In this document: piece after piece, positions 1 through 45,461 of the stretch
Layout: each line of letters starts with the position of its first letter
Numbering within the stretch: position 1 is the first letter of the stretch
DNA from: Lentisphaerota bacterium
Lineage (GTDB): Bacteria > Verrucomicrobiota > Lentisphaeria > Victivallales > Victivallaceae
Assembly: GCA_015061865.1 (NCBI GenBank)
Contig: SUVU01000003.1
Location: 1 to 45,461 of the forward strand
Direction of reading: 5' to 3'
DNA: 45,461 nucleotides
Notes under the pieces: generated by a model
What the model saw: only the letters and a program-made list of their open reading frames with translations
What the model was told of the DNA's origin: nothing
The model's database searches: none
Position numbers and translations under genes: made by a program

Positions 1-564
1 GTCCGGCGGTTGCCGATGGATGCCGGCTGCGTGGTGCAGAATGTCGGTACCGCGGCGGCATTGGCTGATGCGGTGGTTCTGGGGATCCCGCTGGTGGAAC
101 GTATTGTCACCGTTACCGGTGAAGTCGTGGTCAATCCCGGCAACTGGGAATTGAAAATCGGTACTCCCGCTATTGAAGCGGTAAAGCTGGCCGGCGGTGT
201 TACTGCCGAACCGGGGAAATTGATTTTCGGCGGTCCGATGATGGGATTCGCCCAGAAATCTTTTGATGTGCCGATCGCCAAAAATACTTCCGGAATACTG
301 CTGCTGCCGGTGAAAGTGGCGCTGAATTTTGCTTCGACCGGTTGTATCAGATGCGGCAGATGCGTGCAGGGATGTCCGATGCATTTGCTGCCGTGTCTGC
401 TGTCAACGGCGATCGAAGCTGACCGGTTTGATCTGGCGGCGCAGAATCATGTGATGGATTGCATGGAGTGCGGCTCCTGCGCCTACGTCTGCCCCGACCA
501 CCGGCCGCTGGTTCAGAATATCCGGCGTGCCAAAGCCGAATTGCGTAAACAGTCTGCCAAGTAA
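1..564 (+). CDS. rnfC: RNF complex subunit C, C-terminal part (cut by window start)
   Basis: The reading frame is open from base 1, so the N-terminal half (NADH/FMN-binding part) lies outside the window. RnfC is the peripheral iron-sulfur subunit that takes electrons at the NAD side of the ferredoxin:NAD+ oxidoreductase. Visible are the VVQNVGTAAA segment typical of RnfC/NqrF-like SLBB regions and two [4Fe-4S] ferredoxin motifs, CIRCGRCVQGCP and CMECGSCAYVCP, followed by a short basic tail. It is 12 bases upstream of rnfD and clearly in the same operon. In the ABCDGE order known from gammaproteobacteria, rnfA and rnfB would lie upstream, outside this window. Confidence 0.93.
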   Translation, partial: VRRLPMDAGCVVQNVGTAAALADAVVLGIPLVERIVTVTGEVVVNPGNWELKIGTPAIEAVKLAGGVTAEPGKLIFGGPMMGFAQKSFDVPIAKNTSGILLLPVKVALNFASTGCIRCGRCVQGCPMHLLPCLLSTAIEADRFDLAAQNHVMDCMECGSCAYVCPDHRPLVQNIRRAKAELRKQSAK

Positions 565-576
565 GGATGATATATT

Positions 577-1683
577 ATGGAAACGGCAAAAAATAATGAA
601 GCAATAAAACTTCCGACCGGGAAGAATCTGGTGTTGAGCTCCTCTCCGCACCTTTCGGTCGGTGCCAGTTTGCAGAAAATTATGGGCGGGGTGCTGCTGG
701 CGATGCTGCCGGCGGTGATCGCCGCAGTGTATTTTTTCGGGATCCGGGCATTGCTGGTGATCCTTTATACCACTTTTTGTTGTGTGGCTGCTGAAGCCGT
801 GTGGTGCCGATTCGCCGGTAAGCCGGCATTGAAAACGGTCAGCGATTGTTCTGCTGCGGTGACGGGAGTGCTGTTGGCGCTCTGTCTGCCGGTTTCAGTG
901 CCGCTGTATGTGCCGCCGATCGGAGCGATATTGGCGATCTGGCTGGGGAAGCAGGTGTATGGCGGTTTGGGCAATAATCCTTTCAATCCGGCGCTGGTCG
1001 CCCGGGTGGGATTGCTGATCGCATTGCCTGCCGCCATGACGGCGTGGACTCCGTCGCGGGGAATGGTTGAGGAAAATTATCCCCAGCGGCAATTGTTTAT
1101 CAGTTCGACAGATGCGGTAACTTGCGCTACTCCGCTTGGTGTGGCTAAAAATTCGGTGAAATCTTCTGATAACACCGTACCTGCCACCACCGGCGAAGAA
1201 AACTCTGTCGATGATAATGAGTTGTATATCCGTTATTTTCTCGGAGATCGTGCCGGTTGTCTGGGGGAAACCAGTGTGCTGGCGCTGCTGTTGGGATTTC
1301 TGGTGCTGGTGGCATTGAACCTGATCAACTGGCGGGTCCCGGTGCTGTTTATCGGCACGGTGGCAATAGTAACTTTTGCCGCCAACCGGATCGCTCCGGA
1401 AGCCTGTCCCAGCAGCCTGTTCCACATTCTGAATGGCGGCTTGCTGTTGGGGGCGGTTTTTATGGCAACTGATATGGTGACCAGTCCGATCACCGGACTC
1501 GGGTGCGTGGTTTTTGCCATCGGTTGCGGCGTGGTCACATCGGTGATCCGGCTCTGGGGAAGTTACCCGGAGGGGGTGAGTTTTGCGATACTGTTTATGA
1601 ATGCGCTGGTGCCGTTGATCGACCGTTGGTGCGGCGGCAGACCTTTCGGTTATGTCCGGATGCGGAAAGGAGAGGCAAAATGA
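577..1683 (+). CDS. rnfD: RNF complex subunit D, membrane flavoprotein
   Basis: RnfD is an integral membrane subunit of the ion-translocating ferredoxin:NAD+ oxidoreductase, related to NqrB. The 368-residue protein has many hydrophobic segments and the conserved NNPFNPALV block. It carries a DAVTCATPL motif at residues 179-187, in which Thr185 matches the threonine that takes covalent FMN in RnfD/NqrB; the usual Ser/Gly before Ala-Thr is Cys here. A long hydrophilic insertion follows it (about residues 188-215). The start ATG follows an AAGGATGA ribosome-binding region. The stop overlaps the rnfG start (ATGA), which indicates translational coupling. Confidence 0.95.
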   Translation: METAKNNEAIKLPTGKNLVLSSSPHLSVGASLQKIMGGVLLAMLPAVIAAVYFFGIRALLVILYTTFCCVAAEAVWCRFAGKPALKTVSDCSAAVTGVLLALCLPVSVPLYVPPIGAILAIWLGKQVYGGLGNNPFNPALVARVGLLIALPAAMTAWTPSRGMVEENYPQRQLFISSTDAVTCATPLGVAKNSVKSSDNTVPATTGEENSVDDNELYIRYFLGDRAGCLGETSVLALLLGFLVLVALNLINWRVPVLFIGTVAIVTFAANRIAPEACPSSLFHILNGGLLLGAVFMATDMVTSPITGLGCVVFAIGCGVVTSVIRLWGSYPEGVSFAILFMNALVPLIDRWCGGRPFGYVRMRKGEAK

Positions 1684-2318
1684 GCTTGCGAGATTCCGAA
1701 AATATGTGGGTGCTGGGCGGCTTTCTCGGTGCAGTGGCATTGATCGCTGCATTGACACTGGCATGGGTTTCCGGCTTGACTGCCCAGCCGATTCAGGCGG
1801 CGAAAGAACAAAACCGCAATAAAATGCTGCGTCATTTGCAACTGCCGGAATTTGACCGTGTCGGCAAAGATGTCGTGATCGACGGAATTGATTTTTGTGC
1901 AGTTTATAAAAATGACAAATTGACCGGTTTTGTGGGGCAGGGCAGTAATCGTCAGGGCTATGCCGGGGAAATTGAAGCGATGGTCGGCATCGGTATTGAC
2001 GGTAAAATCACCACCGTGCAGATTTTGCGGCATAAAGAAACTCCCGGACTCGGAGCAAACGTCTGTGATCGTAAATTTCAGCGCAGTGTGACCAATTTGA
2101 CTGAGAAAGCACCGGAAATTCCGGAGAATAAATTCCTGGATCAATTTAACGGTTTGGAAACAGATACTGCCGGAATCTGGAAAATAAGTAAAGACGGTGG
2201 AAATATTGAGTACCGTACCGGTGCTACGGTATCCAGCCGGGCGATTACAGCTCTGGTCGATGATATCAGTAAAATATTTGCCGCCAACCGGGAGAAAATT
2301 CAGGAGGCTTCAAAATGA
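1680..2318 (+). CDS. rnfG: RNF complex subunit G, FMN-binding protein
   Basis: RnfG is the single-span, externally facing flavin subunit of RNF, related to NqrC. The 212-residue protein has one N-terminal membrane segment (about residues 9-34) and an FMN-binding domain. The flavinylation motif appears as TGATVSS with Thr183 as the likely phosphoester-linked FMN site; the first residue is Thr rather than the common Ser. The ATG at 1680 was chosen because it overlaps the rnfD stop as ATGA and has AAAGGAGAGG just upstream. A longer open frame reaching back to 1503 lies inside rnfD and is not credible. The gene overlaps rnfE by four bases. Confidence 0.94.
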   Translation: MSLRDSENMWVLGGFLGAVALIAALTLAWVSGLTAQPIQAAKEQNRNKMLRHLQLPEFDRVGKDVVIDGIDFCAVYKNDKLTGFVGQGSNRQGYAGEIEAMVGIGIDGKITTVQILRHKETPGLGANVCDRKFQRSVTNLTEKAPEIPENKFLDQFNGLETDTAGIWKISKDGGNIEYRTGATVSSRAITALVDDISKIFAANREKIQEASK

Positions 2319-2995
2319 AAAACTCTTGTTTCAATGATTTTATCAAAGGCATCTGGAAAGAAAATCCGGTGCTGGTGCTGTTGCTCGGCACCTGTCCGAC
2401 TCTGGCTCTGACCAGCAGTGCCACCAATGGGGCAGGTATGGGATTGGCGACGACGTGTGTATTGATAGGCAGTAATTTTGTAATCAGTCTTATTGCCGGA
2501 ATCACGCCGAAAAAAATCCGTATTCCGGTTTACATTGTGGTAATTGCGGCTTTTGTGACGGTGGTCGATTTGCTGATGCAGGCGTATGCGCCGCCGGCAT
2601 TGTATGAAGCGTTGGGGATATTTATCCCTCTGATCGTGGTTAATTGCATCGTGCTGGGCAGGGCGGAGGCGTTTGCATCTAAAAATTCGCCGTTCCGTTC
2701 CATGCTTGACGGTTTCGGTATGGGGTTGGGCTTTACGTTGGCATTGACTTTGATCGGTGTCGTGCGGGAGTTTCTGTGCAGCGGGGCGGTTTTCGGGATC
2801 AAAATGATTCCCGGTTGGACGACAGATTTTCTGTTGCCGGGTGCAGCTCCGGGAGCATTTATTATTGTCGGAGTTATTCTGGCGATAAAAAATTACTGCA
2901 ATCGCCGCGCGGCGGTAAAAGCCGGAAAACTTTATGTGCCGCCGCAGGGATTGGATTGCCGCAATTGCCATATTTGCAGCATTTCCGAGGACTGA
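2315..2995 (+). CDS. rnfE: RNF complex subunit E, membrane protein with Cys-rich tail
   Basis: RnfE is a six-span membrane subunit paired with RnfA in RNF (NqrD/NqrE family). The start of the protein (WKENPVLVLLLGTCPTLA) and VNCIVLGRAEAF contain the two conserved membrane cysteines, Cys27 and Cys111, which in this family bind an iron-sulfur centre within the membrane. It starts four bases inside rnfG, with AGGAGG upstream. The C-terminus carries an extra hydrophilic tail ending in CRNCHIC (Cys215, 218, 221), which is not part of the usual core. RnfA is the close paralogue, but the N-terminal segment and operon position after rnfG favour RnfE. No rnfA follows. Confidence 0.92.
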   Translation: MKNSCFNDFIKGIWKENPVLVLLLGTCPTLALTSSATNGAGMGLATTCVLIGSNFVISLIAGITPKKIRIPVYIVVIAAFVTVVDLLMQAYAPPALYEALGIFIPLIVVNCIVLGRAEAFASKNSPFRSMLDGFGMGLGFTLALTLIGVVREFLCSGAVFGIKMIPGWTTDFLLPGAAPGAFIIVGVILAIKNYCNRRAAVKAGKLYVPPQGLDCRNCHICSISED

Positions 2996-3051
2996 AAACG
3001 GGAAAAAAGATAAAAAAAGTGCGAAAAATCGAGGTTATTGCCGGGAAAGAC

Positions 3052-3080
3052 TTGTAAAAGTCACTATTGGAGTGTAATTT
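3052..3080 (+). promoter_or_regulatory. Candidate promoter of the TPR gene
   Basis: TTGTAA (3052-3057), a 17-base spacer and TAATTT (3075-3080) fit a sigma-70 promoter for the gene at 3123. The -10 element lies inside a palindrome (3072-3084). Seen in sequence only. Confidence 0.4.
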
Positions 3081-3108
3081 ACACAATGATCGTGACAAAT
3101 GTAATTTA
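3072..3108. promoter_or_regulatory. Palindrome GTGTAATTTACAC and repeated TGTAATTTA
   Basis: GTGTAATTTACAC (3072-3084) is a 6-base inverted repeat around one central base. The nine bases TGTAATTTA recur at 3100-3108, 27 bases downstream. Both lie between rnfE and the TPR gene, over and after the candidate -10. A dimeric repressor site is the simplest reading. The regulator is unknown. Confidence 0.35.
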
Positions 3109-3122
3109 TCGGAAAAATTTTT

Positions 3123-4523
3123 ATGGAAAGAAAAACAGTCAGTCAGGCTCCCATATATGTCCGTGATGCATTGAATCGGGCAGCGAAATGTGCGGCGGCG
3201 GGAGATTTTGACAATGCCATTATGACCTTGTTGCCGGTGATCCGTAATAATCCTGCGGTGGCAATGCTTTATGATAAAATCCGCGAATACGAACTGGGCA
3301 GATTGCGTACCCAGGGAGGCGGAGTCAAGTTTTTGGCAGGATTGTTTGCTTTATTCAAAGTGCCGGTGATCCGTATTGTCGGGATCACTGATCCGGTAAA
3401 GGCAATGGCGATGTGCGAATCATCGTTGGCGTTTTGCGTTGACAACAGTTTGATGCTTTCCACGCTGGCGGCGGTTGCCAGAGCTGCGGATGCGCCCTGG
3501 GCTGAAGCGACGTCATATATGGTGTTGAATAAGTTGCATCCCATTAAAAGCCCGGGACAGTTGCGGAATATGGCAGAGGCGATGCAGCGCAATGGTCAGG
3601 CATTGGATGCGTTGAAAATTCAGCATGATATGGTGTCCAAACAGCAGGTGAAAACTCTTGCTGATAAATCTGATTTGCGTTCAGCAATGGCATTGGCAAG
3701 TATCGAACGCGGTAAATTCAATAACAAAAAATCCAACAAAGCCAATACTGCGGATGCCGAAGATGCGGTCATTCAGCAGTTGCTTGACGGTACCATCCAT
3801 GATGCTTCGCAGGCGCAGTTGCTGATTGAAAAATTTACTGCTGAATTACGTAAAAATGACTCGATCGACATGCGGCGCAAGCTGGCTGAAGCGTATATGG
3901 TCGCTGAAAAATATGAGGATGCATTGCGGGAATACCGTTCGGTCGCAGAAAAAGTCGGCGTTACCGATCCGGTTTTGGACAAACATATTGAAAAAGCCTA
4001 TATCGCTCAGCTCAATGAGGGGATCAAACAGTTGCGGGCAACCCCGGAAAGTTTTGAAGAACCCGAAGCCCAGATCGCCGAATTGGAGGAGGAGATCGCC
4101 TCTTACCGTTGGCGTCATGCGGTGCGCCGGGCTGAAATGTTCCCCAATGATATGCAGCTGCAGTTTGATTTGGGGGAATTGCAGTTTGAGCGCAATATGA
4201 TCGACGAAGCGATTGCCACTTTTACTGCGGTTGCAGAAAATCCGCAGAAACGTCGCGGCAGTTTGGTCTATCTCGGCAGATGTGCATTGTTGAAAAATGA
4301 TGCTGCACGGGCAGTGGAGTTGCTCAGTACTGCGGTTAATGATATGGCCCGCATGGATAAATATAAACGCGAAGCTCTCTATTATCTGGGCAATGCCCGT
4401 GAGGCTGTCGGTGATAATACCGGAGCGTTTGAGGCTTACCGGCAAATCAGTGTGAGCATGGAAAATTACCGTGATGTTCCTCAGCGCATGAGTGCGTTGC
4501 AGGGTGCGATGGAATCTAAATAA
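3123..4523 (+). CDS. Tetratricopeptide-repeat protein, cytoplasmic
   Basis: This 466-residue protein of helical repeats has no signal peptide. TPR-like pairs are visible near residues 20-60 (AAAGDFDNAIMTLLPVI), 255-290 (YMVAEKYEDALREYRSVAE) and 345-455 (FDLGELQFERNMIDEAIATF, YLGRCALLKNDAARAVELL, YYLGNAREAVGDNTGAFEAY). Such repeats act as protein-binding scaffolds; the partner is not identifiable from sequence. The gene is followed 32 bases later by the TRKT-repeat membrane-anchored protein, and the two appear to be one transcription unit ending at the hairpin at 5405-5442. The start ATG has only a weak ribosome-binding site (GGA about ten bases upstream). The function is unknown. Confidence 0.85.
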   Translation: MERKTVSQAPIYVRDALNRAAKCAAAGDFDNAIMTLLPVIRNNPAVAMLYDKIREYELGRLRTQGGGVKFLAGLFALFKVPVIRIVGITDPVKAMAMCESSLAFCVDNSLMLSTLAAVARAADAPWAEATSYMVLNKLHPIKSPGQLRNMAEAMQRNGQALDALKIQHDMVSKQQVKTLADKSDLRSAMALASIERGKFNNKKSNKANTADAEDAVIQQLLDGTIHDASQAQLLIEKFTAELRKNDSIDMRRKLAEAYMVAEKYEDALREYRSVAEKVGVTDPVLDKHIEKAYIAQLNEGIKQLRATPESFEEPEAQIAELEEEIASYRWRHAVRRAEMFPNDMQLQFDLGELQFERNMIDEAIATFTAVAENPQKRRGSLVYLGRCALLKNDAARAVELLSTAVNDMARMDKYKREALYYLGNAREAVGDNTGAFEAYRQISVSMENYRDVPQRMSALQGAMESK

Positions 4524-4555
4524 AATTAACATATTTTACGAAAGGAACAATGCAA

Positions 4556-5380
4556 ATGGCAGAGGAAAACAACAGCATGGCTTCCGCCCCGATGGAAGAT
4601 ACCAGAACCCGTAAAACAGTGCGCTTGCGTTCGATCGCCAGTGAAGTGGCTGCCGCTGCACCTGCGGCTGCTGCCCCCGCCGCTCCTGCCCCGGCAGCGC
4701 CTGCGGCAGCTCCTGTGGCTGATGTTGACAATACAATGACCCGCAAAACGATAAAACTCCGCCCGATGCGCCCGGAAGTGTCTGCTGCTCCGACGCCAGT
4801 CGCTCCTGTGGCTGCTCCGGCCCCTGCCGCTCCGACGCCGGTCGCTCCTGTTGCTGCTCCGGCCCCTGCCGCTCCGACGCCGGTCGCTCCGGTGGCATTG
4901 GAGGACGATACCCGTACCCGTAAAACGGTGATGATCCGTCCGGCGGTCAAAGCTGCTCCTGCGGCAACTCCGGCTGCTGCCCCTGCTGCGGTTGAAGATG
5001 ATGACCGTACAGTAAAAATCACCCGTCCGGCTCCGAAACCGATCACGTCCAAGCCGGTTGCTCCGGCTGCGGCACCGAAACCGCTGGTTCCGGGGAATTC
5101 CGGCGGGGTTCCGTTAAAACCTGCCGCCCCTGCCGCCCCGTCTCCGGTTGCTTCTGCCCCGGTCGCTCCGTCCCCGGTCGCTCCGGCTGCAGTCGGTGAA
5201 AAAATCCAACCTGAAGTCATGGACGATGTTGAGGTTGCTCCAGCTGGATGTTCAAAGGCGGTGACGATCATTGCGGCATTGGCATTGATCAGCGTTTTGG
5301 GTACGGCGGTGTTGACGACTGTGCATTACCTGAAATATGAACAGGGTATTGAGATTTCCATACCCGGCTTGTCAAAGTGA
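4556..5380 (+). CDS. Ala/Pro-rich protein with repeated TRKT motifs and C-terminal membrane anchor
   Basis: I do not recognise a family. About 80 percent of the protein is low-complexity Ala/Pro, with four spaced copies of a basic-Thr motif: TRTRKTVRLR (residues 16-25), TMTRKTIKLRP (about 60-70), TRTRKTVMIRP (about 119-129) and a degenerate DRTVKITRP (about 149-158). Acidic residues precede each one. A hydrophobic stretch near residues 235-258 is followed by a short tail, as in a tail-anchored inner-membrane protein with the long arm in the cytoplasm. The preferred start is the ATG at 4556, nine bases after AAAGGA; an ATG at 4550 is possible but too close. The context is the TPR protein upstream, which may be its partner (inference). 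Confidence 0.8.
   Translation: MAEENNSMASAPMEDTRTRKTVRLRSIASEVAAAAPAAAAPAAPAPAAPAAAPVADVDNTMTRKTIKLRPMRPEVSAAPTPVAPVAAPAPAAPTPVAPVAAPAPAAPTPVAPVALEDDTRTRKTVMIRPAVKAAPAATPAAAPAAVEDDDRTVKITRPAPKPITSKPVAPAAAPKPLVPGNSGGVPLKPAAPAAPSPVASAPVAPSPVAPAAVGEKIQPEVMDDVEVAPAGCSKAVTIIAALALISVLGTAVLTTVHYLKYEQGIEISIPGLSK
4787..4894 (+). repeat. 42-base tandem repeat, about 2.6 copies, inside a coding region
   Basis: Two full 42-base copies (4787-4828, 4829-4870) and a partial third copy encode the 14-residue unit APTPVAPVAAPAPA. The copies are nearly identical at the DNA level, so they arose by recent duplication and could vary in number between strains. The reading frame is kept. Confidence 0.85.
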
Positions 5381-5404
5381 TATGCCGCAAGTGGTTTGTT
5401 GACA

Positions 5405-5442
5405 GGAAAATGGGAGGAACGAATGCCGTTTCTCCCATTTCC
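5405..5442 (+). terminator. Strong hairpin, likely transcription terminator
   Basis: GGAAAATGGGAG and CTCCCATTTCC pair with one bulged base, continuing inward through a G-T pair and AACG/CGTT around a five-base loop. A T-rich stretch follows after a few bases, but there is no perfect T-run. It separates the TRKT-repeat gene from kdsB. Confidence 0.6.
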
Positions 5443-5477
5443 ATTTGAATACTGTTGTTTTTGCAGATGAGGTTGTT

Positions 5478-6320
5478 ATGAAAAGTTTGATAGTTATTCC
5501 TGCCCGTTACGGGTCAAAACGTTTCCCCGGCAAACCTTTGGCTGAACTTGCCGGCAAAGCGATTTTGCAGCGGGTTTGGGATATTGCTGCATCGGTGTGT
5601 GCCAACCGCAAAGATTGTGAAGCGGTCGTTGCCACTGAAACGCCGGTGAAACCCGGTGAAGGCAGTGCCTTGATCGTGGATTATTGTGAAAAACATAATA
5701 TCCCGGTGGAGATCACTCCTGACAGTTGCCGTTCCGGTTCTGACCGGGTTTGGGCGGTGGCTTCTGCCCGGCGGGAGAAACCTGAAGTCCTGTTGAATTT
5801 GCAAGGCGATAATCCGTTGTGTCCGCCGCAGTTTTTGAATGCGCTGCTTGATGCGTTTGATACCCATCGGGAAACCATGGTTGCTACTGCCTACACCCGG
5901 TTGGATTGGCAGGCGCTGGCGGCGTTGCGGGAATCCAAAAAAACTTCACCGTTTTCCGGCACAACTGCCATTATCGGCAGTGACGGTAATGCAAAATGGT
6001 TTTCAAAAAACATCATTCCCGCCATCCGTGGTGAGGAAAAACTGGCGGCGGTTAATCCGTTTTCGCCGGTATGCCGTCACATCGGACTTTATGCGTATAA
6101 ATATGCCGCATTGGCATTTTTCTCGCAATCTCCGCTTGGTGAATACGAGCAATTTGAACAGTTGGAGCAACTGCGTTTTATTGAAAACGGTATCCCGGTG
6201 CGGATGGTGGAAGTTACTTATCCGGCGGGGTTCGATGCCGCCACCAGCGGGGTGGACAGCCCGGAAGATTTGGCACGGGCGGAAAAACTTATTGCAAGTG
6301 CAGGGGAATTGTTGAAATGA
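5478..6320 (+). CDS. kdsB: 3-deoxy-manno-octulosonate cytidylyltransferase (CMP-KDO synthetase)
   Basis: KdsB activates KDO with CTP to give CMP-KDO for lipid A-core assembly, so the cell very likely makes LPS. Family signatures seen are the nucleotide loop PARYGSKRFPGKPL at the N-terminus, NLQGDNPLCP (usually NVQGDEP, the metal-binding Asp retained), GLYAYKYAAL and LEQLRFIENG. It is about 280 residues, longer than the usual 245-255, with extra sequence near residues 60-75. The ATG at 5478 is chosen because homology begins there; an in-frame TTG farther upstream adds residues unlike the family. The stop overlaps the next gene by four bases (ATGA). Confidence 0.9.
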   Translation: MKSLIVIPARYGSKRFPGKPLAELAGKAILQRVWDIAASVCANRKDCEAVVATETPVKPGEGSALIVDYCEKHNIPVEITPDSCRSGSDRVWAVASARREKPEVLLNLQGDNPLCPPQFLNALLDAFDTHRETMVATAYTRLDWQALAALRESKKTSPFSGTTAIIGSDGNAKWFSKNIIPAIRGEEKLAAVNPFSPVCRHIGLYAYKYAALAFFSQSPLGEYEQFEQLEQLRFIENGIPVRMVEVTYPAGFDAATSGVDSPEDLARAEKLIASAGELLK

Positions 6321-7012
6321 GTGATGTCACCAGATTGATCGTCGTCAGACATGGCAATACGTTTAATTCCGGGGATGTGATCCTGCGGGTCGGCAGTGCC
6401 ACTGATATTCCGTTGACGGAAAAAGGGATGCTGCAGGGCGAGGCGGTCGGCAAAAGTCTGCAACAACAGAATTATTCAATTGATGTCGTATTTCATGCTC
6501 CGTTGCAGCGGACGGCCCAGAGTGCCGCCGGTATTCTGAAATCGTTTCCCGATGCGGAGGTCAATACGGCAGAATTTCTGACCGAGCTTGATTATGGTCA
6601 GGATGATGGCAAACCGGAAGATGATGTACTGCTGCGTCTGGGCGTGGTGGAAAGCCGCAATGCGATTACTCCGCAGACTTCTCTGGACGAATTGCGTGCT
6701 GCCGGCAAAGCGGCATTGAAAAAATGGGATTCGGAAGCAATATTGCCTGCCGGATGGGATTTTTTAGCCGGGCGGGCGGCGAAATTGGAGTCCGATTGGC
6801 AGGAATTTGCCGACAAAGTGGTTGCGGATTATGCCGGTAAAACGGTGGTGGCAGTGACCAGCAACGGCATTGCCAGATTTTCCAAAGTTCTCTTGCCGCA
6901 GGGCGTTGCGCTGGATGGATCATTGAAACTTGCCACCGGAGCGTATGGCGTGTATGAGTATGACGGCAAGTGCTGGCGCTGTGCCGCATGGAACGTGCGT
7001 CCTGAATTATAA
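6317..7012 (+). CDS. Histidine phosphatase superfamily protein, second catalytic His replaced
   Basis: The N-terminal RHGNT (Arg11, His12) is the phospho-accepting motif of the phosphoglycerate-mutase/acid-phosphatase superfamily. The later LQRTAQSA and LDYGQDDGK segments also fit. The position normally filled by SHGG near the C-terminus reads TSNG (residues 181-184), so the second catalytic histidine is Asn183. Activity and substrate are therefore uncertain. The gene is translationally coupled to kdsB, so a role in sugar-phosphate handling, for example KDO-8-phosphate dephosphorylation, is conceivable but is inference only. The usual KDO-8P phosphatase is a HAD enzyme. Confidence 0.82.
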   Translation: MSDVTRLIVVRHGNTFNSGDVILRVGSATDIPLTEKGMLQGEAVGKSLQQQNYSIDVVFHAPLQRTAQSAAGILKSFPDAEVNTAEFLTELDYGQDDGKPEDDVLLRLGVVESRNAITPQTSLDELRAAGKAALKKWDSEAILPAGWDFLAGRAAKLESDWQEFADKVVADYAGKTVVAVTSNGIARFSKVLLPQGVALDGSLKLATGAYGVYEYDGKCWRCAAWNVRPEL

Positions 7013-7041
7013 AGTTTAATTTTATTACATATCAAGGTGTT

Positions 7042-8379
7042 ATGATGGCTGAAGATATAAAAAACAAAGCGTTGGCGTATCATGAAAATGGCAGACCGGG
7101 CAAAATTTCTGTGATTTCTACGAAGCCCTGCGAAACCGGTGAGGATTTGAGTTTGGCTTACACTCCCGGAGTGGCGCAGCCGTGTCTGGAAATCAAAGCG
7201 CAACCGGAAAATGTGTGGCGTTATACGACCAAAAACAATCTGGTTGCCGTGGTCAGCAATGGTACTGCGGTACTGGGATTGGGCAATATCGGGCCGGAAG
7301 CCGGGTTGCCGGTGATGGAAGGAAAAGCGGTGCTGTTCAAACATTTTGCCGATATTGATGCTGTTCCCCTCTGTCTGGGCAAAGTTTTCACTGAACAAAA
7401 CCGCACTGATGCGGATAAATTGATCGCCGCGGTTGAAACGCTGGAACCGACTTTCGGCGGTATAAATCTTGAGGATATTGCCGCTCCGGAATGTTTTACA
7501 GTGGAACGGGAGTTGAAAAAACGGATGAATATCCCGGTGTTTCACGACGATCAGCACGGTACGGCGATCATCTCGCTGGCGGCGATCATGAATGCTCTTA
7601 AGGTCGTCGGCAAAAAAATCGAAAATTGCCGTTTCGTGGTCAACGGTGCCGGTGCCGCAGGTTTGGCATGCAGCCGTTTTTATCTGACCGCCGGGGCGAA
7701 ATTGGAGAATATGATTCTCTGTGACATCAATGGAGTGCTGCACACCGGACGGACGGATTTGAGCAGTGAACAGCAGATGTTTGCCAAAGATACCCCGATG
7801 CGGACTCTGGCTGAAGCGATCAAAGGTGCGGATATATTTCTGGGCTTTTCTGCTCCGAATTGCGTGACTGCGGATATGGTTCGCTCCATGGGCAAAGATC
7901 CGATCGTTTTTGCGATGGCGAATCCGACCCCGGAAATTTTCCCGGATGTGGCTCTCGCTGCCGGGGCGGCATTGGTCGGTACCGGGCGCAGCGATTATCC
8001 CAACCAGATCAACAATGCTCTGGGTTTTCCGGGGATTTTCCGCGGCGCATTGGATGTGCGTGCCAAAGATATCAATGAGGAGATGAAATTGGCTGCCAGT
8101 GAAGCATTGGCTGAACTGGCGGCAATGGAGATTCCCGAAGACGTGAAAGCGGAATTGTGCAAAGCCTACCCGGCTGATGCTGCCCGGGGACTGTTTGACG
8201 GACCTGCCGGGATCAAAATGGAAATGATCATTCCCAAACCGTTTGATCCCCGGGTGGTGCCGCATGTTGCCAGAAAGGTCGCCGAAGCTGCCGTTAGTTC
8301 CGGAGTCGCTCAAGTGACGATTGATGATTTTGATGCTTATGAAGCAGAAGTGACCGCACGGCTGCGCAGTAACCGCTGA
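7042..8379 (+). CDS. NAD(P)-dependent malic enzyme, short bacterial form
   Basis: It catalyses oxidative decarboxylation of malate to pyruvate in the cytoplasm. Clear motifs are [12 protein letters not shown] (catalytic Tyr region), [17 protein letters not shown] (catalytic Lys), [11 protein letters not shown] and FHDDQHGTA (metal ligands), and [11 protein letters not shown] as the dinucleotide-binding loop. The 445 residues match the ME domain only; the phosphotransacetylase-like C-terminal domain of MaeB is absent. Two ATGs are adjacent (7042 and 7045), and AAGGTG upstream suits the second slightly better. With PEPCK and oxaloacetate decarboxylase elsewhere in the window it completes the C3/C4 node. 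Confidence 0.93.
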
Positions 8380-8393
8380 CAGGAAATTTTGCT

Positions 8394-9686
8394 TTGATCG
8401 AACTGGAGAAAGAGCTGGCTCAAATCAAGTCCCAGAAAGCATTTCTGGTCGGATTTCAGGAGCGTGATGAGGATACTGCATTGATCGCAGGTCAACTTGA
8501 GGAGTTGGCTGATCTGGTGCGTAATTTGGATATTATCCCATTGGCCCCTGAGATCGTCAGGTTGCGCAACCATCAGGTGCGATACCGCTGCGGTACCGGC
8601 AAAGCTGAAGAAGTTGCCCAGCTGGTACAGGAAAGCGAAGCGGATGTATTGGTTTTTGATTCAGAATTAACTCCATCTCAACAGCGTAATTGGGAACGTT
8701 TGGCCAAGTGTCCGGTAGCAGGGCGTGAGGAGATCATTCTGGAAATTTTTGCATCCAGAGCGCAAACCAAAGAGGCTGTTTTACAAGTCGAACTGGCAAA
8801 AATGGAATATGCCCTGCCGCGCTTGAAACGGGCATGGACTCACTTTTCCCGGCAGCGTGGCGGCGGTGCCACCAACCGCGGCGAAGGGGAGGCGCAGTTG
8901 GAAACTGATCGCCGGCTGCTGAAAAGGAGAATTCAGCAGCTGCATGATGAGTTGGCTCTGGTGCGTAAACAGCGGGCTTCTCAGCGGAAGTCCCGGTTGC
9001 GCCGTCCGGTACTGCAGGGGGCGATCGTGGGGTATACCAACGTCGGCAAATCTTCGCTGCTGAATGCGTTGACCGGCGCAGATGTGCTGGTGAAAGATCA
9101 GTTATTCGCCACATTGGATCCAACGGCACGGAAAATTTTATTACCGGGAAATCTGGAAATGGTGTTGACAGATACTGTCGGTTTTGTCCGCAAGTTGCCG
9201 CACCAGCTGGTGGAGGCATTCAAATCAACTCTTGAAGAGGCGGTGTTGGCAGATATTCTGCTGTTGGTTTTGGACATATCCAGCGATACTGTCGATACTG
9301 AATGGGAAACCACGCTCGGAGTGTTGAAAGAGTTGGGCGCAGATGAAAAAAATATCCGGGTCGTATTCAATAAGTGCGACCGTTTGGATATGGAGCGTGA
9401 TGCAGTGAAACTTGCCAGGTTGCGGGGGATGTTTCCGGATGCAGTTTATCTCTCTGCCAAAAACAATACCGGACTGGATGAGTTGAAGCAGGTATTGGCA
9501 GATTTTGCCGGTAAGTCCAGGAATTTGCTGCGGGTGGTGATCCCGCCGCACCGGCATGATTTGATCGCATTGGCGCATGAGTGCGGCAATGTATATGAGG
9601 AAAATTATACGCCTGAAGGCATGGCGGAAATAGTATTGGCGATCGAGGAAAAATTTCAACACCGTTTCAAGGAGTTTTTGCAATGA
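8394..9686 (+). CDS. hflX: GTPase HflX, ribosome-associated
   Basis: HflX is a TRAFAC-class GTPase that binds 50S/70S ribosomes and rescues or splits stalled ribosomes. An N-terminal domain (about 1-200) contains the glycine-rich linker RGGGATNRGEGEAQLETDRR. The G domain starts near residue 212 with GYTNVGKSSLLNAL (G1), then FATLDPTAR (G2), DTVGFVRKLP (G3), NKCD (G4) and SAK (G5). The start codon appears to be TTG at 8394, with AGGAAA eight bases upstream, just after the malic enzyme stop. At 430 residues the length is normal. The stop overlaps the next gene's ATG by four bases. Confidence 0.93.
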   Translation: MIELEKELAQIKSQKAFLVGFQERDEDTALIAGQLEELADLVRNLDIIPLAPEIVRLRNHQVRYRCGTGKAEEVAQLVQESEADVLVFDSELTPSQQRNWERLAKCPVAGREEIILEIFASRAQTKEAVLQVELAKMEYALPRLKRAWTHFSRQRGGGATNRGEGEAQLETDRRLLKRRIQQLHDELALVRKQRASQRKSRLRRPVLQGAIVGYTNVGKSSLLNALTGADVLVKDQLFATLDPTARKILLPGNLEMVLTDTVGFVRKLPHQLVEAFKSTLEEAVLADILLLVLDISSDTVDTEWETTLGVLKELGADEKNIRVVFNKCDRLDMERDAVKLARLRGMFPDAVYLSAKNNTGLDELKQVLADFAGKSRNLLRVVIPPHRHDLIALAHECGNVYEENYTPEGMAEIVLAIEEKFQHRFKEFLQ

Positions 9687-12600
9687 ATATCCGATGTGTG
9701 TGTGTAGCGGTATTGCTGACCGCTTGTTTTTCTGCACTGGCGGCACCGTCGCCGTGGGATTCCTGGCGTTCCGGTTACACCTGTTTTGAGCAGGGGGAAT
9801 CTCTGCGTGAACGGGGACGATATTCTGAAGCTGTGGAAATGTTTGAGAAAGCCAAGCAGTGTTATCTGGATGTCAGATCCGCCCGTCCGGACTGGAATCA
9901 GCGGGTGATTTCTGACCGTTTGCGTGATTGTGAAGTGCAACTCCGGCAAATTCGCCGCTTGCTCGGAACAGATAATACTCCTGCCGGCGTGAATGTCGCA
10001 AATTTGGACAGTTCCGATAATCAGGTCAGAAAACCTGAACCTGAAACTCCGCAGAGTGATTCCGAGTCAAATGCTTTGAGCCGGGAGCTGTATCAGGTGA
10101 AAGCTGAATTGGAACAAACCAAAAAACAACTGCAGAAGCAGCGCAATTTCGAAACCGAAATGGCGGCATTGATGCGGGATCGCAGGGTCGCCGAAGAAAA
10201 ACTTGGTTTGTTGGAAAAACGTTACCGGGAATTGCAAAAAGAAAAAGGTTCATCCGGAGCCGATACAGCGAATTTGGAACAGCGCTTGGTGTTGGAGAAA
10301 ATGGAGTTGGAACGCTTTCGCAAACGTCTTGTCGCAGCGGAAAAACAATTGAGAGATACTCAGGAACAATTAAAAACGGCTCAACTTGGGCGCAGTGCTG
10401 CTGAAAAAAGCAAACAGTTGATCGAGGGCGAGTTGAAGCGTCGTGATATAGAGATTTCTCAATTGCAGGAGGATAAAAAACGCGCCGAGACCCGGGCTGA
10501 AAAAATGAGCCAATCCTCCAATATAACTCCGGCATTGAAAAAAGAACTGGAAGAGCTTGCGGTCGCATATCGTAATGTTCAGGGGGTGTTGGGACAGCGT
10601 GAACAGGAATTGCGGCAGGTGAAAAGTGATTTGCAACAGCAGCGCTCCGAAGCCAACGTGAGTGCAGTCGAGATCACAAATTTGAGAAATAGGAATCGGG
10701 AGCTGGAGGAGGATGTGAAACGTTTTTCTGAAAAATCTGTCGAGTTGGAAAAACGTTTGGAACGTCGCAACAGTGAAGATTTTCAGGCTGCTGCTGCTGC
10801 CAAAGAAACCCGGGAAAAGTTGGAAAAAGAAAATTTAAGTTTGCAAAAAGAGTTGATCTCATTGCGTGGCAATCTGGATGCCAAAAATGCCGCAGTGACT
10901 CAGGCTGACCGCAAAATAAAATCACTGTCATCCGAGTTGATTTCAGTGCGTGCGGCGGCTTTGAAAAATGAAGCCGCTGTGAAAAAATTGACGGTGGAAA
11001 ATGCCAATTTGCAGCACGTAAAAGCGCAAAACGAAAAAATGAAGCGGGATTTTCAGGCTTTGGCAGCGGAAAACCGCGAAAACAAAATTTTGGCAGAGGC
11101 CGCCAAGCCCCGGGAAGCGGAATTGGAACGGGCAAAATTGATGCTGTTGGAAATGGATCGTTTGAAACGTGATCTTGCCAAAGAACAGCGTCTGAATTCA
11201 GAGTTGAAAGAGGCATACGGACGCAGCCAAAATGAAATGCGTTCTCTGCGGGAGCGCTCCGCTGAATTTGATGCCGCCCGCCGTAAATTGATCGAACTTG
11301 ATGCTGCCGCAAAAGAGATCAGCCGTTTGCAGGAGGTCGAAAAAGAGTTGAATAAAATCCGGGGCAGGGAAGCTGAACTGGCGCAGATAAAAATTCGCAT
11401 GGGCGAATTGAATTCTCAACTCCGGGAGCGTGATGCCGTGATCTCAGATTGCCGGAAAATAATTGACGGTCAGAAAAAACAGCTGGACGAATTGACCGGA
11501 GCCCAAGCAGAGGTATCACGTTTAAGTCGCAGTAATGAGGAGTTCAAAGCGATGATCGCCAATCAGAACTCTGAACTTGACCGTTTGAATACTGCGCTGA
11601 AAAAAACGGGAAAAAATACCGGTTCCAATGTGGATAAACTTGAATTGGAGCGTTATCGCAAACTTGCCGGACAAATCGGTCCTTTGACCGACCGGTTGCG
11701 TAAAATTCAGCTGGATGCTGCGGAAAAAGAAAAAAGATTCAATTCGCAAATAGAGAATTTGAGACGTTCTGAAGCGCGTGTCAAACAAGATTTGCTGCTG
11801 CGGGAAAAAGAACTTGGCGATCTTAAAAAAATCAATTCGGAATTGGCAGATTACCGCAAAAATTCAGCGGTGGCGCTGCGTGATAAAGTAGATTCATCCC
11901 GCCTGGCACGACTGGATAGAGAGGTGACTGCGCTTAATAAACTTAATGCCGAAATCGCCGCAGAGAGGGATAAATTACAGACCGAACTGGAACGGCTCCG
12001 CAAGGGCGAAAATGCCGATTCGGAAGCTGAAAAAATGATTCCGGCAGTTGCTCCGGAACAGGCGGCATCCAATGGCATGATCGCTGAAAAAGAGGGAAAA
12101 ATCGAACTGGCGATATGGAACTATCAACAGGCTTTGGCAGGGGATGAAAATTTGTCGGCAGTTCATTTGCGTTTGGGAATGCTGCTGATGCGCCGCAATA
12201 ATTACAATGCGGCAGTTCCGCATTTGAGCCGGGCTTTTGCAGCTTATCCGGAGAATGTCGATGTGGCATTGACTTTGGCGAAAAGTTATTTGGCATTAAA
12301 GCGTTATGGCAATGCCCAGAGCGTGGTGGAACCGCTGTTGACCAGACATGGCAATAATGCCAAAGTCCAGATGACTGCGGCGCTGATTGATGCCGGCAGC
12401 GGCAATATGGTCAGAGCAGAGGAACGGTTGCAGACGGCACTGCGTTTGGAACCGCAAAATGTGGATATTTATCTGGCGTTGGCAAAACTTTTGACCGCAT
12501 CTGTCACAGACCGGCTCGGTGAAGCGGCGTTGGCGTATGAAACTGCTCGCCGCTTGGGGGGGGATCCGGAACCGTTTTTGGAAAATAAATTAGGTAAACT

Positions 12601-13006
12601 GCTGGATCATCGCCGGGAGTTGGTGCGCTTTATGAGCAGTGCCGCCAGAGAAGCTGAATTGGGTAAAGATTGGCGTTCGGCAGAGTGGTACTACAAAAAA
12701 ATCATTGCCGAAAAACATCCTGAATATGTGCCGTTTCTGGCTTTCGCCCAGTGGAAATCCGGCAATGTTGCCGGAGCTAAAGAAACTTTGGAGTTTCATA
12801 AACCCAGCCGGCTCGGGATGGTAGTGACTGCGATGATGGCATTGGATGAAAAAGATGAAACCGCCGCACTGCGGGCTGCTCAACAGAGTACCGGCGCAAA
12901 AATCCCGACCGAATGGGTGGGGATGAATCTGGAATTGGAACGGCTGAAAAAAGAGTGGTTCAATTCTTCTGCGGCAAAACTGCTTTTGCGGGGAATTACC
13001 CGTTGA
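9683..13006 (+). CDS. Large exported coiled-coil protein with C-terminal TPR domain
   Basis: The protein has 1107 residues. The N-terminus is a signal sequence (hydrophobic residues 5-21); cleavage could be at ALAA/P by signal peptidase I, or at Cys15 in LTAC if it is a lipoprotein. A helical segment with TPR character follows (residues 33-65). Residues about 115-790 are almost continuous heptad-rich coiled coil full of Lys, Glu and Leu. Residues about 795-1090 form tetratricopeptide repeats (IWNYQQALAGDENLSAVHLRLG, ALRLEPQNVDIYLALAKLL). It resembles structural or scaffold proteins of the envelope; no enzyme motif is seen. A run of eight G at 12556-12563 leaves the frame intact. The 3' end overlaps the convergent amidohydrolase by 11 bases. 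Confidence 0.85.
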   Translation: MNIRCVCVAVLLTACFSALAAPSPWDSWRSGYTCFEQGESLRERGRYSEAVEMFEKAKQCYLDVRSARPDWNQRVISDRLRDCEVQLRQIRRLLGTDNTPAGVNVANLDSSDNQVRKPEPETPQSDSESNALSRELYQVKAELEQTKKQLQKQRNFETEMAALMRDRRVAEEKLGLLEKRYRELQKEKGSSGADTANLEQRLVLEKMELERFRKRLVAAEKQLRDTQEQLKTAQLGRSAAEKSKQLIEGELKRRDIEISQLQEDKKRAETRAEKMSQSSNITPALKKELEELAVAYRNVQGVLGQREQELRQVKSDLQQQRSEANVSAVEITNLRNRNRELEEDVKRFSEKSVELEKRLERRNSEDFQAAAAAKETREKLEKENLSLQKELISLRGNLDAKNAAVTQADRKIKSLSSELISVRAAALKNEAAVKKLTVENANLQHVKAQNEKMKRDFQALAAENRENKILAEAAKPREAELERAKLMLLEMDRLKRDLAKEQRLNSELKEAYGRSQNEMRSLRERSAEFDAARRKLIELDAAAKEISRLQEVEKELNKIRGREAELAQIKIRMGELNSQLRERDAVISDCRKIIDGQKKQLDELTGAQAEVSRLSRSNEEFKAMIANQNSELDRLNTALKKTGKNTGSNVDKLELERYRKLAGQIGPLTDRLRKIQLDAAEKEKRFNSQIENLRRSEARVKQDLLLREKELGDLKKINSELADYRKNSAVALRDKVDSSRLARLDREVTALNKLNAEIAAERDKLQTELERLRKGENADSEAEKMIPAVAPEQAASNGMIAEKEGKIELAIWNYQQALAGDENLSAVHLRLGMLLMRRNNYNAAVPHLSRAFAAYPENVDVALTLAKSYLALKRYGNAQSVVEPLLTRHGNNAKVQMTAALIDAGSGNMVRAEERLQTALRLEPQNVDIYLALAKLLTASVTDRLGEAALAYETARRLGGDPEPFLENKLGKLLDHRRELVRFMSSAAREAELGKDWRSAEWYYKKIIAEKHPEYVPFLAFAQWKSGNVAGAKETLEFHKPSRLGMVVTAMMALDEKDETAALRAAQQSTGAKIPTEWVGMNLELERLKKEWFNSSAAKLLLRGITR

Positions 13007-14498
13007 CCATGCCATTGACAACGGTCATTAAAATTCCATCTGCCGGACGGCATACCGAAGTGAAATCTGCTTTGGAATCAATCGTTTCCGGATCAAAAAC
13101 GGTCAGGTCGGCATGATTTCCGGGACGCAGTTTGCCGCTTGCCGGCAGCCGGAAAAATTCTGCCGGCAGTGCCGTCATGCGTCTGACCGCCTGGCCGATC
13201 TGGCAGTTGGAATCCAGTAATTTGCGCATGAATTTTGCCGCACTGCCAAATGATCTGGGATGAGCGTTGGTATGAACTGAATCCAGGGACAACGCATAGC
13301 CATCACTGCCGCACATGCAAAAATCCAATGCCATGATCCGCTGTAAATTACTTTCTGACATTCCGGCGGCACTGATAGTGGCACAGGTCGCATCTGCGGC
13401 AAGGATTTTGATACAGTTTTCCGCCGGATCGCCGGGAATTTCGTGAAAATGTTTGCCCAGAAACGGTAGAAATTCACTGTTTCTTGCTCCGGTCAGTCGC
13501 AAGCGCTGCCAATCCTGCGGAGTTTTTTGCGCCCGCAAAATTCCGGTCAGGTGGTCGCGGACAGATTCATCTTTCAATTCTGCGGTGATTGCGGCATCCC
13601 GCATGGTATCGTACGGCGGCGGCAAAATCACGCTCAGCATGGTTTGACTTTCCAGATATGGATAGCGATCCAAATGAATATCCAGTCCGGCGTGGCGGTA
13701 GCGGTTGATAAGTTCCAGTGCCGCATCCAGTTTGTGCCAGTTTTCCGGGCGTGCGGTTTTGAAGTGACTTATCAATACCCGCTTCAATCCTGCTTCGACG
13801 GCACATTCAAATGTTTCGGTCAGGCTTTCGAGCAATTCGCCTCCTTCACTGCGTAAATGAGTGGCATATACCCGGTCATTGGCTGCCAATATCTGCATCA
13901 GCGAGATGATCTCTGCCGGATCGGAGAAACACCCCGGCACATACAGCAAGCCGGTAGACATGCCAAGCGCTCCGGTGTCCAAAGAACTTTGCAGCAGAGT
14001 TTTCATTGCGGTAATTTCGTCAACATCAAGGCGCTCTTTTTCATATCCGGCAATTGCGGCACGGAGGGTGTTGTGACCGCATAACGAATACACCCGGAGT
14101 CCGGCTTGACGCTCTTTGAGCAGCTGCTGATATTCCGGCAATGTCGACCAGCTTAAGGCGGTGTGATAGTTTTGATATAATTCGCTTAAATGTTTCCGGT
14201 TGCATCCGGTGACCGGAAATGCAGATAAACCGCAGTTGCCGATGATTTCAGTCGTAAATCCCTGCAACCGTTTGCTTGTCGCATCAGGAGCATCAAGCAG
14301 GGATAATTCAGAATGACCGTGACAATCAATAAATCCCGGAGCAATGATCCCGTTTTTGACCGTGATGGTACGGTCGGCGGCAGAACTGCCGGAAATATCC
14401 TTTTCCACAGCTATGATTTTATCGTTTTCGATCAGAACCGCCTGCCGGGACGGTTCTGATATGCCGTCACAGACAAAACCTTTAAATAGGATTTTCAT
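12996..14498 (-). CDS. D-aminoacylase / N-acyl-D-amino-acid deacylase family amidohydrolase
   Basis: A 500-residue metal-dependent amidohydrolase (urease-like TIM barrel). The N-terminal beta sandwich is followed by PGFIDCHGHSE (His60, His62) and GNCG with Cys89, the metal-ligand cysteine typical of D-aminoacylases. Later YATHLRSEGG and LISHFKTA contain the barrel histidines, and the C-terminal AGKLRPGNHADLTVFD-like region closes the sandwich. Family members remove the acyl group from N-acyl-D-amino acids; dihydroorotase-like or N-acyl-glutamate activities also occur, so the substrate is not certain. The ATG overlaps the debranching enzyme stop by four bases, so it is the last gene of a three-gene minus-strand operon. 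Confidence 0.85.
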   Translation of the reverse strand: MKILFKGFVCDGISEPSRQAVLIENDKIIAVEKDISGSSAADRTITVKNGIIAPGFIDCHGHSELSLLDAPDATSKRLQGFTTEIIGNCGLSAFPVTGCNRKHLSELYQNYHTALSWSTLPEYQQLLKERQAGLRVYSLCGHNTLRAAIAGYEKERLDVDEITAMKTLLQSSLDTGALGMSTGLLYVPGCFSDPAEIISLMQILAANDRVYATHLRSEGGELLESLTETFECAVEAGLKRVLISHFKTARPENWHKLDAALELINRYRHAGLDIHLDRYPYLESQTMLSVILPPPYDTMRDAAITAELKDESVRDHLTGILRAQKTPQDWQRLRLTGARNSEFLPFLGKHFHEIPGDPAENCIKILAADATCATISAAGMSESNLQRIMALDFCMCGSDGYALSLDSVHTNAHPRSFGSAAKFMRKLLDSNCQIGQAVRRMTALPAEFFRLPASGKLRPGNHADLTVFDPETIDSKADFTSVCRPADGILMTVVNGMVNG

Positions 14499-17400
14499 TT
14501 TTGCTCAAGTATTTTTGCTACCCGGTAAAATTCAGATATACTCCACGCTTGAGCCAGACAGCCGCCGGGGCGGTGCGGGGCATCACCGTCCAGAACTTCG
14601 GGCATTTCACCGATTACTCCGTTTTCCAAATGGTCAACGCACGAGTAAAGCAGGGCCTTCGCCCGGAGCTTGCTGGATTGACCGCCCAGAAGGTAAAGTG
14701 CTTCGCAATAAGCCGGGAACGGCCAGCACCACGCAGTACCGTTGTGATATGCCATTTTGCGGGAAGTATCTTCCGGCCCCCGGTAGAATCCCTGATACGG
14801 ATGTCGCGGATCATTCAATATATTACCGTGCAATGATACCGGCAGCTGGTAGGTGACATCGGCATCATCCAGTGTCCGTATCGCTCCGGGGATCAGCAAT
14901 TTTTCTGCTTCACGCAGGATCTGCATGGTTTTCTGACGGTCGGTCACCGCCCGCATCGTTATCAGCAGCAGCATATTGCAGCGCAAATGGTCGTCGGCGA
15001 TCGCTTGTGCCGCCGCTACTCCGCCGGCGCAATGCAGGCAGTCGGAAATTTTGCCGTTTTGGAAAAACAGTTCGGCGATACTGGTTTTGACCTGTTGCGC
15101 CAGTTCATTTTTGCCCAGAAATTCCAATGATGCCAGCCACAAAGCCTGGATTTCCACCGGATAGCCTTCGCGCGGAGTCCCGGCAGGATAGTTGGTGTCC
15201 ATCCAGCTGAAATGCGAGGGGCTGAAAATCAAACCGCTTGCCGGATCCATTTTTATCCCGTTGGCAGTGCCGCAACGGTAGTTGTCCACAATGGAATCCA
15301 ATACTTCGTGCATCGTTCTGCCGCCGCAATCAGTCTCCATAAATTTGGTGTCGCCGCTGGCTTCGATGTAATCTCTTACGGCAACGATCAAATACAGCGG
15401 GGCATCGGACGTATCCCGGTTGGAGTCATTGCCGCCGCAAATCATGTTGGGGATGGTACCGCCTTTTTCAAATGCGGCAAACCGCTGCAGGATCTGGGCG
15501 CATTTCCGGTGAAACTCCGGAAATTTGCACAACCCTCGCAATACGATCAGAGTATCTCTGCCCCAATCCATAAACCACGGATAACCGGCGATAACAGTGC
15601 TTAAACCGTCCCGCTTTACCACAAAGCGGCTCAAGGCATCCCCGGCAAGTATTTCCGGTTTTATTTCAGTCGGGAAGTTTATTGCCGGGTAATGTGCCCC
15701 TGAAAAATCTCCGGCTCCGGCAGTGAGTACCGCTTCTTCACCGGGAGCAAGCTGCACGGTGAAATAACCGGGGCTGAAAAGATCATTTTTATCACTCATG
15801 CCATAGTACCGTTCCTGGGGCAGATCAGTCATGTAGCGCCATTCCGGGGCACGGAAAAATTTGCCGCCGTGCAGCTGCATTTTCAATGCACAATCGTTGG
15901 GGCAGAATGAAAATCCGTCCGGAATTTCGGTGATCGCATCCCGGAAACGGTGTTCAGCTCCATCACATGCCCGGACAGTGGTATGATTGACTCGGTCTTC
16001 AACATCCGGACGCAAAATCAGTTTGGCAGGCATCGAGCGGTCGCCGACGTTGCCTTCGCGCCGGAAGCGCAGTTCCACCGCATTGCGGTCAAGTGCCATT
16101 CTGAATTCTACGGTGACCGGCAGGTTGCCGCCCAGCCCGTCCGGAACCAGAAATTGCCATCGTGCCCGGTTGCCGGGGTGGGCGCAGTAACTTTCCAGCG
16201 TTGCCGCCGTGAGTTCCTGCGAAAATTCGTTGATGACCAGCCACGCCCGGCAGGCAGTGAACATCACCCGGCGGTCAACCGGATAATCAGGATTGACATT
16301 TGCTGCCAGCAGCGCATCGTATTTGCCGGTAATAACGCCCCATTGGGCGCTGAACATGGCGTAGCCGCCGGAATTATTGGCACCGAAAACATAATGGTTG
16401 GCGGCATCGGAATATTTGCCCGCCAGCTTTACCATCCGCTTATCCGGTTCTGCCAACTGCATAATAGTACTTTCCCGGTGTTCAGCGATACCATGGGCAA
16501 AAGAGCAGAATTTCAAAGTCAGCATCCGGGGACGGTTTGCGGTATTTTCCGGAATATGAAGCAGAGCGAACTCACCGGTGCCGTCGCAGTACGGCAAACT
16601 GGTTTCCCGGACGAGGGTTTTGCCGTCGCAGAATACTCCGGCGATAAAGTTCGCCGGACTTTTCAGCAGCAAAACATCCCCCGGTGGGAGCATTACCACC
16701 CGTCCGGTGTCGTGCGGATATTCCCAAGTCGTGACCGGAGGCGGGGTTATGCCGGTGACTTCAGCAACAAATGCTTCGGGATCAAGCAGTAACTTTTTTC
16801 CGTCAGCTGCCGCGGCCTGTTTCAAGCCGCCAAAGTGGATCGCCGTGCGCTGTGCCATCGCCTGACTTTGCATATCCAGCACTGCCGGAGGATAAGCCGC
16901 CGTATCGGCAGGCAGGACGAAATCATCAAAGCTGACACACAATCCTTCGCCGGGGACCAGCTGCACGCTCTGCAAATCACCGTGTGAGATCAGAGTTACC
17001 TTTCTGCCGGAGAGCAAATCCGTGCCGGAGGTGAATTTCGTGGCGCTGAAATTGACCATTGCCGGAGCTTCACAATCAAGATTGAGCAGTACCAGCAATT
17101 CCGGGATGTTGTCTCCGTAACGGCGGGCAGCGATGACATTGCCGCCGCCGTGCTGGATCAGAGAGATTTTTGCACCGGAACCGAATGCCGGATGATATGC
17201 CATCAGAGTATTTAATTTTCCAATCAGACCGCACAAATTATCCGCCGCACCGAAATTTAATCCGCCGCAGCCGTGAACATCTATTTTTTCGGCGGCAAAA
17301 AATTCTGCGCCGTTGGCAAAGCCGAATGCACCGTTGCGGGAGAGCAGGGCGTTGACCAGAAAACGCAGTTTCGCATATACTTTGCCTTTTTTTGCTAAAC

Positions 17401-18640
17401 GGTCGTTGTCATGGGTTTCGGCAAAATTTGCCATGATCCCGCAAGTATTGCTCACATGGTCAAGGTATTGGAAATATGATGATATTTCATCTCTGGAGTA
17501 GTTCTGAAACAGTTCCGAGTATCCCCAGTCCAACCCCACTCTGCCCAGCAGATCTTCCTGTACCGCCGGAGGCCCGCCGAGACCTTCCAGCAGGAATACC
17601 GTGTCTGGAAATTCGGTGCGGACTTTGGCGATGATGTACTGCCATGCTTCCCGCGGTACCATGTAGCCGGCGTCACATCTGAAACCATCCACGCCGTGAC
17701 GGCACCAGAAAAGGAAAACTTTGGCCATGATATTTTTGACTTGAGTATGGCTGTAATCCAGCTGGCACAAGTCTGCCCAGACGATCCCCCATGCCCCGGG
17801 ACTGACAAATGTTCCATCTTTTTCCCGACGGAAATAATCCGGATGCTCGCATTGGAGTTTGGATGCCCAACCGGTATGATTGACCGGGATATCCATGAAA
17901 ATCCGTCCCCGTCTGGCGTGTACGGCATCGATCAGCTCCCGGAATTGTTCCATCGGGGTCGCCGTGGTATCAAATTCCGCCAGAGCCGGGTCAACCGAAA
18001 AATAATCTGTCGCCGCAAACGGACTGCCGTAGCGCCCCATCCTGCCGAAACATTTCGGTACCGGATGGATCGGCAGCAGCTGCAAAATAGTGCAGTGCAG
18101 CGTGCCGAAAATATGGTCAAGTTTGGAAATCAGGTTGCGGAATGTCCCTGATGGCGGGACTACGGTGTAATTTTCCCGGTCGAGTTCATTGATGATTTCC
18201 GGCATTTCCGGAGAATGGGGCAGATTGGCCCACTTGCCGAATTGGCGCACGAATGCACAATAAATACCGTTGGCAGTTACCGAATTTGCCGGATGGACTT
18301 TCAGTTTGAAGTTATCTCCGGTCGCCCAGATGATCGAACTGCCGTCGTCAGGAATAAAACAGCATTTGGCTTCAAATATCCCCGGTTCCGCCAGCGGGAG
18401 CGTGATTTGGAAACCGGCGGCACTTTTGTCCATTTCCAGATCGTGCCAGTCACCGCCGCGCGGAGTGCGGTTGAATTCGCTTTTTTCAATCATTTCCTGA
18501 CGTTGGATCGCCGATTGACCGATGTTGGTGCGCAGTACGGCTCTGCCTTTGCGGCGGGCCGGGGCAGCGCTCATATAAAAAGTGACTGTTTCACCGGCAA
18601 AAAAGATTTTGCGGTCAGGAGATTTATTTTGCTTGATCAT
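14495..18640 (-). CDS. Two-domain glycogen debranching enzyme: GH13 amylase domain plus GDE_C amylo-1,6-glucosidase
   Basis: The protein has 1381 residues. The N-terminal part holds a GH13 barrel with the four classical regions: DIPVNHTG (250-257), GFRCDAG with nucleophile Asp323, LLEGLGG with acid/base Glu352, and AETHDND (407-413). The C-terminal part, from about residue 1018 with YPWFMDWGRDTL, is the (alpha/alpha)6 GDE_C/GH133 amylo-alpha-1,6-glucosidase domain. This arrangement matches bifunctional debranching enzymes: 4-alpha-glucanotransferase then 1,6-glucosidase on glycogen branch stubs. There is no signal peptide, so it acts on intracellular glycogen. It starts six bases after the esterase stop and overlaps the D-aminoacylase. 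Confidence 0.88.
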   Translation of the reverse strand: MIKQNKSPDRKIFFAGETVTFYMSAAPARRKGRAVLRTNIGQSAIQRQEMIEKSEFNRTPRGGDWHDLEMDKSAAGFQITLPLAEPGIFEAKCCFIPDDGSSIIWATGDNFKLKVHPANSVTANGIYCAFVRQFGKWANLPHSPEMPEIINELDRENYTVVPPSGTFRNLISKLDHIFGTLHCTILQLLPIHPVPKCFGRMGRYGSPFAATDYFSVDPALAEFDTTATPMEQFRELIDAVHARRGRIFMDIPVNHTGWASKLQCEHPDYFRREKDGTFVSPGAWGIVWADLCQLDYSHTQVKNIMAKVFLFWCRHGVDGFRCDAGYMVPREAWQYIIAKVRTEFPDTVFLLEGLGGPPAVQEDLLGRVGLDWGYSELFQNYSRDEISSYFQYLDHVSNTCGIMANFAETHDNDRLAKKGKVYAKLRFLVNALLSRNGAFGFANGAEFFAAEKIDVHGCGGLNFGAADNLCGLIGKLNTLMAYHPAFGSGAKISLIQHGGGNVIAARRYGDNIPELLVLLNLDCEAPAMVNFSATKFTSGTDLLSGRKVTLISHGDLQSVQLVPGEGLCVSFDDFVLPADTAAYPPAVLDMQSQAMAQRTAIHFGGLKQAAAADGKKLLLDPEAFVAEVTGITPPPVTTWEYPHDTGRVVMLPPGDVLLLKSPANFIAGVFCDGKTLVRETSLPYCDGTGEFALLHIPENTANRPRMLTLKFCSFAHGIAEHRESTIMQLAEPDKRMVKLAGKYSDAANHYVFGANNSGGYAMFSAQWGVITGKYDALLAANVNPDYPVDRRVMFTACRAWLVINEFSQELTAATLESYCAHPGNRARWQFLVPDGLGGNLPVTVEFRMALDRNAVELRFRREGNVGDRSMPAKLILRPDVEDRVNHTTVRACDGAEHRFRDAITEIPDGFSFCPNDCALKMQLHGGKFFRAPEWRYMTDLPQERYYGMSDKNDLFSPGYFTVQLAPGEEAVLTAGAGDFSGAHYPAINFPTEIKPEILAGDALSRFVVKRDGLSTVIAGYPWFMDWGRDTLIVLRGLCKFPEFHRKCAQILQRFAAFEKGGTIPNMICGGNDSNRDTSDAPLYLIVAVRDYIEASGDTKFMETDCGGRTMHEVLDSIVDNYRCGTANGIKMDPASGLIFSPSHFSWMDTNYPAGTPREGYPVEIQALWLASLEFLGKNELAQQVKTSIAELFFQNGKISDCLHCAGGVAAAQAIADDHLRCNMLLLITMRAVTDRQKTMQILREAEKLLIPGAIRTLDDADVTYQLPVSLHGNILNDPRHPYQGFYRGPEDTSRKMAYHNGTAWCWPFPAYCEALYLLGGQSSKLRAKALLYSCVDHLENGVIGEMPEVLDGDAPHRPGGCLAQAWSISEFYRVAKILEQK

Positions 18641-18646
18641 CGTATT

Positions 18647-19435
18647 TTATTCCGGTAATTTGCCTGACATGAAAAAATTCAGCACATCCTGAATGTGCCG
18701 ATCCCAGAATTCCCAGGTGTGGGCACCGGGACGTTCAAAGGCAAAGTATTCCGGATACCCGATTCGGGTCATGTGTTTGTTGAAACGGCGGTTGTCGCGT
18801 ATCATAAAATCATCCGTACCGCAGATGGAGAGAATTTTCGGCAGCGGTTTGCCGGATGCCACTGCTGTTTCGCCCAGTGCAAACAAATCATTGCCCTCTG
18901 CTGCCAGACGGGCAGGGGAACCGAATATCCGGCGCAGTTCCGGCCGCCATGAAGCAGAATCTGCTGCCCGGAAGCGGTATTTCAAATCTGCCAGAGTTGA
19001 CAATCCCGCTACCGCAGCAAATTTTTCCGGCAGCCGCAAGCCCAGTTTGATCGCTCCATAGCCGCCCATGGATAATCCGGCGGCAAATGTGTCCGTGCGC
19101 TCCCGGCTTACCGGAAACGAGGATTGAATGAAAAATGGCAGTTCTTCGGCAATGAATGTCCACATTTTTTCTCCGGCAATGGCATCAGAGTAAAAGCCTC
19201 TGCCGCCATCAGGCATGACCACTGCGATCCGGTGGAGATCCGCATAACGTTCAATCGATGTCCGGCGGAACCACATTGTCGCATCGTCGCTCAAACCGTG
19301 AAGCAGATACAGCACCGGGAAGCGTTTTTCCGGCGGCACAGTTGCCGGCTGATATGGGGATTGGGGTAAAATCACATTGACTGAAACCGCCCGTCCGAGA
19401 ACGGCTGATTGGAAATGACATTCTAAAAAAGCCAT
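18647..19435 (-). CDS. Alpha/beta-hydrolase esterase of the EstA/S-formylglutathione hydrolase type
   Basis: A 262-residue serine esterase (esterase D / CE1-like fold). The nucleophile is Ser122 in GLSMGG, the likely acid is Asp in ICGTDDFM and the His lies in GAHTWEFWD. LYLLHGLSDDATMW is the oxyanion-loop region. No signal peptide is seen. The family includes tributyrin esterases, S-formylglutathione hydrolases and carbohydrate acetyl/feruloyl esterases, so the substrate is open; its place in front of a glycogen-debranching gene suggests a carbohydrate ester (inference). The ATG has AAGGAGT seven bases upstream, and a good promoter lies at 19466-19494. Confidence 0.85.
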   Translation of the reverse strand: MAFLECHFQSAVLGRAVSVNVILPQSPYQPATVPPEKRFPVLYLLHGLSDDATMWFRRTSIERYADLHRIAVVMPDGGRGFYSDAIAGEKMWTFIAEELPFFIQSSFPVSRERTDTFAAGLSMGGYGAIKLGLRLPEKFAAVAGLSTLADLKYRFRAADSASWRPELRRIFGSPARLAAEGNDLFALGETAVASGKPLPKILSICGTDDFMIRDNRRFNKHMTRIGYPEYFAFERPGAHTWEFWDRHIQDVLNFFMSGKLPE

Positions 19436-19465
19436 GATATAAACTCCTTACTCTTTTACCAGTGT

Positions 19466-19494
19466 AAAATACAACGCGCATGGCAAAAAGTCAA
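19466..19494 (-). promoter_or_regulatory. Promoter of the esterase-debranching-amidohydrolase operon
   Basis: Read on the minus strand: TTGACT (19494-19489), a 17-base spacer, TATTTT (19471-19466). This gives a short leader to the ATG at 19435. Confidence 0.6.
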
Positions 19495-19510
19495 CCTGAA
19501 AAACTTGTAT

Positions 19511-19538
19511 TTGCGTTATATTTATGCTAAAGTATATA
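19511..19538 (+). promoter_or_regulatory. Candidate promoter of the sugar epimerase gene
   Basis: TTGCGT (19511-19516), a 16-base spacer and TATATA (19533-19538). Alternative registers in this AT-rich stretch exist, for example TTGTAT at 19505 with TAAAGT at 19528. Confidence 0.35.
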
Positions 19539-19562
19539 AATGTAACAGAGGGAAGCAGCATC

Positions 19563-20549
19563 ATGATGTTCAAAAATATTTCCGGAGCAAAAATTCTGGT
19601 TACCGGCGGAGCAGGTTTTATCGGATCGAATTTGACCGATTTTCTGTTGAAACAGCAGGCTCAGGTTACCGTGATTGATAACTTTTCCACCGGTAAAAAA
19701 GAGAATCTCTCTGACGCAGAAAAAAGTGATAAATTTACTCTGATCGAAGGAGATATCAGGGATCCGGAATGTTGTCTGCAGGCGGCAAAGGGCATGAAGT
19801 ATATCGTGCATCTTGCCGCCCTCGGCAGTGTGCCGCGGTCGATCAAAGATCCGGCAACTTCGGTGGCGGTAAATGTGTCCGGATTTGTAAATATTCTGGC
19901 GGCGGCGCAGCAGTGCGGCGCTGATAAAGTGGTTTACGCCTCCAGCAGTTCTGTTTACGGTGATGCTCCGGATTTACCAAAAGTTGAGTCACATACCGGT
20001 AAACCGTTGTCGCCGTATGCACTGACTAAAGCCGTGGATGAATTATTCGCAGAAAATTTTCACCGGGTCTATGGTCTGGATTCGGTGGGGCTGCGTTTTT
20101 TTAACGTTTTCGGCAGGCGGCAGGATCCGCACGGTGCTTATGCGGCGGTGATCCCGAAATTTGCCGCTGCGCTGCTGCAGCACTCTGCGCCGGTCATTAA
20201 CGGTGATGGTTCATTCAGCCGGGATTTTACCTATGTTGACAACGTGCTTCAGGCGATTGCCCTGGCGGTTGCGACGGAAAATCGCGAAGCTGTCAATCAG
20301 GTTTACAATGTCGCCTGCGGCGGACGGATGACTTTGACTGAATTATTCGAATCTCTGCGACAGCATCTTGCCGTGTTTGACCCTGAAATCGCCGGAGTAG
20401 TGCCGCAATATGGAACGGAGCGTGCCGGAGATATTCCGCACAGTCTTGCCGACATCAGCAAAGCTGTCCGACTGCTCGGTTATAAACCGGAATTCAGCGC
20501 TGCACAGGGAATCGCTGAAACGGCGAAATGGTATTTCGATAATTTATAA
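19563..20549 (+). CDS. UDP-hexose/UDP-N-acetylhexosamine 4-epimerase-like SDR
   Basis: An extended short-chain dehydrogenase of about 328 residues. GGAGFIGSN is the NAD-binding loop, YASSSSVYG holds the catalytic Ser and YALTK the Tyr-Lys pair. FFNVFGRRQDP and the later RDFTYVDNV block resemble WbpP/Gne-type UDP-GlcNAc 4-epimerases more than classical GalE. It probably interconverts UDP-GlcNAc and UDP-GalNAc (and/or UDP-Glc/UDP-Gal) for glycan synthesis or Leloir-like salvage next to NahK. The start is at ATG 19563 (or 19566) after GAGGGA; a longer frame from 19524 begins upstream of the ribosome-binding site and is not favoured. It ends back to back with the minus-strand ATPase gene. Confidence 0.87.
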   Translation: MMFKNISGAKILVTGGAGFIGSNLTDFLLKQQAQVTVIDNFSTGKKENLSDAEKSDKFTLIEGDIRDPECCLQAAKGMKYIVHLAALGSVPRSIKDPATSVAVNVSGFVNILAAAQQCGADKVVYASSSSVYGDAPDLPKVESHTGKPLSPYALTKAVDELFAENFHRVYGLDSVGLRFFNVFGRRQDPHGAYAAVIPKFAAALLQHSAPVINGDGSFSRDFTYVDNVLQAIALAVATENREAVNQVYNVACGGRMTLTELFESLRQHLAVFDPEIAGVVPQYGTERAGDIPHSLADISKAVRLLGYKPEFSAAQGIAETAKWYFDNL

Positions 20550-21404
20550 TCACTCCACCGAGCGCAAGAACGGGGCAAGATCGGTTTCCAGTTCGCTGGT
20601 AAGACAATGACATTGAGTTGCAGCGGTCAGAAGCGATATTCCGTCAAATGCCGCTTTGCGCAATTCTGCTGTCAGTTCGGGAGAGCGCAAAAACAGCGAT
20701 TGCCATGTTACCATTTCAATAAAACTGCCGGAAATCATCAGCGAGGTTTGCATCGCCGGCAGTTTTCTGATTCCAACTTCACCGATACGGCTCAGGATCA
20801 ACGTGTTTTTTACCTCAACTGTTCTGGTGATGTCACAATCGACCGGACGGGGTTTTTCCAGCAGATAACTGCTCCACGTCGGGCCGGGCATGGCAACGCA
20901 TTTACCATTTTGAAAAGAGAGAAACATCAAATCGTCAGCGAGGATCTCCCATATTTTGCCTGCTTTGTTGACGGCTGTGCTTTTGCCGACTCCGCTGGGG
21001 CCGCACAAAATACACCCTTTGCCGTTGGCATCAACGGTCAAGCCGCCATGAAACAGGAATATTTCGCGCTTTTTCAGCAGCGGCAGCAGGGAAAGAAACA
21101 TTACATTGCGTGCCAGTTTGATTCTTTTTTCATGTTCTGCCGGCGGCATGGTACAGATTGATACCTGCGGAATATCATTTCCCGGCAGATCGATCTGATA
21201 AATTTGTGAATCAGGGAAATATTCCCGTCGGGTGTCAGGTGTCAGAGCCACGATGTCAAGCAGCATCCTGCTCCCCGGTACTTCGTGCATGTGGTGGACT
21301 TCCCGCAGAATATCCACCAGCCACGAACAGGCACGGTCAGCACAAATGTAACCTGTGCTGCCGTCCGGCAGAGGGAATGAGGCATAAACTTTTTCCTGAT
21401 TCAC
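20550..21404 (-). CDS. HPr-kinase-like / ScmC-like P-loop ATPase
   Basis: A 284-residue protein whose central part holds a Walker A loop, GPSGVGKST (residues 135-143), preceded by FLFHGGL and followed by LADDLMFL. This is the layout of the HPr kinase/phosphorylase C-terminal domain and of ScmC-type relatives found in SynChlorMet peptide-maturation cassettes. The HPr kinase N-terminal domain is lacking, and no radical SAM enzyme, PqqD-like protein or precursor peptide is nearby. It starts with GTG, and its ribosome-binding site TAAGGT overlaps the stop region of nahK nine bases upstream, so the two are co-translated. The function is unknown; a small-molecule or sugar kinase, or a peptide-related ATPase, is possible. 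Confidence 0.7.
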   Translation of the reverse strand: MNQEKVYASFPLPDGSTGYICADRACSWLVDILREVHHMHEVPGSRMLLDIVALTPDTRREYFPDSQIYQIDLPGNDIPQVSICTMPPAEHEKRIKLARNVMFLSLLPLLKKREIFLFHGGLTVDANGKGCILCGPSGVGKSTAVNKAGKIWEILADDLMFLSFQNGKCVAMPGPTWSSYLLEKPRPVDCDITRTVEVKNTLILSRIGEVGIRKLPAMQTSLMISGSFIEMVTWQSLFLRSPELTAELRKAAFDGISLLTAATQCHCLTSELETDLAPFLRSVE

Positions 21405-21413
21405 GGCAATACC

Positions 21414-22502
21414 TTATTTTATAGAGTCATTGAGTTTCCGCATGGCATCAAACTGATCTTCAATGGATTGAGCCAGTTTGATCTGGGTGCGGCAGCGGTC
21501 GAGGTTGTGCTTTTCCCGATGGATCTTGAAGTACACGTCGCCGGAGAGATAATCGGTCAAAAAGCGGATGCCGATTTCCAGCGTGATGAGTTTGCCTGAA
21601 AACGGCAACAGCTCTTTTTCCCGGGCGTTGAGGAAACTGCCGGCGTTGGAGAGGTAACCGCGCAGCAGAGCTTCAAACATTTCAAATCTCATGCCGACTT
21701 TGCTCAAATCGGTTTCATCTTCCGGGGCAGGGCTGGTGCCGGTACGCACCATGTCACCGAAATCGTAATGCGGCAACCCCGGCATGACGGTGTCAAGGTC
21801 GATAACACAAATGCCTTCGCCGGTGAGATCGTCGATAAGCACATTGTTGAGTTTGGTATCGTTGTGGGTGGTGCGCTCAAAAATATTGCCGGCATCTTTT
21901 TCGGCAAGCAGCAGAGAGTATTCCTCTTTGCGTGCCATGATGAAATCCAGTTCCGGTGCCACGTCTGCCAAACGACCGCAGCAGTCGGCTTTTACCGCAG
22001 CTTCCAGCGCCGCCAGACGTTTCGGGGTGTGGTGAAAGTCCGCAATGGTTTCATTCAAACGGCAGGGCAGATCGGCAAGGTCGTTTTGAAACGCTCCGAA
22101 TGCAGCGGCAGCGGCGTATGCCTGAGCGGATTTCTCCAGCACATCATAGGTACGGGCCTGATCCACAAAAACGTAACAGCGCCAGAAGCCGTTTTCGCTG
22201 TCCCGGAAATAAGGGGTGCCGTTGACCGAATACATCACCTGAAGAAAACGGCGGCGGCTGGCGGGATTGGAGCATTTTTCAGCAGCGATTTTTTTCTCAA
22301 TATGTTTGCATACCTGCACAAAGTTATCCATCAGTTTTTCCGGTTCACGGAAAATAGAGGTGTTGATGCGCTGCAGAATATAGGTTTGTTTGGTGGTGGA
22401 CATTTTATAGGTGTCGTTGATATGTCCGGTGCCGTATTTTTCTGCTGAAACGAATTCTCCGTCCAGCAGGAAACCTTTGCTTGCCTCTGCCGCAGTGATC
22501 AT
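21414..22502 (-). CDS. nahK: N-acetylhexosamine 1-kinase
   Basis: An aminoglycoside-phosphotransferase-fold kinase of about 362 residues that closely follows the bifidobacterial NahK/LnpB pattern: GTGHINDTY near the N-terminus, YILQRINTSIF, AFGAFQNDL, the catalytic THNDTKLNN (about residue 210), VIDLDTVMPG (metal-binding Asp), and LLPFSGKLITLE. NahK phosphorylates GlcNAc/GalNAc at C1, feeding the lacto-N-biose/galacto-N-biose salvage route. The start at ATG 22502 has CGGAG ten bases upstream; a TTG at 22535 would add eleven poorly fitting residues. It is transcribed divergently from the PocR-AraC regulator. Confidence 0.88.
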   Translation of the reverse strand: MITAAEASKGFLLDGEFVSAEKYGTGHINDTYKMSTTKQTYILQRINTSIFREPEKLMDNFVQVCKHIEKKIAAEKCSNPASRRRFLQVMYSVNGTPYFRDSENGFWRCYVFVDQARTYDVLEKSAQAYAAAAAFGAFQNDLADLPCRLNETIADFHHTPKRLAALEAAVKADCCGRLADVAPELDFIMARKEEYSLLLAEKDAGNIFERTTHNDTKLNNVLIDDLTGEGICVIDLDTVMPGLPHYDFGDMVRTGTSPAPEDETDLSKVGMRFEMFEALLRGYLSNAGSFLNAREKELLPFSGKLITLEIGIRFLTDYLSGDVYFKIHREKHNLDRCRTQIKLAQSIEDQFDAMRKLNDSIK

Positions 22503-22549
22503 GGTAAAAAAACTCCGTTGTTGGTTGTTGTTCAAACTGTTTCATACTT

Positions 22550-22578
22550 AATATAACGTCTGAATCTGAATTTAGCAA
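22550..22578 (-). promoter_or_regulatory. Promoter of nahK
   Basis: On the minus strand TTGCTA (22578-22573), a 17-base spacer and TATATT (22555-22550). The -35 is overlapped by an inverted repeat (22566-22590). Confidence 0.6.
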
Positions 22579-22590
22579 TAGAAAATTCAG
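22566..22590. promoter_or_regulatory. Inverted repeat over the nahK -35, candidate operator
   Basis: CTGAATTT (22566-22573) and AAATTCAG (22583-22590) form a perfect 8-base inverted repeat with a 9-base spacer, in the intergenic region shared with the divergent PocR-AraC gene. That protein is the obvious candidate ligand (inference). Confidence 0.4.
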
Positions 22591-22668
22591 CTTTGGCTAT
22601 GGATTTTTTTGCAAACGTGGTGTATATTTTTCAAAGTGAAGTGAAATTCATTACAGGGAGTGTGAACG

Positions 22669-23553
22669 GTGTCAACATTGGCGTTGGAATTGTTTTTGAG
22701 TGATGAAGTGCAGACATTGCTGGACGACTTTGCCTCGCTGCTGGACGTCAGAGTGACGTTTTTTTCCCTGTCGGGAGAATTTCTGCGCCGCGGTAAGGCA
22801 ATGCGAAATTGTGAATACTGCCGCATTATTCAGAAAAAACTTTGCGGGATGGAGCATTGTGTCTCCATGGATCACCACAAACGGCATGAGGCTGTGAAAA
22901 AGGGACAGATCATTGACTATCGCTGTCACGCCGGATTGCACGAGTGTCTGGCGCCGGTGATGGTGCGCGGTGTCGTCGCCGGATTTGTGATGTTCGGTCA
23001 ATTCCGGGTCGAGGACGAGGAGCCGCCGGTTTGGGATGACGTGCCTGCTGACATCCGGGCGGAGTTGGAGCGAAGATATTGGGAATTACCCTCGTTTACC
23101 GCTGAAAAACTTCGTGGTGTGCTGGGCGTATTGAAAACTCTGATCGACTATATCGCCGTCCGGGAACTGGCGGTTTTGCAGGGCGATCAGCTCCGTGCGG
23201 AAATCGACAAATATATCGAAAAACACGCCACCGAAGATGTCCGCCTGCCGGATATGGCACGGAAACTGGGGCGGAGTGTTTCCACGATTTCCCAGTTTTT
23301 GCGGCGCAATTACCAAACCAGTTTCAAAGGACTGCTGCTGGATGCCCGTTTGAAAATCGCTGAAAAAGTCTGGCGCAATGATCCCGGTGCCACCGTCGCC
23401 GAGGTGGCTTTTGCCTCCGGCTTCCGGGATCAATTCTACTTCTCCAGGGTATTCAGCCGCCGCCGGGGAATGCCGCCGGGGAAATTCCGCAGTCAGATGC
23501 GTCCGGCCGGCGAGCGCAATATCGTTGAAAATGATGATGTCAGCGAATCATGA
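22669..23553 (+). CDS. PocR-domain AraC-family transcriptional regulator
   Basis: A 294-residue regulator. The N-terminal sensory part (about 1-165) resembles the PocR ligand-binding domain, with clustered cysteines (NCEYC, LCGMEHC, YRCHAGLHEC) that may bind metal or a small ligand, as in PocR-type sensors. The C-terminal part (about 190-285) is an AraC DNA-binding domain with two helix-turn-helices (MARKLGRSVSTISQFLRR; VAEVAFASGFRDQFYFSRVF). It starts at GTG 22669 after CAGGGAG. Divergent from nahK and overlapping the convergent AraM-like gene at its 3' end by 14 bases. It probably controls the nahK operon (inference from position). Confidence 0.88.
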   Translation: MSTLALELFLSDEVQTLLDDFASLLDVRVTFFSLSGEFLRRGKAMRNCEYCRIIQKKLCGMEHCVSMDHHKRHEAVKKGQIIDYRCHAGLHECLAPVMVRGVVAGFVMFGQFRVEDEEPPVWDDVPADIRAELERRYWELPSFTAEKLRGVLGVLKTLIDYIAVRELAVLQGDQLRAEIDKYIEKHATEDVRLPDMARKLGRSVSTISQFLRRNYQTSFKGLLLDARLKIAEKVWRNDPGATVAEVAFASGFRDQFYFSRVFSRRRGMPPGKFRSQMRPAGERNIVENDDVSES

Positions 23554-24832
23554 CATCCAGTGACTCAATGGCGTTGTCCAGTACGCCGAGTTCATAAAGC
23601 AGATCCAGCACCGTATAGCGGTTGCGGATGAGCTGGGCGGTGCGGATGCCGTGACGGAACTGCTCCGGAGTCAACCCGATCGCCGCCGGAGTCACCGGGC
23701 AATTCGCAGCTGCAAGTTTGCGGTACATCTCCTGATAAGGAATGAGACGCTTCTGCATCCGGGAGCGCAGGTCGTCCCAGTTTGCCAGCAATTTCTCCCG
23801 TTGGGCGAGCAGTTTATCTCCTGTCAAATGTTTGTTCAGTGCTGTTTTTTTCGGTTCCGGACCGTAGCAGCCGAGTTTCAACAGCTGATCGATTTCGCTT
23901 TCCCGTTCTGCTATTGACAGACCGGGGCGCATCATTGCTTTGATTTCAGCTGCGGTGCGGGACAACACAAACTCCATCAGCAGCGTCGATGCCAGCAAGC
24001 CGACTCCGACCTTGAAACCATGAGAGACATCTGCCCCGTTGAGCGTCAATCCCTCCATTTCCCAGACATGGCTGAAAAGATGTTCGGCGCCTGACGCCGG
24101 ACGGCTTTCACCGTACATTTGCATACTGTATCCGGTGGCGGCAAGTCCGTTGAAAATATTGAGCATATCGTTCTGGTCGGCAGTCCATTCGTAAATATGT
24201 CCCTGAATGAGTTCCCAGACATCCTGCCGGATCGCTTCCGCTCCGGCATAGTCGGCAATGATCCAGTCCACCCCGGCGGGGATTTTGGTGAGCAAATCGG
24301 CAAAGCCGGATGCCAGCATGTCTGCCGGAGCTGTCGCCAGAATATCCGTGTCTGCACACAACGCTTTTGGGGCAGGGCATTTGACAGTTTTTTTGGAACC
24401 GTTGACCACCAGTGCAGAACCGGAAGCAGTGTAGCCGTCTACCGAACAAGCCGTCGGCACACAGCAGTAGCGGATGTTTTTCAATCCCGAAGCGCACTTG
24501 GTCAAATCATTGATAACACCGGAACCGGCGGCAACCGGAACGGCATCCGCAGGCATCAGTTGAGCAAGCATTTCGCAATAGGAGTATTCCGGGTGCAAAC
24601 GTGGTTCCGCCGGAAAAATGTACGGTTCATACGGATCCAATCCGGCAGCTGTCAACAGCGCATGGGATTTTTCTCCGGCAGCTTTCCAGGTGTTCTGATC
24701 GGCGATTATCCACGGACGGCAGTGGGGGAAATGGCGTTTTAAAATTTCCGGCAGATAAGTGAGCGCTCCCGCCCCAAGAGCAAAGAATTCAGTTTCCAAT
24801 CCGGCGGGAACCGGCACGCTGGGGATAGCCAT
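23540..24832 (-). CDS. AraM-like sn-glycerol-1-phosphate dehydrogenase family protein
   Basis: About 430 residues of the iron-dependent alcohol dehydrogenase/DHQ-synthase-like superfamily. Visible are GSGVINDLTK (NAD-binding glycine-rich strand), VPTACSVDGYTASGSALV and GAEHLFSHVWE plus VSHGFKVGVG, with the metal-binding histidines of this family. The match to AraM/EgsA-type NAD(P)-dependent glycerol-1-phosphate dehydrogenase is by motif only; other polyol-phosphate or sugar substrates are possible. The start at ATG 24832 has AAGGAG seven bases upstream; a longer frame to 24898 runs through the promoter and is rejected. It is transcribed divergently from the PEPCK gene. Confidence 0.78.
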   Translation of the reverse strand: MAIPSVPVPAGLETEFFALGAGALTYLPEILKRHFPHCRPWIIADQNTWKAAGEKSHALLTAAGLDPYEPYIFPAEPRLHPEYSYCEMLAQLMPADAVPVAAGSGVINDLTKCASGLKNIRYCCVPTACSVDGYTASGSALVVNGSKKTVKCPAPKALCADTDILATAPADMLASGFADLLTKIPAGVDWIIADYAGAEAIRQDVWELIQGHIYEWTADQNDMLNIFNGLAATGYSMQMYGESRPASGAEHLFSHVWEMEGLTLNGADVSHGFKVGVGLLASTLLMEFVLSRTAAEIKAMMRPGLSIAERESEIDQLLKLGCYGPEPKKTALNKHLTGDKLLAQREKLLANWDDLRSRMQKRLIPYQEMYRKLAAANCPVTPAAIGLTPEQFRHGIRTAQLIRNRYTVLDLLYELGVLDNAIESLDVMIR

Positions 24833-24869
24833 GTTTTTCTCCTTGTTGGTTACGTTGATACTTTGACAT

Positions 24870-24898
24870 AATATACCGTAAACATCAGGCAAAGTCAA
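24870..24898 (-). promoter_or_regulatory. Promoter of the AraM-like gene
   Basis: On the minus strand TTGACT (24898-24893), a 17-base spacer and TATATT (24875-24870), near consensus. The start of transcription would be about 30 bases upstream of the ATG. Confidence 0.65.
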
Positions 24899-24937
24899 AT
24901 CATTTCAACATTGTTATAAAAATTTGCCTGCGGGAGA

Positions 24938-24966
24938 TTGAAAAAACATTTTTGGGGTGATATATT
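24938..24966 (+). promoter_or_regulatory. Promoter of the PEPCK gene
   Basis: TTGAAA (24938-24943), a 17-base spacer and TATATT (24961-24966) with TG just upstream of the -10 (extended -10). The roughly 90-base leader contains a small hairpin, CGGGAA/TTCCCG at 24988-25008, of unknown role. Confidence 0.65.
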
Positions 24967-25064
24967 ATGACTAATTTCGGTTTTTGCCGGGAATCAGGAC
25001 GTTTCCCGCTGAAAAATAGTTGAAAGCTTTGCAGTCACTCACAATAAAAAGAAAGGACGAGATG

Positions 25065-26906
25065 ATGGCTAAAATGTTGAATCAGGCTCCGACGAACAAC
25101 GCCAAGTTGCTCGCGTGGGTCAACAGTTGGGTCGAGATCTGCGAACCCGATGCCGTTTACTGGTGCGATGGTTCCAAAGAAGAGTATGACCGCCTCAGCA
25201 ATGAGATGGTTGAATCCGGTCTGGCGATCCGTTTGAATCCGGAAAAACGCCCGAACAGCTTGCTGTTCCGCTCTGATCCGTCCGACGTTGCCCGTGTCGA
25301 AGCCCGTACCTTTATCGCTTCTGAAAAAGAAGAAGATGCCGGCCCGACCAATAACTGGATCGATCCCAAAGAATTGAAAGTGACCATGACCGGCCTTTAC
25401 AAAGGTTGTATGCATGGCCGTACCATGTACATCATCCCGTTCTCCATGGGTCCGGTCGGTTCCCCGATCGCCAAAATCGGTGTTGAGATAACTGACTCCG
25501 CTTACGTTGTGATCAACATGCACGTGATGACCCGCGTCGGCACCAAAGTTCTGGAAGTCCTCGGCGACGGCGAATTCGTTCCCTGCATGCACTCCGTGGG
25601 TAAACCGCTGGAAGCCGGTGAATCCGACAACGGTATCTGGCCCTGCGCTCCGTTGGATAAAAAATATATCGCTCACTTCCCCGAAACCCGTGAAATCTGG
25701 TCTTACGGTTCCGGTTACGGCGGCAACGCTCTGCTCGGCAAAAAATGTCTTGCTCTGCGTATCGCCACTGTTCAGGCCCGTGACGAGGGCTGGTTGGCTG
25801 AGCACATGCTCATTTTGAAACTTACCAACCCTGCCGGCGAAAGCAAATATGTCACCGGTGCGTTCCCGTCCGCTTGCGGTAAAACCAACCTTGCGATGCT
25901 CATCCCGACCCTGCCGGGCTGGAAAGTTGAGACCGTCGGTGACGATATCAGCTGGATGAAATTTGATGAAGCCGGTCAGCTCCGTGCCATCAACCCGGAA
26001 GCCGGTTTCTTCGGTGTTGCCCCCGGAACCAGCATGAAATCCAACAAAAACGCCATGCTCTCCTGCGCCAAAGACACGATCTTTACCAACGTCGCTCTGA
26101 CCGATGATGGTGATGTCTGGTGGGAAGGCATCGGCTACGATGCTCCGGCTCACCTGATCGACTGGAAAGGCAATGACTGGACTCCGAATATGGTCGACGC
26201 TGACGGCAAACCGGTCAAAGCGGCGCACCCGAATGCCCGTTTTACCGCTAAAGCCGGCAACTGCCCCGCCATCGCTCCGGAATGGGAAGATCCTGCCGGT
26301 GTGCCGATCAGTGCGTTCCTGTTCGGCGGACGCCGTCCGACCACTCTGCCGCTGGTCTATCAGGCCAAAGACTGGGAACATGGTGTGTTCATCGGTTCCA
26401 CCGTCGGTTCTGAAGTTACCGCTGCAGCTTTGGACGTGAAAGCCGGTACTGTCCGTCGTGACCCGTTCGCCATGTTGCCGTTCTGCGGATATCACATGGG
26501 CGATTACTTCAAACACTGGCTGGAAATCGGTAAAGCCGGTGAAGCCAAAGGCAACCTGCCCAAAATCTTCTGCGTGAACTGGTTCCGTAAGAGCGCCGAA
26601 GGCAAATTCATGTGGCCGGGCTTTGGCGATAACAGCCGGGTGTTGGCTTGGGTTTTTGCCCGTTGCGCCGGAAATGGTAAAGCCAATGAAACTGCGATCG
26701 GTTTCCTGCCGACTGCCGACTCCATCGATATCACCGGCTTGGAGGGCGAAGTCAGCGCTGCTGATCTCGACGAACTGCTCAAAGTCGATGTCGAAGGCTG
26801 GAAAAACGAATTGGCGATGATCAAAGAACATTACGCCAAATTCGGCAGCCATCTGCCGGCTGAATTGGTCAAACAGCTTGAAGCGCTGGAAGCGCGTCTT
26901 GCCTGA
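25065..26906 (+). CDS. pckG: Phosphoenolpyruvate carboxykinase (GTP)
   Basis: PEPCK (GTP) interconverts oxaloacetate and PEP in the cytoplasm. In anaerobes it often runs in the carboxylating direction, making oxaloacetate and a nucleoside triphosphate. About 613 residues, normal for the GTP class. Motifs: [12 protein letters not shown], the P-loop-like [19 protein letters not shown] (metal), [13 protein letters not shown] and [13 protein letters not shown] 25065 (or 25062) follows AAAGGA at a good spacing; upstream in-frame codons back to 25020 are unlikely. Codon use is strongly biased to C-ending codons, as in highly expressed genes. It has its own promoter at 24938 and a strong terminator at 26929. 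Confidence 0.95.
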
Positions 26907-26928
26907 TTGATCGCCTTTTGAAAAAGGT

Positions 26929-26963
26929 AAATGCGGACACTCAAACGGGTGTCCGCATTTTTT
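26929..26963 (+). terminator. Rho-independent terminator of pckG
   Basis: A perfect 12-base stem (AAATGCGGACAC / GTGTCCGCATTT) with an 8-base loop, the T-run at 26958-26963 extending from its 3' arm. It lies 22 bases after the PEPCK stop. Confidence 0.9.
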
Positions 26964-27025
26964 ATATTCATTAAGTCATACGAGACGTTGCAGACGGGAA
27001 GTGTGAAAATGCCGAAATGACTGGA

Positions 27026-27049
27026 ATATTGAATAAAATTTTTCAATAT
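27026..27049. promoter_or_regulatory. Inverted repeat upstream of the TolC-family promoter
   Basis: ATATTGAA (27026-27033) and TTCAATAT (27042-27049) form a perfect 8-base inverted repeat with an 8-base spacer ending five bases before the candidate -35. It could be an activator site; no binding protein can be named. Confidence 0.3.
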
Positions 27050-27053
27050 CGGG

Positions 27054-27082
27054 TTGCAAATACCGGAAAAAGGTGCTACATT
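27054..27082 (+). promoter_or_regulatory. Promoter of the TolC-def operon
   Basis: TTGCAA (27054-27059), a 17-base spacer and TACATT (27077-27082), about 50 bases before the ATG at 27136. Confidence 0.5.
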
Positions 27083-27135
27083 ATAAAAAATAGTAAGGTA
27101 TACTTGTATATTTTAATAATGGGAGCTGTTCAGGC

Positions 27136-28797
27136 ATGAAAAAGAGTAAATTCTTTTGGTACGGCGGCGCAGCGGCAGTTTTGATGACCGCAGTTGCCGG
27201 ATGTTACAATTACAAAGAACCTGCTGCGGCAACGCTGGGTGAGAGTTATACCGCGCGTCAGCGTGTGGCAGCAGAGGACGATTCACTTAAAGATATAAAA
27301 TTGCTGTCATTGCGGGATGCGCAACGCATTGCGATCAAAAATAACCCGACTTATATTGCGGCGTTCCACTCGATGGAAGCTGCCCGCATGAAATATTTGC
27401 AGGCATGGGGTGCGTATTCACCGGTGGTCAGTGCCAGTTTTTCGATGCAGAATGGCCGGGATTGGATCCGCAACTATTGTGATGCCGTTTATCCGAATTT
27501 CAAAAACCGCAGCGGCAGTCCGCACACGGATGCTTTTACCACCCAGACCGGTATCCATGCCAATTTGCTGATTTTTGACGGTTTTGCCCGTCTGTTCAGA
27601 TTGAAAGCCGCCAAAAGCGATTTCAATTACTACGCCAGAATGGAGGAGGATGCCTGCCGCACGATGATGATGTCGGTCGCATACGCCTATAATACGGTGC
27701 TGTTGGCGATCGAAAACCGCCGTATTGCTTTGGCTGACCGCAAATTCCAGCAGAGTTCCCTGCAGGATACCAAATATAAATTTGAAGCCGGTGCGGCTCC
27801 GTTGAGCGATGTGCTGAACTTTGAAATCTACGTCAACAGCGCTGATGTCAAAATGATCGAGGCTGATTATCAGTATGAAGTCGCAGTTTATGCGCTGGCG
27901 CAGCTGATGGGCTATCAGGAAGGTACTTTGCCGTCGCACATTAAATTTCCTGAAGAATATAAAACGCAGTTTGCGGAACTTCCGGCAGTGGAAATCTATC
28001 TCGATGCTGCACTTGCCAACCGTCCTGACCTGAAAGGATATCGCGAAAAACTCAATGTCGCCAAATATCAGGTCTATCAGGCTTGGGGCGCATATTCTCC
28101 GGTGGTGACCGGTTATATCAACTGGGGTTATGGCACTCACACCAATCAGTATCTCAGTTATTCCACTGACGATTCCACCCACTATCATGAGACGATGAAT
28201 TTTAATTACGGTTTGAATGCAGAGTGGACTATTTTTAACGGTTTTATCCGCACAAACCAGTTGCGAGAAGCCAAAGCCGCCCGTGCGGTCGCCGAATATC
28301 AGGTCGCCGCGGCATGGGCAACGGTTATCAATGAAGTGCGTTCTGCTTATGCCGGATATGTCCAGAATGTTAAAAAGACCAAACTTCATGCTAAAATCAA
28401 AGACCTCTCCAGTAAACAGCGGGATCTGGTGCGGGATGAATACAATGCCGGTAACGCTGAGTTGACCCGTTTGAATGAAGCCCAGCGGGATTTGGTCGAG
28501 GCGGAAACTTCGTTGGCATCCAGTTATATCAATGTGCAGAATGCCAAAGCTCAGCTTGATTCGGTCGTCGGCGGTAATACTGCTCAGTATTATATGAATA
28601 ATAACGGCTCCGGTGATGAACGTTATCCCGGACTTGGCGGAATTTCTGATATTCAGCAGAAAATTGACAGCTATTCACAGAAAGGTGATGCCGCACAGAC
28701 TGCCCCGGTTCAGGCTCCTGATGTGAAACGCAACCCCGGAGCAAAGCCGGTTCCGGCGATCCCGGCTTCTGCGACAGCAAAACCGAAAACCAAATAA
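27136..28797 (+). CDS. TolC-family outer-membrane efflux lipoprotein
   Basis: The 553-residue protein begins with a lipoprotein signal peptide; the lipobox is VAGC with Cys23. Two homologous outer-membrane-efflux-protein repeats follow, each starting with an L-x-x-A-x-x-x-A type helix (LRDAQRIAIKNNPTY; IYLDAALANRPDL) and each containing AWGAYSPVV, consistent with the duplicated TolC barrel/tunnel fold. The C-terminal 60 residues are a Pro/Ala/Lys-rich tail. TolC-family proteins form the exit duct of type I secretion and RND/ABC efflux; no inner-membrane pump or adaptor is encoded next to it. The coding region is preceded by a promoter at 27054. Confidence 0.88.
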   Translation: MKKSKFFWYGGAAAVLMTAVAGCYNYKEPAAATLGESYTARQRVAAEDDSLKDIKLLSLRDAQRIAIKNNPTYIAAFHSMEAARMKYLQAWGAYSPVVSASFSMQNGRDWIRNYCDAVYPNFKNRSGSPHTDAFTTQTGIHANLLIFDGFARLFRLKAAKSDFNYYARMEEDACRTMMMSVAYAYNTVLLAIENRRIALADRKFQQSSLQDTKYKFEAGAAPLSDVLNFEIYVNSADVKMIEADYQYEVAVYALAQLMGYQEGTLPSHIKFPEEYKTQFAELPAVEIYLDAALANRPDLKGYREKLNVAKYQVYQAWGAYSPVVTGYINWGYGTHTNQYLSYSTDDSTHYHETMNFNYGLNAEWTIFNGFIRTNQLREAKAARAVAEYQVAAAWATVINEVRSAYAGYVQNVKKTKLHAKIKDLSSKQRDLVRDEYNAGNAELTRLNEAQRDLVEAETSLASSYINVQNAKAQLDSVVGGNTAQYYMNNNGSGDERYPGLGGISDIQQKIDSYSQKGDAAQTAPVQAPDVKRNPGAKPVPAIPASATAKPKTK

Positions 28798-28798
28798 G

Positions 28799-29389
28799 AT
28801 GTTTTTTCCCAATCACAAAAAATCTTATACTGTATACACTGCCGGTGCGGGGGTTTTGAAACAAATCGCCAAGCCGGTGGCGGTCGTTTCTGATGAGATC
28901 CGTACTATTGCCGGTGAGATGTTTGCCGCAATGCGGGTCTTTAACGGTATTGGATTGGCAGCTCCACAGTATGGCCATTCATTGCGGATGGTGGTATTTG
29001 ATGTCCCGGCAGACTCCAACACCGGCACTTCCGGTGAAAATGCGTTGCTGCCGCGGATGCCGCTGGTGGTGATCAATCCGGAAATAGTGGCGTATTCTAC
29101 CGAAAAAAATACCCGGGAAGAGGGGTGTTTGTCAGTGCCGGAAATATATGCTCCGGTCGAGCGTCCGGTTTGCGTGGTTTTCCGGGCTCAAACTCTGGAT
29201 GGCGAATTTATTGAAGCCGAGTGCGGAGGGTTGCTGGGGCGGTGTATTCAGCATGAGCTTGATCATTTGGATGGTAAATTGTTCACTGACCGGCTTAAAC
29301 CGGAAGTCGCCAGAGCCGTTCGTGGAGATTTGGAACGTTTGAAAAAGATCGGACAGAGTTCCAATTATCGCAGGAAAAGCAAAAGATGA
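28799..29389 (+). CDS. def: Peptide deformylase
   Basis: It removes the formyl group from N-terminal Met of new proteins. All three motifs are present in the 196-residue protein: GIGLAAPQ (residues 50-57), EEGCLSVPE with metal ligand Cys110, and QHELDHLDG with His152, Glu153 and His156. An insertion of about ten residues (DSNTGTSGENA) sits between motifs 1 and 2. It begins one base after the TolC-family stop, so it is co-transcribed. No clear ribosome-binding site is seen, consistent with translational coupling. The stop overlaps the next ATG by four bases. Confidence 0.94.
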   Translation: MFFPNHKKSYTVYTAGAGVLKQIAKPVAVVSDEIRTIAGEMFAAMRVFNGIGLAAPQYGHSLRMVVFDVPADSNTGTSGENALLPRMPLVVINPEIVAYSTEKNTREEGCLSVPEIYAPVERPVCVVFRAQTLDGEFIEAECGGLLGRCIQHELDHLDGKLFTDRLKPEVARAVRGDLERLKKIGQSSNYRRKSKR

Positions 29390-30315
29390 GTTTTTTTCGT
29401 TCGTTTATAGGAACATGTTGCGGCACTGAGATTTTTCAGAAGCTGCGCAAACAGAGCTGGGGCAAAACGCTGTGGCACTTATTTTTGCTGTCGCTGATTT
29501 GTGCTGTTTTTATCGGTATCGGCAACTATTATATGCTGAAATACCGGTGGCGTTCGGCGGAAGCCGGATTCCGTGGCATTTTCGGGAGCAGAGTTTATCT
29601 CAGTGAAAAAGGGGTGATCCCCGAATCTGAACCGGAAAGGAGCCGCCGTCAGGAGTATCCCTATAACGGATTGTTGATATATGTTTCTCCGCAAGGTGCG
29701 GAAAAAGAGTATCCGGATGAAACATTGTTTGAGCGTAATTTTATTGTTTTGTGGCATCCGTCCTGCTTCGCATTTATGTTGCGGCAGGAAGAAAAATGGA
29801 TTTTTGTCAAATACAATCCTGATGGCAGATCGCTGGATGTTGCCATGCCTAAATTATCCTATCAGGAATTGAAAAAGAAATTGGTGGACACTGCTAATGC
29901 ACAGCAGCAAGTCAAGTGGAGATTGCCGTCAGATTATGAGAACGGAATGACGACACCGCAGTTGTTCAAGTTTATCCGGACGATGTTTGCAATTTTCAAA
30001 TCGCTGCAGTTCTTTTTTGTTCAGTTTTTCTCGGTATTGCTTTTTACGGTGTTTTTTGCCTCGGTTTTCAGGTTGTTCTGCCGCAATAAATTGCAGGAGT
30101 TCTCTTTTGCAGTAATGTGGAAAGTTTCGGTTTATACGGCATTCCCGGTGATGGCAGTGGTCAGTTTCTTTCCGGCGCTGCAGTTGCCGGGAGCAAAATT
30201 GTATTTGGAATTGTTTGTGATCGGATGGCTGTTCTATCTTTTCCATGTCGTCCGCAATCTGGTGCTTTTTCAGGAAGATGATGATAAAAAAGAGGAACCG
30301 GCAAATGAACAGTGA
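29386..30315 (+). CDS. Integral membrane protein of unknown function (DUF1189-like topology)
   Basis: A 309-residue protein with one membrane segment near residues 28-50, a hydrophilic soluble region to about residue 190, then three or four hydrophobic segments to residue 295 and an acidic/basic C-terminal tail. The arrangement resembles DUF1189 proteins, but I cannot confirm this from sequence alone. It overlaps def by four bases and overlaps the following CDC123-like gene by 11 bases, so the three are translationally coupled. No catalytic motif is apparent. Confidence 0.75.
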   Translation: MSFFRSFIGTCCGTEIFQKLRKQSWGKTLWHLFLLSLICAVFIGIGNYYMLKYRWRSAEAGFRGIFGSRVYLSEKGVIPESEPERSRRQEYPYNGLLIYVSPQGAEKEYPDETLFERNFIVLWHPSCFAFMLRQEEKWIFVKYNPDGRSLDVAMPKLSYQELKKKLVDTANAQQQVKWRLPSDYENGMTTPQLFKFIRTMFAIFKSLQFFFVQFFSVLLFTVFFASVFRLFCRNKLQEFSFAVMWKVSVYTAFPVMAVVSFFPALQLPGAKLYLELFVIGWLFYLFHVVRNLVLFQEDDDKKEEPANEQ

Positions 30316-31045
30316 AGATAAAAAATTACTGGTGCCGTCGTGGTATCCGGCGTTGTCCTCATACACTTGGGATACCCGTTTCGTTAAATTAACTCCGGAA
30401 GCTGTCGCAATGTTTGCCGATGGCAACGGTGAATGCAGCGGCGAATTGCTTTATTCTCCGGTGGCTAAAAGCCTGATGCATGATTTGGAAACGCCGTTAA
30501 CGGCGATCCGCGGCAATGCCTTTGTGTTTGCAGACAGCTGTGCCCCGACGGACACCGAGCGTTTTGCGGCAAAAGGCGGTGCGGTTTATTCGGCCCGCAG
30601 TGCGGTCAATACTCTTTTGCAGAGCAAAAAAGTTTCTGCAGCTGCCCGGCGCGGTGAGATGGAATACATCTGTATCCGTCCGTATCGTAATATTACCCTG
30701 GCACGAGAATTCCGGTTGTTTATTTACGAAGGACAACTTTCGGCGATGAGCCAGTACCATTTGATTCGTCACTTCCGGCGTTTGGAAGGGGTGAAAGCGA
30801 ATTATTGGGAGTTGGCGGAACGGTTTGTGAAAGAGATATCATGGAAATTGCCGCAGCAGACTGTGGTGATGGATATTTATATAACTTCAGGTCAGGAAAT
30901 TCTGATCGTTGACCTCAATCCGTGGGGCGGCGAAACTGATCCGCTGATGTTGTTCACTTGGGATCGGGATTGGAGTAAACCGGCAGGAATTCAGCTGATG
31001 GCTCCGCCGACTGCAGTGTCCGGGGATGTCAAAGTTTCGTTTTGA
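30305..31045 (+). CDS. Bacterial CDC123/D123-like ATP-grasp family protein
   Basis: The 246-residue protein matches the eukaryotic cell division cycle protein 123 (D123) pattern: REFRLFIYEGQLSAMSQYH (residues 134-152), a MDIYI strand ending in Asp190-Ile-Tyr, and IVDLNPWGGETDPLMLFTW (201-219), where Asp203 and Asn205 match the metal/ATP ligands of the ATP-grasp fold. In eukaryotes Cdc123 assembles translation factor eIF2; bacterial homologues have no assigned role. The start at ATG 30305 follows GAGGAA; a longer upstream frame lies inside the previous gene. It is placed after def in a translation-related operon, and the partner is unknown. Confidence 0.72.
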   Translation: MNSEDKKLLVPSWYPALSSYTWDTRFVKLTPEAVAMFADGNGECSGELLYSPVAKSLMHDLETPLTAIRGNAFVFADSCAPTDTERFAAKGGAVYSARSAVNTLLQSKKVSAAARRGEMEYICIRPYRNITLAREFRLFIYEGQLSAMSQYHLIRHFRRLEGVKANYWELAERFVKEISWKLPQQTVVMDIYITSGQEILIVDLNPWGGETDPLMLFTWDRDWSKPAGIQLMAPPTAVSGDVKVSF

Positions 31046-31048
31046 TAT

Positions 31049-31702
31049 TTACCAGTGGGGCAGGGTGCGGGATAATTCGTTCAATTTTCTGCGCCGCAGA
31101 GCGTAGTCCGGCATGATTTTTGCTACGAGCGCCCAGAATGCCGGAGAGTGGTTCATCTCCTGCAAATGAGCTAACTCGTGAACTGCGACATAATCAATCA
31201 GTTCCAGCGGCACCTGGATCAATTTCCAACTGAATGAGAGCGTTTTATATCCTGAACACGAACCCCATCTGGTTGAAGCGGAGTTGATTTGGACTTTGTC
31301 CGGTATGAGACCGCATTTTTCGCTGTAGATCTGCACCCGTTTCGGAATGACAGCCTGTGCCAGTTCCCGGTATAATGTGATCAAGGACGATTTTTTCTCT
31401 TCATCAGTACCTTTGGGGATCATAAAGGCGTGGTCAAAAATGCGCAAGCGGTTGGTCAGATGAAGCGGATACGGTACGCCCAACAGCAGAAATCTGGCAT
31501 TTTCTGAAAAATCCAGCTGCAAATGCCGCTGCGCCCGCTGTTGTAACGAGGTGATCGCAGCGTGTTCCCGCTCCAGTAATTTCAGCAAAAAACTTTCCGG
31601 CACCGCAGGTGGGGCGAGAATTTCCACCACGCCGTCCGCAGCGATTCGCAATGCTATACGTTTACGGCGCGGTGAACGGATGATCCGGTAATCAAAATCC
31701 AT
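31049..31702 (-). CDS. YgjP-like zinc metallohydrolase
   Basis: The protein has about 217 residues of the YgjP/WLM family. The zinc motif is HELAHLQEMNHSPAFW, preceded by RWGSCS, the two hallmarks of YgjP. The N-terminal third is a beta-rich domain (RKRIALRIAADGVVEI). E. coli YgjP was reported as a nucleoside-triphosphate pyrophosphatase, though the fold is peptidase-like, so the role here stays general. Start choice: ATG 31702 lies four bases after the trxB stop; ATG 31735 would overlap trxB by 29 bases and adds 11 residues. Neither has a strong ribosome-binding site. It converges with the CDC123-like gene with a three-base gap. Confidence 0.83.
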   Translation of the reverse strand: MDFDYRIIRSPRRKRIALRIAADGVVEILAPPAVPESFLLKLLEREHAAITSLQQRAQRHLQLDFSENARFLLLGVPYPLHLTNRLRIFDHAFMIPKGTDEEKKSSLITLYRELAQAVIPKRVQIYSEKCGLIPDKVQINSASTRWGSCSGYKTLSFSWKLIQVPLELIDYVAVHELAHLQEMNHSPAFWALVAKIMPDYALRRRKLNELSRTLPHW

Positions 31703-31706
31703 GCGA

Positions 31707-32630
31707 TCAATGTTCGGAGAGATATTTTTCTGCATCTATCGCTGCTCTGGCCCCGGTTCCGGCGGCGGTGATCGCCTGACGGTAATGGGGATCTGTGCAG
31801 TCTCCTGCAACAAAAACTCCGGGGATATCTGTGAGCGAAGTATTGTTTCGGGCGATAAAATATCCCTGCGCATCAACTGCGACTCCGGCGTTTTTGAAAA
31901 CTTCATTGCACGGAATATGACCGAGGGCGGCAAAGACCGCTTTACACTCCAATTCTCCGGTTTCACCGGTGACGGTATCCGCAATTTTTACTCCGGAAAC
32001 CTGATCGGCACCGAGGATTTCAGTGATTTTACAGTTGAGATGAAAAATGATTTTCGGATTGCTGCGGGCACGGTCAGCCATGATTTGTGATGCCCGCAGT
32101 TGCTCACGACGGTGGATGAGGTGAACTTCTGACGCAAAGCGGGTCAGAAAAATCGCCTCTTCCATCGCCGAATCCCCGCCTCCGGCGACCACGACCGGAA
32201 CATTTTTGTAAAACGCTCCGTCGCAAGTGGCACAGGCGGATACACCATTGCCGCGCAAACGTTCTTCGCCGGGGACACCCAGATACCGCGGAGATGCGCC
32301 GGTGGCAATGACCAGCGCCGCAGTTTCGATCACCCTGTCGTCTGATAAAGTAAGCCGATGGATGCCGTTGTCATTCAGAACCGCAGATGTCACGGTGTCA
32401 TATTCAATGCGGGCGCCGAATTTCTCGGCCTGGGTCTGCATATTCATCACCAGGTCAAATCCGGTAATGCCATCGGGGAAACCGGGAAAATTCTCCACTT
32501 CAGTTGTTTGAGTCAGCAATCCGCCGGGGGTGTTGCCCGCAAGTACCAAAGGTGACAATCCGGCTCTGGCAGCATAGATCGCAGCAGTGCATCCGGCAGG
32601 ACCATTGCCGATGATAACAATTTTTTCCAT
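31707..32630 (-). CDS. trxB: Thioredoxin reductase
   Basis: NADPH-dependent reduction of thioredoxin. The 307-residue flavoprotein has the FAD loop GNGPAGCTAA, the redox pair in ACATCDGA, the NADPH loop VAGGGDSAMEEA and the FAD-contact VFVAGDCTD. Length and motif order are those of bacterial low-molecular-weight TrxB. The ATG has AAGGAA a few bases upstream. It is transcribed divergently from the ROK regulator and in the same direction as ygjP, which follows directly. Confidence 0.94.
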   Translation of the reverse strand: MEKIVIIGNGPAGCTAAIYAARAGLSPLVLAGNTPGGLLTQTTEVENFPGFPDGITGFDLVMNMQTQAEKFGARIEYDTVTSAVLNDNGIHRLTLSDDRVIETAALVIATGASPRYLGVPGEERLRGNGVSACATCDGAFYKNVPVVVAGGGDSAMEEAIFLTRFASEVHLIHRREQLRASQIMADRARSNPKIIFHLNCKITEILGADQVSGVKIADTVTGETGELECKAVFAALGHIPCNEVFKNAGVAVDAQGYFIARNNTSLTDIPGVFVAGDCTDPHYRQAITAAGTGARAAIDAEKYLSEH

Positions 32631-32758
32631 GATTTATTCCTTGAAAGTTGTAAAAGTTTATAATAACGTTACAATGAGTAAAGTACATCACCGGACGGGA
32701 TTTTTCTACTGTGTACTGAAAGAAAGTTTATTTTTTTTTCACTTTCAAAGGTTTTTAT

Positions 32759-32787
32759 TTGACTTTATGGTGAAGTCGGATTATATT
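32759..32787 (+). promoter_or_regulatory. Promoter of the ROK-nagB unit
   Basis: TTGACT (32759-32764), a 17-base spacer and TATATT (32782-32787), near consensus, about 38 bases of leader to ATG 32832. Confidence 0.65.
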
Positions 32788-32831
32788 TCGTGCATTGTCA
32801 ACATGATTTACAAACTGGGACGGAAAAGAAA

Positions 32832-33929
32832 ATGCGTTTTACATATATTTCAGGCAAACGCCGGGTTTTTGCCAAATTGCGCCGTTCCGGTCGTATATCC
32901 AGAGCTGAGTTGGCACGGGAGTGCGACTTGACCAGACCGGCAGTTTCTGCCATTGTGGAGGAACTGATTGCCGACGGCTTGGTAAAAGAACTCGGTCCCG
33001 GCAGATCCACCGGCGGCAAACCGCCGATCATGTTGGAGTTTGTCCCGTCGGCACGTTGTGCTATCGGGATCAATCTCGGCGGTGACGGGTGTATCGAAGG
33101 GGTGATCTGTGATTTATCCTGCGGAGTGTTGTTCTCTGAATCTATCGCTTACATCAATAGTTATGACAATATTCTGGATGTTACCGGTAAAGTTATCCGG
33201 ATACTGCAGGGTAAAGTTTCGCCTGACCGGTTGGCTGGCGTCGGTGTGGCGGTTTCCGGGATCGTGGCTGATGACGGCAATGTGACGTACTCAAATCTGG
33301 ATATCGTCGGCAAGCCGCTGCTGGCTGATTTGCGCAATATTTCCGGAGTGCCGGTGATGTTGGAACGGCGCCCCAATGCGGCGGCGTTGGCGGAGGCGTT
33401 GTTCGGCGGCGGGTGTGATGCCGAACGCCTGGTCTATTTGACCAGCGGTGTCGGTGTCGGCGCCGGATTTGTGGTTGCAGGAGATATTTTCAGCGGCAGA
33501 AACGGTTGTGCCGGAGAGGTCGGGACTTTGAGATTGCCTGACGGCAGTATTTTGGAAGATGCCGCCCGTCCCCGGAATATGCTGAGTGAATATGAGAAAA
33601 TCACCGGAAGTCGAATCAATTTTGAGGAATTTCTGTGCCGTTATTTTGATGGTGATGACGTTGCTGACCGTCTGGTTATGATCAATGCCGGTCAGTTGGC
33701 GTATGCCGCCAGTGCGGCGGCAAATATGTTTGATCCGGATGCGGTAGTGCTGGGCGGAGATGTGTTGGAGTTCGGGGAAAAGTATTTTGAGGAATTCCGT
33801 CGGATTTTGCTGGCAGGTTCCGTTGCCGCAGGATTGGGAAAAGATCCGATGGTATTGCGTTCTACATTCGGCCGCCGCGGGGTGGCGGTCGGAGGCGCGC
33901 AGATCATATTGGATTCGTTGATTTGTTAG
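32832..33929 (+). CDS. ROK-family (NagC/XylR-type) transcriptional regulator
   Basis: The 365-residue protein has an N-terminal winged helix-turn-helix (ISRAELARECDLTRPAVSAIVEELIADGLV) and a C-terminal ROK sugar-binding domain (GINLGGDGCIEG, GVGVGAGFVVAGDIFSGRNG, MVLRSTFGRRGVAVGGA). The kinase signatures are degenerate: the position of the catalytic Asp in ENDxNAA reads ERRPNAA and the CxCGxxGC zinc motif is missing, so it is a regulator rather than a kinase. It is adjacent to nagB, 36 bases downstream, so it likely responds to GlcNAc-6-P or a related sugar (inference). It has its own promoter. Confidence 0.87.
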   Translation: MRFTYISGKRRVFAKLRRSGRISRAELARECDLTRPAVSAIVEELIADGLVKELGPGRSTGGKPPIMLEFVPSARCAIGINLGGDGCIEGVICDLSCGVLFSESIAYINSYDNILDVTGKVIRILQGKVSPDRLAGVGVAVSGIVADDGNVTYSNLDIVGKPLLADLRNISGVPVMLERRPNAAALAEALFGGGCDAERLVYLTSGVGVGAGFVVAGDIFSGRNGCAGEVGTLRLPDGSILEDAARPRNMLSEYEKITGSRINFEEFLCRYFDGDDVADRLVMINAGQLAYAASAAANMFDPDAVVLGGDVLEFGEKYFEEFRRILLAGSVAAGLGKDPMVLRSTFGRRGVAVGGAQIILDSLIC

Positions 33930-33965
33930 ATCCATTTAACCCTTAAAGGAAAGGAGAATCGGAAA

Positions 33966-34709
33966 ATGGATGTAAAAATTTATGATGACAAGTTTGCTCT
34001 TGGCAAAGCAGCTGCAGCGCTCGGTGCTGCGAAAATCCGTGCCGCGATCGAGAAAAAAGGTTATGCCAATGTGATTTTGGCGACCGGTGCCAGTCAGTTT
34101 GAAATGCTGGCGGCGCTGTTGGAGGAAAAAAATATTGACTGGAGCGTGGTCAAATTTTTCCACCTCGACGAATACGTCGGTCTGCCGATCACCCATCCGG
34201 CAAGTTTCCGTCTTTATCTCTGGCAGCGTTTCATCTGCAAATTGCCGGTGCCGCCGGCTGCGTTTTTCCCGGTGAACGGCTCTGCTGAAGATATTGATGC
34301 CGTGCTTGCTGAACTGGAGAAAAACATCACCGAAAATCCGATCGACGTGGCGTTTGTCGGTATCGGTGAAAACGGTCACCTGGCGTTCAACGATCCCCCG
34401 GCTGATTTCGATACCGAACGTGCTTATCTGGTCATCGATCTGGAAGAACGCTGCCGCAAACAGCAGCTCGGCGAAGGCTGGTTCCCGACCTTTGACGATG
34501 TGCCGAAACAGGCGATCAGCATGAGCGTCAAACAGTGCATGAAAAGCGCCTGCATCATCAACAGCGTGCCGGATCTCCGCAAAGCGGAAGCCGTTAAAAA
34601 CGCTCTTGAAGGTCCGGTTACCAATATGTGTGCCGCCAGCATCCTGCAGCTGCACCCGGACTGCACGACTTTCCTGGACAAAGATTCCGCTTCTTTGCTC
34701 AGCAAGTAA
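33966..34709 (+). CDS. nagB: Glucosamine-6-phosphate deaminase
   Basis: Converts glucosamine-6-phosphate to fructose-6-phosphate and ammonia, the entry of amino sugars into glycolysis. The 247-residue protein shows KFFHLDEYVGLP (active-site Asp), the phosphate-binding SAEDIDAVLAE region, GIGENGHLAFNDPPA (active-site His) and SMSVKQCMKSACI. Strong ribosome-binding site AAAGGAAAGGAG. Its codon use is more C-ending than neighbours, suggesting high expression. The deacetylase NagA is not in the window. It ends at a strong terminator. Confidence 0.93.
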   Translation: MDVKIYDDKFALGKAAAALGAAKIRAAIEKKGYANVILATGASQFEMLAALLEEKNIDWSVVKFFHLDEYVGLPITHPASFRLYLWQRFICKLPVPPAAFFPVNGSAEDIDAVLAELEKNITENPIDVAFVGIGENGHLAFNDPPADFDTERAYLVIDLEERCRKQQLGEGWFPTFDDVPKQAISMSVKQCMKSACIINSVPDLRKAEAVKNALEGPVTNMCAASILQLHPDCTTFLDKDSASLLSK

Positions 34710-34718
34710 GTCTGATTT

Positions 34719-34754
34719 CAACACTCCGGAAAAATTTCCGGAGTGTTGTTTTTT
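34719..34754 (+). terminator. Rho-independent terminator of nagB
   Basis: Perfect inverted repeat CAACACTCCGGAAA / TTTCCGGAGTGTTG (34719-34732, 34735-34748) followed by six T (34749-34754). It ends just before the next gene. Confidence 0.92.
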
Positions 34755-34769
34755 ATGGAAATAATTACG

Positions 34770-35417
34770 ATGACGACAGAATTTTTCTTTGTACGGCATG
34801 GCGAAACCGGGGCAAATCTTACCGGAGTTTTGCAGGGGCAGGGGGATTGTCCTCTCAACAGTAATGGTTTGGCGCAGGCGGATGCGGTGGCAAATTATTT
34901 GCGGGAAACTCATTTTGATGTGATTTATACCAGTGATTTGTCCAGGGCGGCGGAAACTGCCGGCAGGATCGCAGCTTGCGGCCATGAAAATGTGCCGCTT
35001 ATCCGGACTCCGGAATTGCGGGAGATGGATTGCGGTGAGTTGGAGGGTAAAGCGTGGGATGAGTTGCGGATACAGCATGCGGACAAAGTAAATACGTTTT
35101 ACCGTGAAATCAGCTGTTGTTTTCCCGGTGGCGAATCCAAAGATGGATTTCAGCTGCGGATCAGTACATTTCTGGATGATGTATTGGCAAAACACCGGGG
35201 CGAAAAAGTTTTACTTGTCTCTCACGGCGGAGTGCTGCAGCGGATTTTCCGGCATATCGCCGGAGCTGTAAAAGGTACCAATTTATTGCCGCTGGCAGGC
35301 AATGCCTCGATCAGCGGGTTTATTTACAGCGAAAAACAACGGGCGTGGCAGCTGACGTTCTGGAATTTTACCGAACATCTTAAGAATTTGCCCCAGCATA
35401 AGACGCTGGTTTTGTGA
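34770..35417 (+). CDS. Histidine phosphatase (phosphoglycerate mutase/CobC-like)
   Basis: A phosphatase of about 215 residues with intact motifs: FVRHGETGANLTG at the N-terminus, SDLSRAAETA, the acidic LREMDCGELEGK, and VSHGGVLQRIF with the second catalytic His. The family covers alpha-ribazole phosphatases, sugar-phosphate phosphatases and phosphoglycerate mutases; no specific substrate can be assigned. ATG 34770 is preferred (GGAA nine bases upstream) over the in-frame ATG at 34755, which abuts the terminator. It converges with rluD with a one-base gap. Confidence 0.88.
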   Translation: MTTEFFFVRHGETGANLTGVLQGQGDCPLNSNGLAQADAVANYLRETHFDVIYTSDLSRAAETAGRIAACGHENVPLIRTPELREMDCGELEGKAWDELRIQHADKVNTFYREISCCFPGGESKDGFQLRISTFLDDVLAKHRGEKVLLVSHGGVLQRIFRHIAGAVKGTNLLPLAGNASISGFIYSEKQRAWQLTFWNFTEHLKNLPQHKTLVL

Positions 35418-35418
35418 A

Positions 35419-36354
35419 TCATGACTCGATCAGAGTTTGCAGTGCGGCGATGTCTTCAGGTATTGGTGCCGTAAAGTGAACCGTTTTTCCATCTCCCGGA
35501 TGGGGGAGAGATAATTTCCAGGCATGCAGCATTTGCCGGGTAACTCCGGGAAAAACCGTGTTGCGGTTGCCGTAAAGCGTATCACCGATGATCGGCAGCC
35601 CCACCGAGGCAAGATGAACCCGGATTTGATGGGTTCTGCCGGTGAAAATCTGTACTTTTACCAGTGAAAGCGGAATATCGTTCACCAGTTTTTGGGCGAC
35701 GATGCGGTATTTGGTGTGAGCTTCTTTGCCATTGCGCTCTACAATAGCCATTTTTTGCCGGTTAACCGGATGGCGCCCGATCAGAGTTTTCAACTCTCCG
35801 GATTGCTGCTGCGGCATGCCGCGGCAAATTGCCAGATAGGTTTTGGCAGTGTCCCGGTTGGCAAATGCTGCTCCGAGCTTAAAAAGAGCTTCCGGGGTTT
35901 TGGCGATCGCCAGACAGCCGCTGGTATCTTTATCCAAGCGGTGAACGATTCCGGGGCGGGCATCGACGCAGGAAAAGCGCTCTGCCATATCCGGATAACG
36001 CCCCAGCAGGGCATTGACCACTGTGCCGTCCGGATTGCCGGCTGCCGGATGAACAACTACTCCTGCCGGTTTGTTGATAACCAGCATTTGAGAATCTTCA
36101 AACAGAATGTCAAATGCAAATGGTTCCGGCGATATAGTTTCAGTTTTTGCTTCCGGCAATTCGATTTGCAGCAGCATGCCGGAGCGCACCGCAAAGCGGG
36201 GGGCATCAACGACCGTCCCATCGACCCGAACCTGTCCGTCTTTGATCAAATTCGCCAGCATGGTGCGGGAGTAATCGGTCATCAACTCCGCCAGACAGCG
36301 GTCAAGCCGGAGTCCGGCATGGTTGTCACCGGCAGTAAAATCAATTTTTCTCAT
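35419..36354 (-). CDS. rluD: Ribosomal large-subunit pseudouridine synthase, RluD type
   Basis: Isomerises uridines in 23S rRNA. The 311-residue protein has an N-terminal S4 RNA-binding domain (RLDRCLAELMTDYSRTMLANLI..GQVRVDG), VINKPAGVVVHPA, the catalytic loop HRLDKDTSG (catalytic Asp), and the RTHQIRVHL C-terminal motif. RluD rather than RluC is favoured by overall pattern, but the target uridines cannot be read from sequence. It overlaps lgt by 14 bases; third gene of a DUF368-lgt-rluD operon. Confidence 0.9.
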   Translation of the reverse strand: MRKIDFTAGDNHAGLRLDRCLAELMTDYSRTMLANLIKDGQVRVDGTVVDAPRFAVRSGMLLQIELPEAKTETISPEPFAFDILFEDSQMLVINKPAGVVVHPAAGNPDGTVVNALLGRYPDMAERFSCVDARPGIVHRLDKDTSGCLAIAKTPEALFKLGAAFANRDTAKTYLAICRGMPQQQSGELKTLIGRHPVNRQKMAIVERNGKEAHTKYRIVAQKLVNDIPLSLVKVQIFTGRTHQIRVHLASVGLPIIGDTLYGNRNTVFPGVTRQMLHAWKLSLPHPGDGKTVHFTAPIPEDIAALQTLIES

Positions 36355-37117
36355 TGCGTTTGATGCGGGTAAAAAGGATGATAAGTCCGATCCCGGCCGG
36401 AATCAGACACAAACCGATCCATTGGGCAAGGGTGAATTTCCAGTAAAGAACATTGTCGCCGCGCAGCATTTCGTTGAGGAAGCGCAACGCACCGTAATTG
36501 ATAAAAAAGAGCGACATGATTATTCCCGGACGTTTGATCCGGCGGAGCAGATACCAGTAAAGCGCACAGAGCAAAAAGTTTTCTCCGGCTTCAAGCAGCT
36601 GCACCGGGAATAATGGCATTCCGCCGGTGCGCAGCGCCAATTCGCTGCCGGCAGGTGGCGTTACACCGAATATTGATTCCGTGACTTTGCCGTAGCAGCA
36701 GCCGTTGAGATAGCAGCCGATCCTGCCGAATGCGTGAGCTGCCGCCATGACCGGCGCCATGACATCCAAAACCCTGATGGGATCAAGTTTCTGTTTGACC
36801 GAATAGATTATCACCGCCGCTAAAGCCAGTATAAATCCTCCGTAAAAAACCAGTCCGCCCTGATCGATGCGGATGATGTTGACGAGGTTGTAACGGTAAT
36901 GGTCAAAGAATTGCACCACATAAAAAATGCGGGCGCCGAGAATACCGCAAATCAGCGCGATGATAAGCAGTGCGGAACACTGATCTTTGTCCATGTTGGC
37001 AAATTTACGGTTTTTTTCCAGAACCCAGGTGCCGACCAGAAATCCGATTGCCGCCATGACTCCGTACCAGCGGATGCTCAAGGAACCGATCTCCAATGCA
37101 ATAGGGTGCATTATCAA
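36341..37117 (-). CDS. lgt: Prolipoprotein diacylglyceryl transferase
   Basis: Attaches diacylglycerol to the lipobox cysteine of prolipoproteins in the inner membrane, the first step of lipoprotein maturation; the TolC lipoprotein in this window would be a client. The 258-residue multi-span protein shows IRWYGVMAAIGF, the signature HAFGRIGCYLNGCCYG and the FPVQLLEA block. Four-base overlap with the DUF368 gene and 14-base overlap with rluD. Confidence 0.94.
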   Translation of the reverse strand: MIMHPIALEIGSLSIRWYGVMAAIGFLVGTWVLEKNRKFANMDKDQCSALLIIALICGILGARIFYVVQFFDHYRYNLVNIIRIDQGGLVFYGGFILALAAVIIYSVKQKLDPIRVLDVMAPVMAAAHAFGRIGCYLNGCCYGKVTESIFGVTPPAGSELALRTGGMPLFPVQLLEAGENFLLCALYWYLLRRIKRPGIIMSLFFINYGALRFLNEMLRGDNVLYWKFTLAQWIGLCLIPAGIGLIILFTRIKRNEKN

Positions 37118-38070
37118 TTCTCCTGTGTTTGTCTTTTCGAGGCGAAAAATTCGATCAGCAGCACCAGTGCCAAACCGGCCAATGCGGCAAGCGAAACGTA
37201 GAGCAGTTGTGAATTCCAGCCGGGCAGCTCATAGGCGATTTTGGTGACGACATTTTCACCTTTGCTGTTGGTTACTGTTTCCACTGCATGTTGAAACGGC
37301 CAGATGCGGGGGACGGAGCCGATCATAAAGCCGATCAACGCCGCAACAGTGCAGTTGTGAAAGTGTTTCATCAGGTAATTGAGAACATGAACAAATGCTC
37401 CAAGTCCGATGACCGCACCGAGTAACAGCAATGAGAGCATGAGTAATTCAGACGGAACAAATTTCAGGTGGGCGACATTGCCGACAACGCTCCACACCCG
37501 GTCGTATTGCCCGAAAATCAGCATCAGAAATGATCCGGAAAGGCCGGGCAGGATCATTGCGATCACGCAAATCATGCCGCAGAGGATCATAATGTACCAG
37601 GCATTGCCGGTGTCTGTCGGCACCAGAGAGATGATGGCATAGGCAGCCGCGGTGCTGATAATTGCGGAAATGATTGCCGGAATGGTCCATTTTTTCATCT
37701 GTTTGTTGACTGTGATGATGCTGGCGGCGATCAAACCGAAAAAGAATGCAAAAGTCATCATCTGATGTTCTTTTAAAAGCCAGACGAAAAGTTTTGCCAG
37801 CGTCGCAAATGATACCAGAATTCCCAGGCCGAGACCGATAAGGAAGCGCCATTGAATCCGATTGTAAAGACCTTTGAAATCAAAACGGCACAACATTTTC
37901 AAAGTTTCCAGAGAGGCAATATCCCGCATGGCATCGACCAGCTTGCCGAATGCCCCCATGATGAAAAGCATCGTGCCGCCTGAAACTCCGGGGATCACGT
38001 TCGCCCCGCCCATGAAAAATCCGACTGAAAAGTTGTAGAGATCATTTTTGAAAGAAGCTGTTTTTTTCAC
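37114..38070 (-). CDS. DUF368 (PopT-type) membrane protein
   Basis: A 318-residue integral membrane protein with the duplicated DUF368 motifs GGANVIPGVSGGT near the N-terminus and MILPGLSGSFLMLIFGQY in the second half. DUF368 proteins have been linked to undecaprenyl phosphate recycling across the membrane (PopT family). It starts with GTG at 38070, with AGGAG seven bases upstream. First gene of the operon with lgt and rluD, an envelope-maturation context that suits a lipid-carrier role. Confidence 0.88.
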   Translation of the reverse strand: MKKTASFKNDLYNFSVGFFMGGANVIPGVSGGTMLFIMGAFGKLVDAMRDIASLETLKMLCRFDFKGLYNRIQWRFLIGLGLGILVSFATLAKLFVWLLKEHQMMTFAFFFGLIAASIITVNKQMKKWTIPAIISAIISTAAAYAIISLVPTDTGNAWYIMILCGMICVIAMILPGLSGSFLMLIFGQYDRVWSVVGNVAHLKFVPSELLMLSLLLLGAVIGLGAFVHVLNYLMKHFHNCTVAALIGFMIGSVPRIWPFQHAVETVTNSKGENVVTKIAYELPGWNSQLLYVSLAALAGLALVLLIEFFASKRQTQEN

Positions 38071-38107
38071 GGCAATTCTCCTGAAATCAGGTTTGAAGAT
38101 ACAAAAA

Positions 38108-38181
38108 TGGCAGTCCCGCCAGGACTCGAACCTAATCTAAATGGACCAAAACCACTTGTGCTACCATTACACCACGGGACT
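38108..38181 (-). tRNA. tRNA-Gln (anticodon TTG)
   Basis: On the minus strand the sequence folds as a full cloverleaf: acceptor AGTCCCG/CGGGACT, D-arm GTGTAATGGTAGCAC, anticodon stem AGTGG/CCATT with loop TTTTGGT (TTG reads CAA), T-arm TTAGG-TTCGAGT-CCTGG with two G-T pairs, discriminator G and encoded CCA. 74 bases. Confidence 0.95.
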
Positions 38182-38198
38182 GCGGATGTTGTTAGAAT

Positions 38199-38226
38199 AA
38201 TATAGCGTTATTTTCAGAATTTTCCA
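38199..38226 (-). promoter_or_regulatory. Promoter of tRNA-Gln
   Basis: On the minus strand TGGAAA (38226-38221), a 16-base spacer and TATATT (38204-38199), about 18 bases before the mature 5' end. The rest of the 38182-38406 gap is AT-rich and otherwise empty. Confidence 0.5.
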
Positions 38227-38308
38227 CTGATGACGTAAAAAAAATACAAATATTCTTAAAAATATTCCGGCTGTAAAGAAAAAGCGCATTTTTTGTTGCC
38301 GTAAACGC

Positions 38309-38337
38309 TTGCGTAAATCATATAAAGCGGTTATATT
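38309..38337 (+). promoter_or_regulatory. Promoter of the secreted-protein/ABC/birA/oad operon
   Basis: TTGCGT (38309-38314), a 17-base spacer and TATATT (38332-38337), about 60 bases of leader to ATG 38407. Confidence 0.5.
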
Positions 38338-38406
38338 ATTGGTATTGTCTTGTATAAACGAAACAGTGTTTTTTTGGTTTGAACCGATAAACAGGAGGAT
38401 TTCAGG

Positions 38407-39030
38407 ATGTTCAAGCGTAAATTGCAGTTGGTCGTGGCGTTGGCAGTGTTTGCAGGAGTTGCGGTACAGGCGGCCCCGTGGTTTTCTCACAATTCCCGCC
38501 GTGCCCCGAAAACTTTGACTGTGATCGGGAATTACAAAACCCCGCGCTTGATGGCTGATACTATTTTGAGTTTGACCAGCCAGCCGTATTTGATGATCTC
38601 CAATGACGGCCGTTATTTTATCGTGATGAGCAAAGATGCGATGGAAATTCCGAAAGCCAAACTGGATGTCTATATCAACCGGCTCAATCCGAAACGGGTG
38701 GTCATCCTCGGGGACGAGCGTTACGTTTCCCGCGAGCAGGAGATGAGTCTGCGTAAAATCAATATGAAACGTATTCCGATCGTGCGGATTTACGGAAATA
38801 ACTGGACTCGCATTGCTGAAGAGCTGGACGATTTGCTCAATATCGGCAATCTTGCCCGCAATTTCAACCGCAATTACTACGATCTGCAGATGCGTGATCC
38901 CGTTTTGCGTGACGGCGGTGAAGCGAAAAAAGTTGCTCCTACCGCCGCTGCGGATGCCGCTCCCGCTGTCGTGCCGGAAAAAATGGATGCCGCCGGCGAT
39001 GCTCCGGTCGCTGAGCCTTTGGAAAAATAA
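38407..39030 (+). CDS. Exported protein of unknown family, CWB2-like segment
   Basis: The 207-residue protein has a signal peptide (residues 1-22, AxA-type cleavage VQA/AP). The middle contains PKRVVILGDERYVSREQE ... IPIVRIYGNNWTRIAEEL, which has the shape of the cell-wall-binding repeat 2 unit (strand-GG/GD-helix, then RIxGxxR). Only one partial repeat is present, so this is a loose resemblance. The C-terminus is an Ala/Pro-rich tail. The ribosome-binding site AGGAGG is eight bases upstream. It is followed three bases later by the ABC-2 permease gene. Otherwise unrecognised. Confidence 0.75.
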   Translation: MFKRKLQLVVALAVFAGVAVQAAPWFSHNSRRAPKTLTVIGNYKTPRLMADTILSLTSQPYLMISNDGRYFIVMSKDAMEIPKAKLDVYINRLNPKRVVILGDERYVSREQEMSLRKINMKRIPIVRIYGNNWTRIAEELDDLLNIGNLARNFNRNYYDLQMRDPVLRDGGEAKKVAPTAAADAAPAVVPEKMDAAGDAPVAEPLEK

Positions 39031-39033
39031 TCC

Positions 39034-39990
39034 ATGTCCAATTTGTACCGTATCGCTGTAAACAGCTTCCGGGAATCTGTCCGGGAGCCGGTTTATTTCC
39101 TGATGCTGCTCGGCGCATTGCTGATCATCGGGCACTATCCGTGGATGACGCTGTTTGTCTTCTTTGAACAGCTGAAACTGGTGGTGGATGGGGCGATGGC
39201 GACGACACTGCTCTTTTCTTTGGCAGTGTGTGTGCTGTGTGCGACCAGCACGGTGTCGCGCGAAATGAATAACGGTACAGTTTTGCTGTTGTTGAGCAAA
39301 CCGGTCAGCCGGTGGAGTTTTGTGTTGGGCAAAATTGCCGGTATCGCTGCGGCATCTCTGCTGTTTTGCGCAGTTTGCGCCTTTGCTTCGGTGATAGCAG
39401 TTTATATCGCCGTTGACCAATTCCGGATGAATTTGACGCTTTACGGATTTTTTATCGGTGTGGTCGCAATCAGCTGTTTTTTCGGCATGGCGATGAATTA
39501 TTTGCGCAGTGTGTCATTCGGTGAGTTTGCCACCTATGCCGCATTGTTGCTGGTCGGCGGCATGATGGCGTACTGCCTGAAGTTTCAGGATCATCCGATG
39601 CTGTCGCTGGTCGATTTGAGTAAAGCGCTGTTTCTGCTTGCCCCTGCTGTGTTGATAATGGCGGTGTGGGCAGTGGGATGTGCCACCCGGCTGGATGTTG
39701 TTCCCTCGATGGGCGTTTGCGCTGTTTTGTTTTTTCTGGGGCTGGTGTCCTCGTATCTTTTTCAAAATGCTGACGGTGCGTTTTGGGGGCCGATCGCTGC
39801 GGTGCTGTATGCGGTAATCCCCAACTGGCAGTATTTCTGGATGGCTGATGCCATGGCGGTCAATAAGTCGATCCCGACTGATTACGTTTGGTGGTGTGTC
39901 GGCTATGCGTTGCTTTACAGCACCGTCGGTGCAGCATGGGCAACGGTGTTTTTCCTCAATCGCGAAGCCGTCGGCGACAACCGGAATTAA
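39034..39990 (+). CDS. ABC-2 type permease subunit
   Basis: A 318-residue membrane protein with about six hydrophobic spans and the ABC-2 pattern TSTVSREMNNGTVLLLLSKPVSRWSFVLGK between spans 2 and 3, the coupling-helix region of NosY/NatB-like permeases. It would export a substrate when paired with an ATPase, but no ABC ATP-binding subunit lies in the window, so the ATPase must be encoded elsewhere. It is followed by birA with a 22-base gap. Substrate unknown. Confidence 0.83.
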   Translation: MSNLYRIAVNSFRESVREPVYFLMLLGALLIIGHYPWMTLFVFFEQLKLVVDGAMATTLLFSLAVCVLCATSTVSREMNNGTVLLLLSKPVSRWSFVLGKIAGIAAASLLFCAVCAFASVIAVYIAVDQFRMNLTLYGFFIGVVAISCFFGMAMNYLRSVSFGEFATYAALLLVGGMMAYCLKFQDHPMLSLVDLSKALFLLAPAVLIMAVWAVGCATRLDVVPSMGVCAVLFFLGLVSSYLFQNADGAFWGPIAAVLYAVIPNWQYFWMADAMAVNKSIPTDYVWWCVGYALLYSTVGAAWATVFFLNREAVGDNRN

Positions 39991-40012
39991 CTCAGTTGTC
40001 AGGGCAATAGCG

Positions 40013-40795
40013 ATGTCGGGGGAGGAAATTATACTGCTGGATCGGGTTGATTCCACCAATTCATATGCCCGCATCAATTTTGACAATTTGCCGGACGGAG
40101 CAATTGTGTTTGCTGTTGAGCAGACCGCCGGGCGCGGCAGACTGGGGCGCAACTGGTTTTCTTCCCGGAATCAGGCGATCATGGCAAGTGCCGTATTCAA
40201 AAATATCCAACAGCCGTTTCATGCCGGAGTCATTGTCGGACTCGCCGGTTTGGAATTGGTGCGAGAGTGCGTGCCGCAGGCTTTTTCCTTCCTCAAATGG
40301 CCCAATGATATTTATATTGACGATTGTAAAATCGCCGGAATCCTCTCTGAAGGTGTGATCGGACAGGGGAAACTGCTGGGGGTGGTTTCCGGAATCGGGA
40401 TAAATGTTAATAATCCCATGACTGAATTGCGGAAAAGCAATGTCCGGGCAGTGGCATTGTGCGAAATTTCCAACGAAAAGTTTTTTCTGGAAAAAATGCG
40501 TTTTGAGCTTGCAAAAAAGATAAAAAAATACTATATTATGTGTCAATCACATTTACAGGACGTGCTTGCGCTGTGGCGGCAGGAAAATCGTCTGCTGGGG
40601 GAAACTCTGGTGGTCGATATGCCGACCGGAGAGCGGAGACAAGGCGTTTTTTTTGATCTTGCTGACACTGGAGAGATGCTGTTGCGGGAAAAAGACGGTA
40701 CGGAGTTCCGTTTTGACTGCGGTGATGTAAAAATTGACACAGCGTTGATTGACTTCAAGTCATTGAAAATAAAATACAACAATAAAACCAAATAA
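40013..40795 (+). CDS. birA: Biotin-protein ligase
   Basis: Attaches biotin to a carrier lysine via biotinoyl-AMP. 260 residues: DRVDSTNSYA, GRGRLGRNWFS (biotinoyl-AMP loop), KWPNDIYIDDCKIAGIL and a C-terminal beta-barrel (ETLVVDMPTGERRQGVFFDLA). No N-terminal helix-turn-helix is present, so this is a ligase without repressor function. Its position immediately before oadGAB makes OadA Lys579 the clear client. ATG 40013 was chosen since homology begins there; an upstream frame to 39848 runs through the permease gene. An AT-rich stretch at 40509-40537 inside the gene looks like a promoter for oadGAB. Confidence 0.9.
   Translation: MSGEEIILLDRVDSTNSYARINFDNLPDGAIVFAVEQTAGRGRLGRNWFSSRNQAIMASAVFKNIQQPFHAGVIVGLAGLELVRECVPQAFSFLKWPNDIYIDDCKIAGILSEGVIGQGKLLGVVSGIGINVNNPMTELRKSNVRAVALCEISNEKFFLEKMRFELAKKIKKYYIMCQSHLQDVLALWRQENRLLGETLVVDMPTGERRQGVFFDLADTGEMLLREKDGTEFRFDCGDVKIDTALIDFKSLKIKYNNKTK
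40509..40537 (+). promoter_or_regulatory. Internal promoter in birA, likely for oadGAB
   Basis: TTGCAA (40509-40514), a 17-base spacer and TATATT (40532-40537), inside the birA frame at the Lys-rich KKIKKYY segment. It would give oadGAB its own transcript, with a leader of about 270 bases to oadG. Confidence 0.45.
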
Positions 40796-40810
40796 CAGAA
40801 AGGGAACATC

Positions 40811-41041
40811 ATGGAAAAGTTTCTTGCCGGACTTCAGCTGATGGTCTTTGGCATGGGGATGGTTTATGTATTCCTCATCATCATGATCCTGTGCATGAAG
40901 TTGATGTCAAAAATTGTTGCGCCGATCGCTGCCCGTCAACTGGCCGCTGAAAAAGCCAAAGCCCAGCCGGCTGCCGCTTCCAGAGATGATCTTGCGCTTG
41001 CCGCCGCTGCGGTTGCAGCTGTCGCCGCCAAACGTGGCTGA
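40811..41041 (+). CDS. oadG: Oxaloacetate decarboxylase gamma subunit
   Basis: A small protein of 76 residues with one N-terminal membrane span (about 8-32) and a short Ala/Lys-rich cytoplasmic tail, the typical OadG form that holds the alpha and beta subunits together at the membrane. It lies in the standard place before oadA, 15 bases after birA and 42 bases before oadA. AAAGGG serves as ribosome-binding site. Confidence 0.85.
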   Translation: MEKFLAGLQLMVFGMGMVYVFLIIMILCMKLMSKIVAPIAARQLAAEKAKAQPAAASRDDLALAAAAVAAVAAKRG

Positions 41042-41083
41042 AAACGTAATAAAACAAGAGTAATAACATAAAAAGGTGTATCA

Positions 41084-42925
41084 ATGAAAAAGATTAAATT
41101 CATGGATTGCTCGTTCCGTGACGGTTTCCAGTCCTGTCTCGGCGCCCGTGTGAAAACTGAAGACTTCCTGCCCGCTTTGGAAGCGGCGGTCAAAGCCGGT
41201 ATCAACTATATCGAAATCGGTGGCGGCGCCCGGTTCCAGAGCTTGTTTTTTTATACGCAGGAAAACGCCTTTGAGGAAATGGACAAATGGCGCGCCTGCG
41301 TGGATGCCATCGCTCCCGGCGTGAATTTGCAGACTCTTTCCCGCGGCGTGAACGTGGTCGGTCTTTCCAGCCAGTCCAGCGATATCATTGATCTGCATGC
41401 CAAACTGTTCAAAAAACACGGCATTACCACGATCCGCAACTTCGATGCTCTCAACGACGTCCGCAATCTGGAAGTTTCCGGCCGGGCGATCGCCAAATAC
41501 GGTTTGAAACATCAGGTCACTGTGACCATGATGGGACTTGCCCCCGGCTTGAATGAAGAATATGCTCACACTCCGAAATTCTACATCGACCGTCTGAATG
41601 AGATCATCGCTTCCGGTATCCCGTTTGACAGCCTGGCTTTCAAAGACGCTTCCGGTACCAGCACTCCGGAAACTGTCCGTGCCACCATCAAAATGGCCCG
41701 TGAGATTCTGGACAGCACCTATGGTAAAGGCGAAAAAGAGATCCAGTTCCACACCCACGACACTGCCGGTATGGCGGTTGCCTGCAACATGGCGGCTATC
41801 GAAGCCGGTGCGGATGTGATCGACCTGGCGATGAGCCCGCTGTCCGGCGGTACCTGCGAAGCCGACATCCTCGTGATGTATCAGCGTCTGCGCGGTACGG
41901 ATTACACGCTTGACATCGATCCGGAAAAAATCGTTAATGTGGAAAAAGTTTTCGAAAAATGCATGGACAAATACTTTATGCCGCCGGAATCCATGCAGGT
42001 TTCCCCGAAAATCATCTTCTCCCCCATGCCGGGTGGTGCGTTGACCGCCAATACCCAGATGATGCGCGACAACAAATGTCTGGACAAATACGACAAATGC
42101 ATCGAAGAAATGCGTGAAGTCGTTGCCAAAGGCGGTTTCGGCACTTCCGTGACCCCGGTCAGCCAGTTCTACTTCCAGCAGGCGTTCCGCAATGCAATGC
42201 AGGGCAAAAATCCGGATGGCTCCTGGAAAATGGATCCCAACGGCTACGGCAAAATGGTGCTGGGCTACTTCGGTAAAACTCCGGTCGCCCCGGATCCGCA
42301 GCTGGTCAAATGGGCAAGCGAACAGCTCGGTCTGGAACCGACCGATAAACCGGTGGTCGAACTCAACGATGCCAATCCTAAACTGGGTATCGCCTACAAT
42401 ACCCAGCTGCTGAAAGACAACGGCATCGAAGTCACCGAAGAAAATATCTTCATCGCGGCTGCCTGCGGCGAAAAAGGTATCAACTTCCTGAAAGGTGACA
42501 AACCGTTCGGTATCCGTTACAAAGAAGAAGAAAAACCGGCTGCCAAAGGCGGTGCCAAAGCCTATACCGCCAACGTTGACGGTGTCAATGTCGCAGTGGA
42601 ACTCAATGCTGCCGGCGATGCTTACACTGCCAAAGTCAACGGCAAAAACTTCACCGTCAAATTGACCGAAGGTACTGCCGCTGCGGCTGCTGCTCCGGTT
42701 GCTTCCGGTGCGGCTTCTGCAATGACCGCCCCGATGCCGGGTACGGTTATGAAAATCATGGTCAAACCCGGCGATCAGGTCAAAAACGGTGACACTGTGA
42801 TCGTTTTGGAAGCCATGAAAATGGAAACTCCGGTCGCGGCTGATAAAGACGGTGTGGTCGCCTCTGTCGATGTGGCGGTCGGCGCTGTTGTTGCCGAGGG
42901 TGATGCGCTGTTGACCATCGGTTAA
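41084..42925 (+). CDS. oadA: Oxaloacetate decarboxylase alpha subunit (carboxyltransferase plus biotin carrier)
   Basis: 613 residues. The N-terminal carboxyltransferase TIM barrel begins with DCSFRDGFQS where the family usually has DTTLRDAHQS; the Asp and Gln are kept. FKDASG gives Lys187 and FHTHDTAG gives His223/His225 as metal ligands. A linker rich in Ala (about 530-545) leads to the C-terminal biotinyl domain ending EAMKMET with Lys579 biotinylated, 34 residues from the end. It transfers CO2 from oxaloacetate to biotin, then OadB decarboxylates it and moves Na+. Codon use is strongly C-ending. Pyruvate-carboxylase-like roles are less likely next to oadB and oadG. Confidence 0.93.
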   Translation: MKKIKFMDCSFRDGFQSCLGARVKTEDFLPALEAAVKAGINYIEIGGGARFQSLFFYTQENAFEEMDKWRACVDAIAPGVNLQTLSRGVNVVGLSSQSSDIIDLHAKLFKKHGITTIRNFDALNDVRNLEVSGRAIAKYGLKHQVTVTMMGLAPGLNEEYAHTPKFYIDRLNEIIASGIPFDSLAFKDASGTSTPETVRATIKMAREILDSTYGKGEKEIQFHTHDTAGMAVACNMAAIEAGADVIDLAMSPLSGGTCEADILVMYQRLRGTDYTLDIDPEKIVNVEKVFEKCMDKYFMPPESMQVSPKIIFSPMPGGALTANTQMMRDNKCLDKYDKCIEEMREVVAKGGFGTSVTPVSQFYFQQAFRNAMQGKNPDGSWKMDPNGYGKMVLGYFGKTPVAPDPQLVKWASEQLGLEPTDKPVVELNDANPKLGIAYNTQLLKDNGIEVTEENIFIAAACGEKGINFLKGDKPFGIRYKEEEKPAAKGGAKAYTANVDGVNVAVELNAAGDAYTAKVNGKNFTVKLTEGTAAAAAAPVASGAASAMTAPMPGTVMKIMVKPGDQVKNGDTVIVLEAMKMETPVAADKDGVVASVDVAVGAVVAEGDALLTIG

Positions 42926-42937
42926 GGAATTGAGAAA

Positions 42938-44638
42938 ATGACTATGTTCAAAAAAATCAGTTTCGCATTGCTCTTTGCGGTTGCGGCAGTTTTTACTGCC
43001 GCTGCCGCAAATGCAGAGAAAAGCGAATGTAAAAAAGAGTGTGAAAAAGTCTGCTGCCCCGTTGCCAAAGCGGTCAAATGTTTGCAGGCTGACGGCTATG
43101 CGTTGGATGAAGATACCAGCGATAATTTGTTCCAGTGGTGGGTCAAAGGCAATTCCCGCAAATTGCTTTACCTCGGTCTGTTGAAAAGTGGTGAGACGGT
43201 AAAATATGTTCCGGCGACGATTTACACCGTGACCATCCCTTATGATGGCGTTTGCAACGCCGGTCGTCAGATCATGATGTACCACCCGGAAGGTTACAGC
43301 AAAGGTGTTTTGAAATCCTCGGTGACGCTCAAAGAGATTGCCGGAACCCGTCATGAATCTATCGTCGATGGCAAAATTCTGCTGCCCGGTACGCTGGTCA
43401 CTGAATTTGAAGCCATTGAAATGACCCAGAGTGCAGTCGCCGCCGGCAACGCCATGAATAAACTGGAGACCGGTTGGGGCGGAACGTTTGCAAAACTCTG
43501 GAAAAGCACCGGCATTTTTGACCTCTACCGTCAGACGACCAGTGACTTCAGCAAAACCTGGACGCTCGGTTTGGGGCGGGTGCTGATGATTTGCGTGGCA
43601 TTGATTCTGATTTATCTGGCTATTGCCAAAGGATTTGAGCCGCTGTTGCTGCTGCCGATCGGTTTTGGTGCATTGCTTGCCAATATCCCGCTTGCCGGTA
43701 TTTCCGGTCCGGATGGTTTGCAGGGAATGGTTTTTGAAGTCGGTATCAACTCCGGTGTTTTCCCGCTGTTGATTTTCCTCGGTGTCGGTGCGATGACTGA
43801 CTTCGGTCCGTTGATTGCCAATCCGAAAACCGCTTTGCTCGGCGGTGCGGCACAGTTCGGTATTTTCTCAGCTCTGCTCGGTGCGCTCTGCCTCGGCGAT
43901 TTGTTTGACCTGAAAGATGCTGCTTCTATCGGTATCATCGGTGGTGCGGACGGCCCGACCAGTATTTACTTGACCAGCCGTCTCTCTCCGCAGCTGCTTG
44001 GTGCGATTGCTGTTGCCGCTTACAGCTACATGGCTCTCGTACCGATCATTCAGCCGCCCATCATGCGTTTGCTCACGACTGAAAAAGAACGCAAAATCCG
44101 TATGACCACGACCCGTCCGGTCAGCAAGATCGAAAGAATCTGTTTCCCGGTTCTGATTACACTGCTCTGTGCGCTGCTGCTGCCGGATGCTGCTCCGCTT
44201 ATCGGTATGCTGATGTTTGGTAACTTGCTGAAAGAAAGCGGTGTGACGGAGCGTTTGAACCAGACTGCCCAGAATGCGCTGATCAATATCGTGACGATTT
44301 TCCTCGGTATTGCCGTCGGCAGCAAACTCTCTGCGGATCAGTTCCTGAGCTTGCAGACCGTTGGTATTCTGTTCCTCGGTTGCGTGGCATTTTGCATCGG
44401 TACTGCTACCGGGGTGCTGTTCGCCAAACTGATGAACTGCTTCAGCAAAACAAAAATCAATCCGTTGATCGGTTCTGCAGGTGTTTCTGCGGTGCCGATG
44501 GCGGCGCGTGTTGCCAATAAAGTCGGTCAGGAAAGCGATCCGCACAACTTCCTGCTGATGCACGCCATGGGACCGAACGTTGCCGGTGTTATCGGCTCTG
44601 CGGTCGCCGCCGGTGTGTTGCTCAACATGCTCAAGTAG
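42938..44638 (+). CDS. oadB: Sodium-pumping decarboxylase beta subunit with exported N-terminal extension
   Basis: The C-terminal core (about residues 200-566) is a textbook Oad[73 protein letters not shown] and [14 protein letters not shown]. It decarboxylates carboxybiotin and pumps Na+ outward. About 185 residues precede it: a signal peptide (cleavage near ANA/EK, residue 26), a cysteine cluster (Cys31, 35, 39, 40, 48) and a globular hydrophilic region. Usual OadB proteins are about 375-435 residues and start directly with the membrane core. Ribosome-binding site AAGGAA overlaps the oadA stop. A strong terminator follows. Confidence 0.93.
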
Positions 44639-44650
44639 TCGTTAGCAATC

Positions 44651-44683
44651 AAAATGCGTCGGATTTTTTCCGGCGCATTTTTT
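44651..44683 (+). terminator. Rho-independent terminator of oadB
   Basis: AAAATGCGTCGGA / TCCGGCGCATTTT (one T-G pair) around a five-base loop, with the T-run 44678-44683 at the 3' side. Confidence 0.9.
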
Positions 44684-44702
44684 GTAAATGGAGATTTAAT
44701 AA

Positions 44703-45461
44703 ATGTTGAAAAAAGCCAGTTTTATATTGTTGACAGCGGCATTTTTTGTCGTGCCGTGGTTGTGGAGTCCGGCACGGGATTGGGCGCCGGGAATTGCGGT
44801 GCTTGCCGGAATCGCATTTGCGGTGGGGGCAGGGAACCCGTTTGCATCTTTTACCTCCAAATTGACTTCGCCGCTGCTCGGTGCGACGATCGTTGGTATG
44901 GGGTGCGGCATGAATTTGATAAAAGTGCTTCACGCCGGAGCCAGCGGATTTTTATACACTATGATCGGAATTGCTGCCGGTATCGGACTTGGAGTTTGGA
45001 TCGGTAAAAAAATGGGACTGCCCAAAAATGCCACTTATCTGGTCAGTGTCGGCACTTCCATTTGCGGCGGCAGTGCGATTGCGGCGGCGGCACCGGCATT
45101 GAAAGCCAAAGCACACGAAGTAGCGCTGGCATCGGCGACGGTTTTTGCCCTTAATGCGGTGGCACTGCTGATATTTCCGGCGATCGGACACCGCCTGGGA
45201 TTTACGCAGGAGCAATTTGGTTACTGGGCGGCACTGGGTATCCATGATACCAGCAGTGTGGTCGGGGCAAGTTTGAGCTATGGCGAGCAGGCACTGGAAG
45301 TCGGTACCGTGGTCAAATTGGCACGGGCATTGTGGATCGTGCCGGTAACACTGTTTCTCAGCTGGTTTGTCGCCGGCAATGCTGATGGCGAAAAGCGGAA
45401 ACTGAAACTGAAAGTGCCGTGGTTTATTCCGGCGTTTCTGGTGGCTGCGGCAGTGGTGACT
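44703..45461 (+). CDS. YeiH/UPF0324 family membrane protein (cut by window end)
   Basis: The frame is open from ATG 44703 to the last base (253 codons, no stop), so the C-terminus is missing. Multiple hydrophobic spans and the family motifs VGTSICGGSAIAAAAP and GIHDTSSVVGA identify the YeiH/UPF0324 family, putative sulfate/anion transporters. GGAG lies about nine bases upstream. It follows the oadB terminator, so it is either a separate unit or read through. Function is not established. Confidence 0.88.
   Translation, partial: MLKKASFILLTAAFFVVPWLWSPARDWAPGIAVLAGIAFAVGAGNPFASFTSKLTSPLLGATIVGMGCGMNLIKVLHAGASGFLYTMIGIAAGIGLGVWIGKKMGLPKNATYLVSVGTSICGGSAIAAAAPALKAKAHEVALASATVFALNAVALLIFPAIGHRLGFTQEQFGYWAALGIHDTSSVVGASLSYGEQALEVGTVVKLARALWIVPVTLFLSWFVAGNADGEKRKLKLKVPWFIPAFLVAAAVVT

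Follow-up and report, generated by a model that had tools for sequence, protein, structure and literature searches.

A membrane-anchored disordered protein of Lentisphaeria with repeated, strictly threonine-centred motifs: a candidate docking array for FHA proteins

The protein encoded at 4556-5380 on the plus strand of the window (the whole stretch of 45,461 nucleotides that was analysed) combines a disordered Ala/Pro-rich arm, a repeated threonine-centred motif, and a single C-terminal membrane anchor. We read this array protein as a phosphothreonine docking platform for FHA proteins, a reading to which we assign a probability of about 0.47. With its arm presumably on the cytoplasmic side, the protein would be a disordered scaffold tethered to the membrane and displaying multiple copies of the short linear motif T-x-(K/R)-(L/I/V), which is elaborated to DTxTR(K/R)T(V/I)xL(K/R)P in the genus of the window. 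The motif threonines would most likely be phosphorylated by Hanks-type Ser/Thr kinases, and the phosphorylated motifs would be bound by FHA proteins, above all by a small C-terminally anchored one that is conserved in the order. As an output, the degree of phosphorylation of the array would determine how many signalling or envelope proteins are collected at the membrane, and the number of motifs would set the valency.

The array gene, its parts, and the gene upstream of it are arranged as follows.

3123-4523, plus strand: TPR-superhelix protein of 466 residues, a conserved neighbour in the genus and a member of a phylum-wide family.
4556-5380, plus strand: array protein, with a disordered Ala/Pro-rich N-terminal arm and a single C-terminal membrane anchor; the start may alternatively be the in-frame ATG at 4550, and relatives begin with MA(D/E).
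4598-4630, plus strand: motif 1, DTRTRKTVRLR, at residue 15.
4727-4762, plus strand: motif 2, DNTMTRKTIKLR, at residue 58.
4782-4896, plus strand: Ala/Pro linker with a 42-bp tandem repeat in 2.7 copies, a repeat at the DNA level.
4904-4939, plus strand: motif 3, DDTRTRKTVMIR, at residue 117.
5000-5029, plus strand: motif 4, DDRTVKITRP, at residue 149, of a distinct acidic class and conserved in close relatives.
5258-5314, plus strand: predicted transmembrane helix, residues 235-253, with a hydropathy of 2.51; a transmembrane helix is also present in the model of the relative L083.
5315-5377, plus strand: post-anchor tail of 21 residues ending in PGLSK, of which PGL..K is kept in most relatives.

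Ala or Pro accounts for 115 of the 274 residues of the protein, the arm is predicted to be disordered, and one strong hydrophobic helix (residues 235-253) lies near the C-terminus, in agreement with the anchored disordered arm that had been proposed. The original prediction had also counted four TRKT-V-x-(L/I)-R motifs. Three of these are copies of TRKT-(V/I)-x-(L/I)-R, but the fourth (DDRTVKITRP) belongs to the other class and has only T-V-K-I in common with them; the acidic residues said to precede the motifs are found ahead of all four. The pattern TRKT[VI]x[LI]R occurs 3 times in the protein and never in 20,000 composition shuffles, and the looser core T[VI]x[LI] occurs 4 times against a mean of 0.25 in composition shuffles. 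The three TRKT copies of the window gene differ in their synonymous codons and thus do not stem from a recent DNA duplication. In 89 motif instances from relatives, the residues are nearly constant although the codons for Thr, Arg, Val, and Leu differ, which indicates that selection acts on the protein. By contrast, the linker changes in length and contains DNA-level tandem repeats. Strong motif conservation together with codon variation points to a selected protein, as had been supposed from the conserved motifs on a variable linker.

The assembly that contains the window as its contig C91 (G000) measures 2.35 Mb and is 76% complete. Its closest named relatives, judged by the TPR gene, are MAGs of Lentisphaeria, some of them from sheep colon, yak colon, and goat rumen. 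A gap of about 30 bases separates the array gene from the TPR gene upstream of it. The TPR gene is preceded by rnfC (partial, identified by eye), rnfD, rnfG, and rnfE, and the array gene is followed by a kdsB-like gene, a histidine-phosphatase-family gene, malic enzyme, and an HflX-like GTPase. The rnf cluster (1-2995) stops at rnfE, with neither rnfA nor rnfB before the TPR gene, and its RnfE has a C-terminal extension with a CxxCxxC pattern. A few genes downstream of the array gene, a large TPR protein of 1107 residues is encoded at 9683-13006. A minus-strand ORF of 251 residues (4516-5271) runs antisense to the array gene; such a long ORF is to be expected opposite Ala/Pro codons, and it is probably no gene. 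In two different families (loci L044 and L161), a HAD-family hydrolase gene was recognized by eye 3' of the array gene.

The TPR gene is present in 57 of 60 relatives, and within the genus (34 genomes including our own) it is absent solely from G002. In 33/33 genus genomes that have the TPR gene, a motif-bearing ORF lies directly 3' of it, where adjacency was defined by an ORF start at -250 to +200 bases and at least one match to a broad motif pattern, with degenerate cases (L075) counted. G002, which is 85% complete, is also the sole genus genome of the 34 to be without a clear motif match, and its absences may reflect an assembly gap. A motif profile built from hand-typed fragments (A1) matched 32 of the 34 genus genomes at E <= 1e-3, and all listed matches at that level fall in one ORF per genome; in our own genome, for which a motif search had been suggested, all three matches of this profile fall in the array protein. 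The 76 distinct motif instances of the genus give the consensus (D/E)-D-T-x-T-R-(K/R/M/V)-T-(V/I/L)-x-L-(K/R)-P, which in part of the genus is preceded by an (R/E)xTDT(G/S)NL element that is found in family f2 too. Several counts leave out L043, L078, and L089, because these loci run off the contig, as well as L041, whose frame is broken ahead of the anchor. An unconserved motif or a missing anchor would have spoken against the original prediction; in the genus, the motif is conserved and the anchor is present.

Proteins of the same layout exist in other families of the order, where the TRKT part is reduced to (K/R)(K/R)T(I/V)(K/R)LKP. The TRKT motif is therefore strongly conserved in the genus, as had been claimed, but TRKT itself is a local elaboration, and the part shared across clades is T-x-(K/R)-(L/I/V). 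Proteins of the order contain 2 to 13 T-(V/I/L)-x-(L/I/V/M) motifs each, with the exception of L236 (G036), which adjoins the TPR gene, is matched by its C-terminus, and has zero T-V-x-L motifs by the pattern used; it is possibly a natural loss of the motif. The second conserved stretch of the family consists of the anchor and the PGL..K tail. A2, a profile of this C-terminal stretch, gave matches at E <= 1e-3 in 65 of 288 genomes of the phylum, one of these matches (G304) being an 86-residue frame and no array protein. Fifteen weak A1 matches were fetched, of which 11 are array proteins (L157-L167, with L158 cut by the contig end); the other 4 (L168-L171) were rejected as unrelated frames. 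Among 20 weak A2 matches outside the order, 14 are Ala/Pro-rich and C-terminally anchored, with motifs such as RRKTIRIKRP and KSETARIEL, and 6 (L213, L214, L216, L217, L220, and L221) are not array-like. A further profile (A7), built from the weak A2 matches outside the order and containing one motif with the others lying outside it, matched 80 of the 288 genomes at E <= 0.001, and A2 and A7 combined matched 130. In the loci returned by A7, the ORF was chosen by motif number and anchor, and its length is that of the matched frame in the rows compared; each of the 30 has 3 to 10 T-x-(K/R)-(L/I/V) motifs, and its anchor lies 7 to 34 residues before the C-terminus. The A2 and A7 profiles align with each other with a probability of 94% (E 9e-8). 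From these sequence comparisons, we conclude that the array proteins belong to a single phylum-wide family or else to a pair of closely related families.

Searches with 13 array proteins against Pfam and 12 against NCBIfam gave no named family over its curated cut-off. DnaX (NCBIfam, 9.9 bits, E 0.35) and Lactococcin (Pfam, 17.0 bits against a cut-off of 23.1) were dismissed as composition or chance matches. An identity with TonB was set aside as well: the anchor of TonB is N-terminal and that of the array protein is C-terminal, and a Pfam match is absent.

Threonine is strictly kept at the core position of the motif. The 76 distinct genus instances have Thr in 73, Ala in 3, and Ser in 0 cases. 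The residue before (V/I)(K/R)(L/I) is Thr in 93/102 cases in the genus (Ser 0), in 55/58 and 84/98 cases in two sets from the order (Ser 1 and 5), and in 26/38 cases beyond the order (Ser 0). Summed over the four sets, with six non-array A2 matches and, in the order set, L160 left out, Thr stands against Ser at 258 to 6, while Ser makes up 5-8% of the residues. The 30 A7 loci behave alike: the position before x-(K/R)-(L/I/V) is occupied by Thr 200 times and by Ser 9 times, compared with 20.0 (maximum 31) and 16.5, respectively, in shuffles. The presumed phosphoacceptor is thus Thr and not Ser. A high specificity for phosphothreonine is described for FHA domains (PMC3146460). A reader of this kind would impose such an avoidance of Ser. 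A kinase site alone or a β-strand peptide would be expected to tolerate Ser, or Val/Ile.

The kinases and FHA proteins that had been suggested for a check elsewhere in the genome are present. Our own genome has 4 kinase matches over the Pfam cut-off and 1 FHA match (PF00498, 57.5 bits), the latter with the canonical phosphothreonine-binding residues (IGRR, SGHH, and TNGT). Hanks kinases occur in 60/60 relatives and an FHA domain in 59/60; both are near-universal in these genomes, so their presence does not discriminate between readings. One of our kinases (343 residues, 4349-5377 of contig C24 of G000) has a hydrophobic C-terminal helix, as judged by eye; matches to it reach near the C-terminus in closer relatives and elsewhere cover the kinase domain only. 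Three of the four own-genome kinases were inspected by eye for the array motif, and none was seen. The FHA protein has the following position.

6485-7006 of L126 (contig C8 of G000): FHA protein of 173 residues with a C-terminal transmembrane helix and a TIDI (THTIDI) motif between the domain and the anchor.

Orthologues of this protein were found in 56 of the 60 relatives. All 30 that were examined end in a transmembrane helix and have T(I/V/L)(D/N)(L/I) in the arm, and a simple pattern of binding residues fits 21 of them. An ftsH-like gene was recognized by eye 3' of our FHA gene. No FHA gene was noticed beside the array gene in the loci inspected by eye. In family f3, the TPR gene is followed by a kinase gene in 5/5 genomes among the 60 relatives (L048, L055, L056, L057, and L059; four also by Pfam); the kinase gene stands there in place of the array gene, which is located elsewhere. 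The N-terminal arm of this kinase has TTLPM-like motifs, for example DTTLPM (by eye).

According to the original prediction, the motifs would be read by the adjacent TPR protein, an explanation that we regard as improbable. TPR grooves commonly bind peptides, and the neighbour is predicted by its model to fold as a TPR superhelix, that is, as a folded partner. The adjacency seen throughout the TPR-bearing genus genomes recurs in other members of f1 and f2, and f10, with 13 genomes that lack the TPR gene among the matches listed, also gave no credible array hit with A2 or A7; this double absence concerns a single clade and perhaps one event. Against the TPR protein as reader, the two genes are unlinked in f3, f4, part of f1, and the outside-order loci among the matches listed, and the TPR profile matched 240/288 phylum genomes, nearly always once per genome, compared with 130/288 for the array profiles; these co-occurrences are raw counts, uncorrected for relatedness. 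The array gene is in frame with the TPR stop at six loci, so that the two could be folded as a fused chain with AlphaFold. In the L083 chain, most of the TPR part is predicted at pLDDT >90 and residues 734-763 form the anchor helix, whereas the motifs are at pLDDT 30-48 like the linker, in an unphosphorylated model with six alignment rows over the arm; one stretch of the arm, beside the anchor, is at 46. These disordered motifs are a weak negative. Because the adjacency is limited to some families and the motifs are disordered in the model, the TPR protein as reader is unsupported, while the other part of the original prediction, an array of docking or phosphorylation sites, is backed by the conserved motifs, the disordered arm, the anchor, and the kinases and FHA proteins of the genome.

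An array that works independently of phosphorylation is a serious rival to phospho-docking, although we consider it unlikely on balance. In such an array, T-(V/I)-(K/R)-(L/I)-x-P would add as a β-strand to the groove of a folded partner, and the anchor would keep many copies of this partner at the membrane. The alternating hydrophobic and basic pattern, the β-branched residues, and the closing Pro of the motif suit strand addition, and the aliphatic residue at +3 is constrained as much as the Thr; however, if strand propensity were all that mattered, Val, Ile, or Ser could stand in place of the Thr, where they are almost absent. It is far less probable that the motifs are merely basic patches on a flexible tether, binding an anionic polymer or lipid without specific recognition. 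They are indeed locally basic within an Ala/Pro arm, but the strict Thr and aliphatic positions, the acidic motif class with a T-V-K-I core, and the acidic residues at -6 and -7 of the main class speak against this explanation. Phospho-docking itself is opposed by the minority of cores with Ala (3/76), by L236 without a motif, by the ubiquity of kinases and FHA proteins, and by the gene order: in the loci inspected by eye no FHA gene was noticed beside the array gene, and in f3 the kinase gene adjoins the TPR gene and not the array gene. The presence of a kinase gene after the TPR gene in f3 also counts in favour of phospho-docking. For PknA-dependent Thr sites of M. tuberculosis, a preference is described for acidic residues anywhere from -6 to -3, together with Leu/Val at +3 and Lys/Arg at +4 (PMC7164672). 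The array motif fits this pattern with D at -6, L at +3, and K/R at +4, and misses its acidic residue or Pro at -1 and its Pro at +2, having K/R at -1 and usually K/R at +2. T-V-K-L is also readable as pTxxL, and the +3 rule of FHA domains (pTxxL) is described as useful but disputed (PMC4037201).

The phospho-docking reading can be extended, rather tentatively, to a phylum-wide membrane hub, in which multivalent phosphothreonine tags, about 3 to about 10 in number between species, would serve anchored FHA proteins alongside separately encoded kinases, of which one is anchored, and a TPR partner that is conserved, as a counterpart of PknG-GarA split across genes. The sampled Lentisphaeria order encodes many Ser/Thr kinases and FHA proteins, and the array, conserved and substrate-like with its strict Thr, offers a directly testable handle on the roles of these kinases. 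Even in the absence of phosphorylation, the array would represent a widespread scaffold with a repeated motif and no name.

One of the closest known systems is described for the actinobacteria, where several phosphothreonines on the disordered arm of PknG recruit the FHA protein GarA and a TPR domain is part of the same protein (PMC8546545). The likeness to PknG-GarA/OdhI is that a multi-Thr disordered arm, an FHA protein as (here putative) reader, and a TPR scaffold belong to one system. By contrast, the arm, the kinase, the FHA reader, and the TPR protein are here encoded by separate genes, the arm and the FHA protein are C-terminally anchored, and the motif is T-x-(K/R)-(L/I/V) instead of ETTS. 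Our FHA protein scored 40.3 bits against an OdhI cut-off of 200 and so was not assigned to GarA/OdhI; it has no ETTS before its FHA domain and has THTIDI after the domain instead. In the type VI secretion system of Agrobacterium, the FHA protein Fha binds a phosphothreonine of the membrane protein TssL (PMC3953482), a pairing that resembles the one proposed here, where the phosphothreonine is putative; TssL-Fha involves one site and a dedicated secretion system, whereas the array has many sites and no secretion genes were noticed nearby. MmpS3 and FhaA of M. tuberculosis are reported to be phosphorylated on 16 and 23 sites, respectively (PMC7164672), and are thus multiply phosphorylated proteins, as the array with its candidate sites may be. 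The part of that report consulted describes no repeated identical motif in them, and the array protein, for its part, matches no named family. A search of open-licence papers found nothing on the array system, nor anything linking these kinases or FHA proteins to substrates. RNase E carries different motifs for different partners, whereas the array repeats one motif class. The C-terminal domain of RNase E is otherwise comparable, as a disordered region in which short motifs recruit partners (PMC11964227). Scaffolds of short motifs that feed phosphothreonine-FHA signalling are of a known kind; one motif, repeated along a protein that is anchored and phylum-wide, would be a new form of them.
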